This document shows, piece after piece, positions 1 to 38,096 of a stretch of DNA of 38,096 nucleotides; the stretch's first letter is position 1, and each line of letters starts with the position of its first letter. A program made the translations under genes and the position numbers. The stretch is from a virus. The DNA is taken from positions 1 to 38,096 of IMG/VR virus record IMGVR_UViG_3300042691_012054; one strand, given 5' to 3'. The notes under the pieces are model-generated. The model had not been told where the DNA came from and ran no database searches. It saw nothing but the letters and a program-made list of their open reading frames with translations.

Positions 1-69
1 GAGAAAAGATCGAGAGCGATATCGGAGGCGAATATGTGACGGCAGACATTCGAGATTACTTTTGGAGAC
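1..69. repeat. Terminal 69-base overlap (left copy), identical to 38028-38096
   Basis: The two window ends carry the same 69 bases, and the portal frame continues across them. This is best read as the overlap of a circular assembly, not as a biological terminal repeat, since it lies inside a gene and is very short for a packaging repeat. Confidence 0.85.
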
Positions 70-749
70 AATTCGATCTCTTGACCCAAGACAATACCCT
101 CGCATTGCAATCTCTCATAAGTAATGCGATCGGCTCGCTTCAAGATCAAGTCTTTCAAAAACTCGATCTCAACATCACGAACATTCAAGATGTCAATGTT
201 TCAGCAGAGCAACTAGCCGAGATCGATCTTGCGATTCAAGAATCTAGCGAAATAATACGCCTAGAACTCGCGTCACAGCTCGGAATCGATCCAATCGATG
301 TTCCATTGCCCTTATCGCAACAAATCGATGCTATAACGAAAGAAAGCGCAGAAAAGGTTCAGGAGTCAATGCTCGTTGCGAAAAAAGACTTGGAGAATGA
401 AATCTTGAAAAATGCGGGCAAATCACCCGAGGAAATCAAAAATGCGTTGAAGATCAAGTTTGAATTTCTTGAAGATAAGCGAGCGGCGACAATAGCCCGA
501 ACAACCGCAGCGAATGTTACGAGCGGTGTTCAGTATTCGGTCTATCGAGAGAACGGCTTCAAGATGATGTGGCTTTCTGAACGCGACTCTAAAGTCAGAC
601 CCTCGCACAGAAGACTCGATGGAAAATTTCCGAATGCTTCGGGTATGTTCAATGTTGGAGGCGAATTGACCAACAGACCCCTCGGGAGCGGTCTTTCTGC
701 AGAGAATGCGATCAATTGTCGTTGCCAATTATTTCCAGTGAGAGAATAA
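1..749 (+). CDS. SPP1 gp7 / Mu gpF-like head morphogenesis domain, C-terminal part of the portal fusion
   Basis: This is the left-end remainder of the portal reading frame; a GTG at 36 is only an internal codon. The C-terminal part has the MuF/gp7 signature: an RAATIARTTAANV helix, then SERDSKVRPSHRRLDG, and a closing NCRCQLFP. Proteins of this family sit inside the procapsid next to the portal and are usually encoded by a separate gene just after it. Here the frame is continuous across the contig junction with codons Gly-Glu-Lys-Ile-Glu, so portal and MuF appear to be one polypeptide. The linker (about residues 430-560 of the fusion) is helical and rich in Gln, Leu, Glu and Lys. The protease gene starts 2 bases after the stop. 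Confidence 0.88.
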   Translation, partial: EKIESDIGGEYVTADIRDYFWRQFDLLTQDNTLALQSLISNAIGSLQDQVFQKLDLNITNIQDVNVSAEQLAEIDLAIQESSEIIRLELASQLGIDPIDVPLPLSQQIDAITKESAEKVQESMLVAKKDLENEILKNAGKSPEEIKNALKIKFEFLEDKRAATIARTTAANVTSGVQYSVYRENGFKMMWLSERDSKVRPSHRRLDGKFPNASGMFNVGGELTNRPLGSGLSAENAINCRCQLFPVRE

Positions 750-751
750 CC

Positions 752-2080
752 ATGAGTGAAACTTATGAGCCGAACAAAGGAATGAAGATCGAAGCCGAGC
801 GTGCGATCAAATGGAAAGAGGAAGGAAGGAAAGGCGGGACAAGAATCGGCTTGGTTCGCGCACGTCAAATTTTGAGAGGAGAGAATCTGTCTGAAGAAAC
901 GGTCAAGAGAATGTTCTCTTTTTTCTCTCGCCATGAGGGCGTAAAGAAAGCAGAGGGTTTCGATCCTGAAGACGAGGGATATCCATCTCCAGGGCGAGTT
1001 GCGTGGGCACTATGGGGTGGCGACGCAGGTTTCTCATGGAGCAGAAATATAGTCGAGCAATTGAAAAATAATGAAGACAAAAGAGGCATGAACATGGAAT
1101 TGCTTAAACGCGAACTGATCCTCGCAAGAGGGTACGACAATGAAGAGAATGGAGAATACGAAGAGAAAGAAATCAACGACATTTGGAAATTTGTCGTTTC
1201 TACACCTGAGATCGATCGCTACGGAACGGTCATTGTGCCGAGCGGTATCGATTACTCAGCATTCATGAATAACCCTGTTGTGCTTGCGCAACATGAGTCT
1301 GAAAAGTGGCCTATCGGTCGTTGTCTAGGATTCGCAATGAACGGCGAAAATCTTGAAGCAACGATGCAGGTCGAATGTATTACAGAAGACGGTCGCACTC
1401 TTAACAAATTGATCGATGCGGGATTTGTGAGAGCCGTTTCGGTCGGCATCATTCCAATCGAGACAGAAGAGCAGACGATCGAAGGACAAAGGGTCACGGT
1501 CTATACAAAAAGTGAATTGGTTGAGTTTTCGGTTGTTTCGGTACCAGCAAATCGAACAGCATTGATCAAGAGATCACTCGGTCAAGATATTCAAAACATT
1601 ATTTCAAAATACAAAAAGGAAACGCGAATGTTAACTCCTGAAATTCAAGCAAAGATTCAAGACGAACTTTTGCCCGCAATCAAGGAAGCAATCGCGACAG
1701 AAGTGACGAATCTTGGTTTCACTCCTGAGGAAGCTGAAGCTTCAGCTCTCGCATTTATTGCGGGTGGAGCAGAGGCAATGTTGCTTGCGCTTAAAGGCGA
1801 AGCAGCACCGACTGAAGATCAAGTCAACGAACCGCCTGTCGCAGAGCCACCTGCTGAAGTCGTAAGCACAGAAGAAGTCGAGGCTAATTTCGATGCGATC
1901 GAAAAAAGAGTTGGAAAGAAAATTTCTGCAAGCACTCAAGCGCAAATCAAAGAAGGAATGTCAAAGATCAAAGAAGGATACAAGATGATCGATTCTGCGG
2001 TCGCAATCGACATGCAAAGATCAATATCTCTAAACTTGCCAACACGCAAGACAGTTGATGAACTATTGGAAATTATCTAA
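752..2080 (+). CDS. Prohead protease (HK97-type) with N-terminal WGGDAG domain and C-terminal scaffold-like region
   Basis: This 442-aa protein should cleave scaffold and capsid precursors during head maturation. Three parts are visible. Residues 1-100 carry a domain common in phage proteins: RKGGTRIGLVRARQI, SFFSRHEGV and YPSPGRVAWALWGGDAGFSW. Residues 145-275 match the HK97/U35 serine protease: STPEIDRYGTVIVPSGID, the candidate catalytic His181 in LAQHESEKWPIG, and candidate Ser230 in FVRAVSVGI, ending with EFSVVSVPANRTA. Residues 293-442 are acidic, Ala/Glu-rich and helical, like a scaffold. ATG 752 was chosen over an upstream TTG because it follows the portal-MuF stop by two bases and the extra residues show nothing conserved. 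Its position before the capsid gene fits the standard head order. Confidence 0.88.
   Translation: MSETYEPNKGMKIEAERAIKWKEEGRKGGTRIGLVRARQILRGENLSEETVKRMFSFFSRHEGVKKAEGFDPEDEGYPSPGRVAWALWGGDAGFSWSRNIVEQLKNNEDKRGMNMELLKRELILARGYDNEENGEYEEKEINDIWKFVVSTPEIDRYGTVIVPSGIDYSAFMNNPVVLAQHESEKWPIGRCLGFAMNGENLEATMQVECITEDGRTLNKLIDAGFVRAVSVGIIPIETEEQTIEGQRVTVYTKSELVEFSVVSVPANRTALIKRSLGQDIQNIISKYKKETRMLTPEIQAKIQDELLPAIKEAIATEVTNLGFTPEEAEASALAFIAGGAEAMLLALKGEAAPTEDQVNEPPVAEPPAEVVSTEEVEANFDAIEKRVGKKISASTQAQIKEGMSKIKEGYKMIDSAVAIDMQRSISLNLPTRKTVDELLEII
1628..2080 (+). CDS. Candidate nested scaffold protein from an internal start in the protease gene
   Basis: An in-frame ATG at 1628 (Met293 of the protease) is preceded by AAAAAGGA at 1613-1620, with a 7-base spacing like the other ribosome sites in this genome. 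Translation from here would give a 150-aa acidic, helical protein starting MLTPEIQAK, with an Ala/Pro/Glu-rich middle and a Lys-rich end. This arrangement, a scaffold made independently from the 3' end of the protease gene, is known from lambda C/Nu3. No separate scaffold gene lies between protease and capsid genes. The internal start is inferred from sequence only. Confidence 0.45.
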   Translation: MLTPEIQAKIQDELLPAIKEAIATEVTNLGFTPEEAEASALAFIAGGAEAMLLALKGEAAPTEDQVNEPPVAEPPAEVVSTEEVEANFDAIEKRVGKKISASTQAQIKEGMSKIKEGYKMIDSAVAIDMQRSISLNLPTRKTVDELLEII

Positions 2081-2090
2081 GGACAAAAAA

Positions 2091-3305
2091 ATGGAAAATT
2101 TTGTTGTAACAAAAGATCAGTTGAAAGAATTGGTCGACAGAAAAGTTGGAGAGACATTGAAAGCACAGAAGCCGATCGCGACTCCACAAAATAATGGCGT
2201 TGGTTTTATCAAGGTCAAAAATGAATACGATGTTCAAAAGCAAAAGGCAGAGATCGTAGCAAAATTCATCGTAGCAAGACATAAGGGTCTCGAAGGCGTA
2301 GCGGATGAAATCTGTCGCGAAGCGAATGCGAAATTCAACGGCCAACAGAATCGTGCGAACTTCAACACAGGCAATAGCGCTCAGGGTGGCGCATTGGTTC
2401 CTGAGTTTTGGGCTGATGAAATTCAGTCATATGCTGACGCTTATGGCTATACAAGAGCACTCGCAAAGGTTTATCCTATGCGTGGAAAGACCGAAAAGCT
2501 CACAAGCTCAGGAGCATTCACAGGCGGTGTTGTTGCTGAAGGTTCAGCCCTCACGCTCACAGACTCAACGAATTTCTTCACTTCAACATCTTTGATCGCA
2601 AAGAAGCTTGTTGCGGGATGCGTTGTGTCTGAAGAGGAGCTTCAGGATGCGGTTCCAGCATTTTACGATTATGTGACAAATGGTTTGGCTCGCGCTCTTG
2701 CAGAAACTGAAGACAAGCAATTCTTCAACGGCGATGGCATTTCTCCGAACTTCACAGGGTTGATCAGCACATCGGGAACGACCGTAACTTTCCAAGGCGG
2801 TTCTTCAACTTCAGGCAAAGACACCTTTGCTGAAATCTCTTGGAAGGACTTGATCAATTTGCGCTTGTCGATCAATAGCTCAGTTGGCGCAAATGGTGCT
2901 TTTGTTGTACCGCAATCAGTCTTCGGATATCTTATGAAGGAAACAGATAGCGTGAATGGTCGCCCTATTTTTGACATGGTCAAGCCAATGGATGTTCCGG
3001 CAATTGGAATGACGGCTCTCGAAGGAAATACTTATGTATCAATTACGGGTCGTCCTCTTCATGTTGTTCCCGACGCACTCTTCCCCTCAAGCGCTGCCTC
3101 CAAAGCTTCAGCAATTTATTGCGACTTTGCTCAGTTTACCGTTATGGGTATTCGTGAAGATATTACGATCAACGAATACAAAGAATACTTCGGCGCAACT
3201 GGTCTTGGCGGGACTCACCAAAAGGGTATAGAAGTAGTCGAGCGTGTTGCTTTCGCATTCCCTGCGCCATCTGCGATCGGTGTCTTGAAGACTTCAGCAT
3301 CCTAA
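2091..3305 (+). CDS. Major capsid protein, HK97 fold
   Basis: This 404-aa protein is the main shell subunit. The first ~100 residues are a charged, helical delta-like region, probably removed by the protease. Then comes the mature-domain pattern of the HK97 capsid family: GGALVPEFWADEIQSY, SGAFTGGVVAEGSALT, KKLVAGCVVSEEELQDA, an ALAETEDKQFFNGDG stretch, and a late GRPLHVVPDALFP segment. ATG 2091 was chosen because AAGGAC lies at a suitable distance upstream; an earlier ATG would overlap the protease gene without a ribosome site. It lies directly downstream of the protease/scaffold gene, as expected. Confidence 0.95.
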   Translation: MENFVVTKDQLKELVDRKVGETLKAQKPIATPQNNGVGFIKVKNEYDVQKQKAEIVAKFIVARHKGLEGVADEICREANAKFNGQQNRANFNTGNSAQGGALVPEFWADEIQSYADAYGYTRALAKVYPMRGKTEKLTSSGAFTGGVVAEGSALTLTDSTNFFTSTSLIAKKLVAGCVVSEEELQDAVPAFYDYVTNGLARALAETEDKQFFNGDGISPNFTGLISTSGTTVTFQGGSSTSGKDTFAEISWKDLINLRLSINSSVGANGAFVVPQSVFGYLMKETDSVNGRPIFDMVKPMDVPAIGMTALEGNTYVSITGRPLHVVPDALFPSSAASKASAIYCDFAQFTVMGIREDITINEYKEYFGATGLGGTHQKGIEVVERVAFAFPAPSAIGVLKTSAS

Positions 3306-3315
3306 GAGGTAAAAT

Positions 3316-3480
3316 ATGTTAGTAGATATCATGATTCTTTCCAATTGGAAAGGCTTGGCTCCAGGGCAAATAACCCAAGTTGACCAAGCAATCGCAGATG
3401 AACTAATCGCGAAAGAAATTGGAAAGAAAATTGAAACGACCAAAACCGAAAAGAAAGTTAACAAACCCATAGGCAAATAA
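3316..3480 (+). CDS. Small conserved-type protein after the capsid gene (54 aa)
   Basis: A 54-aa frame lies between the capsid and adaptor genes, preceded by AGAGGT and ending in a TAATG overlap with the next gene. The sequence starts MLVDIMILSNWKGLAPG, followed by a helix with IADELIAKEIGKK and a basic tail. Many siphophages carry a short protein here with the same layout (beta-like start, then a 'Leu-Ile near Gly' helix, lysine-rich end), but its function is not established. It could be a head decoration or connector-associated protein. The overlap and ribosome site support translation. Confidence 0.7.
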   Translation: MLVDIMILSNWKGLAPGQITQVDQAIADELIAKEIGKKIETTKTEKKVNKPIGK

Positions 3481-4106
3481 TGGCATACCAAAGCGCATAT
3501 CCGAGACAATTCCAATATGTATTGTCTTTCTTGAATCTCGAACAGAATGGCGATCCAAGTCTCGAAGATATCGCCTTGTATTCCTGGTTTGATAACATGA
3601 TCGATATTTGTTACGAAGAGGCTGAGTCTTTTGTGGGTCAGCCTCTACGTAGCGTCTCGTTAGAATATCGATACGACGCACAGAAAGGCGTCAGGGGCTT
3701 CGAAGAGGAGCATTCGTGGAAGTTTATACCCTATTTCGCAAATACGCAGCTCACGGCGCTCCAATGGCGCGAGAATGAATTCTCCTCGTATGCGAACATG
3801 AGCGCAAATGATTATTCTTGGAGCCAAGAACAATATGCTAATTTCATTGTGATTCGTAATCGAATGAAGGGACAGATCAAAGCGACTCTTCAAACAGGGT
3901 TTACAGACGCAAATATGCCTCGCACGATTCTTCAAGGCGTAGCCGAGATGGTTGCCCTAATTTACAAGCAATCTCCAATGGGAGGCAATTGGTTCGGTCT
4001 GAATTCTGTCTCAACAGGCGGCGCAGGTCAAAATGTTTCTTCAGCATTGAAAACGGAAATAGATTGGAAGAGATATTTCGGCGCTTATGTAATCAGAACG
4101 GTGTAA
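3480..4106 (+). CDS. Head-tail connector / adaptor protein (HK97 gp6-like)
   Basis: This 208-aa protein is probably the adaptor ring that binds under the portal. The predicted all-helical N-terminal part (FQYVLSFLNLEQ, SWFDNMIDICYEEAESFVGQP), a beta insertion with Trp and Tyr residues, and a late helix with RTILQGVAEMVALIYKQSP are typical of the gp6/gp15 connector fold. The start overlaps the preceding stop (TAATG). The order capsid - small protein - connector - gp10-like protein is standard. Sequence identity in this family is low, so the name comes partly from position. Confidence 0.72.
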   Translation: MAYQSAYPRQFQYVLSFLNLEQNGDPSLEDIALYSWFDNMIDICYEEAESFVGQPLRSVSLEYRYDAQKGVRGFEEEHSWKFIPYFANTQLTALQWRENEFSSYANMSANDYSWSQEQYANFIVIRNRMKGQIKATLQTGFTDANMPRTILQGVAEMVALIYKQSPMGGNWFGLNSVSTGGAGQNVSSALKTEIDWKRYFGAYVIRTV

Positions 4107-4110
4107 CATT

Positions 4111-4590
4111 ATGAGCATGATGGATCTCTCGAAAACTTATGAGAAAATAGCGAGAACGATCGCTTCTGATCTCCAATCGTTTATTGGCGTTCACATGGTG
4201 AAGACAGACTTCGACTTCGAGGCAATGAAGAGCGCGGCTGCGAGAAAGAACCCCAATACAGGAGAGGGGACTTTGCGCATTCGATCAGGTAATCTATTTC
4301 GGTCATTCTCTCCAAATAGAAAAGATGCTCAAAACATTTTGGAGATCGAATCGACTCGAGAGGGTATGCAATTACGATACGGATCAAAAATACCATACGC
4401 TGCGATACATGAGTTTGGAGGCACTGCGGGTCGAAATGGATCAGCTGTGATCCCTGCGAGACCCTATTTTTTCCCTGCAATAGCCGAATGGAAAGCAAAG
4501 AAACTTGATAGCACTCTATCAAAGGCAAAACAAGAAATAATCTTAGGAGTAAAGGAATGGCTCGCGAATCAACAGCAGTCGAATCAATAA
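4111..4590 (+). CDS. Neck / virion morphogenesis protein (HK97 gp10 / Mu gpG-like)
   Basis: This 159-aa protein carries the recognisable core of the virion morphogenesis family: GTLRIRSGNLFRSFSP near residue 50-65, then SKIPYAAIHEFGGTAG near residue 90-105, and a VIPARPYFFPAIAEW motif near residue 115. Such proteins sit at the head-tail joint and help complete head or tail. The C-terminal end is lysine-rich and helical. The next gene starts inside this one (34-base overlap), suggesting coupled translation. Confidence 0.8.
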   Translation: MSMMDLSKTYEKIARTIASDLQSFIGVHMVKTDFDFEAMKSAAARKNPNTGEGTLRIRSGNLFRSFSPNRKDAQNILEIESTREGMQLRYGSKIPYAAIHEFGGTAGRNGSAVIPARPYFFPAIAEWKAKKLDSTLSKAKQEIILGVKEWLANQQQSNQ

Positions 4591-5015
4591 TTGCGAAACT
4601 TCAAACTTTGTCAGGCATCCGGGTTTACGATCAGGTCATGATCGACAAATGGAATACATATCAATTCGACTTCGTTGGTGTTCTTGGGACTGAAGACACA
4701 AGAGAGGTTATCGGTCTTGAAGACGATAGCGCTTTTGCGAACAGAGGTACATTGAATTTCTACATGCTGACTGGCTCGCAAGTTAAGAAACAAAATAACA
4801 ACAAGGCAAATCTTCGCAATGCTCTCGCAACAAATGTTGAGAAAATTGAAAACAATCTTGTTAACTTTGTCCCTGAAAGATATGTCTCGAACTATGAGAA
4901 CACATATTTTTCTCCGTTGCATTTCGTAAGCGCTCAGGCGGTTACATTTAATGATGACGAGACAAAAGGGATTTCTCTTGTCCAATTCCGTTGCTATTAT
5001 TACAAAGGCGCATGA
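4557..5015 (+). CDS. Probable tail terminator / tail completion protein
   Basis: This 152-aa protein starts at an ATG preceded by TTAGGAGTAAAGGA, the best ribosome site in the overlap with the upstream gene. The sequence begins with a helix (STAVESIIAKLQTLSGI) followed by alternating beta-like stretches, the expected alpha/beta layout of tail terminators, but no diagnostic motif is visible. The assignment comes mainly from its place between the gp10-like protein and the major tail protein. The next gene begins in an ATGATGA overlap with its stop. Confidence 0.55.
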   Translation: MARESTAVESIIAKLQTLSGIRVYDQVMIDKWNTYQFDFVGVLGTEDTREVIGLEDDSAFANRGTLNFYMLTGSQVKKQNNNKANLRNALATNVEKIENNLVNFVPERYVSNYENTYFSPLHFVSAQAVTFNDDETKGISLVQFRCYYYKGA

Positions 5016-5695
5016 TGAAATTATCTTGCTGTGTAATCTATTCGAAAGGCGACGATCTTGTATCGTGGCGCAAATCTCTTCCACTTGAAAACATTCAGGT
5101 CGTAGCACTCGAGACGAAATTCGATCCAAGTCTTCAAGAAATCAAAAGAGAAGAAATCGGTATAACAGATTCCTTGATCGGTCTCTCGATTACCTTCCCG
5201 AATCAAGAGGAATACTTTGACTTTTCTCTTTGTCGAAATATCTTAGACGAATATGCGAATGGAGATTGGATTCTTCACATGGATTCTGACGAAAGACTAT
5301 TCACACCGCATGATGAATTTTGGTCTTTTCTTGAAGCCGTTGATCATTCAGGCGCAGACGCTGCGTTTGTTTCAATTGCGGGAATCACTCGAGAAACGAA
5401 GACAACAGAGATGTGGGAATCAAGGTATAACTTGCCGAACCTGAGACTTCACAGAAGATCTACAGGACTTAAATGGAGCGGAATATGTCACGAGCTTTTG
5501 GATATTGATCTCGGAGGCATTACGACCGCAGACACAGAAATCCTCTTGCATCACAAAGGGTATGCGATAGGAGAGGAAGACTTTCAAAAAAAATTGACGA
5601 GAAACGCGAAGTTGCTGGTTCGCGAATACATGAGAGAAAGATCAGAACGCAATTGGATGTATTTGGTCAAGACATTTTCACTAATCAAAAAGTAG
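5012..5695 (+). CDS. Glycosyltransferase, GT-A fold (family 2-like), within the structural operon
   Basis: This 227-aa protein resembles short GT2-type glycosyltransferases: the conserved approach helix FSLCRNILDEYANGDWILHM is followed directly by DSDE (residues 91-94), the metal/nucleotide-sugar-binding DxD site. Later LPNLRLHRRSTGLKWSG and ICHELL stretches match the acceptor side of this enzyme type. The N-terminal Rossmann-like part is short (KLSCCVIYSKGD). It overlaps the tail terminator gene and ends just before the major tail gene, so it is co-expressed with virion proteins. The natural inference is sugar attachment to a capsid or tail protein; the substrate is unknown. A role in altering host glycans is less likely from the position. 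Confidence 0.8.
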   Translation: MMKLSCCVIYSKGDDLVSWRKSLPLENIQVVALETKFDPSLQEIKREEIGITDSLIGLSITFPNQEEYFDFSLCRNILDEYANGDWILHMDSDERLFTPHDEFWSFLEAVDHSGADAAFVSIAGITRETKTTEMWESRYNLPNLRLHRRSTGLKWSGICHELLDIDLGGITTADTEILLHHKGYAIGEEDFQKKLTRNAKLLVREYMRERSERNWMYLVKTFSLIKK

Positions 5696-5704
5696 AGGTT
5701 AATC

Positions 5705-6250
5705 ATGGTAGTTGGAGGCGCAAATCAGAGCGTGTTTTTCACTGCGAGTGAAATGACGAATTCTGTAGGCACAACAGCCCGTTATACAATGGTCAAGAAA
5801 ATTAAGACTTCTTTGACTCGCACTTCATTCACAATCGATCAGAACGAAGACTCAGAAGATCTGTCGTCTTTCCTCGATCTCTATGCTCCAAAGAATCAGG
5901 CGGCGCCTGACACTGGAGAATATGAGAACGGCGAAAGATTCAATTCGGGGAACGCATCTTCACCAACTTTGCTCCAGATCATTTACGGAGGGGTTGATCC
6001 TTCGAACTCAAAGCGCAAAGTTGTCTTGATGCTTTGCAAACTCATGCAAGACTCAGGTTCTTTCGATCAAGAATCAGGAAAATATACAAAGCCAAAAGTG
6101 TCGGGCGATGTTGTTAACCCTGAAGTCGATGTAACCATTGCTGCGACTTATTTCGATACAACTCTTGTAAGCTCAACCGCAGCGACTGCTGTGACAATTC
6201 CTAAATTGTATGGCTACAAAGAAGTATGGATTCCAATTCCAACAGCATAA
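5705..6250 (+). CDS. Major tail protein
   Basis: This 181-aa protein is the likely tail tube subunit. It starts after AGAGGT with a good spacing. The composition is beta-rich with many Thr, Ser and Val residues and ends with YGYKEVWIPIPTA. A terminator follows at once, and the tail chaperone genes and tape measure come next, the normal order for siphophages. No sequence motif is diagnostic, so the call rests on size, composition and gene order. It is also the closest possible acceptor for the glycosyltransferase encoded just upstream. Confidence 0.75.
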   Translation: MVVGGANQSVFFTASEMTNSVGTTARYTMVKKIKTSLTRTSFTIDQNEDSEDLSSFLDLYAPKNQAAPDTGEYENGERFNSGNASSPTLLQIIYGGVDPSNSKRKVVLMLCKLMQDSGSFDQESGKYTKPKVSGDVVNPEVDVTIAATYFDTTLVSSTAATAVTIPKLYGYKEVWIPIPTA

Positions 6251-6255
6251 TGTTT

Positions 6256-6285
6256 GGGGAGTCTTTTGGCTCCCCTCTTATTTTT
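6256..6285 (+). terminator. Intrinsic terminator after the major tail protein gene
   Basis: GGGGAG (6256-6261) pairs with CTCCCC (6270-6275) around an 8-base loop, followed by a U-rich run (TCTTATTTTT). It lies 5 bases after the major tail stop and would reduce transcription of the chaperone and tape measure genes relative to the tube protein, a common dosage arrangement. Confidence 0.75.
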
Positions 6286-6307
6286 CAAAATATATGAGGA
6301 CTCAAGA

Positions 6308-6805
6308 ATGAAACTCTATCACAACGGCAATGAATTCGAGGTTGCGTTATATTCGAAATTGACACCCGCACTTTATGACATCGTGACCCCTTTGCTTCAA
6401 GAGCTTGCGAATACGAAAGGCGCAACCAAAGCTGCGGAACAGGAGATATTGGAAAAAGTTTTCTCGCATGAAGGTCTTGCGAAGAATGTCGATCTAACAA
6501 AGGGCGAAGGTGCCTTTGTAGATATTATGCAAGATTTCCGTTTCCAAGAAATTGTTAAGACTTCATACCTGAAGATCAGACAAAACCTATTTGAAGTTAT
6601 CAACATCGATTCTGATACAATTCCAAAGATAATTGAATTCACAAAAAAAGTTATCGATCGCAATCTTGTCAAAGATCCTGAATTGCTTGTCCAAATAGAT
6701 AGCGATCCCGCTTCGGAATTTTGGCAGAATCAAGACCTTGACTCGATCTTGGACTCTCTCAAATTTTTTCGTGAAAGCGTATGCGCAAGAATCAAGCTAT
6801 TGTGA
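6308..6805 (+). CDS. Tail assembly chaperone (gpG-like, upstream frame)
   Basis: This 165-aa protein lies between the major tail protein and the tape measure, the position of the tail assembly chaperone that coats the tape measure during tube growth. It is mostly alpha-helical and acidic (for example ALYDIVTPLLQELANT and FEVINIDSDTIPKIIEFTKK). ATG 6308 follows GAGGA; an upstream frame extension would read through the terminator and was dropped. Near its 3' end the codons AAA TTT TTT are followed by C, and a second frame without its own ribosome site runs on to 7046. Family members are very divergent, so position and the paired frames carry the assignment. Confidence 0.72.
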   Translation: MKLYHNGNEFEVALYSKLTPALYDIVTPLLQELANTKGATKAAEQEILEKVFSHEGLAKNVDLTKGEGAFVDIMQDFRFQEIVKTSYLKIRQNLFEVINIDSDTIPKIIEFTKKVIDRNLVKDPELLVQIDSDPASEFWQNQDLDSILDSLKFFRESVCARIKLL

Positions 6806-7046
6806 GTTTTTACTCAGCGAGCTTGTTGCTTTCAACGACCCTGAAGACGACGAATACGAAGACGATGACATGAATGCGATCTACTATCTTGGCGAAGAGT
6901 TAGCAGATTCTTTTTGGATCTTCAGCGGGGTCGCCAATGGAGACGTATCGACATATCTTCGTTTATATTTTGATACGCCAAGAATAGATGTGATCAAGGC
7001 CTTTGCTTTCTCTCGAACGTTTTACAAATTAGAAAGGAAAAGATAA
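6738..7046 (+). CDS. Tail assembly chaperone, downstream (gpT-like) frame, probably made by frameshift
   Basis: This frame overlaps the gpG-like gene by 68 bases and is shifted +1 (or -2) relative to it. Its first codon would be a TTG without ribosome site, so independent initiation is unlikely. The useful part begins after the slippery run at 6764-6769: residues from VKAYAQESSYCEF onward, an acidic DPEDDEYEDDD patch and a helical end with SRTFYKLERKR. A +1 shift would produce a fusion of 154 residues of the upstream protein with 91 residues of this frame (245 aa), the gpGT arrangement known in many tailed phages. It ends 3 bases before the tape measure start. Confidence 0.65.
   Translation: MTRSWTLSNFFVKAYAQESSYCEFLLSELVAFNDPEDDEYEDDDMNAIYYLGEELADSFWIFSGVANGDVSTYLRLYFDTPRIDVIKAFAFSRTFYKLERKR
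6761..6770 (+). other. Candidate programmed frameshift site
   Basis: In the upstream frame the codons are AAA TTT TTT followed by CGT; a +1 slip of tRNA-Phe from UUU to UUC would move ribosomes into the downstream chaperone frame. A -2 shift would give the same frame. Only the frames and the T6 run are seen; no stimulatory structure was worked out. Confidence 0.5.
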
Positions 7047-7049
7047 AAC

Positions 7050-10000
7050 ATGGCGAATGATATCGAACTCAAACTCGGTCTTGATGCTACGGAACTTTTC
7101 CAAGGCATTGATCAAGCATTGTCAAAAGCGCGGTCTGAAATCTCAAGTCTTCCAGGGGTTGGCGAATCTCTTGGGAAAGGCGTGCCGGATGCGAAGAAAA
7201 AACTTTCTGACTTTATAGCCGAACAAAAGCAAGTCTTGGTCCAAATGAAACTTTCAGGGAATCAAGGCGACGATGCGTATGCGAAGGTTGAGCAGGCGAT
7301 CAAGGACGCGCAACAAGAGATGAAAAAACTTGATGATGCTATTCAGGAGGTCGATTCATCTCTTCAAGATTCAGGAGGGTCTGCGCAATCGTTTGGGGAT
7401 CAGCTCAAAAACGGAATAATGGGGACAATAGGCGGTGGTGCTTTGTCGGCGTTTATTGGCGGTAGTCTCGCAGAGGGTGTTCAAGCGGGTTTAGGTGTTA
7501 TCGTAGATTCGTTTGGAGCCGTGATAGACAAGGGGCGCGCCTTGATATCAGCACAGGGCGACTTAAAGGCCGTCACGGGCGCTACAGGCGCCGAATTCGA
7601 GGCGTTATCAAAAGAGGCAGAGAAAGCATTCGTTGGAGGCGTTGGGGAATCTCTCGCAGATGCAACGAAAGTTATCGCAAATGCAAAAGTTGTCTTGAAA
7701 GACGCATTGCCGACTGATCAGATAGGAGACTTCACGGCAAAGGCTCAAGCGCTTGGTAATCTTTACGAGAAAGATGTCAACGAAGTTATTGCGAAATCAA
7801 CCCCGTTTATTAAGCAATTCGGTCTTCAGGGAGACGAAGCATTCAACCTGATCGCATACGCTGCGAAAGAGGGGAAGACTTCGCAAGACGATGTTCTTGA
7901 CACTCTCGCCGAATACTCGCAACTCTTGGACGAGGCGGGATTCTCGGCTCAGGAATTCGCGGGGTCAATTGCGGTCGCTGGTCAAGAGGGTCTTTTCAAT
8001 ACAGACAAGATCGCAGACTCGATCAAAGAGGCGCAGATCAGACTCAAGGCGGGCGATACTGCGAAAGCATTCGCAGATATCCAAGGGCAATTGCCTAAAG
8101 CGCTCGGGACGACTCTTGGCTCGCTTGAGAAATTGGCTTCAAGTGGTCAAATCTCGATTAAGGAATTCTTGCAGAAATCGGGTGAGTCTATCAAGACAGC
8201 ATTTGATTCAGGACAAATCTCTGAAGCAATGGCTGCGCAACTTCAGGTAGCGGTCGCGGGTACACCTGCTGAAGATATCGGCGTGCAAGCATACAATAAG
8301 TTATTCGGCGCGCCATTGCCTGTTGATGAGATATCAAAGAAAGCTGCTGAAGCGGGCAAAGCTGCGAGCGGGGCGGTCGGTCAATACCTTTCTTTTGATG
8401 CGGTTGGAAGACAGCTCTCCATGGCATTCGAGAAAGCAAGCGCTTCAGTCGTTGGGGTCTTGAGTGATGCGTTCGGAATGATCGCAACCGCAATTGCTCC
8501 GACATTTGAAAAATTATCGAACTCGATCTCGGGATATTTCACAAGAATATGGAGCGTGATCGGTCCGATTCTTTCCTTCATTGGCGCATCGATCATTGCA
8601 AATATCACTTACGCATTGAACATGGCGATGACCGTGCTTGATATTTTCTACAATATAGGCATATCGGTTTTCGATGGAATTTGGAAAGCAATCGAGCCAG
8701 TCGTTTCGGTCTTCCAACAACTCGGCAAGACAATTGGCGAGGCGTTAGGGTTTGGAGGGGAAGCAGGCGAGAGCATTGACTTTATGAAAACATTTCAAGA
8801 TATCTTGACAAATGTATCGGGAGTCGTTTCATTCCTGGGTTCTGTGATCTCCGACATTCTTGGAGGGGCAATATCTCTCCTCTTCACCCCTCTGCAATTA
8901 CTCGGTCAAGCAATTGGTGCGGTTATTGGATATATTGTTGATTGGATCAGCAAATCGGGAATAATCAACGGCATAATAAATGGAGTAACCGCAACGGTTG
9001 ATTTCTTCAAGGGGATAATCGACGCGGTCTCGAACGCATTCAACACATTGATCGGTTATGTTCAAGACGTGATCAATTTCTTCGGAATAATGAACAGCAC
9101 AGTTAACGATGGGAAGGGATTCATGGATTCGTTCTATGGAGCCGTTGACTCTGTTTGGCAAATAGTCAAGAATGTGGCAACTGCGATCTATGACTTCGGA
9201 GCCAATATCTTGACAAAATATCTTATCGAGCCAATCAAGGCGGGAATCGATTGGATCAGCAAAATTGTCACCAAGATCAAAGACTGGGTTCTTTCTTTTG
9301 ATTCTGTTCAGAAAGCTGTACAGATTGTTCAAAATGTTGCGAATGGCGTGAGAGATTTCTTCAGCAATATATCGCAATACATTGGCATTGTCAAAGTCAA
9401 TATCGGTGGTATTGTTTATGCTTTGAATGAAGTCGGAAAGCTTGCCGGAGAATTCTTTTCAAAGATCGCAAGTGCAGACTTCTCGGGTGCTTACAATGTC
9501 GTTGCGAATTCGATAGACAGGATAGGTCAAGCATACGACACAGGCAAATCAAAAGCGCAAGCATTTTTGAATGAACAGGCGAAACAAGAAAAGCTCATGA
9601 ACTCGCTAAAAGAAATTGCTGGTCGTCCTGTCCCTGAAGTTAAGCCAACCGTCAAGCCGGTCATTACGAAGACCGAAGACAAAGACACGAAAGACAAAGA
9701 CGATAAGGATAAAAAAGACAAAGACAAAGAAAAGCAAAAGACCGCAGATAATCGCACTGAGCTTCAAAAAAGACAAGAGGACTTCAAAGACTTTCTTCAA
9801 GGTCAACAAAATGCTCGCGACACAGATTTCTTGAACTTCAAAGGTTCTGAAGACGAGAAATCGCTTGCGCTCAAACAGAGACTTCAGAAAGATGCTGAAG
9901 AGGCGCAAAAGAAATTGAATGAAATCGCAAGAGATGTTTCAGACACAGAATTCAACCCGATCGAGATCAAGATCAAACCCGAAAAAGGAGAGAATCTTGA

Positions 10001-11420
10001 AGATGTAAAACAATTCTACATTGGAGAATTCAAGAAACTAACCGAAGCAATCGAAAAGAATGCGATCAAGATCCCCGTTGATTTGTCATGGCGCGACCCA
10101 TTGGTCAAGGATCTTGAAGAATTCGTGAAGGAAAGCGATACAAATGCGAAAGAATACGAAAAGATCATGGCGGGTATGTTTACCAAGCCAGTCAATACAG
10201 AGGCAAAGCTCGACAAAGCGCAAGAGGACTTCGACAAGATCACAGACTTGCTATATTTGACAAATGTAGAGCTTGGCGAGAAAATTGATCTTGCGCGATC
10301 GATCGGCGATCAGAAAGCGGTTGAGAGTCTTGAAAAGATCAGAGGCACGAACAGCGAAGCGATTGCAGACACAGAAAGACGCTATGCGAGATTTGTCGCA
10401 GATTCCAAAAAAGCAATTGATCAAAACACAATTTATTTCCAAATCGGGAAGAGTCTTGAACTATCGATCCAAAAAGCATTCGATGGAGAGAAATTAAAGC
10501 AAGAACGCGAAGCTCAACAGAAGATCAGAGATGAAAAGCTCGCATCTTTGGGTGCTGAGGAAGAGGATCTCAAGAAATCTCTCGCAAACAGATCGATAGA
10601 CTTCGCAGAATACGCGGCTAGAATGGGCGAGATCGAGCGGGAACGCAATGAGGCGAGTAAAGATACGGGTTCAGAGTTTTTGAGCGCTGTAAAGGGCGCG
10701 AGCGATTCTGCGATCGCGACCGTCTTGAAGAGCCAAGCCGACATGTTCACAGAGAATGCGAAAGAAATGGAGGGGAACGAAAAGGTATTCAACGAATTCG
10801 TGGGTCAAGCTCTTGGAGGGTTTTCAGAACTCGCAGCGAGCGGAAAGGCGACTCTTTTGGACTTTGGAAAAATGGCTGCGGGCGCCGCATTCGATGCTGT
10901 AGCAAAAATGATCCCGTCTTTTGTAACGGGTATTTTGGGAAGCTCGATCACGACCCTTGGTCCGATTCTTGGACCTTTAGCCGCAGCGACATTGACTGGC
11001 GCTCTTTACGGCTTGCTTGGTTTGGCAAGATCAGCAGCGGGCTTCAAAGATGGGGTTGTGAATCTTGAAGGCGCAGGATCAGAAACTTCGGATAGTATTC
11101 CCGCATGGCTATCAAAAGGGGAGTCTGTGATCACTGCGAAAGCAACAAAAGAGAATAGAGCCGAACTTGAATGGATGAACAAAACAGGTCTTAGTGTTTC
11201 TCATTTTTACAAGCAAAAGATTCAGTCAGGGTCTTTGTCTGTAAATTCAGACGGCGAGCTTATCGAGGAAGTCCGAAGACTAAGAGCGGAAACTCGAAGT
11301 CTTGGTTCAAGAATATCAAGAAACACAAAAGTCGAAGTAAGCGGTCTTTTGAGCGCAGACAGTCGATCTATTACAGCAATTATCAATTCCGAACGAAAGC
11401 GGAAAATGCGAAGAGGTTAA
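7050..11420 (+). CDS. Tail tape measure protein
   Basis: At 1456 aa this is the largest protein and sets tail length. The N-terminal third is helical, with a TP901-like core (GDLKAVTGATGAEFEALSKE, then LPTDQIGDFTAKAQALG). A long hydrophobic middle (roughly residues 440-760) has repeated Gly/Ile/Val segments expected to cross a membrane during DNA injection. A Lys/Asp-rich stretch (KDTKDKDDKDKKDKDKEKQK, about residue 875) and long coiled-coil regions follow. The C-terminus has GFKDGVVNLEGAGSETSD and IPAWLSKGESVI, a pattern common at tape measure ends. It starts 3 bases after the chaperone frame, preceded by GAAAGGAAAAG. Confidence 0.95.
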   Translation: MANDIELKLGLDATELFQGIDQALSKARSEISSLPGVGESLGKGVPDAKKKLSDFIAEQKQVLVQMKLSGNQGDDAYAKVEQAIKDAQQEMKKLDDAIQEVDSSLQDSGGSAQSFGDQLKNGIMGTIGGGALSAFIGGSLAEGVQAGLGVIVDSFGAVIDKGRALISAQGDLKAVTGATGAEFEALSKEAEKAFVGGVGESLADATKVIANAKVVLKDALPTDQIGDFTAKAQALGNLYEKDVNEVIAKSTPFIKQFGLQGDEAFNLIAYAAKEGKTSQDDVLDTLAEYSQLLDEAGFSAQEFAGSIAVAGQEGLFNTDKIADSIKEAQIRLKAGDTAKAFADIQGQLPKALGTTLGSLEKLASSGQISIKEFLQKSGESIKTAFDSGQISEAMAAQLQVAVAGTPAEDIGVQAYNKLFGAPLPVDEISKKAAEAGKAASGAVGQYLSFDAVGRQLSMAFEKASASVVGVLSDAFGMIATAIAPTFEKLSNSISGYFTRIWSVIGPILSFIGASIIANITYALNMAMTVLDIFYNIGISVFDGIWKAIEPVVSVFQQLGKTIGEALGFGGEAGESIDFMKTFQDILTNVSGVVSFLGSVISDILGGAISLLFTPLQLLGQAIGAVIGYIVDWISKSGIINGIINGVTATVDFFKGIIDAVSNAFNTLIGYVQDVINFFGIMNSTVNDGKGFMDSFYGAVDSVWQIVKNVATAIYDFGANILTKYLIEPIKAGIDWISKIVTKIKDWVLSFDSVQKAVQIVQNVANGVRDFFSNISQYIGIVKVNIGGIVYALNEVGKLAGEFFSKIASADFSGAYNVVANSIDRIGQAYDTGKSKAQAFLNEQAKQEKLMNSLKEIAGRPVPEVKPTVKPVITKTEDKDTKDKDDKDKKDKDKEKQKTADNRTELQKRQEDFKDFLQGQQNARDTDFLNFKGSEDEKSLALKQRLQKDAEEAQKKLNEIARDVSDTEFNPIEIKIKPEKGENLEDVKQFYIGEFKKLTEAIEKNAIKIPVDLSWRDPLVKDLEEFVKESDTNAKEYEKIMAGMFTKPVNTEAKLDKAQEDFDKITDLLYLTNVELGEKIDLARSIGDQKAVESLEKIRGTNSEAIADTERRYARFVADSKKAIDQNTIYFQIGKSLELSIQKAFDGEKLKQEREAQQKIRDEKLASLGAEEEDLKKSLANRSIDFAEYAARMGEIERERNEASKDTGSEFLSAVKGASDSAIATVLKSQADMFTENAKEMEGNEKVFNEFVGQALGGFSELAASGKATLLDFGKMAAGAAFDAVAKMIPSFVTGILGSSITTLGPILGPLAAATLTGALYGLLGLARSAAGFKDGVVNLEGAGSETSDSIPAWLSKGESVITAKATKENRAELEWMNKTGLSVSHFYKQKIQSGSLSVNSDGELIEEVRRLRAETRSLGSRISRNTKVEVSGLLSADSRSITAIINSERKRKMRRG

Positions 11421-11421
11421 C

Positions 11422-11898
11422 ATGAGTTGGAGGTTTTGGGTTAAGGTTCAAGGCGCAACAGAATCAACATTCAACCCGGTCAATACATTGTCGATCGAGT
11501 TGCCGATCTTTGGAATACATTATTCGCCTGAAATGGAAAGCGATACCGTTGTTTCGATGTCGGGGACTGAGATATCGCAGAGCAAGTTTCGTATCAAGCT
11601 TGATGTTGAATGCGTACCGTTTTCCACATGGGATTCTCTAACGGTAAGCTCTGAAACGACTATCTATTTGCTGAAGCAGATTCTCACAAAAAAACACAAA
11701 AGACTAATCGCTCCAACTCCAGGGCTTGATAACAAGATCCTTCCCGATCGATGGAGAAACACGACTAACTTCCCCTTAACTGCGGGACTGATCTCAAATG
11801 GATTTGTATTCGAGAGGGTTGATGTATCGAACGAAAAGAAATGGGCGAGCGGGCTTGAACAAATGACAATGAGTGTTTACTCAAAGGATCTGTTATGA
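11422..11898 (+). CDS. Tail protein downstream of the tape measure, distal-tail-like
   Basis: This 158-aa protein begins one base after the tape measure stop, with AAGAGG upstream. It is beta-rich and has no motif I recognise. Genes in this position usually encode the distal tail protein or a tip adaptor. The start overlap of the next gene (ATGA) indicates a joint unit. Function is inferred from position only. Confidence 0.5.
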   Translation: MSWRFWVKVQGATESTFNPVNTLSIELPIFGIHYSPEMESDTVVSMSGTEISQSKFRIKLDVECVPFSTWDSLTVSSETTIYLLKQILTKKHKRLIAPTPGLDNKILPDRWRNTTNFPLTAGLISNGFVFERVDVSNEKKWASGLEQMTMSVYSKDLL

Positions 11899-13763
11899 CC
11901 TCAAAACGATTCACTTATTCTTGGACTTCTGAAGATTATATTCAGTACAGACTTTATATCATTCCAAGCGACGCAGACTATTCGAGTGGTTCAACAGATC
12001 AGGTTCTTCCAAGTGATTTCTTGCTTGAAGAGGGGAAGATCGAGACATCGATCGGAGAGCTTCCAGCGGGTATGCAATCGCAAGTGTTATCAATTGCGGT
12101 CAATATCGCGAGTCTTCAAGGCACAAGCGAACTGAATAATTTGCGCGAGCAATTACTCAAAGGCACAACAACAAAATTGACTCCGAAGAATTCAGACGGT
12201 TCCGAATATCTTGATGTTCCAGACCTTGGCAATCATTCGGCGCTCACCACAGAGCAAAAAGAATTCGAAGTCTTCAACACTTTTGTTCTGCTATACAATG
12301 ACGGGTTTGGGTTTACGCCTAATGTATGGAAAGTCGCATTTCTTGGTTGTCAAAAATACGCTGCGGAGAATGAACTTGAAGTTACCGATCTTGAAAATGT
12401 CTTGAAGTTTACAATCGAGGCGCATGATATAACAAGATGTATTGGCGAAATGATCACTCCAGAGGTCTGGAAGATTGCTCTGCGATCACGAGATCAACAA
12501 ATCAATTTAACCGCATCAACTCAGAGATCAGAAACCGAAGAATACAGAGAGGTCTTGATCGGGACAGAATACTACTACCAACAGCAATATGAGAGACAAT
12601 TAAATGCGGTTGATTGGTTAACGAATCGATTCTTTTTTCATGTCTCAACCTTTGACCGTCTTGGCTTGAAGATATCGCAAATGTATTCTGCATATTTGCG
12701 AGCCATAACTCGCAAGAACTCTGCGTCCTTTTCTTTCCCACAATTGTATGAGAAAACAATCGCGTTCAAAGATCAAGACGGCTCTCAGTTTATTGGTCAA
12801 GAATACCTTTGTTATATCGCTGAAATATGGGAAGTTGCGAACAGCACCGTTTCTCTTGTATCGGGCGCGCATGCTGACTCTAATATGTTTGGTCAGTTTA
12901 CTAACTTTCACGAAGTCTTGAAGAGTCTATGCGAGAATTCACTTGAATTATTCATTCCTTCAATTGCTTGGACAAATGGGAACCCTGACACATATGCGAT
13001 TACATACCAATCTTCAAACCCATTTGGAATAACAGATGCGAATACAATCGAGATGAACCAAGAGAACACTTTCTCCTCATATAAAATGAAGATGTTTTCT
13101 GAGTCATTGCGATACGCGACTCTATCTGTGACATCGATCGGCGGCGATCGAGACACAACAGAATATCGTTTTGGAGACAAAGGCACAAGTGGCGATAATT
13201 CAAAAGAAATGAAGATCATGTTCCATAATTTACCTGTGCTTCAAGACAGGAAATATATTGAAAGATACTACGGCGTTTGGGATAACCAAAATTTATCTTG
13301 GATCAGAAAGTCTGTTAGTCCGGGTTACATAATCTATTTCAAAGACGATACCCCTCACTTACCTCGTAAAGTTTATACTCAATGTTACATATATTTTGAT
13401 GCCGATGCGGGTGTTCTTTCGAGCTATACTTTACAATACCCGATCATCCCCTACCTCAAACCTGATGGTGAAATGTTCATGATACGAGAGCAACAAGACT
13501 CAGGACTTCCAACAACAATTGCCTTCGCAATGGTTCAAGCATTCGGCGACAAAAAGCAAGCAGAGTCGACAATGACTTCAAGATTCATAAATGTAAAACA
13601 GAATGACATTGGAAAGCGATGCAAGATCAACATCGCAGACTTTAACCCTCTGCTCGAAAAGATATACAATGCGAATATCGTGAAAGGCGTATTCATGGAA
13701 TCGAGTCACGATATCTTGAAAGGAACAACCGATCTTACAATCAGAATCGATGCGGAGCAATAA
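11895..13763 (+). CDS. Large tail tip / baseplate protein
   Basis: This 622-aa protein follows the distal-tail-like gene with an ATGA overlap and an AAAGGA ribosome site. It is rich in Tyr, Ser and Thr, with alternating beta-like stretches across its length (for example ESLRYATLSVTSIGGDRDTT and QCYIYFDADAGVLSSY) and no visible hydrolase motif. In siphophages the protein at this place is the tail hub / tail-associated protein. The N-terminal part (SDFLLEEGKIETSIGELPAG) could be a distal-tail-like domain. No close family is recognised. Confidence 0.5.
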   Translation: MTSKRFTYSWTSEDYIQYRLYIIPSDADYSSGSTDQVLPSDFLLEEGKIETSIGELPAGMQSQVLSIAVNIASLQGTSELNNLREQLLKGTTTKLTPKNSDGSEYLDVPDLGNHSALTTEQKEFEVFNTFVLLYNDGFGFTPNVWKVAFLGCQKYAAENELEVTDLENVLKFTIEAHDITRCIGEMITPEVWKIALRSRDQQINLTASTQRSETEEYREVLIGTEYYYQQQYERQLNAVDWLTNRFFFHVSTFDRLGLKISQMYSAYLRAITRKNSASFSFPQLYEKTIAFKDQDGSQFIGQEYLCYIAEIWEVANSTVSLVSGAHADSNMFGQFTNFHEVLKSLCENSLELFIPSIAWTNGNPDTYAITYQSSNPFGITDANTIEMNQENTFSSYKMKMFSESLRYATLSVTSIGGDRDTTEYRFGDKGTSGDNSKEMKIMFHNLPVLQDRKYIERYYGVWDNQNLSWIRKSVSPGYIIYFKDDTPHLPRKVYTQCYIYFDADAGVLSSYTLQYPIIPYLKPDGEMFMIREQQDSGLPTTIAFAMVQAFGDKKQAESTMTSRFINVKQNDIGKRCKINIADFNPLLEKIYNANIVKGVFMESSHDILKGTTDLTIRIDAEQ

Positions 13764-14485
13764 TGCGATACAATGAACCGATCAAAGCGCAAGGCGTTGG
13801 CAGAAATCAACTTGGATTCAATACAGGAAATAGACCGAGCGCATATGATGAAATGCAAGAGGGTGAAGATGCTGTGATCTTGGACAATGCGCAAGAGTTT
13901 TCGATCAGCGCACTTGCCAAGGCGAAAGCTTCAGCAGAGGCGACCGCAACATCTCTGAAGCAAGATGTTCAGAATGTGTGTTTCGAGATCACAGGTATTC
14001 GTGATTTCTTTTTTTCGAGCGGATCGGTGGGCGCAGATATTCCTTGGAATAATGGATTCACCACAGTCGATTCTCCTCTCTATTTTTACAATTGGTATGA
14101 TCGATATATCTATGTGAAGAAACCGGGATGGTATTTCGTTAGGGTTAATTTGTTCGCGCCTGAAGTCAATACGGCGCATGAGTGGGGTATCAAATTGTTC
14201 TCCAATATCACTCTTGAAAATTCAACAGCAGAAAGATACGTGACTTGGATGGATTATCAGCATACAAGCAAACACCCATATGTGAATGGATCAACTTTCT
14301 TCAACGCACCCGAGCAAGTGTTCAAATCGAATAGCGGAGGTCTTCCAGGGTTCAAGATCCGTATCTATTCAAGCACATCAAATATAAATTTCAACCAATA
14401 CAATACATATGCGAATCTTCAGGTCATTCGTCTTTCTGATCTTGAACATTCAACTCGACAAGTCTATTCTTTTGGACCAACTTAA
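13763..14485 (+). CDS. Putative tail tip or receptor-binding protein with C-terminal jelly-roll-like region
   Basis: The 240-aa frame starts in a TAATG overlap with the preceding gene. Residues 40-75 form an Ala/Lys/Glu-rich helix (ISALAKAKASAEATATSLKQ), likely a trimerising stalk. The rest is beta-rich with many aromatic residues and a KKPGWYFVRVNLFAPE motif that resembles C1q/TNF-like jelly rolls of phage fibres (one strand 'pGwY.v..nl'). This suggests a trimeric fibre that binds the cell surface. The family is not certain. Confidence 0.5.
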   Translation: MRYNEPIKAQGVGRNQLGFNTGNRPSAYDEMQEGEDAVILDNAQEFSISALAKAKASAEATATSLKQDVQNVCFEITGIRDFFFSSGSVGADIPWNNGFTTVDSPLYFYNWYDRYIYVKKPGWYFVRVNLFAPEVNTAHEWGIKLFSNITLENSTAERYVTWMDYQHTSKHPYVNGSTFFNAPEQVFKSNSGGLPGFKIRIYSSTSNINFNQYNTYANLQVIRLSDLEHSTRQVYSFGPT

Positions 14486-14497
14486 TAGGAAAATAAC

Positions 14498-14992
14498 ATG
14501 GAATTTTACTCAGGAAAATACGGCATAGACCGCAGGCGAGTTGCGAGTGATTTCGGACAATTCGATACCCTCGCTTATGCTTCAGGCGACATCTTGACAT
14601 CAAGCGCAATCTCATATGCGAACATGGCGCGCTCAGTCGGGTTCTCGGGAAAGATCGCAAGAGTAATCTTGAAAGAAACAACTGCGGGAACTTTACAAAG
14701 ACCCTCTTTGCGATTATGGTTCTTCGGATCTTCTGTCACACCCGCTACTCGCAATGCGCCTCAAGCGTTTACAACTTCGCAGATAGATGTTTTACTCGGG
14801 ACAACTGAAGTCTTGAATGCGAATTGGATCAATTGCGGGAGTGGCGTTGCCATGATCGAGAAAGATATCGAATTGCCCTATGTATTGAATTCTGTCTCTT
14901 CAACTATCTATGTGGTTCCCGAAGTCAGAGCTTCGTATACATTCCATTCTACAGGGCGAATCATTATGCAAATGATCAGCGAGGTTGATTGA
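14498..14992 (+). CDS. Hypothetical tail-operon protein (164 aa)
   Basis: The start is preceded by TAGGA. The sequence is beta-rich, with Ser/Thr/Ala-rich stretches (ILTSSAISYANMARSVGFSG, SLRLWFFGSSVTPATRNAP) and a late VPEVRASYTFHSTGRI segment. I do not recognise the family. Its place between fibre-like genes and the tail terminator suggests a virion protein of the tail tip. The stop shares one base with the next ATG. Confidence 0.5.
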   Translation: MEFYSGKYGIDRRRVASDFGQFDTLAYASGDILTSSAISYANMARSVGFSGKIARVILKETTAGTLQRPSLRLWFFGSSVTPATRNAPQAFTTSQIDVLLGTTEVLNANWINCGSGVAMIEKDIELPYVLNSVSSTIYVVPEVRASYTFHSTGRIIMQMISEVD

Positions 14993-15177
14993 TGTCTGCG
15001 AGCTTTACAGAACTAAATTCAGGAGCGACATTGATCTTGAACAAAACCGATATTCAAGAGGCGTTTAATCTTGAAGAGTTTTGTCAACTGATCATGATCG
15101 ATGGAACGGTCTACGATCTTGCAGATAATTGGGCTTATGTGCTGAGTCAAATATCAGGAGGACCAACCGGTCCATAA
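14992..15177 (+). CDS. Hypothetical last gene of the tail operon (61 aa)
   Basis: A small acidic protein (MSASFTELNSGATLILNKTD start) whose ATG overlaps the previous stop by one base, preceded by GAGG. It ends with SGGPTGP just ahead of a strong terminator. A TTG one codon earlier would also read in frame but the ATG is preferred. No family recognised; probably a virion or tail assembly protein from its position. Confidence 0.5.
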   Translation: MSASFTELNSGATLILNKTDIQEAFNLEEFCQLIMIDGTVYDLADNWAYVLSQISGGPTGP

Positions 15178-15181
15178 TAAA

Positions 15182-15218
15182 AAAAGACCCCTCTCACCAC
15201 GGGGTCTTTTGCTTTTTT
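15182..15218 (+). terminator. Strong intrinsic terminator closing the tail operon
   Basis: AAAAGACCCC (15182-15191) pairs perfectly with GGGGTCTTTT (15201-15210) around a 9-base loop, followed by GCTTTTTT. The ten-pair stem 4 bases after the last tail stop separates the structural unit from the control region. Confidence 0.9.
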
Positions 15219-15269
15219 GGGGGGAAGCAGGCGGTTATGATAGACCGCATTCAAATATAGGTTTTTTTC

Positions 15270-15344
15270 TTTTCTTCAGACAAAATATCTACCTAGGTTT
15301 TTTCTACCGAACTGCGATTTTTTCTTCAAGAGAAATATCTACCT
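15270..15344 (+). repeat. Imperfect 25-base direct repeat, 50-base period
   Basis: Copies at 15270-15294 and 15320-15344 share 21 of 25 positions: both begin TTTTCTTCA and end AAATATCTACCT. Between them lies TAGGTTTTTTCTACC, and a similar TAGGTTTTTTT precedes the first copy. Identity is too high for chance in non-coding DNA; a protein-binding site or replication iteron is plausible. Confidence 0.7.
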
Positions 15345-15369
15345 GTTTACAAGACCGATCTTCAAGGGT

Positions 15370-15399
15370 AAAAAAAAAAGAGAGGCCGTGACCTCTCTT
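15370..15399 (-). terminator. Intrinsic terminator for leftward (minus-strand) transcription
   Basis: AAGAGAGG (15378-15385) pairs with CCTCTCTT (15392-15399) around CCGTGA. A run of ten A (15370-15379) flanks it on the left, which is a U-tract in a minus-strand transcript; no U-tract lies on the plus-strand side. No minus-strand gene is known in this genome, so it may end a non-coding RNA. Confidence 0.7.
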
Positions 15400-15404
15400 C
15401 CCCA

Positions 15405-15458
15405 TTCGATGCAAAGCAGCATAATTACACAAAAGAAAAATAATTATTACGCATCGAA
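15405..15458. repeat. Nested inverted repeats
   Basis: TTCGATGC (15405-15412) matches GCATCGAA (15451-15458), and inside it ATAATTA (15421-15427) matches TAATTAT (15441-15447) around a 13-base loop. The pairs would form one long hairpin with an internal loop on either strand. It could be part of a structured RNA or an operator pair. Confidence 0.6.
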
Positions 15459-15682
15459 CATTTGCAATATATGGAATGTCTCTCAACCCTCCAAAAAAGA
15501 AAGATCATTCCCGAATATATTCTCCAGACCTTTATTTCCTACCAAAACCCATCTTGAAACAAGAATCCTAACAAAAATAAACAAGAATACACTATTTCAG
15601 AAAAAATATATCTTTCTAACTCGTGAAATATAACAGGGTTACGAGACTAGAAAAAAAATTTTCCTTGAAACAAAAAAAAGTG

Positions 15683-15712
15683 TTGCTTTGAAACAAATAT
15701 GTCGTAATTTTG
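15683..15712 (+). promoter_or_regulatory. Early promoter, Bacteroidota type
   Basis: TTG (15683-15685) and TAATTTTG (15705-15712) are 19 bases apart, matching the -33/-7 pattern of Bacteroidota primary-sigma promoters. Transcription would start near 15720, about 35 bases before the first early gene. A TTGACA at 15710-15715 offers a sigma70-like alternative, but its -10 match would place the start inside the ribosome site. Confidence 0.6.
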
Positions 15713-15755
15713 ACATAGTTAATTCGATCAACAATCATTCAAATGGAGAAAAGAG

Positions 15756-15959
15756 ATGAGAACGACAGATCAACAAAACACTCTTCAAGTTGTAAAGCAG
15801 AGCAAAAAAACAATGGAGATCAAGATCGTGACAATAGAACAGGCGGTTATTGAATTGACAATGAACGATCTGTATTTGCTAGGCGATAAAGTAAGGCAAG
15901 AGCTTACAAATGGCATACTCTTGAGAAACGCAAACTATCTTTATTACATAGAAGAATAA
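15756..15959 (+). CDS. Hypothetical early protein (67 aa)
   Basis: First gene after the early promoter, with the leader TGGAGAAAAGAG in front of its ATG. The protein has a polar N-terminal tail and a helix-rich C-terminal part (TMNDLYLLGDKVRQELTNGI). A second in-frame ATG (Met20, EIKIVTIEQ follows) lacks a ribosome site. No family is recognised. Small first-expressed phage genes often target host functions, but nothing here shows that directly. Confidence 0.7.
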   Translation: MRTTDQQNTLQVVKQSKKTMEIKIVTIEQAVIELTMNDLYLLGDKVRQELTNGILLRNANYLYYIEE

Positions 15960-15984
15960 TTCAAAATAAAAAAGGAGAAAAGAG

Positions 15985-16212
15985 ATGAAATCAGAATCAA
16001 TAAATCTTACAAGAACACAGGTCATAAATGCTGACCCACTTGGCGCAAGATATCTCTTCGTAAACACAGAAGAGAAAGATCAAATGTTCACAGAAGAATT
16101 CAACTTCATGATGAACATGATGCTGAAGAATGAAGTGTATACAACGAAGCTCGCAATCGAGATCACAAGACAAGTCTTGGTTCAAATGAATAATGCTAAT
16201 CAATTACAATAA
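15985..16212 (+). CDS. Hypothetical early protein (75 aa)
   Basis: The ATG follows AAAGGAGAAAAGAG. The sequence has a short beta-like start (NADPLGARYLFVNTEEKD) and a Met-rich helix (FNFMMNMMLKNEVY) followed by an amphipathic helix (LAIEITRQVLVQM). No known family. It may be a small helical DNA- or protein-binding protein. It is separated from the neighbours by about 25 bases on the left and 16 on the right, inside the early operon. Confidence 0.68.
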   Translation: MKSESINLTRTQVINADPLGARYLFVNTEEKDQMFTEEFNFMMNMMLKNEVYTTKLAIEITRQVLVQMNNANQLQ

Positions 16213-16228
16213 ACAAAGGAGAAAAGAA

Positions 16229-16447
16229 ATGAAGACATATGAGATCAACCGAGAAAATAAGTTTTGTTTGAATCTTTACAACCATGCAAAAACCCAACAT
16301 ATTGACATGGCTATATTGGTCGCGGCCTATGCTGAGAATGGTCAGGTCTTTGGTGTTGACTATATCAACAAAGAAGGTCGACTTTCAAGATGCTCGGGAA
16401 CCGCATCCGCAGACACAAAATATCTATTCGTCACAATTTACAAATAA
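16229..16447 (+). CDS. Hypothetical early protein (72 aa)
   Basis: ATG 16229 was chosen over a longer upstream frame because AAAGGAGAAAAGAA sits in front of it. The protein is a mix of helix and beta stretches (DMAILVAAYAENGQVFGVDY), followed by GRLSRCSGTASADTKYLF. No family recognised. It lies 11 bases upstream of the next gene in the early operon. Confidence 0.68.
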   Translation: MKTYEINRENKFCLNLYNHAKTQHIDMAILVAAYAENGQVFGVDYINKEGRLSRCSGTASADTKYLFVTIYK

Positions 16448-16458
16448 GGAGAAAAGAG

Positions 16459-16863
16459 ATGACAGAAGAACAAAAAGAACTCGCAATCAAGCAATTGTTG
16501 CTCGATTACAATTCAACATTTGAAGATTTCCAAAAGATGAAAAACCAGTTGGATTCTTACGAGCCTGAACCTGAAGACTATCAAGAGGCATACCGCGAAT
16601 GGCTTGACGAAAATTATGATGCGCTTACAATCGGTTATTCGGTTTTCTATCCTTCAGACATTTTGGAAAATTGCGATCCGACTTCCTTCAGGATTGGTCT
16701 TAGTGAATTCGCAGACGATGAATTCAACCGAGATAAAAATACCTGCGAAGAATACTGTTCTTTGGAAAGCGAGGTTCTTGATCTTCGCGCCGAGCTTGAA
16801 GGTTACAAAGATAAATTGGAAGAATATGGCTACGAAACAGGCGATCTTGAAGAGATCGAATAA
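16459..16863 (+). CDS. Hypothetical acidic early protein (134 aa)
   Basis: The start follows AAGGAGAAAAGAG. The protein is strongly acidic with many Glu, Asp and Tyr residues (LDSYEPEPEDYQEAYREWLD) and a coiled-coil-like C-terminal helix (SLESEVLDLRAELEGYKDKL). Strong acidity is a property of several phage DNA-mimic inhibitors, but also of many unrelated proteins, so this is only a hint. No family recognised. Confidence 0.68.
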   Translation: MTEEQKELAIKQLLLDYNSTFEDFQKMKNQLDSYEPEPEDYQEAYREWLDENYDALTIGYSVFYPSDILENCDPTSFRIGLSEFADDEFNRDKNTCEEYCSLESEVLDLRAELEGYKDKLEEYGYETGDLEEIE

Positions 16864-16891
16864 TACTACCCATTATTAAAGGAGAAAAGAC

Positions 16892-17110
16892 ATGAAAGAT
16901 GAAGGAATGACCCTGATGGAATTCCGAGAAATGACCGGGTTAACGCATCCCGCCGATTGGATCGAATATATTCGTGACATCATTGCTGGAAGGGAAGAAT
17001 GTCCCGCATGTTGTGACGATAAATGTATCGTTGAACGTGATGAATACTGTGAGCATGGCAACCCAAGCATATTGCTGAAATTACAAACGCCCATTATCAA
17101 AGGAGAATGA
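16892..17110 (+). CDS. Hypothetical small Cys-rich early protein (72 aa)
   Basis: The start follows AAAGGAGAAAAGAC. The N-terminal half is helical (MTLMEFREMTGLTHPADWIEYIRDIIAG); the second half holds ECPACCDDKCIVERDEYCEH, five cysteines and a histidine that could bind one zinc ion. No specific family is recognised. It may act as a nucleic-acid or protein adaptor. The next gene begins at its stop. Confidence 0.68.
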   Translation: MKDEGMTLMEFREMTGLTHPADWIEYIRDIIAGREECPACCDDKCIVERDEYCEHGNPSILLKLQTPIIKGE

Positions 17111-17112
17111 TC

Positions 17113-17493
17113 ATGAGAAAGGAGAGAGTTAAAGAAATTCGAGAGCAGATCAAGAAAGAGTTTCCTTTCTTGAAGATAAGCGCAAGAAAAGATAAATGGA
17201 GATCGATCAGCATTGACATTCTTTCTGCGCCTGAAAAATATGGATTCCAAGAAATAAACAAACCCGTAAATGAGTTTTATCTTGAGAATCAATTCAAAGG
17301 CGAGGCATTGCTCATAATGGCAAGAATACGAGATATCGCAAACGAGGGTAACAGATGGTTCGAAACAAGCGACTATGGAACACAGCCGAGTTTTTATGTG
17401 TGGCTTGGTATTGGCAAAAGAGAGAAGCCATTCAAAACAACAGAAGAGATCGAGAGATCAAAGGAGGCAAGAGATGCGTATCAATTATCATGA
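17113..17493 (+). CDS. Hypothetical protein, weakly LPD29-like (126 aa)
   Basis: Two ATGs are possible (17107 and 17113); 17113 gives the same 7-base spacing to GGAG as its neighbours. The N-terminal segment KEIREQIKKEFPFLKISARK followed by SISIDILSAP resembles the 'LPD29' domain found in phage and plasmid polyvalent proteins (helix, 'FP..K.S', then beta strand). The rest includes an FYVWLGIGKREKP stretch. The function of that domain is unknown and the match is weak. Its end overlaps the next gene by 20 bases. Confidence 0.65.
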   Translation: MRKERVKEIREQIKKEFPFLKISARKDKWRSISIDILSAPEKYGFQEINKPVNEFYLENQFKGEALLIMARIRDIANEGNRWFETSDYGTQPSFYVWLGIGKREKPFKTTEEIERSKEARDAYQLS

Positions 17494-17707
17494 GACAAGA
17501 AAAGATCTTTGTGAATTCTTTCACGATCTTGTAAAAAGAAGTCTCGGCTACTATGCGATATCGCAGAATGGAGATTTCTTCAAGACAAATGAAGCGCGAT
17601 GGAGCTATCAGAACGACGACTGGGTTTACCCTGATTACTCTATACTATTCAATGTGATGCGAGACGATCGCATCGAATTCATAGACACAATACATAAATT
17701 ATCTTGA
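17474..17707 (+). CDS. Hypothetical early protein (77 aa)
   Basis: ATG 17474 follows AAAGGAGGCAAGAG inside the preceding gene. The sequence starts MRINYHETRKDLCEFFHDL, then has an aromatic-rich middle (YYAISQNGDFFKTNEARWSY). I do not recognise a family. A longer frame upstream exists but would ignore the strong ribosome site. Confidence 0.65.
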   Translation: MRINYHETRKDLCEFFHDLVKRSLGYYAISQNGDFFKTNEARWSYQNDDWVYPDYSILFNVMRDDRIEFIDTIHKLS

Positions 17708-17716
17708 AGGTGAGAA

Positions 17717-17929
17717 ATGGAGATCGAGAACAAAACAAACGCTCAGGATGAACGCGTGCTTATGGCGAACAGACTTCGTAAATTGAGAGTAAAGTTGTGG
17801 GTCGAAATGTATGACAATAGACCGATACTTGAGTCTGAAGAATTCTCTCAACTTGACGAAGCATGCTATTCAATTTCTAATGTTATTGGTTACTTATCGG
17901 AAGGTGAATCGAATGAAGAAACAGAGTGA
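17717..17929 (+). CDS. Hypothetical early protein (70 aa)
   Basis: The start is preceded by GAAGGTGAGAA, a weaker ribosome site than the other early genes. The protein is helical and acidic at its end (LSEGESNEETE), with a basic helix NRLRKLRVKLWVEMYDN in the first half. No family is recognised. It overlaps the next gene by 17 bases. Confidence 0.6.
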   Translation: MEIENKTNAQDERVLMANRLRKLRVKLWVEMYDNRPILESEEFSQLDEACYSISNVIGYLSEGESNEETE

Positions 17930-18164
17930 AATTTATCGCGATCAAGATCCATACTCGAGAATGATCTTGAATGAATTAAACCTTTTGCGAGATCAAAAGG
18001 AAACCGATCTTAAAGTCTTACAAGCAAAAGATCGATACATCATGTTCCTTGAGGAAAGAATCGAAAGAATGAAAGGCGCAATGTATCTCATGTTCTTTCT
18101 TTCAAGTCTTGGAATCTTGCTGATCTTAGAAAATATACTTCACCCATGGCTGAAAACATTATGA
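17913..18164 (+). CDS. Small coiled-coil membrane protein (83 aa)
   Basis: ATG 17913 lies inside the previous gene after GGAAGGTGAATCGA. Residues 15-53 form a charged coiled coil (LNELNLLRDQKETDLKVLQA, then FLEERIERM), and residues 57-75 a single membrane segment (MYLMFFLSSLGILLILENI). The protein is thus probably anchored in the inner membrane by its C-terminus with the coil in the cytoplasm. It is far from the lysis genes; an early membrane role such as superinfection exclusion is possible but not shown. Confidence 0.62.
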   Translation: MKKQSEIYRDQDPYSRMILNELNLLRDQKETDLKVLQAKDRYIMFLEERIERMKGAMYLMFFLSSLGILLILENILHPWLKTL

Positions 18165-18403
18165 CAGAAATTGAAACAGAAAAGGAATGGTTATCGGTAT
18201 CAGAATGCGCAAAGATTCTTGGATGTTCGGTTCAGAATATCCACTATCTAATCAAAGGAAGAGTCAGACCGCAAGCAAAGAGGCGAAAGATATCACCTCG
18301 CAGATTCTTGAAGATCAAGACAAAGAAAAGCGCAAAGAGCGCAATAATTTACTACATACATATTTCAGAGATAGAGTCCTATCTCAAAGGAGAGAAATCA
18401 TGA
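18161..18403 (+). CDS. Small helix-turn-helix DNA-binding protein (excisionase/MerR-like)
   Basis: ATG 18161 overlaps the previous stop (ATGA); an upstream ATG at 18146 would add five residues and has no ribosome site either. The first 40 residues match the HTH_17 excisionase-type fold: EWLSVSECAKILGCSVQNIHYLIKG. A lysine/arginine-rich stretch follows, with a C-terminal YYIHISEIESYLKG motif typical of the wing and helix of these proteins. Without an integrase it is more likely a transcription regulator or architectural protein than an excisionase. Confidence 0.72.
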   Translation: MTEIETEKEWLSVSECAKILGCSVQNIHYLIKGRVRPQAKRRKISPRRFLKIKTKKSAKSAIIYYIHISEIESYLKGEKS

Positions 18404-19296
18404 GAGTTTTTGAAAAGAATGAAATCATTCATTCAACAGGGCTAATCTGCTTAATTTATGGCGATCCAGGTATTGGAAAGACGACACTCGCATTCACGGC
18501 TCCAAATCCAATCTTGCTTGACTTCGATCGCGGGGCGCATAGGGCTTCGCTTGGTAAGAAAACTGTCCAATTCGATTCATGGGCGGATCTTCAAGCAAAC
18601 GAGAATGATCTCCAAGCGCTATTTGAGGCGCATGAATCGATAATAATTGACACGGCGGGCACTTTGCTCGAAAGCATGACGAATTTCATCGTAGAATCGC
18701 AACCCGGACTCGCAAAGAATGGTATTAAATTATGGGGCGAGCTGAAGAAAATGTTCAACGAATTTTTTCAACCCCTTAAAAAGCTCAACAAAAACATAAT
18801 CTTCATTGCGCATGCGAAAGAAAAGGAGGAGGGCGATTTCAGAATCAAAAGGCCACTCATTCCAGGGTCGTCTTACGACTTGATCATGCAATCTGCTGAT
18901 CTTGTTGGCTATTACACGGCGAATGGCTCAAAAAGAGTCTTGACTTTTGACCTAAGCGAAACGGTCACGGCTAAGAATTGCGCAGATATCAAACCCGTTT
19001 ATATTTCAGACATTCCAACCATGCACTCGCAACTCGGCGAGATCATTACCCATACCAAGAAAGCATTGCTTCAGAGAATCGAGGAACATGATCATTCGAT
19101 CGAGATCGTGAAAGAATGGGAAAAGATCGCAGAGGATGCTGATCCAGATACGCTTTTTAACCTCGTTTCAGGCGCTAAGATCAAGAAAAACGAAAAGAGC
19201 GCAGTTTGGGCTAAGGTTACGCAAATCATGCGTCTCCGAGGGTTTACGTTCGATAAAACAGATAATACATTCAAACCTATTGGAGATGAATCATGA
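18400..19296 (+). CDS. Sak4-like RecA-fold ATPase (AAA_24), recombination
   Basis: This 298-aa protein has a RecA-like ATPase core: Walker A GDPGIGKTT (residues 21-29), Walker B SIIIDTAG with Asp84, and a later NIIFIAHAKEKEEGDF motif. These match the phage Sak4 / AAA_24 family, single-strand annealing helpers that work with the phage SSB. A true SSB-like gene lies at 24139 and a nuclease at 19680, which fits a recombination module. ATG 18400 was chosen because AAAGGAG lies at the standard spacing; it overlaps the previous stop. Confidence 0.85.
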   Translation: MRVFEKNEIIHSTGLICLIYGDPGIGKTTLAFTAPNPILLDFDRGAHRASLGKKTVQFDSWADLQANENDLQALFEAHESIIIDTAGTLLESMTNFIVESQPGLAKNGIKLWGELKKMFNEFFQPLKKLNKNIIFIAHAKEKEEGDFRIKRPLIPGSSYDLIMQSADLVGYYTANGSKRVLTFDLSETVTAKNCADIKPVYISDIPTMHSQLGEIITHTKKALLQRIEEHDHSIEIVKEWEKIAEDADPDTLFNLVSGAKIKKNEKSAVWAKVTQIMRLRGFTFDKTDNTFKPIGDES

Positions 19297-19454
19297 TAAA
19301 TTCCGAAGACTTTACAAGAATACTCTTGATAATTATCATTATTATTCAATTACTTGCCCTTTATTTCTCGATCCCTTGGCGCCTGAAGCAAAAGATCGCA
19401 AGATTCTTTTCCCCTCCAAGACCTTACAAGAGGAGGGATCATGATATCTCGTGA
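19293..19454 (+). CDS. Small single-span membrane protein (53 aa)
   Basis: This short frame begins in an ATGA overlap with the Sak4-like gene and ends 14 bases inside the next gene. It encodes a short polar N-terminus, one very hydrophobic segment with a run of Ile (ILLIIIIIIQLLALYFSI) and a basic tail (RLKQKIARFFSPPRPYKRR). The positive-inside rule suggests a C-terminus in the cytoplasm. No family recognised. The overlap at both ends and the typical topology support a real gene. Confidence 0.5.
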   Translation: MINSEDFTRILLIIIIIIQLLALYFSIPWRLKQKIARFFSPPRPYKRRDHDIS

Positions 19455-19683
19455 ATTGCTTAGGTATCTTGAATTCGGATACGAAGAATTCCTTTTCTGT
19501 GATCTCAACCCGAAACAGATACAAAAATACATGATTGCTTTCGCAAAGGATCTTGAAGAGAAAGAGCGCACAAATATCGAGAAAGCATTCCTTGCGGGAT
19601 GGAGTTACAGAGGGCAATGTGACGAGCCGAATGTTCTCGCAAAGCTTTATTTCGACATTACTCATGGAGAACATAGGAAATGA
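19441..19683 (+). CDS. Hypothetical protein (80 aa) in the recombination module
   Basis: The ATG is preceded by AAGAGGAGGGATC. The sequence starts MISRELLRYLEFGYEEFLF and has a helix with YMIAFAKDLEEKERTN, then AFLAGWSYRGQCDEP. It overlaps the nuclease gene by four bases (ATGA). No family is recognised; association with recombination follows from its place only. Confidence 0.65.
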   Translation: MISRELLRYLEFGYEEFLFCDLNPKQIQKYMIAFAKDLEEKERTNIEKAFLAGWSYRGQCDEPNVLAKLYFDITHGEHRK

Positions 19684-20342
19684 TCAGAATAAGTGCTTCG
19701 TTGCTTGGCAACTATATTGCAATGCTTGAAGATCGCATTTCTTTTGAAACATTCGCAAGAAACATCAAAGAACCTGACCTTCCCTCGATCAAGATGCGTG
19801 CCGGAACTTTATTTCATCACTTAATCCAAATTGGCGAGGGTGGAGACCCCTTGAAGATTTGCGTTGACTCGCGATCTGCTCAACAGATCGAGAATGATCT
19901 TCAAATCCTGAAATTCAACGAAGAGGATCTTCAAGACGCGAGACGAAAGATCGATCGCCGTTGTGAAATCTTTGAATACAAGATTCGTTGCCGATACGAT
20001 TACAAAGGTCGCGCAATATATCTCACAGGGGTTGCTGATCAAATAGTCGGGAATCGTGTTCATGAATTCAAAACAACTTACAGCGCCTTCAGTTACGATA
20101 ACTATGCGGATTCAATACAATGGAAGCTCTATTGCGAGTTGTTTCAGGTTGAAGAAGTAAGGTATCAGGTTTGGCAAATAAGCGAGCCGTCTGAAGACAA
20201 AGAGATGAAAGTCAAGGCGTATCATGAATTCAGCATGTTCGGGACAGATTGTTCAAGAAAAATGTTATACGAAACTATTCATGGCGCTTGTGATCTCATA
20301 TACGCAAGCGATCTTGATCAATACCTTCAACTCAAAGACTGA
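19680..20342 (+). CDS. PD-(D/E)XK exonuclease, Cas4/YqaJ-like
   Basis: This 220-aa protein has the layout of phage PD-(D/E)XK exonucleases: an N-terminal helix with AGTLFHHLIQ (His46), then LTGVADQIV with Asp120, HEFKTTYS with Glu129 and Lys131, and a following helix with DSIQWKLYCELF (Gln147). Such enzymes resect DNA ends for annealing by Sak-type proteins and SSB. It lies three genes after the Sak4-like ATPase and ends just before a terminator. Confidence in the fold is high; whether it is an exonuclease or nickase cannot be told from sequence. Confidence 0.82.
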   Translation: MIRISASLLGNYIAMLEDRISFETFARNIKEPDLPSIKMRAGTLFHHLIQIGEGGDPLKICVDSRSAQQIENDLQILKFNEEDLQDARRKIDRRCEIFEYKIRCRYDYKGRAIYLTGVADQIVGNRVHEFKTTYSAFSYDNYADSIQWKLYCELFQVEEVRYQVWQISEPSEDKEMKVKAYHEFSMFGTDCSRKMLYETIHGACDLIYASDLDQYLQLKD

Positions 20343-20348
20343 AGCAAA

Positions 20349-20381
20349 GCGGGCGGTCTTCAAAAGATTGCCCGCATATTT
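20349..20381 (+). terminator. Intrinsic terminator after the recombination module
   Basis: GCGGGCGGTCTT (20349-20360) pairs with AAGATTGCCCGC (20364-20375), including two G-U pairs, around a CAA loop, followed by ATATTTTT. It separates early/recombination genes from the replication unit. Confidence 0.88.
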
Positions 20382-20404
20382 TTCAAATTAAATGGAGAGA
20401 GAGA

Positions 20405-20950
20405 ATGGACGGGATGCCATACGAAAAAGAAAATTTGGAAGAATTGGCGAAAAAGACAGAATACGAAATTTTGAAAATTTCGGAGTTTTTGCAAAAAATT
20501 GAATTTCTGTCAAAAAATGCGAGTCAGAGTTTAAGGTTTATTATATCTATTCTTAATAAAGATAATATACCTGAAATCGTGACCAGCCAAAAAAGCAAAA
20601 AAGATCGAAAAATCCAAAAAGAGCAGATTCTTCAAAATTCGCAAAAAGTGCAAAAATTACAAGAATTGATATTTCCGCATATTTCTGAAATAGAGCGCAA
20701 CCGCCTGAAGAGTGAGAGAGGAATCTTCGTTGCTTGCGAAACTTATGACAAATTGATCCAAAAAGGATACGACGATCGCATGATCTATCAAGCGGTTTTC
20801 AATGCCACTCGGGATGAATTTTGGTCAAGACAATTCCGATCTCTTGCGAAGCTACTCAGAAAGAATCGAGATGAAGTTTTGTATATTGATGTGTTCCTCG
20901 GCATTGGCTTGAAGAATCACAAAGTTTCTATCCCCAAAATAGTGAGGTAA
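20405..20950 (+). CDS. Putative replication protein (181 aa), unknown family
   Basis: The start follows TGGAGAGAGAGA. The first half is A/T-rich and encodes Lys/Glu/Ile-rich helices (EILKISEFLQKIEFLSK, KSKKDRKIQKEQILQ). The second half (ERGIFVACETYDKLIQKGYD and FRSLAKLLRKNRDEVLYI) is helical and recalls C-terminal parts of replication initiation proteins, but I cannot name the family. Codon and base use in bases 20440-20660 are more A/T-rich than the flanks. It lies directly before the DnaA-like gene. Confidence 0.6.
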   Translation: MDGMPYEKENLEELAKKTEYEILKISEFLQKIEFLSKNASQSLRFIISILNKDNIPEIVTSQKSKKDRKIQKEQILQNSQKVQKLQELIFPHISEIERNRLKSERGIFVACETYDKLIQKGYDDRMIYQAVFNATRDEFWSRQFRSLAKLLRKNRDEVLYIDVFLGIGLKNHKVSIPKIVR

Positions 20951-20952
20951 TA

Positions 20953-21468
20953 ATGCGCAGTATAGGTAGTATATCAGAGCTTGCGATCTCTTCACGAGAA
21001 AATATCGATCGCAAAGGAAAGCAGAAACTCAGCGAGCAATTGCGAGAGGAGAAAGAAAGACTCTTCGGATTACCCAACAAAAGAAAGATCAAGAGAATTC
21101 TTCCAAAGTCGAAAAAAACAAAATGGGACCTGATCCATTTTGAGTCCCCGGATGAATGCGAGGGTAGTTTCAATTTAATTCTGTCGCAATTTAGAAAGCA
21201 ATACAAAGAAAACATTTTCTTGAATCATTTGAGGTACCCAAGATCGAACAGAGATAGGCATGTCAGAATGATAGTTTGTTATATCACTTCGCAATGTTTC
21301 TTTATCCGACAAAAAGAAATAACTGAATACTTCGGGATGCATCGTGACATAATCGGCACTGCGAATAGAATGCTTGTGACTATGTTCGAGAATCAACCTG
21401 AAGAGCAACAAAAATTTTTTGACTTTTTCGATTATTTCATGACCCTAATGAATAGGGAATACTTATGA
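20953..21468 (+). CDS. Protein with DnaA domain IV-like DNA-binding region
   Basis: This 171-aa protein has a basic N-terminal half (NKRKIKRILPKSKKTKW) and a C-terminal part resembling DnaA domain IV: RMIVCYITSQCFFIRQKEI, then EYFGMHRDIIGTANRM, which matches the helix-turn-helix and 'FG-RDHsTV' recognition motif in spacing. Phages use such proteins for origin recognition or as regulators. There is no AAA+ domain, so it cannot be a full initiator. It overlaps the primase-helicase gene (ATGA). Confidence 0.62.
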   Translation: MRSIGSISELAISSRENIDRKGKQKLSEQLREEKERLFGLPNKRKIKRILPKSKKTKWDLIHFESPDECEGSFNLILSQFRKQYKENIFLNHLRYPRSNRDRHVRMIVCYITSQCFFIRQKEITEYFGMHRDIIGTANRMLVTMFENQPEEQQKFFDFFDYFMTLMNREYL

Positions 21469-23159
21469 CAACTTTTCGAGATTATGGAATCAAAATACCT
21501 GAAGATCAAGAAGGACAAATTCACACTATATGTCCCGAATGCTCTCACACTCGCAAGAAATCGCATGAAGCATGTCTCTCGGTCAATATCACAGAGGGTA
21601 CATGGTATTGCCACCATTGTGGATGGTCAGGCGGTTTGAAGAAATCTTCAAGCAATGAAGCGAGAATACCAAACTTCAATAATCAATACCAAACGATCAA
21701 GAATGAAGAAACCGCAAATAATCGAGTAAGACAAGCGCTTTGCGAATTCATGCAAGAAAGGTCGATTTCTGAAAAAACGATCGATCTTGCGCATGTTACG
21801 TGCGAAATAGACCAATTTGGAGCGGAACAGATAGTTTTCCCATTCTTTCAGGATGGGGATATCGTTAACATGAAATTCAGGACAAGAGACAAAGTCTTCA
21901 AGCAAACCAAAAATGGCTACAGAACATTTTTCAACATTGACTCGATCAAAGGCTCAAATGTTGTCATAATTACCGAGGGCGAGATCGATACCTTGTCGTT
22001 TATCGAGTCGGGTTTCGGCTCTGTTGTTTCTGTTCCTGATGGTGCTCTCAACCCTGACGCAAGAAATATATCAGCAAAGATGATATTTCTTGACAATTCT
22101 GCTGATCGGTTCGATTCAATACAAATGATCTATCTTGCGCTTGATGCTGATCCACCAGGGCGCAGAATGCTTGAAGAACTCGCAAGGCGATTCGGAAAAG
22201 AAAGATGTTCTGTTGTGACTTATCCTGAAGGTTGTAAAGATGCGAACGAAGTCTTGAAGAAATATGGGAAAGATGGTGTCAAGGATTTGATCAAGAATGC
22301 TTGCGAGTTTCCGATCGAGGGAGTAAAATTTCTTAGTGAATCAACTGAGAGGGTTCTTGATATCTTCCAAAATGGATTCCCTGAAGGTGTTACGACTCAA
22401 GAGTGGTATCAATTTGATCAACTTATCAAGTGGTTTCTTGGTCAATTTACGGTCGTGACCGGTATTCCATCGCATGGCAAATCTAACTTTGTTGATAATC
22501 TTATTGTGAATCTTGCGCGCCATAATGGGTGGAAGACGGCTGTGTTCTCTCCTGAGAATCCAACACATGAAATGTGGGTAATAAGATTATTGGAGATTGC
22601 TACTGGCGAGCCTTTCTTTGGATCTTCAAGAATAGAGCTTGAAAAGATCAAGCCAACAATCGATGCGCTCTCGCAGTATTTTTTCTTGATCAACCCGAAT
22701 GAAGAATTCACACTCGATATCGTCCTCGCAACAATGCGTAGCTTGATCAGGCGCTACGGGGTCAATTGCTTGGTTATTGATCCTTGGAACAATCTTGAAG
22801 TAAGATCGAAGTCCGGGGAATCAGAAACAGCATATACGGCTCGCATATTGGTGAAGCTCAGGACATTTGCTCGACAAATGGGTATACATATTATTCTTAT
22901 TGCTCATCCAAGAAAAATGTCGAAATTGCTTGATGGAACATATGAGATACCAACCGCATATGACATTAGCGGGTCTGCGCATTTCTACAATGTAGCCGAT
23001 AATATCATGAGTGTATATCGTGAGTTTCATTCCGAAGATTCTGACAGATCGACAACCCATGTACATGTCCAAAAAGTAAAGACAAAATACACAGGGCAAT
23101 TGGGTTGCGCAAGATTCTCTTACGATAAAATGACTCAAAAATTCACAGAGATAGCATGA
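21465..23159 (+). CDS. Primase-helicase (T7 gp4-like)
   Basis: This 564-aa protein joins both replication functions. A zinc ribbon has Cys23, Cys26, Cys49 and Cys52 (CPEC, CHHC). The TOPRIM domain shows ITEGEIDTL (Glu171) and LALDADPPG (Asp227, Asp229). The C-terminal RecA-like helicase has Walker A TGIPSHGKS (residues 332-340), a VFSPENP segment, Walker B CLVIDPWN (Asp439) and a later HPRK / SAHFYNVADN pair typical of DnaB-family helicases. It primes and unwinds at the phage fork. There is no phage DNA polymerase, so the host enzyme is probably used. Confidence 0.93.
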   Translation: MTTFRDYGIKIPEDQEGQIHTICPECSHTRKKSHEACLSVNITEGTWYCHHCGWSGGLKKSSSNEARIPNFNNQYQTIKNEETANNRVRQALCEFMQERSISEKTIDLAHVTCEIDQFGAEQIVFPFFQDGDIVNMKFRTRDKVFKQTKNGYRTFFNIDSIKGSNVVIITEGEIDTLSFIESGFGSVVSVPDGALNPDARNISAKMIFLDNSADRFDSIQMIYLALDADPPGRRMLEELARRFGKERCSVVTYPEGCKDANEVLKKYGKDGVKDLIKNACEFPIEGVKFLSESTERVLDIFQNGFPEGVTTQEWYQFDQLIKWFLGQFTVVTGIPSHGKSNFVDNLIVNLARHNGWKTAVFSPENPTHEMWVIRLLEIATGEPFFGSSRIELEKIKPTIDALSQYFFLINPNEEFTLDIVLATMRSLIRRYGVNCLVIDPWNNLEVRSKSGESETAYTARILVKLRTFARQMGIHIILIAHPRKMSKLLDGTYEIPTAYDISGSAHFYNVADNIMSVYREFHSEDSDRSTTHVHVQKVKTKYTGQLGCARFSYDKMTQKFTEIA

Positions 23160-23494
23160 AGATGAAAAAAGATGGAATAGAGATCGAGAATGCGAACGCA
23201 ATCAAATTTCTTTTTTTTCTTAGAGCGTATAATATCAACAAACCCGATCGTGAATACAAGTTTCTTGAATCACGAAGGTTTCGTTTCGACTTCGCGTGGC
23301 CTGAAGAAAAGATAGCTGTTGAAATTGAAGGAGGCATTTGGTCGGGCGGTCGCCACACAAGAGGAAAAGGATATCAGAAAGACATGGAAAAATACAATCT
23401 TGCTGTTCTTGAAGGTTGGAGGGTCTTACGATTCACACCTGATCAAATCAACAAGAATGAAACATATGTGAATATCAAAAGGATTCTTGGATGA
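23156..23494 (+). CDS. DUF559-like PD-(D/E)XK endonuclease
   Basis: This 112-aa protein matches small DUF559/Vsr-related nucleases: FRFDFAWPEEKIAVEIEGG with Asp45, Glu56 and Glu58, followed by GGRHTRGKGYQKDMEKYN and a LEGWRVLRFTPDQI end. Such proteins often sit beside phage primase-helicases, likely as branch-cutting enzymes. The ATG overlaps the helicase stop; a second in-frame ATG two codons later is possible. The EIEG motif supports a nuclease; substrate unknown. Confidence 0.85.
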   Translation: MKMKKDGIEIENANAIKFLFFLRAYNINKPDREYKFLESRRFRFDFAWPEEKIAVEIEGGIWSGGRHTRGKGYQKDMEKYNLAVLEGWRVLRFTPDQINKNETYVNIKRILG

Positions 23495-24090
23495 AATTTG
23501 TAAAGAATACAAGATACTATTCGGGAGTTGTTTACGAATGGAATCTTCCAACAGGCTCGACATGCCCTTTTGCTCTTGAGTGTAAAGTTTCGGTTGATCG
23601 ATACACAGGAAAATTCAATAATGAATCAAATCAATACAGATGCTACGCTGCGAGTCCTGAAAGGTTTCCTGCGGTTCGTGAGCATCGTTGGAAAAATTTT
23701 GAATATGTAAAAAACGGAAATATGCCTTTGCTCCCAAAAGATTGCAAAGCTGTTCGAATACATGCTTCAGGAGATTTCTTCAACCAAGCATACTTCGATC
23801 TTTGGATCGACGTTGCCATCGCAAACCCTCTTGTAGAGTTTTGGGCGTATACGAAAAGCATTGGATATTGGGTCAATAGACTTGATAGGATTCCAAACAA
23901 TTTAGAGCTAACGGCGAGTAGAGGAGGCAGACAGGATGAACTTATCAGAAAACATAACCTGAAACAAGTCTATGTTTTCGGGTCTCTCTCTGAAGTCCCG
24001 AGAGGCATGCCGATCGATACCAACGACGATTGCGCAAGAGATAAAAGGATCAGAACGTTTGCGCTTGTAGATAATTATGCGAAAAAATAA
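23491..24090 (+). CDS. Gp88-family phage protein
   Basis: This 199-aa protein belongs to the Gp88-type phage family, recognisable by WNLPTGSTCPFALECK, RCYAASPERFPAVREHRW, and KAVRIHASGDFFNQAYFD with FWAYTKSI and LTASRGG. The three Cys residues near positions 24-51 suggest a metal or cluster, but the biochemical function of the family is not established. It overlaps the nuclease gene and is followed by a promoter, so it ends the replication transcript. Confidence 0.82.
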   Translation: MKFVKNTRYYSGVVYEWNLPTGSTCPFALECKVSVDRYTGKFNNESNQYRCYAASPERFPAVREHRWKNFEYVKNGNMPLLPKDCKAVRIHASGDFFNQAYFDLWIDVAIANPLVEFWAYTKSIGYWVNRLDRIPNNLELTASRGGRQDELIRKHNLKQVYVFGSLSEVPRGMPIDTNDDCARDKRIRTFALVDNYAKK

Positions 24091-24091
24091 A

Positions 24092-24123
24092 TTTGTGCGG
24101 TAAAATTATCTTGAATAAATTTG
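24092..24123 (+). promoter_or_regulatory. Promoter for the SSB-like gene, Bacteroidota type
   Basis: TTTG (24092-24095) and TAAATTTG (24116-24123) are 20 bases apart, a full match to the -33/-7 consensus. The start would lie near 24130, a few bases before the coding start at 24139, so the leader would be very short and may cut into the ribosome site AAAAAGGAG (24125-24133). Confidence 0.6.
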
Positions 24124-24138
24124 TAAAAAGGAGAAATT

Positions 24139-24465
24139 ATGATCAAGTGCGAAATCGTTGGGACGCTGATCGAGAAATCGGCGCCCGTTCAAATTTCAGA
24201 CAAATTGACAAAGTCTGAAATCGTTGTGGAAACTTCAGGCAAGTACCCCGACTTTATCAAGATCGAGGTCGTGAATGAAGACATAAAGAAACTTGAGGGG
24301 ATACCCTCTCTTCAAGAAGTCAAAGTGACCGCATATCTTCAAGGTCGAAGATATACCGACAAAAAGACTAATCAACTGAGGTATTTCAATTCTGTGAAAT
24401 TGATCTCGATCGGTCGGAATACTCAAATAGAGAACCCGATTGTTGAAGAGGAACCAATGTTCTAA
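24139..24465 (+). CDS. Single-stranded DNA-binding protein, DUF3127-like
   Basis: This 108-aa OB-fold protein resembles DUF3127, a family typical of Bacteroidota: EIVGTLIEKSAPV start, KSEIVVETSGKYPDFIKIEV strand pair, and a QGRRYTDKKTNQLRYFNSVK hairpin. The end is short and acidic (VEEEPMF), like the protein-binding tail of SSBs. It should coat ssDNA during replication and recombination with the Sak4-like protein. The gene is bracketed by its own promoter and terminator, so it can be made at a higher level than its neighbours. Ribosome site AAAAAGGAGAAATT precedes it. Confidence 0.75.
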   Translation: MIKCEIVGTLIEKSAPVQISDKLTKSEIVVETSGKYPDFIKIEVVNEDIKKLEGIPSLQEVKVTAYLQGRRYTDKKTNQLRYFNSVKLISIGRNTQIENPIVEEEPMF

Positions 24466-24491
24466 GAGTGAGAAATCACTCTTTTTTTATT
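24464..24491 (+). terminator. Terminator directly after the SSB-like gene
   Basis: AAGAGTGA (24464-24471) pairs with TCACTCTT (24476-24483) around a GAAA loop, followed by TTTTTATTT. Its first two bases belong to the SSB stop codon. Confidence 0.85.
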
Positions 24492-24494
24492 TCT

Positions 24495-24755
24495 ATGCTG
24501 AACCAATACGAAGACTATCAGGATTCCGAAATTCCAAATTTCTGCTGGATCGAGATCGGGAATGATCTTGAAGGTTCGGTGTCGATAAATGGCCAGAAAT
24601 TACAGATAACCGCAACGAATCAAAGTGGATTGTGGAAGATCGTAATCAGGAATAACAAAGGCAAGAAAGTCTTCAGTATCTGCGTGTCTGATCTCTTGAA
24701 GCATGAAATAATGATAATAACAGAAACACATATTTTGGATCAAATGAATGCTTAA
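24495..24755 (+). CDS. Hypothetical protein (86 aa) after the SSB terminator
   Basis: ATG 24495 lies only a few bases after the terminator U-tract and has no ribosome site, so its expression level is uncertain; a longer frame would start inside the hairpin. The protein is beta-rich in the middle (LEGSVSINGQKLQITATNQS) with a late helix (VSDLLKHEIMIITETHIL). No family recognised. It overlaps the next gene by eight bases. Confidence 0.55.
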   Translation: MLNQYEDYQDSEIPNFCWIEIGNDLEGSVSINGQKLQITATNQSGLWKIVIRNNKGKKVFSICVSDLLKHEIMIITETHILDQMNA

Positions 24756-25422
24756 CTACAAAGAGTTATTCGGTTGGGGAAGCCAACTATCGAATGGAAA
24801 AAACTTTCGTAATGTTATTGAAAGAATCTTCGTAATCAGAAAAAAGAACAAAAAGACAGAACCGATAGCGATTCTAAATTTTCCAACTTTCCATGGTCGT
24901 ATTCTCTCGATCTTCGTAAATGAAGCGAACCAAATAGAAACAGGCGAAATGAAAGTAAACCTTTTCAGTGCTGATCCATTTCTCTACCCTGGAAAGAATC
25001 AAGCAAAAGAGAGGGCAGAGCTTTTATTCAATTCTTTGAAGCAAAGCGATAAATTTGAATACCCATATTTTAAGAATGGCAAGATCGAGCAAATTGAATC
25101 AGGTCTTGAAGCAATGACCGATACATTCGATGCGGTTTTCATCTCACGCATTGATACTACTCAGACTGAAAAGATTCTTGCGATTCTTCCCCAAATAGCA
25201 AAAGACAATGCCTTTGTAGCAATTGACTTCCAACCCATTGCTGAAGAATATCTCTTGACAGAAGCTTCAGAACTGAGACTAATCACAGAAGAAAAATACA
25301 ATGAAGAGAGAGACCAAAAGTCTATTTTTGTTTATCAATTATCAAAGCGAATCAAGCAAAGATCAAAGAATCAAAAAACAGAGATCGAGAATGATTCGGA
25401 TCAATCAAAAGAGGTTAACTAA
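24748..25422 (+). CDS. Hypothetical protein (224 aa), possible Rossmann-like core
   Basis: The start lies inside the preceding gene. A central segment FDAVFISRIDTTQTEKILAI followed by LPQIAKDNAFVAIDFQPIAE looks like the strand-helix-strand of a Rossmann or methyltransferase-like fold, but no cofactor motif can be named. The C-terminus is Lys/Gln/Glu-rich and disordered. It ends directly before the first lysis gene. I do not assign a function. Confidence 0.6.
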   Translation: MLNYKELFGWGSQLSNGKNFRNVIERIFVIRKKNKKTEPIAILNFPTFHGRILSIFVNEANQIETGEMKVNLFSADPFLYPGKNQAKERAELLFNSLKQSDKFEYPYFKNGKIEQIESGLEAMTDTFDAVFISRIDTTQTEKILAILPQIAKDNAFVAIDFQPIAEEYLLTEASELRLITEEKYNEERDQKSIFVYQLSKRIKQRSKNQKTEIENDSDQSKEVN

Positions 25423-25689
25423 ATGAATGCGCTCAAAACTTTCGTGCCTTTGTTTGTTTTATCGTTTATTGCGTTGGGTGTTACTCTCGGGTATGCTGAT
25501 GGTAGTTTCAGCACTTTCGCAATCGGCTTGACAAAATATGCGGTCGCCGTTGGCGCCGCTTGGTTTGTAGATTCGTTCTTGTTAAAGGAGGTTAATACCC
25601 GTGAAATTATCAGCAATGATCCTATCGCTTATGCTCTTTTCCTTTCAGCAAATATACTCACAGCAGCGCTCTGTTTCTCGCAGTCCTGA
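25423..25689 (+). CDS. Candidate holin (three membrane segments, 88 aa)
   Basis: The start is adjacent to the preceding stop. Three hydrophobic segments are visible: residues 7-25 (FVPLFVLSFIALGVTLGYA), 32-52 (FAIGLTKYAVAVGAAWFVD) and 67-86 (IAYALFLSANILTAALCFS). Three spans and a place immediately before the endolysin fit a class I holin. The endolysin gene starts within its 3' end (89 shared bases). Other small membrane proteins lie downstream, so which one is the holin is not decided. Confidence 0.6.
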   Translation: MNALKTFVPLFVLSFIALGVTLGYADGSFSTFAIGLTKYAVAVGAAWFVDSFLLKEVNTREIISNDPIAYALFLSANILTAALCFSQS

Positions 25690-26158
25690 AGTCTTGAAGA
25701 TCGCAGAGGGTTTTGTCGGTGTCAAAGAACAAAAGAACAATTCGGGTTATTGGGTTGATAGATTTCTCAAGTCTTGCAGACTCAAACCCGGAGCGCAATG
25801 GTGCGCTGCGTTTGTGAATTTCTGTCTTGACTCTGCAGGTATCAAGACTCTGCCTTTTACAGGATCGGGACTCGCAAGACATTTTGCTACACTCAACAAA
25901 ACGATCAAAGCAACAGAAGTCTTGCAGAAAAACATGGAAATCCCTCCGGGTGCAATTATCGTGTGGCGCAGAGGATCAACGCCCTTCGGTCATGCGGGAA
26001 TCGTGAAGAAATGGAAAGGGAAAAATGGCGATACTGTAGAGGGGAATACTTCTTCAGGAATGAAAGGATCGCAACATGATGGCGATGGAGTTTGGAAAAG
26101 ATCAAGATCGATCAACCCGACCAATTACTTTCGCATTACAGACTTCATAACATATTGA
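25601..26158 (+). CDS. CHAP-domain endolysin with signal peptide
   Basis: This 185-aa protein begins at GTG after a strong AAAGGAGG. Residues 1-21 form a signal or signal-arrest segment (MKLSAMILSLMLFSFQQIYS). The CHAP amidase/peptidase domain follows: AQWCAAFVNFCLDSAG with the catalytic Cys, PPGAIIVWRRGSTPFGHAGI with the catalytic His, and VEGNTSSG. The export signal means cell-wall cleavage may not wait for a large holin hole. The gene overlaps the holin candidate and is followed by a spacer with a hairpin. Confidence 0.87.
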   Translation: MKLSAMILSLMLFSFQQIYSQQRSVSRSPEVLKIAEGFVGVKEQKNNSGYWVDRFLKSCRLKPGAQWCAAFVNFCLDSAGIKTLPFTGSGLARHFATLNKTIKATEVLQKNMEIPPGAIIVWRRGSTPFGHAGIVKKWKGKNGDTVEGNTSSGMKGSQHDGDGVWKRSRSINPTNYFRITDFITY

Positions 26159-26286
26159 AAAAAAAATTTTTGCGTTATTCATCTTTTTTCTATATTGTTT
26201 TGTTGCCAATTATGGTAGCACTCTTGATCTCATGACTTTCTCCGCAGGGGCTTGTTTCGGCAAGCCCTTGTTTTGATATACGCCAT
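26159..26286 (+). promoter_or_regulatory. Spacer after the endolysin with promoter-like elements
   Basis: No gene is present in these 128 bases. TTTTTG (26167-26172) and TATTGTTTTG (26192-26201) have a spacing close to that of the two better promoters but the -7 element is not a full match. A terminator lies 50 bases further on. A short RNA starting here and ending at the hairpin is possible. Confidence 0.3.
26248..26274 (+). terminator. Terminator hairpin between endolysin and membrane protein genes
   Basis: GGGCTTG (26248-26254) pairs with CAAGCCC (26261-26267) around TTTCGG, followed by TTGTTTT. It lies about 90 bases after the endolysin stop and 12 bases before the next start. Confidence 0.75.
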
Positions 26287-26583
26287 ATGGATACACTGAT
26301 CGAAATCTTCCGCAATGTTTTCGCAACATTCGTTTCAGTCGGCACCCTTATAGTGATGTTCTCGAAGCATTTGAATAAGGAACGGCTCATACATTCAAAG
26401 CAAATCTCCGACATAATTGATAAAACGGCAAGCAAGGTATTCTCGAATGCGCAACTTGAACAAAGGGTCAAGCAACTCGAGAATCAAGAAAAGGCGAACC
26501 AAGAATACATGCGCGAATCATTCGGGAAGCTGAACGATCGTCTTGACCAAATTTATTCAATAGTCGCAAGCATGAACAAATGA
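26287..26583 (+). CDS. Membrane-anchored coiled-coil protein, lysis region (98 aa)
   Basis: Residues 4-26 are a membrane helix (LIEIFRNVFATFVSVGTLIVMF) and the rest is a charged coiled coil (QLEQRVKQLENQEKANQEYM, then FGKLNDRLDQIYSIV). The layout recalls spanin or XhlA-type lysis proteins but in opposite order to XhlA. It overlaps the next gene by four bases. A lysis role is inferred from the neighbouring endolysin. Confidence 0.6.
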   Translation: MDTLIEIFRNVFATFVSVGTLIVMFSKHLNKERLIHSKQISDIIDKTASKVFSNAQLEQRVKQLENQEKANQEYMRESFGKLNDRLDQIYSIVASMNK

Positions 26584-26774
26584 AATTTGGTTTTCAATAC
26601 TGGCATGAGCCAACCCCAAAAAAAATACGAAGAGTTTTTGGAGCTATTTCGGCGATGGGGATTGCGGGGTCAGGGTTTGCGTATCTGCGTGAAGATCAGA
26701 CTCTCGCCATCATTCTTTTAGCCTGTTCTTGTGTTGGGGCATTCATCTCTAAACTATTCGCAGAGAACCCTTGA
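26580..26774 (+). CDS. Small two-span membrane protein, holin-like (64 aa)
   Basis: The start is in an ATGA overlap. The N-terminus (MKFGFQYWHEPTPKKIRRVF) is followed by two membrane helices (GAISAMGIAGSGFAYL and LAIILLACSCVGAFISKLF). Proteins with this 'W.EPTPKK' start and two helices are familiar in phage lysis cassettes of Bacteroidota phages as candidate holins. It is one of two holin candidates here. Confidence 0.6.
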   Translation: MKFGFQYWHEPTPKKIRRVFGAISAMGIAGSGFAYLREDQTLAIILLACSCVGAFISKLFAENP

Positions 26775-26775
26775 A

Positions 26776-27120
26776 ATGACAAACCGAGACCGATTTAATA
26801 TAAAAATATACAAAGGCGAATCGTTTACGATGCAATGCGAACTAAGGGACGCAAACGGTTCGGCTATCTCACTCCAGGGCGCAACGATATCTTCAGAATG
26901 TAGATCGAAACAAAGCAATGTAATTGTATTCAATTTCAGTTGCGCAATAATCACGCCCGCTTCCAATGGAATTTTTACTATTTCTCTTCCCGCATTATCT
27001 TCCTCAAATCTTCAAGCTTCAAGAAATCTTGTCTACGATGTGAAGATCTCTTTTGCAGGAGGGGAAGTGAAGAAATGGCTCAGTGGCGATGTTGAAGTTA
27101 TTGATACGATTACGCAATGA
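26776..27120 (+). CDS. BppU-like baseplate protein (114 aa)
   Basis: ATG 26776 follows the previous stop directly; a longer frame upstream overlaps a membrane gene and was rejected. The pattern KIYKGESFTMQCELRDANGS, ISLQGATI, GIFTISLPA, LVYDVKISFAGG and LSGDVEVID is that of BppU-type N-terminal domains, which attach receptor-binding modules to the tail tip. It heads the second tail module and overlaps the next gene. Confidence 0.75.
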   Translation: MTNRDRFNIKIYKGESFTMQCELRDANGSAISLQGATISSECRSKQSNVIVFNFSCAIITPASNGIFTISLPALSSSNLQASRNLVYDVKISFAGGEVKKWLSGDVEVIDTITQ

Positions 27121-27485
27121 GTTTGAGTAACGACAATATAACGATAATAACAAGGCCGTCTGCGATCAATCTTGCGGTTAGTGAATCAACAGGCGATGTT
27201 GATATCACGACCATCCCTCAAGTAATCAAGATCCAAGTTGGAGCGATTCTTCAGACAGCAAGCGGTTCATTTGTTATAGGAGAAACGCCGAGTGGTCTTG
27301 TGAATGGATCGAATGCGATCTTCCAAAGTCTATTTCCTTTTGCTCCCGAAAGTCTTCAAGTCTTTGTGAATGGCGTTTCTCAAGCGCTCACAATAGATTA
27401 CACAACTTCAGGAACCCAAACAATAAACCTTTCTGTGTCTCCAATCATTGGGGATATCATTCGAATAAATTACAAAATAGGATAA
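27117..27485 (+). CDS. Tail fibre-associated protein with a domain shared with the next gene (122 aa)
   Basis: Residues 1-50 are beta-rich (DNITIITRPSAINLAVSEST). From about residue 50 to the end, FVIGETPSGLVNG, LQVFVNGVSQ, DYTTSGTQTINLS and PIIGDIIRINYKI align along their whole length with the C-terminus of the following gene. This looks like a small beta-sandwich module used at fibre ends or joints. The start overlaps the BppU-like gene by four bases. Confidence 0.65.
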   Translation: MSLSNDNITIITRPSAINLAVSESTGDVDITTIPQVIKIQVGAILQTASGSFVIGETPSGLVNGSNAIFQSLFPFAPESLQVFVNGVSQALTIDYTTSGTQTINLSVSPIIGDIIRINYKIG

Positions 27486-27492
27486 TAAAAAA

Positions 27493-28317
27493 ATGGCTGA
27501 AACTACAATTGCTTCAAGACAGATACGAGATGGTGCGATCACGAACGCAAAGATCGTAGCAGGTGCGGGAATTGAAACAACCAAGCTTCAACACGGGACT
27601 TCATTCTTGAAGAAAGAGGGCGATGTTGCAATGTTGGGAAATCTCGATTTCAATAATAACAAAGCGACGAATCTTGGTACACCTACTTCGAATGGCGATG
27701 CTGCGAACAAAATATATGTAGACAATTTAATTGCTGCGCTTCCATCGGCTTACAAATATAGGAATGTTCATGTAGCATCGGTTGCGAACATCAACCTTTC
27801 AAATCCAGGCACAGCAAGTTTTGATGGTCATACCCTTGCGACTGGGGATCGCATCCTCGCAAAGGATCAGACGACCGCATCGCAAAATGGTATCTATGTT
27901 TTCGATACATCTTCAACCGCATTGACTCGCGCTACAGATTCTGACGCTTGGGATGAGCTTGTAGGCACTTTGGTATATGTAGATCAAGGAACGGTTAACG
28001 CAGATGCAAGATTCTTTTGTACTTCAAATACTGGCGGGACTCTTGGATCAACTGCGGTCGTTTATGTTCAAGATACATCTGGAACTTTGAACGCAACAAA
28101 TTTCGTGATTGAAGAAATTCCAACAGGCGCAATCAATGGAGTTAACGTCAACTATTCTCTTGCTTATACGCCGACCGCAGGAACTGTTAAAGTTTACCTG
28201 AATGGCTTGCGTCAGAGATCAGGCGCAGGAAATGATTTCACAATCTCTACGAACATCATTACATTCATCACACCTCCAATCGCTGGCGATGTTATATCTT
28301 GCGACTACATGAAATAA
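27493..28317 (+). CDS. Tail fibre protein (274 aa)
   Basis: The N-terminal half has fibre motifs: IASRQIRDGAITNAKI, LQHGTSFLKKEGDVAM, NLDFNNNKATNLGTPTSNGD and AANKIYVDN. A middle part (LATGDRILAKDQTTASQNGI then YVFDTSSTALTRATDSD) is common in phage tail proteins. The last ~70 residues repeat the module of the preceding gene (NFVIEEIPTGAING ... GDVISCDYMK). It probably forms a trimeric fibre or a fibre connector. Confidence 0.78.
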   Translation: MAETTIASRQIRDGAITNAKIVAGAGIETTKLQHGTSFLKKEGDVAMLGNLDFNNNKATNLGTPTSNGDAANKIYVDNLIAALPSAYKYRNVHVASVANINLSNPGTASFDGHTLATGDRILAKDQTTASQNGIYVFDTSSTALTRATDSDAWDELVGTLVYVDQGTVNADARFFCTSNTGGTLGSTAVVYVQDTSGTLNATNFVIEEIPTGAINGVNVNYSLAYTPTAGTVKVYLNGLRQRSGAGNDFTISTNIITFITPPIAGDVISCDYMK

Positions 28318-28335
28318 TCTTGAAGAGGAAAAGTC

Positions 28336-29148
28336 ATGGCGACAAAGATCAACAATGAACAATTACCCGATGTGATCAAGAACAAAACAATTGATACATC
28401 AAACGACATCGATACAACAACGACCAAGCTCACGATCACAGGCGGGACGAATGGTCAAGTCTTGTCAACAGATGGTTCAGGAAATCTGTCATGGACAACG
28501 GCGGGCGGTGGAGTTTCCGATGGAGACAAAGGAGACATTACTGTTAGCGGCTCGGGTTCCATTTGGACAATAGATAATGGAGCGGTTAATTATGCTAAGA
28601 TACAGTCGGGGACATCAAATGGCGTGATTGGATATCCCACAACTGGCGCGCCTCAAAGAGTTGGTCTGCATTCAAGTTTAGCATATATTTCGAACACGCT
28701 CGGGACGACATTAGCGAGCAATGCGAACAATCGAAAAGATTTCTTTTTGACAACTACTGGGTTGGTCAATCAAATTGACTATGTGACTATATTCTCAGTA
28801 CAACCCGGACTTGGAACTTGGCTAGTCATGGCAAATCTTGTTGGCTATGCTAACAATGTAAATTTTGTTATGCATGGGCAACTATCTGGAAATCTTGCTG
28901 GAATATCTGAGGGTAGTCAAACGGTAATGGCAAGTGGAACTGCGGGAAGATTCACATCAGCGACTATGACTCTTTTTGGATATCTAACCACGACGACTCT
29001 TAGCACAATTGAAATACGATGTGCGAAAAGTAATGCTCCAGGGTTTAACAGCAACTGGACATTGATACCCGGAACTCAGGACGCAGACGCAACGGGACTT
29101 AGGTTTTCAAGTATAGGAACAAAAATTTCAATTCTGCGGGTTGCATAA
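28336..29148 (+). CDS. Tail fibre / receptor-binding protein (270 aa)
   Basis: The start follows AAGAGGAAAAGTC. The first 100 residues are a fibre stem with Gly/Ser/Thr repeats (TITGGTNGQVLSTDGSGNLS, DKGDITVSGSGSIW). The last 150 residues look like a C1q/TNF-type jelly roll (QPGLGTWLVMANLVGY, STIEIRCAKSN, then LIPGTQDADATGL and ISILRVA), a common receptor-binding tip. It is the last gene of the module and the best candidate for host recognition. Confidence 0.75.
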   Translation: MATKINNEQLPDVIKNKTIDTSNDIDTTTTKLTITGGTNGQVLSTDGSGNLSWTTAGGGVSDGDKGDITVSGSGSIWTIDNGAVNYAKIQSGTSNGVIGYPTTGAPQRVGLHSSLAYISNTLGTTLASNANNRKDFFLTTTGLVNQIDYVTIFSVQPGLGTWLVMANLVGYANNVNFVMHGQLSGNLAGISEGSQTVMASGTAGRFTSATMTLFGYLTTTTLSTIEIRCAKSNAPGFNSNWTLIPGTQDADATGLRFSSIGTKISILRVA

Positions 29149-29152
29149 TAGA

Positions 29153-30034
29153 ATGAAAGAAAAGTCTGACAGACATATCAGGATCAGAGTCTCGCAAGAG
29201 GAATATGGATTCGTTCGCGAAGTGCTTCGTAAGAAAAAAAGCGGAGGTCAACTTCCGAAGATCGAAGAAATTGATTCTTTTGTTTCGGAATGGCTAAACG
29301 ATTTTCCTGATGGTCGTGAAGAAACTTTCAACCCGATTACGATCGAAGGAAAGGCTGCGATCTTGTCTGATATCCATCTCGGGATTCATGACAAGCAAGC
29401 GATCACTTCGGCACTAACATATTTGAAAAAGGAACGAATTGATTTCTTGATCTTGAACGGCGATACTCTTGACTCGACAGAGATCTCTACGCATCCAAAA
29501 AACTCTAAGACTCCAAAATATCTCCACGAAGTAACTCTTGCGAAGTCTTTGCTTTCAGCGATCGCAATCGATTTCCCTCACACAAAGATATATTTCAAAG
29601 AGGGGAACCATGAGGATCGTCTTCAAAGATATATCATGGCGAATGCTGAAGCACTCGATGGAATTGTCGATCTTCCAAAGATTCTTGATCTTGAAGCAAA
29701 GGGTATCGGGTATGTAGAGTCTTTGCGCTACATGATCGTGAACAACATCCATGTTTTCCATGGGCATGAAATTCGAGTTTCAGGAACGAACGCAGCTCGA
29801 AAGCTTTACGATCGCACGGCTCATTCTTCGCTCATGGGTCATGTTCACAAGATCGGTCATTTTGTAAAGAAAGGCACAGACGGCATATATCGCGATGCTT
29901 TCACAACAGGGTGCCTTTGTAAACTATCACAGGGCTACATCATGCACTCAGACTCGCAACATGGCTTTGCAATAATTGAACGCGATGGGAATGTCAGAAA
30001 CCATGAAATAAGAAACGGAGCTATATTGCCATGA
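29153..30034 (+). CDS. Calcineurin-like metallophosphoesterase (293 aa)
   Basis: All metal-binding motifs of the family are present: LSDIHLG (Asp73, His75), LNGDTLDS (Asp104), EGNHEDR (Asn152, His153), FHGHE (His203, His205) and MGHVH (His230, His232). The first 60 residues are an extra, basic N-terminal part (DRHIRIRVSQEEYGFV). A nuclease or phosphatase acting on nucleotides or DNA ends is likely; the substrate cannot be read. Such enzymes occur in many phages of this type. ATG 29153 was chosen over an upstream TTG. Confidence 0.85.
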   Translation: MKEKSDRHIRIRVSQEEYGFVREVLRKKKSGGQLPKIEEIDSFVSEWLNDFPDGREETFNPITIEGKAAILSDIHLGIHDKQAITSALTYLKKERIDFLILNGDTLDSTEISTHPKNSKTPKYLHEVTLAKSLLSAIAIDFPHTKIYFKEGNHEDRLQRYIMANAEALDGIVDLPKILDLEAKGIGYVESLRYMIVNNIHVFHGHEIRVSGTNAARKLYDRTAHSSLMGHVHKIGHFVKKGTDGIYRDAFTTGCLCKLSQGYIMHSDSQHGFAIIERDGNVRNHEIRNGAILP

Positions 30035-30507
30035 TGAATAGAAATGTGACATTTGCGATCTTGGGTGTTCTTGTTGGGTCATTTGTAGCGATCATGACAG
30101 AATGGAGATCATGTTCGGTCATTCCTCAGAGAATCAAGATCGATACTCTTCATTCTGTTCAAATAATGGAGCGCCCTGTATTCATCACAGATACTATAAA
30201 AGTCAAGTCTGTTTCTTGGAAGACCAAGGATTCAGTTATATTTGTTTCTGAAGAAATACCCTGCAATGATACGGCCTTTGTTGCGCAAGCCGATTCAGTC
30301 ATTGTGCCAACTGGCGACACTTTGAATCTCGCATTCAATTACCAAGATCGCAGAGGATCATTCTCTCTCGTCTTCAAGCCAAGACCCGACACGATCATGA
30401 CAAGAGAAATCTTGAAGCCGATCGAAACAGAAGCGCCTTTCCCTTTCGCAGCGATCTTCGGAGCACTCGGTCTTGGCACGATTCTCGGTTTGTATCTTAG
30501 CAAATGA
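30031..30507 (+). CDS. Two-TM protein, possible spanin (158 aa)
   Basis: The start overlaps the phosphoesterase stop (ATGATGA). Membrane helices lie at each end: residues 7-23 (TFAILGVLVGSFVAIMT) and 137-156 (PFAAIFGALGLGTILGLYLS). Between them is a beta-rich periplasmic stretch with repeated Thr/Asp/Val (DSVIVPTGDTLNLAFNYQ) and a proline-rich RPDTIMTREI segment. This topology recalls a unimolecular spanin-like lysis protein but no lipobox or family motif is visible. Function is open. Confidence 0.6.
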   Translation: MMNRNVTFAILGVLVGSFVAIMTEWRSCSVIPQRIKIDTLHSVQIMERPVFITDTIKVKSVSWKTKDSVIFVSEEIPCNDTAFVAQADSVIVPTGDTLNLAFNYQDRRGSFSLVFKPRPDTIMTREILKPIETEAPFPFAAIFGALGLGTILGLYLSK

Positions 30508-30622
30508 AGAAAATAGGTCTATTTCGCGCATAAACGGCTCAGGAAGCGAATTTCAAGAGACATGCGATAAAATTAGCGCAAGAATAGATAAACGCATCAT
30601 AAAACGCAATTCTGGAGATAGA
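30508..30622 (+). other. Intergenic spacer before the modification operon
   Basis: This 115-base stretch has no gene, only short repeats such as ATAAACG, and an AATAG/CTATT inverted pair. A frame that reads through it lacks a ribosome site before ATG 30623. I see no good match to the TTTG/TAnnTTTG promoter, so the operon promoter remains unidentified. Confidence 0.4.
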
Positions 30623-31150
30623 ATGAAGGTCAAGATCGAAAAGATAAAGGAGAACCCGGATAACCCTCGGTATATTCGAGATGAAAACTTCAAGAAACTC
30701 GTGAAATCGATTCAAGAGTTTCCCGAAATGCTTGCTGTTCGAAAGCTCGTTGTGAATAAAGACATGTTTGTTCTTGGAGGCAATATGAGACTCAAGGCGC
30801 TCAAGGAAGCGGGCGTGAAAGAAATTGAAGTCGAGGTTGTTGATTGGAGCGAAGAAAAGCAAAGAGAATTCATCGTGAAAGATAACCTCGGGTATGGCGA
30901 GTGGAACTTCGAAATGCTCGCGAACGAATGGGACGCAGAATCTCTTGAAGATTGGGGTTTGCGCATCCCGGGATTCGATACAATGGAGAATCTTGAAGAC
31001 CTCTTCAAAATGGATGAACCTGAAGAGAAAGAGGAAAGTTTCAAGATCATTCTTGATTATACCGAAGACGATTACAATTCTGTTCTTGAAGCATTCAAGA
31101 AACATTCAGGATCAAGAGAGGAAATAGTTGCAAGGTTGCTTGGTTTATGA
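30623..31150 (+). CDS. ParB/Srx-like domain protein (175 aa)
   Basis: ATG 30623 follows CTGGAGATAGA; a longer frame upstream lacks conserved residues. The protein shows the ParB/sulfiredoxin-type N-terminal domain: IKENPDNPRYIRDENFKKLV, an NMRLKALKEAGV motif (the 'GGxRR'-like site, here GGNMR), and IEVEVVDWSEEKQREFIVKD followed by NLGYGEWNFEMLANEWD. Phage proteins of this type can be nucleases or regulators next to DNA modification genes. It heads the modification operon and overlaps the small basic gene (ATGA). A role related to that of DpdB, the ParB-like partner in bacterial Dpd systems, is inference. Confidence 0.72.
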   Translation: MKVKIEKIKENPDNPRYIRDENFKKLVKSIQEFPEMLAVRKLVVNKDMFVLGGNMRLKALKEAGVKEIEVEVVDWSEEKQREFIVKDNLGYGEWNFEMLANEWDAESLEDWGLRIPGFDTMENLEDLFKMDEPEEKEESFKIILDYTEDDYNSVLEAFKKHSGSREEIVARLLGL

Positions 31151-31332
31151 GAAAGAAACTGAAAAGCATCTTACAAGAGAGGGTGAAGATCAAAAAAGAT
31201 CTTTTTTCAGCATTGCCAAAGATCAGAACAAGTGAAATTTCGCACATAAACCCATTGTCCTGCGATAATTATGCAGAATTGCGATTCATTTACCGCATGA
31301 AGCGAAAAAATCGCAAGAGAGGCGCCGAATGA
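31147..31332 (+). CDS. Small basic protein of the modification operon (61 aa)
   Basis: The frame overlaps both neighbours by four bases (ATGA at each end), which supports translation. The protein is strongly basic (MRKKLKSILQERVKIKKDLF at the start, RMKRKNRKRGAE at the end) and could contact nucleic acid. No family is recognised. Its place between the ParB-like protein and the transglycosylase suggests an accessory function in DNA modification. Confidence 0.6.
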   Translation: MRKKLKSILQERVKIKKDLFSALPKIRTSEISHINPLSCDNYAELRFIYRMKRKNRKRGAE

Positions 31333-32246
31333 TCGCAGAAAATTGTCATAACCTGAAGATTCACTTCGCAGGAGGGGAATCTCTCATACGATCAAACTTG
31401 ATACTCAGAGGTATTGAATCAAAATATGTTCTTTTCACGATCTTTCCTTATCTCGCAGATTCATTCGGAATCAAGCACGGGTATCAGAGAGGAAAAGAGG
31501 GCTACAAAGAGATTGTTGCGAATAATCTCAAACACTCAAAACATTCGATTCAAGACTCGGGAATCTTTTCTCTTGTTTTCGGGGCTGCGAAATCGAATTG
31601 GAGCAAGGAATTTATAGACTCATGGTATCACAAATTGGTTGAATTGACTCTTGAAGAAAATTTCACAGGGTCTGTCGTTGAGGTAGATAGTCAGAAACTT
31701 TTTGGAGTAGAAAACGCATGGTATTACAGAGAGCGAATGAGGCGCGATCTTCCGAACAATCGAATAATCAATGTCTTTCATCTTGAAGATGGACAAAAGG
31801 GTCTTGATCGTTTGATCGAGTTTTCTGATTACATCGCACTATCGATACCCGAGCTTCGTTTCAGTGGCAAGAGATCATATGTCGAAAAGATTGCTCACTA
31901 TGTGAAGAATAAGAAACCCGAAATCGATATTCATTTGCTTGGTTGCACAGAGAATAAACTCATGCGCAATTTGTCTTTCTGTTCATCTGCTGACTCTACA
32001 TCTTGGACAGCATTCAATAAGTTTGGGTTCTTCAGATACAACAACGGAAATAAGACCTTCACGGTCAAAAAAGGTTTGCTCAACAAAGATGTGCTTCGAG
32101 AGCAATACTACGACCGAGCAATCGAACTGATGGAAATGTCAGGGTTGAAGAAAACAGAGGGCATGATCTTTTACAATGCTTGCCATTTGTTACAACTTGA
32201 ATATCTCATGAAACAATACACCCATTATGCAGGTCCTCAGGATTAG
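31329..32246 (+). CDS. dpdA: DpdA-like DNA 7-deazaguanine transglycosylase
   Basis: This 305-aa protein is a TGT-superfamily enzyme of the phage DpdA type, which replaces guanine bases in DNA by a 7-deazaguanine. Visible features are SIQDSGIFSLVFGA (Asp76-Ser-Gly, matching the TGT 'DSGG' strand), VVEVDSQKLFG (118-126), VFHLEDGQKGLDRLI (149-163), YIALSIPELRFSG, HLLGCTEN (202-209) and the ADSTSW motif (Asp222), probably containing the catalytic Asp. The C-terminal zinc-binding part of tRNA TGTs is absent, as in DpdA. It is overlapped by its neighbours in an operon with preQ0 synthesis genes, which strongly supports a DNA rather than tRNA role. Confidence 0.85.
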   Translation: MIAENCHNLKIHFAGGESLIRSNLILRGIESKYVLFTIFPYLADSFGIKHGYQRGKEGYKEIVANNLKHSKHSIQDSGIFSLVFGAAKSNWSKEFIDSWYHKLVELTLEENFTGSVVEVDSQKLFGVENAWYYRERMRRDLPNNRIINVFHLEDGQKGLDRLIEFSDYIALSIPELRFSGKRSYVEKIAHYVKNKKPEIDIHLLGCTENKLMRNLSFCSSADSTSWTAFNKFGFFRYNNGNKTFTVKKGLLNKDVLREQYYDRAIELMEMSGLKKTEGMIFYNACHLLQLEYLMKQYTHYAGPQD

Positions 32247-32799
32247 TCTCTATTTGCTTGCGATCATTCTTTCAAACTTTAGTGTTCTATGGTTTGGAAG
32301 ATCAGGAATAATCTTTGCGTCGCTTTTCCTGATGCCATTCGATTACGCAATGCGGTGTTATTTTCATGAGAAATGGAAAGGTAACGACCTAATAGCGAAA
32401 ATAGGCGCAATAACCCTTATAGGAGGCGCGATAACATTCTTGATCAATAAAGATACTCAAGCAATCGCAATCGCGTCTTCAGGATCATTCGTGATCTCTC
32501 AAATGCTCGCGAGTCTATTTTACAGAATGAATATAGACAGAGGATATTTCTTGAAGGTGAACGGGAGCGATCTTGTTGCGATTCTCGCAGATTCAATAGT
32601 ATTCCAAATGATCGCGTTCGGGAATCTTGACAAAGATATATTTCTTGCGCAAATCATTCTGAAAGCGATCGGTGGTCTTTTTTGGTATGGGGTATTCTTC
32701 AGCAAAGGAAAAGATTCTTATTTGCTTCGAGATATTGCGCAAGGTAGCTATATTTGGAATAGTCATGAAAACAGAAGAGGAAAGAATGAAAAAAGATAA
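32227..32799 (+). CDS. YhhQ/VUT-like queuosine-precursor transporter
   Basis: This 190-aa integral membrane protein has five to six hydrophobic helices, with charged residues between them (ILSNFSVLWFGRSGIIFASL, IGAITLIGGAITFLI). The motif ADSIVFQMIAFGN with a conserved Asp before the helix matches the VUT_1 family, whose bacterial member YhhQ takes up preQ0/preQ1. It overlaps dpdA (20 bases) and queC (14 bases). The phage could thus use external precursor as well as make it. Substrate assignment is by family and context. Confidence 0.72.
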   Translation: MQVLRISLYLLAIILSNFSVLWFGRSGIIFASLFLMPFDYAMRCYFHEKWKGNDLIAKIGAITLIGGAITFLINKDTQAIAIASSGSFVISQMLASLFYRMNIDRGYFLKVNGSDLVAILADSIVFQMIAFGNLDKDIFLAQIILKAIGGLFWYGVFFSKGKDSYLLRDIAQGSYIWNSHENRRGKNEKR

Positions 32800-33457
32800 A
32801 TGTCTTGTCTTGCTATCAGGCGGTCAAGATTCAACAACTTGTCTTTATTGGGCAAAAGATCGCTTTGCAGAGGTTCATGCGATTGGATTTGATTACGGTC
32901 AGTCTCACGCGATCGAACTCGAGAAAGCAAAAGAAATTGCTGAAGAGGCGAATGTTCCATTCAAGATATACAACTTGAAAGGTTTATTTTCTTCAAGCTC
33001 TCTCACAGAGGGTGGCGATCACAATCAAGCAAGTAAGATTGGAGATAATTTACCCGCAAGTTTCGTTGCCGGAAGGAATCTTGTTTTTCTTTCGATCGCG
33101 GGATCTTATTGCGCAGACCATGGCATTCAAGATATCGTGACTGGCGTTTGTCAAACAGATTACTCAGGGTACCCCGATTGTAGAAGATCAACGATCGATG
33201 CTCTTCAACTCGCACTAACGCTTGGCGTTAGCATTGGAGATATCAGAATCCATACCCCTCTCATGTATCTCTCGAAAGCAGAGACTTGGAAACTGGCTAA
33301 GGATCTTGGAGTCTTGAAGATCATTGTTGAAAAGACCATGACCGATTACAATGGATCAGAGATTGTTAATGAGTGGGGTCTTGGCGAGCTTAATAACCCC
33401 GCATCCATCCTGAGAGCAAAAGGGTATCTTGAAGCAAAAGCGATGGGGTGGTTATGA
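32786..33457 (+). CDS. queC: 7-cyano-7-deazaguanine synthase QueC, divergent C-terminus
   Basis: QueC turns 7-carboxy-7-deazaguanine into preQ0 with ATP and ammonia. The family P-loop LLSGGQDSTTCL (residues 9-20), GFDYGQSHAIEL, FVAGRNLVFLS, GVCQTDYSGYPDCR and TPLMYLSKAETWKLA are all present in 223 aa, the usual length. The zinc site is not: where other QueC proteins have a Cys in 'LTCYNG' and three more in 'CGxCxxC', this one reads TMTDYNG (Asp187) and NEWGLGELNNPASILRAKG. The LRAKG end is kept, so this is not a frameshift. ATG 32786 was chosen for its GAGG site; an ATG at 32765 is possible. Identity is sure, exact product less so. Confidence 0.9.
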   Translation: MKKDKCLVLLSGGQDSTTCLYWAKDRFAEVHAIGFDYGQSHAIELEKAKEIAEEANVPFKIYNLKGLFSSSSLTEGGDHNQASKIGDNLPASFVAGRNLVFLSIAGSYCADHGIQDIVTGVCQTDYSGYPDCRRSTIDALQLALTLGVSIGDIRIHTPLMYLSKAETWKLAKDLGVLKIIVEKTMTDYNGSEIVNEWGLGELNNPASILRAKGYLEAKAMGWL

Positions 33458-33894
33458 GGAATACATACATAGCAGAAAGATACCACGATATCTCTTGCGG
33501 TCATAGGGTCGTTGGTCATGAATCCAAATGTCGATTCATTCACGGTCATAATTATCGCATACATTTCGTTTGCGTCTCTGAAGCTCTCGATCATTTAGGA
33601 CGTGTGATAGATTTCTCAGTTATCAAAGAAAAATTGTGCATGTGGATCGAGAATGAATTCGATCACAAAACTTTAATTTGGAAGAATGATCCAATGCTTC
33701 AGGCGCTACAAGAAATATCAAGAGAAAGCATAGTTGTTGTGCCATTTAACCCAACCGCAGAGAATATCGCAGAACACCTCGTGACAGAGATCGCTCCCGC
33801 CTTGCTTGAAGACACAGGTATAATTTTACTCGAGTGCAGGGTTGAGGAGACAAGAAAGTGTTCTGCTGTTTATCGTAGAGGAGATAAGGAATGA
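33454..33894 (+). CDS. queD: 6-carboxytetrahydropterin synthase QueD
   Basis: This 146-aa protein makes 6-carboxy-tetrahydropterin from dihydroneopterin triphosphate, the second step to preQ0. Zinc ligands His17 (GHR) and His30/His32 (IHGHNY), catalytic Cys26 (ESKCRF), the VIDFSVIK segment, FDHKTL and NPTAENIAEHL are all visible, with a final RVEET. The start overlaps the QueC stop (ATGA). It depends on the FolE product made by the last gene of the operon. Confidence 0.95.
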   Translation: MRNTYIAERYHDISCGHRVVGHESKCRFIHGHNYRIHFVCVSEALDHLGRVIDFSVIKEKLCMWIENEFDHKTLIWKNDPMLQALQEISRESIVVVPFNPTAENIAEHLVTEIAPALLEDTGIILLECRVEETRKCSAVYRRGDKE

Positions 33895-34493
33895 AACTAA
33901 ATGTATCAGAAATGTTCTATTCATTACAAGCAGAGGGTGCTCGAAAAGGAACGCCGACATTCTTCATTCGATTACAGGGTTGTAAAGCGAAGCATGCTTG
34001 TTACGCTTCAGGCGTGAGATGCGACACAGAATTCGAATCAGGAAGCGCAAAGAGTCTTGAAGATATCCTCATATGGATGCGCAAGACGAATCCTGATTGC
34101 TTCGAGATAACTTGGACAGGGGGCGAGCCTCTCGATCAGTTAACAGAAGAAATTGTTTCTTTCTTCAAAGATCGTGGATTCTTTCAAGCGGTCGAGACTT
34201 CGGGTCTTCATCCTTGCGATATCGGTCTTGACTTTATATGCGTTTCCCCAAAAGTAGCCGAGCATGTAATCGAGAAAAATTTTCCAAGTGGCGTTGATGA
34301 ATTGCGGTATGTTCGACATATCGGTCAAGATATCCCAAGACCCTCTGTTTCGGCAACGCATCTATGGATCAGCCCGCATAGCGACGGCAATTTAATAAAC
34401 AAAGAGAATCTTCGCCATTGTATTGATCTTTGCTTGAAGAATCCAAATTGGAAATTATCTGTTCAGGATCACAAGGTATGGAATATATTGTAA
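33891..34493 (+). CDS. queE: 7-carboxy-7-deazaguanine synthase QueE (radical SAM)
   Basis: This 200-aa radical SAM enzyme forms the 7-deazaguanine ring. The N-terminus MKLNVSEMFYSLQAEGARKG and TPTFFIRLQGC are typical; the cluster cysteines are Cys31, Cys37 and Cys44 in an extended loop (GCKAKHACYASGVRCDTEF), a known QueE variation on the radical SAM CX3CX2C. TWTGGEPL, VETSG and ICVSPK complete the signature. It overlaps queD (ATGA) and folE (16 bases). Confidence 0.93.
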   Translation: MKLNVSEMFYSLQAEGARKGTPTFFIRLQGCKAKHACYASGVRCDTEFESGSAKSLEDILIWMRKTNPDCFEITWTGGEPLDQLTEEIVSFFKDRGFFQAVETSGLHPCDIGLDFICVSPKVAEHVIEKNFPSGVDELRYVRHIGQDIPRPSVSATHLWISPHSDGNLINKENLRHCIDLCLKNPNWKLSVQDHKVWNIL

Positions 34494-35290
34494 CTTGGGA
34501 AGAAATTAAGCAGAGGGTCAGCAAACTTGATCCGAGCAAAAAATACTACGGCATTCCAAGGGGCGGTCAATATATCGCCGCGATGCTGAACCCAGTTGAT
34601 ACCGTGAATGATTGCGACATCATTATCGATGACTTGATCGACTCAGGGTCGACAAGAGATCGCTACAAATATACCGCAAAGCCATTCGTTGGACTTTTCG
34701 ACAAAACGACTGAACCCGAGCTTCGAGACAAATGGCTTGTATTCCCTTGGGAAATGAAGAACGAACCGATCGAGGACAATGTCCGAAGAATCATTCAATT
34801 CATTGGCGAAGATGTTCACAGAGAGGGTCTTCGAGATACACCGAAACGCTATGCGAAATTTCTCAAGGAATTTCTTGAAGAAAAGGAATTCAATTTCACT
34901 ACTTTCGATTCTGAAGGTATGGACCAAATGATCGTGCAAAGAGAAATACAATTTCATTCGCTATGCGAACACCATCTCGCGCCATTCTTTGGAACGGCTA
35001 CTATCGCATATATCCCGAACAAAAAGATTGTTGGTCTTTCAAAGCTCTCCAGAGTCGTGGATCATTATGCGAATAGATTACAGAATCAAGAAAGAATCAC
35101 TCAGCAAATCGCAGATCGCATCGAGAATGAACTCGACCCATTAGGAGTCGCAGTGAGCTTGACCGCAGAGCATCTTTGTATGAGTATGCGAGGAATAAAG
35201 AAAGTCGGAGCCAAGACAACGACCCAATGCCTGAAAGGAAAATTCATGACAGATGAACAGACAAGATCAGAATTCATGCGCCTAATTTAA
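34478..35290 (+). CDS. folE: Fusion of a short phosphoribosyltransferase domain and GTP cyclohydrolase I (FolE)
   Basis: Residues 99-270 are a zinc-dependent GTP cyclohydrolase I: NVRRIIQFIGEDVHREGLRD, FHSLCEHHLAPFFG (Cys163, His166), KIVGLSKLSRVVDHYANRLQ, and TAEHLCMSMRGI (Cys234). It makes dihydroneopterin triphosphate for QueD. Residues 1-90 are a type I phosphoribosyltransferase-like part: YYGIPRGGQYIAAM and the PRPP loop IIIDDLIDSGSTRDRY (48-63), then AKPFVGLFDK. This part is about half the usual length. Its role is unknown; it could recycle purine or feed GTP. ATG 34478 with ACAAGG upstream lies inside queE. It closes the modification operon. Confidence 0.92.
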   Translation: MEYIVTWEEIKQRVSKLDPSKKYYGIPRGGQYIAAMLNPVDTVNDCDIIIDDLIDSGSTRDRYKYTAKPFVGLFDKTTEPELRDKWLVFPWEMKNEPIEDNVRRIIQFIGEDVHREGLRDTPKRYAKFLKEFLEEKEFNFTTFDSEGMDQMIVQREIQFHSLCEHHLAPFFGTATIAYIPNKKIVGLSKLSRVVDHYANRLQNQERITQQIADRIENELDPLGVAVSLTAEHLCMSMRGIKKVGAKTTTQCLKGKFMTDEQTRSEFMRLI

Positions 35291-35314
35291 CAAACGAAGA
35301 AACAAACGAAGAAA
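35291..35314 (+). repeat. Tandem 12-base repeat before the small terminase gene
   Basis: CAAACGAAGAAA occurs twice with no gap in the 30-base spacer between folE and the small terminase gene. Packaging recognition sites often lie in or near this gene, so the repeat may bind terminase; it may also simply be slipped DNA. Confidence 0.6.
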
Positions 35315-35320
35315 CAGATC

Positions 35321-35635
35321 ATGCCCAACAGCGAGAACATAATCGGCAAAGGCAATCGCTGGAAGAAAGGAGAGAGCGGAAATCCGAAGGGAAGACCGAA
35401 GAAGCTACCCGATCTTCGCGAGTCTCTTGTGGAGATCATGGGTGATGAAAAGAAAGACAAGACAGCTCTCTTTGCGATCTTGGCAAGGCTCAGGAATGAT
35501 GCGTTGAATGGAAACATTCGCGCAGCTGAACTCTTGCTTCGTTACGCATACCCTCACGGCATAGAGTCTGAAGCCGAGACAGACATCGAATTCGTTTGGG
35601 GTAAAATGAATGTAGGCAAAGAGCATGAAACTTAG
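35321..35635 (+). CDS. Small terminase subunit (DUF5681-like N-terminus)
   Basis: This 104-aa protein begins with the motif RWKKGESGNPKGRPKKLPDL, typical of DUF5681-type proteins encoded before large terminases, followed by helices (ALFAILARLRNDALNGNIRA, AELLLRYAYPHG). It should bind the packaging site and stimulate the large subunit. The large terminase gene starts inside it (11-base overlap). Confidence 0.8.
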   Translation: MPNSENIIGKGNRWKKGESGNPKGRPKKLPDLRESLVEIMGDEKKDKTALFAILARLRNDALNGNIRAAELLLRYAYPHGIESEAETDIEFVWGKMNVGKEHET

Positions 35636-36779
35636 AATCGAACTTCATGAGAAACAACATGAGATACTTGAAGAGCATAATCGTTTTAATGTTGTGCGTT
35701 GCGGTCGTCGTTTCGGCAAGAGTTTTCTCGCTTTTGCTCTCGCTCTTGAAACGATGCTCGAAACAAGAGGATCGCATGTCCTCTACACAGCTCCAAGCTA
35801 TCAAGACCTCAAGAAAAGATATCGAGATGCGAAGAAGCTATTCATCCCTCTTGGAGCAATATGCAAAGAGGGCGAGATCAAACTAAAGGATTCGTATCTT
35901 GAATTCAATGGAGTCTGGAGATCGGAGACGATCAGAGGCAATGCATACAACAGGGTCATTTGTGATGAGTGGGCGTATGCTGAAAATGGCGAAGAGGCTT
36001 GGAATGATGTTATCTTTCCAACCCTCGCAGATCACGAAGGCGATGCTTTTTTCTTTTCAACGCCGAGCGGTCGCAATCATTTTTACGACCTTGACAAAAT
36101 GTCTGATCTGTATGCGAACTGGTCGTCGTTTCATTATACATCGTATGACAATCCCCTTATTCGAAAGAGTGAGATCGATCTCGCAAGACAACAATTACCC
36201 TCTCTTGCCTTTGCGCAAGAATATCTTGCAGAATATATCGATCGAGGCGCATCAAAGATCAAGCGCGAATGGATCAATACAGATGACTCGAAAGTCTGCA
36301 AAGACTTTTACATCGGCGTGGATCTTGCGATCTCTCAGAAAGAAACAGCAGACTTCACGGCTATCGTTGCCATAGGAGTAACAGAAGATCAACAGATCGT
36401 GATCGTTGATGCTATTCGAGGACGATGGACATTTGTAGAGATAGGCAAGAGAATAATCGAGATGCACGACAAATGGCAAGCAAGAGTTGTTGGCGTTGAA
36501 TCTGTTCAAGCACAAGCTTGGATGGTTCAAGAACTGAAGAGAACGACCCGGATGAATGTGGTCGGCATGAAAGCAGACCGAGACAAAGTGATCAGGTTCC
36601 AGCCAGTAGAGGCAAGATACGAACAGGGCTTGATCTCTCATGTCTCAAGTCTTCCAAGAGAATTCACAGAAGAACTTTTGAATTTTACAGGCACGAGCCA
36701 AGATAGACACGATGACTTTATCGACGCGCTTGCCTATGCATTCCATGCAATCAGAAAAACACCGAGCATAAAAATATGA
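35625..36779 (+). CDS. Large terminase subunit
   Basis: This 384-aa protein is the packaging motor. The ATPase part has Walker A RCGRRFGKS (residues 25-33), Walker B NRVICDEWAYAE (Asp114, Glu115) and the coupling motif FFFSTPSGRNH. The nuclease part has YIGVDLAIS (Asp233) and the terminal DDFIDALAYA acidic cluster. It is somewhat shorter than many large terminases but complete. It overlaps the portal gene by four bases (ATGA). Confidence 0.95.
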   Translation: MKLRIELHEKQHEILEEHNRFNVVRCGRRFGKSFLAFALALETMLETRGSHVLYTAPSYQDLKKRYRDAKKLFIPLGAICKEGEIKLKDSYLEFNGVWRSETIRGNAYNRVICDEWAYAENGEEAWNDVIFPTLADHEGDAFFFSTPSGRNHFYDLDKMSDLYANWSSFHYTSYDNPLIRKSEIDLARQQLPSLAFAQEYLAEYIDRGASKIKREWINTDDSKVCKDFYIGVDLAISQKETADFTAIVAIGVTEDQQIVIVDAIRGRWTFVEIGKRIIEMHDKWQARVVGVESVQAQAWMVQELKRTTRMNVVGMKADRDKVIRFQPVEARYEQGLISHVSSLPREFTEELLNFTGTSQDRHDDFIDALAYAFHAIRKTPSIKI

Positions 36780-38096
36780 CAATTCTCGATACTATACGCG
36801 ACAGGGTTGCGAATGCGATCCGACCAAATCGAAACGCAAACCCGAATAACAGAAGATCAGGAGATCGAAATGTAGGAACGGTCAATGCGGGGAATGAATT
36901 AAGCGCTTCAATACGGGGCACGGTCTTCGCATGTCTTCAGCATAGAGCAAATGCGCTTGCGAATCTCGACTTCAAATCCTATCGCATGAATAATTTCTCT
37001 CTTGAAGAACAGGGTCAATTTCATTGGACAAATGAATTGCTGCGAAATCCGAATCCATTCTTCACCCGATCTCAAGTCTTTACATATATTGAAAACTGGC
37101 TATCGATCAACGGCAATGCTTTCATTTGGACTCCAACGAATGGCTACAGGGTTCCTGTCCAAATGTGGGTATTGAATCCAACGAGGGTCAGAGTCATAAA
37201 AGGATCAGATACTTTCGTTGATGGTTATGTCTACCAATCGGCTCAAGAGGGTAACATCGCTATACCTGAAAAGGAAATGATTCATCTTGCGCGCATTCAT
37301 CCCGCAGCGCGACAAGAGGAAATTGTCGGAATGAATATGTTCGGCGTTGGTCTTGTAACCGCAGCGATGGAATACTCGAATATCAACAACGAAGTTTCCG
37401 AATATCTTGCGCGACTCTTCAAGAACAATACCGTCCCTCCTCTCATTGCGAAATATCCTGAGCGAATGGACGACGACGAATGGTCAAGACTGAAAGCGCG
37501 ATGGAATGAAGAGTTACCCGATTACAAATTGCGAGCATTGCTTGAAAGCGGTCTCGGTCTTGAATTGCCTCCAAAAGGAGAACTTGCGATATCTTACGAC
37601 TCTGTTTCGAATGACACAAGATCGCAAATCGCTCAAGTGTTCGGGGTTCCTCCGGGTATGCTCACAGGCGAATATCAGAACAGAGCAACTGCGGAAGTGC
37701 AGTGGGCGATCTTCAGACAGAACACGATCGACCCTGAAGCATCGTACATTGCTGAAGAATTCACAAGACATTTTCGCAGATGGGATGAAGCGATCTTGAT
37801 CGAGTCAGAAAAATTCCAATACGATGACCCTCTTGTGAAACAGCAACAAGAGGAATTCGAACTCAAGTGGGGAATCAAGACAATAAACGATGCAAGAAAA
37901 GAGAGAGGATTCGATCCAATCGCATACGGCGATTCCCCTCTCATAGCAAATGGTTTCGTTCCTCTTGGCATGATCGGCGCGCCCGCATCCCCTCCACAAT
38001 CACAACCGAGAAATCTTCAAGCAATTGGAGAAAAGATCGAGAGCGATATCGGAGGCGAATATGTGACGGCAGACATTCGAGATTACTTTTGGAGAC
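36776..38096 (+). CDS. Portal protein, N-terminal part of a portal-MuF fusion (continues at base 1)
   Basis: The portal forms the twelve-fold ring at the capsid vertex through which DNA enters and leaves. The ATG overlaps the terminase stop (ATGA) and the frame stays open to the window end. HK97/SPP1-type portal features are visible: an N-terminal region with RGTVFACLQHRANALA, the LLRNPNPFFTRSQVF segment, a wing with an SINGNAF motif, and the conserved stretch with FGVPPGMLTGEYQNRATAE. Because the last 69 bases repeat the first 69, the frame continues at base 3 with no stop and ends at 749, giving a predicted 666-aa protein. The portal part is about 420 residues, a normal length. Neighbours are the terminase upstream and the protease downstream. 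The portal call is firm; the fusion rests on the circular closure being real. Confidence 0.93.
   Translation, partial: MTILDTIRDRVANAIRPNRNANPNNRRSGDRNVGTVNAGNELSASIRGTVFACLQHRANALANLDFKSYRMNNFSLEEQGQFHWTNELLRNPNPFFTRSQVFTYIENWLSINGNAFIWTPTNGYRVPVQMWVLNPTRVRVIKGSDTFVDGYVYQSAQEGNIAIPEKEMIHLARIHPAARQEEIVGMNMFGVGLVTAAMEYSNINNEVSEYLARLFKNNTVPPLIAKYPERMDDDEWSRLKARWNEELPDYKLRALLESGLGLELPPKGELAISYDSVSNDTRSQIAQVFGVPPGMLTGEYQNRATAEVQWAIFRQNTIDPEASYIAEEFTRHFRRWDEAILIESEKFQYDDPLVKQQQEEFELKWGIKTINDARKERGFDPIAYGDSPLIANGFVPLGMIGAPASPPQSQPRNLQAIGEKIESDIGGEYVTADIRDYFWR
38028..38096. repeat. Terminal 69-base overlap (right copy), identical to 1-69
   Basis: Right-hand copy of the overlap. Removing one copy leaves a closed circle of 38,027 bases in which the portal-MuF frame is unbroken. 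Confidence 0.85.

What the first reader, a model, noticed from the sequence alone, without database searches (positions are those of the whole stretch)
30623..35290. Compact operon for 7-deazaguanine DNA modification
Eight overlapping or nearly overlapping genes encode a ParB-like protein, a small basic protein, a DpdA-like transglycosylase, a YhhQ-like transporter, QueC, QueD, QueE and FolE. Seen: the family motifs of each enzyme and four- to twenty-base overlaps. Known: FolE-QueD-QueE-QueC make preQ0, and phage DpdA inserts 7-deazaguanines into DNA, protecting from restriction. Inference: this phage carries preQ0 (or a derivative) in place of some guanines. No QueF, ArcS or Gat-QueC gene is visible, so deoxy-preQ0 is the simplest prediction.
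Basis: partly seen in the sequence, partly recalled or inferred. Interest (0 to 1): 0.85.

Follow-up and report, generated by a model that had tools for sequence, protein, structure and literature searches.

The report
Phage operon making 7-deazaguanine DNA bases
This small virus of bacteria carries a tightly packed set of genes that very probably replaces some guanines in its DNA with a modified guanine, a known anti-restriction trick, but here the set has unusual parts: a zinc-free QueC, and a guanine-salvage-like domain fused to the first enzyme.

Summary
In detail: 30623-35290 encodes ParB, a 61-aa protein, DpdA, YhhQ, QueC, QueD, QueE and FolE, with 4-20 base overlaps, just upstream of the terminase. 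The window is a complete ~38 kb phage genome (69-bp end repeat). DpdA is a divergent DpdA1-like transglycosylase, not a tRNA TGT by profile, so DpdA-dependent 7-deazaguanine DNA modification is the best reading. That kind of system is known. Not reported in the papers I could read: (1) this QueC belongs to a monophyletic environmental-phage clade in which all four zinc cysteines are gone (every QueC in 79 other contigs) while the residues essential in E. coli QueC remain; (2) FolE carries an N-terminal xanthine-guanine phosphoribosyltransferase-like domain, found only with DpdA wherever checked, which could recycle the guanine that DpdA releases; (3) QueE has a CX5CX6C instead of a CX3CX2C cluster motif; (4) QueC and a ~110-aa QueD-like protein (phrog_17812) are mutually exclusive in about 180 loci, and a complete colinear sister phage carries the latter where this one carries QueC: a natural swap of the enzyme expected to decide the base. 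Predicted base: dPreQ0, with dADG possible. All functional steps are inferred; no chemistry was measured.

The parts
30623..31150 (+). ParB-like protein (ParB_N domain), candidate DpdB-like partner of DpdA
   Evidence: PF02195 1.8e-6; phrog_498 ParB-DNA methyltransferase 7e-28; ParB gene within 700 bp of DpdA in 131 of 138 viral DpdA loci with enough upstream sequence; DpdB described as ParB-like (PMC6392294, PMC12839542)
31147..31332 (+). 61-aa basic protein of unknown function in the slot that QDL occupies in the sister phage
   Evidence: 4-bp overlaps on both sides; no family hit; matched only in near-identical L002 among loci fetched
31329..32246 (+). DpdA: DpdA1-like DNA guanine transglycosylase
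   Evidence: phrog_887 5e-20; invariant D76-S77-G78, H151, H202, D222 aligned with 9g/CAjan DpdA; model pLDDT 92, Foldseek top hits TGT 1q63 and bacterial DpdA 7ui4
32227..32799 (+). YhhQ/VUT-type queuosine-precursor transporter
   Evidence: PF02592 1.7e-6, TIGR00697 5e-4, below its cut-off
32786..33457 (+). QueC of a zinc-free clade
   Evidence: PF06508 5e-61; SGGQDS, YGQSH..E, GRN, YPDC and DY (Tyr189 equivalent) kept, four Zn cysteines absent; zinc-free rows monophyletic, SH-aLRT 97
33454..33894 (+). QueD (6-carboxytetrahydropterin synthase)
   Evidence: PF01242 8e-26, phrog_2389 9e-50; CxxxHGH motif
33891..34493 (+). QueE (radical SAM CDG synthase) with CX5CX6C cluster motif
   Evidence: phrog_2076 2e-20, TIGR04508 9e-30, below its cut-off; CX5CX6C in 71 QueE loci of the set
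34478..34768 (+). N-terminal XGPRT-like phosphoribosyltransferase domain of the fused PRT-FolE protein
   Evidence: phmmer to E. coli XGPRT 5e-4; model pLDDT 94.6, Foldseek top hit XGPRT 4jls E 5e-5; RGG, DDLIDSGST, K76, W86, PWE conserved
34769..35290 (+). FolE (GTP cyclohydrolase I) domain of the fused protein
   Evidence: PF01227 1.4e-66 over residues 98-270

Best explanation
A self-contained phage operon for 7-deazaguanine DNA modification. FolE, QueD and QueE turn GTP into 7-carboxy-7-deazaguanine (CDG). The zinc-free QueC turns CDG into preQ0 (or stops at the amide, ADG). YhhQ may supplement by importing precursor. DpdA, helped by the adjacent ParB-like protein (a DpdB-like role), exchanges guanine in the phage DNA for that base, giving dPreQ0 (or dADG), which protects against host restriction. 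The XGPRT-like domain fused to FolE is proposed to turn the guanine released by DpdA back into GMP, and hence via kinases into the GTP that FolE consumes. QueC here has replaced a QueD-like protein (QDL) that most relatives carry instead. Shown: genes, order, homology, conservation, folds, mutual exclusion. Inferred: every enzymatic step, the base, and the biological role.
For: Complete pathway plus DpdA in one overlapping operon, conserved across many contigs. DpdA: phrog_887 5e-20 with no tRNA-TGT family hit, profile matches to 9g, CAjan and Bipper DpdA, catalytic-type residues invariant, TGT/DpdA fold. QueC keeps the four residues essential in E. coli QueC (Y35, R99, Y131, Y189; PMC13329287; alignment). 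Phages with DpdA plus FolE/QueDEC and no amidotransferase, CAjan and Rosebush, carry dPreQ0 (PMC6884629). ParB next to DpdA in 131/138 viral loci and 16/18 bacterial-genome loci. PRT-FolE in 11 of 11 isolates tested that also encode DpdA.
Against: QueC lacks its zinc site, so full activity to preQ0 is unproven. QueE's cluster motif is non-canonical. The PRT domain lacks the stretch between RGG and DDLID of XGPRT, so it may bind rather than catalyse; 64 of 161 FolE-carrying loci have FolE without it. DpdA is only ~20% identical to the DpdA clade that usually goes with this QueC. No virion DNA data exist.
Confidence: 0.8

Rival explanations
1. Same system, but the zinc-free QueC is a one-step CDG amidotransferase (ADG synthase), so the DNA carries dADG rather than dPreQ0.
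For: The whole clade has lost the four zinc ligands and fixed a new motif TDYNG...NEWG.G...NPA(T/S) in their place. ADG is the intermediate of QueC (PMC13329287), and phage dADG exists (PMC8306585).
Against: All four residues shown essential in E. coli QueC are kept; zinc may be only structural; nothing shows that the zinc site governs the second step.
Confidence: 0.2
2. The operon boosts host tRNA queuosine (a translation aid) and the DpdA-like protein is a tRNA transglycosylase.
For: The fold is that of TGT, with tRNA TGT structures among the top hits.
Against: No Pfam or NCBIfam TGT hit; profile kinship is with DpdA1 including the His196 position of 9g; ParB partner and terminase neighbourhood; no queA/queG seen.
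Confidence: 0.05
3. QueC, and/or a transglycosylase-like protein, deazaguanylates a protein as in type IV CBASS (Cap9/Cap10) or Qat, acting as a decoy or regulator instead of modifying DNA.
For: QueC-family enzymes and a TGT-family enzyme (Cap10) are now known in protein deazaguanylation (PMC13329287, PMC11996544 abstract).
Against: Gene set is the full biosynthetic pathway with no CD-NTase/QatB-like partner; QueC keeps the canonical YxQxH/YPDC signature; DpdA matches DNA-modifying DpdA1.
Confidence: 0.04
4. The PRT domain makes a ribonucleotide of the 7-deazaguanine base itself (or only senses PRPP or purines to gate FolE) rather than salvaging guanine.
For: The domain lacks a segment of XGPRT; several PRT proteins are regulators (general knowledge).
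Against: PPi loop, PRPP motif, Lys115 and Trp134 equivalents are nearly invariant; found only with DpdA, which releases guanine.
Confidence: 0.4

Closest known systems
Phage DpdA1 systems with FolE-QueD-QueE-QueC and no amidotransferase (Escherichia phage CAjan, Mycobacterium phage Rosebush; dPreQ0)
   Same: Same pathway genes plus a DpdA1-related transglycosylase; no QueF, ArcS or Gat found.
   Different: Here one overlapping operon with ParB and YhhQ; QueC without zinc site; QueE with CX5CX6C; PRT-FolE fusion; DpdA strongly diverged.
Cellulophaga phage phiSM locus
   Same: DpdA, ParB, QueC, QueD, QueE clustered; its DpdA matches profile A1 at 1.6e-53 (phiSM is itself a row of A1).
   Different: phiSM QueC keeps the zinc cysteines; no PRT domain found; QueE is CX3CX6C.
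Pseudomonas/Stenotrophomonas/Vibrio/Xanthomonas/Variovorax phages with PRT-FolE (e.g. PaMx25, ply2008005c, VpKK5)
   Same: Same XGPRT-like domain on FolE, with DpdA in the same genome, and FolE directly adjacent to the transglycosylase gene in ply2008005c.
   Different: Annotated only as GTP cyclohydrolase or hypothetical; Gat-QueC-type or canonical QueC; different gene order.
Bacterial Dpd restriction-modification island
   Same: DpdA plus a ParB-like protein (DpdB role).
   Different: No DpdC-DpdK restriction genes found; phage-borne; has its own FolE/QueCDE.
Relatives with a QueD-like protein and no QueC (complete sister phage G002 = L129/L130; also phages phiST, ACP17, Roos)
   Same: G002 and the IMG/VR relatives have ParB, DpdA and mostly QueD, QueE, FolE; G002 is colinear with the window over the genome at ~75% nucleotide identity. 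phiST and ACP17 have QueD, QueE, FolE and the QueD-like gene.
   Different: Carry phrog_17812 protein instead of QueC; expected to end at CDG or 7-deazaguanine rather than preQ0. phiST and ACP17 have no DpdA detectable with profile A1. I recall that Cui et al. 2023 (NAR gkad657, not held) named a CDG decarboxylase DpdL and found dCDG and dDG; whether this protein is DpdL could not be checked.

Membership tests
Phage DpdA-dependent 7-deazaguanine DNA-modification system | DpdA transglycosylase distinct from tRNA TGT | tested here: met
   phrog_887 5e-20, no Pfam/NCBIfam TGT hit; A1 profile finds 9g, CAjan, Bipper DpdA
Phage DpdA-dependent 7-deazaguanine DNA-modification system | Biosynthesis genes FolE, QueD, QueE, QueC in the genome | tested here: met
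Phage DpdA-dependent 7-deazaguanine DNA-modification system | Modified guanine in virion DNA | not testable with these tools
   needs LC-MS
DpdA1 (9g type) | Conserved His at 9g position 196 and Asp/DSG motifs | tested here: met
   H202, D76-S77-G78 and D222 align with 9g H196, DSGAF and DSSSW
DpdA2, DpdA3, DpdA4 subfamilies | Similarity to DpdA of nt-1, CP220, HVTV-1 | tested here: not met
   A1 profile finds nothing in these three records at E<=1
Canonical QueC (PF06508 cluster 1) | SGGxDS, YxQxHxxE, VPxRN, YPDC and Tyr189 | tested here: met
   present (VAGRN for VPxRN) (motifs from PMC13329287)
Canonical QueC (PF06508 cluster 1) | C(x)8CxxCxxC zinc motif | tested here: not met
   absent here and in every QueC ORF of the 79 other IMG/VR contigs found
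Radical SAM QueE | CX3CX2C (or CX14CX2C) cluster motif | tested here: not met
   CX5CX6C; otherwise TIGR04508 9e-30 and phrog_2076 2e-20
XGPRT-type phosphoribosyltransferase (N-terminal domain of FolE) | PPi loop RGG, PRPP motif DDLxDSGxT, Lys115 and Trp134 equivalents, fold | tested here: met
XGPRT-type phosphoribosyltransferase (N-terminal domain of FolE) | Segment between RGG and DDLxD (active-site flexible loop) | tested here: not met
   deleted
Bacterial Dpd restriction-modification system | DpdC (DUF328) and restriction genes DpdD-K | tested here: inconclusive
   about 40 window proteins scanned against PHROGs, eight also against NCBIfam, none matching; the remaining small ORFs and the PADLOC library were not scanned

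The most novel reading that the evidence does not exclude
The cluster is a closed guanine-recycling version of DNA 7-deazaguanylation: the phosphoribosyltransferase domain fused to FolE re-salvages each guanine that DpdA expels, and the zinc-free QueC clade is an interchangeable terminal module (with QDL as its alternative) that phages swap to change the chemical identity of their DNA base while keeping the rest of the operon.
Probability: 0.35. Interest if true: 0.72.

Novelty: new variant of a known kind. Interest (0 to 1): 0.58.

Why it matters
If right, two closely related natural phage genomes differ in the enzyme that sets their DNA base, which would let one ask directly what each 7-deazaguanine protects against. 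A metal-free QueC would test why QueC carries zinc and whether zinc is needed for one or both ATP steps. A phosphoribosyltransferase tied to FolE in DpdA phages would explain what happens to the guanine released by base exchange, a step I found no account of in the papers I could read.

Tried and rejected
Profile search of DpdA against PDB sequences gave only chance hits; fold comparison was needed. QDL-QueD kinship by hhalign is weak (E 0.0027, probability 11%), so 'QueD-like' rests mainly on parallel motifs. QDL has no Pfam family match above its cut-off. The 61-aa protein as a remnant of QDL: no resemblance seen. A separate QueF: the only match over cut-off lies inside FolE. Near-identity search found no relative among GenBank phages. 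Cui et al. 2023 could not be read. Window host: not determined.
Full report
OBSERVATION. The eight genes exist as described: ParB 30623-31150, a 61-aa basic protein 31147-31332, DpdA 31329-32246, YhhQ 32227-32799, QueC 32786-33457, QueD 33454-33894, QueE 33891-34493 and a FolE fusion 34478-35290, each overlapping the next by 4 to 20 bases. Small and large terminase genes follow (35321-36779). The window has a 69-bp direct terminal repeat, so it is a complete, circularly permuted ~38 kb tailed-phage genome; other genes are head, primase/helicase, Sak4-like, SSB and endolysin, and there is no tRNA.

DpdA. Pfam and NCBIfam give no hit; PHROGs gives phrog_887 at 5e-20. A profile from 40 relatives finds the DpdA of 9g (4e-26), CAjan (7e-25) and Bipper (6e-18), but nothing in nt-1 (DpdA2), CP220 or HVTV-1; that the latter two stand for DpdA3 and DpdA4 is from memory. 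The AlphaFold model (pLDDT 92) matches TGT and the bacterial DNA preQ0 insertase DpdA (7ui4). D76-S77-G78, H202 and D222 are invariant in the set and align with 9g, H202 with the 9g His196 that PMC6884629 treats as a DpdA1 mark.

QUEC. The C-terminal zinc motif of QueC is missing: TDYNGSEIVNEWGLGELNNPASILR against TCYNG...GCGECPACKLR in CAjan. Every QueC ORF found in the 79 other IMG/VR contigs lacks it, the zinc-free rows form one side of a branch with SH-aLRT 97, and isolates (CAjan, phiSM, MT836583, 9g, nt-1, CP220, HVTV-1) keep it, so this is a clade property and not a sequencing error. The residues shown essential in E. coli QueC (Y35, R99, Y131, Y189; PMC13329287) are kept. I infer that it still activates CDG; whether it ends at preQ0 or ADG is open.

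QUEE. The cluster cysteines are CX5CX6C. In the collected loci 71 QueEs have CX5CX6C, 59 have CX3CX18C and 17 the canonical CX3CX2C. The spacing is conserved within groups, so it is real, but its effect on the Fe-S cluster is unknown.

PRT-FOLE. The first ~97 residues of the FolE gene form a separate domain (pLDDT 94.6) whose best structural matches are E. coli XGPRT (E 5e-5); phmmer also finds XGPRT (5e-4). The RGG pyrophosphate loop, the DDLIDSGST PRPP motif, and the Lys115 and Trp134 equivalents are nearly invariant; the segment between RGG and DDLID is deleted. All 11 of these tested encode DpdA. Since DpdA expels one guanine for each base inserted, I propose guanine to GMP to GTP recycling. 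This is inference.

PARB. A ParB-like gene lies within 700 bp of DpdA in 131 of 138 viral loci and in 16 of 18 bacterial-genome loci. The literature describes DpdB of the bacterial system as a ParB-like ATPase involved in insertion, possibly dispensable in some clusters (PMC12839542), and suggested a dpdB homologue next to dpdA in mycobacteriophage CRB2 (PMC6392294). A DpdB-like role is likely but untested.

THE SWAP. Of 19 contigs found with the window DpdA, only one (near-identical to the window) has QueC. Most others have a ~110-aa protein, phrog_17812 ('QDL'), with HRH, SCE.IA and ED motifs that parallel QueD; hhalign kinship to QueD is weak. Over all loci 96 have QDL without QueC, 81 have QueC without QDL, and none has both (some loci come from the same contig). 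On whole contigs, 0 of 50 QDL contigs have QueC and 0 of 50 QueC contigs have QDL (whose empty answer is backed by the same profile finding QDL elsewhere). The window DpdA is nested in the QDL clade (61 rows: 56 QDL, 3 neither, 2 QueC; sister L003 carries QDL; SH-aLRT 99 and 100). L003's genome G002 is also complete (38,100 bp, 127-bp end repeat) and colinear with the window; it has ParB-QDL-DpdA-DpdA'-YhhQ-QueD-QueE-PRT-FolE and no QueC. Thus between two complete sister phages QDL was exchanged for QueC. As both sit with FolE-QueD-QueE, the simplest reading is that they are alternative enzymes acting on CDG. QDL may be the CDG decarboxylase DpdL of Cui et al. 2023, which I know only from memory.

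LIMITS. No host, no chemistry, no expression data. Loci were seeded with the window's own proteins, so frequencies are not population estimates. Trees are quick ones. Absence from incomplete contigs is weak evidence, except for the window and G002.

Noticed in passing
L130:1-1623 (G002): The sister phage carries two tandem DpdA genes; the second is ~49% identical to the window DpdA and falls elsewhere in the tree of QDL-type DpdAs, so it may have been acquired rather than duplicated.
   Followed up: partly
L010, L014, L017, L018, L210, L211, L224, L227: Several phage contigs and contigs from bacterial genomes, mostly Clostridia (with Faecalibacterium phage Roos, L022, of the same kind), have only ParB, (QDL), DpdA and a YhhQ-type transporter in the fetched stretch, suggesting reliance on imported or host-made base.
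   Followed up: partly
QueE genes in L041, L046 and 57 others: A second unusual radical SAM cluster motif, CX3CX18C, with a conserved insert CGGxGTQxDxELHxxAxWRCD.
   Followed up: no
window 29141-30034: Calcineurin-like metallophosphoesterase gene just upstream of the operon, also present upstream of ParB in the sister phage.
   Followed up: no
L098:4501-6669: A second phage with a QDL-type DpdA and zinc-free QueC but no 61-aa gene; possibly an independent QDL-to-QueC exchange.
   Followed up: partly
window 31147-31332: 61-aa basic protein coupled by 4-bp overlaps to both neighbours; no relative found except in the near-identical contig L002.
   Followed up: no
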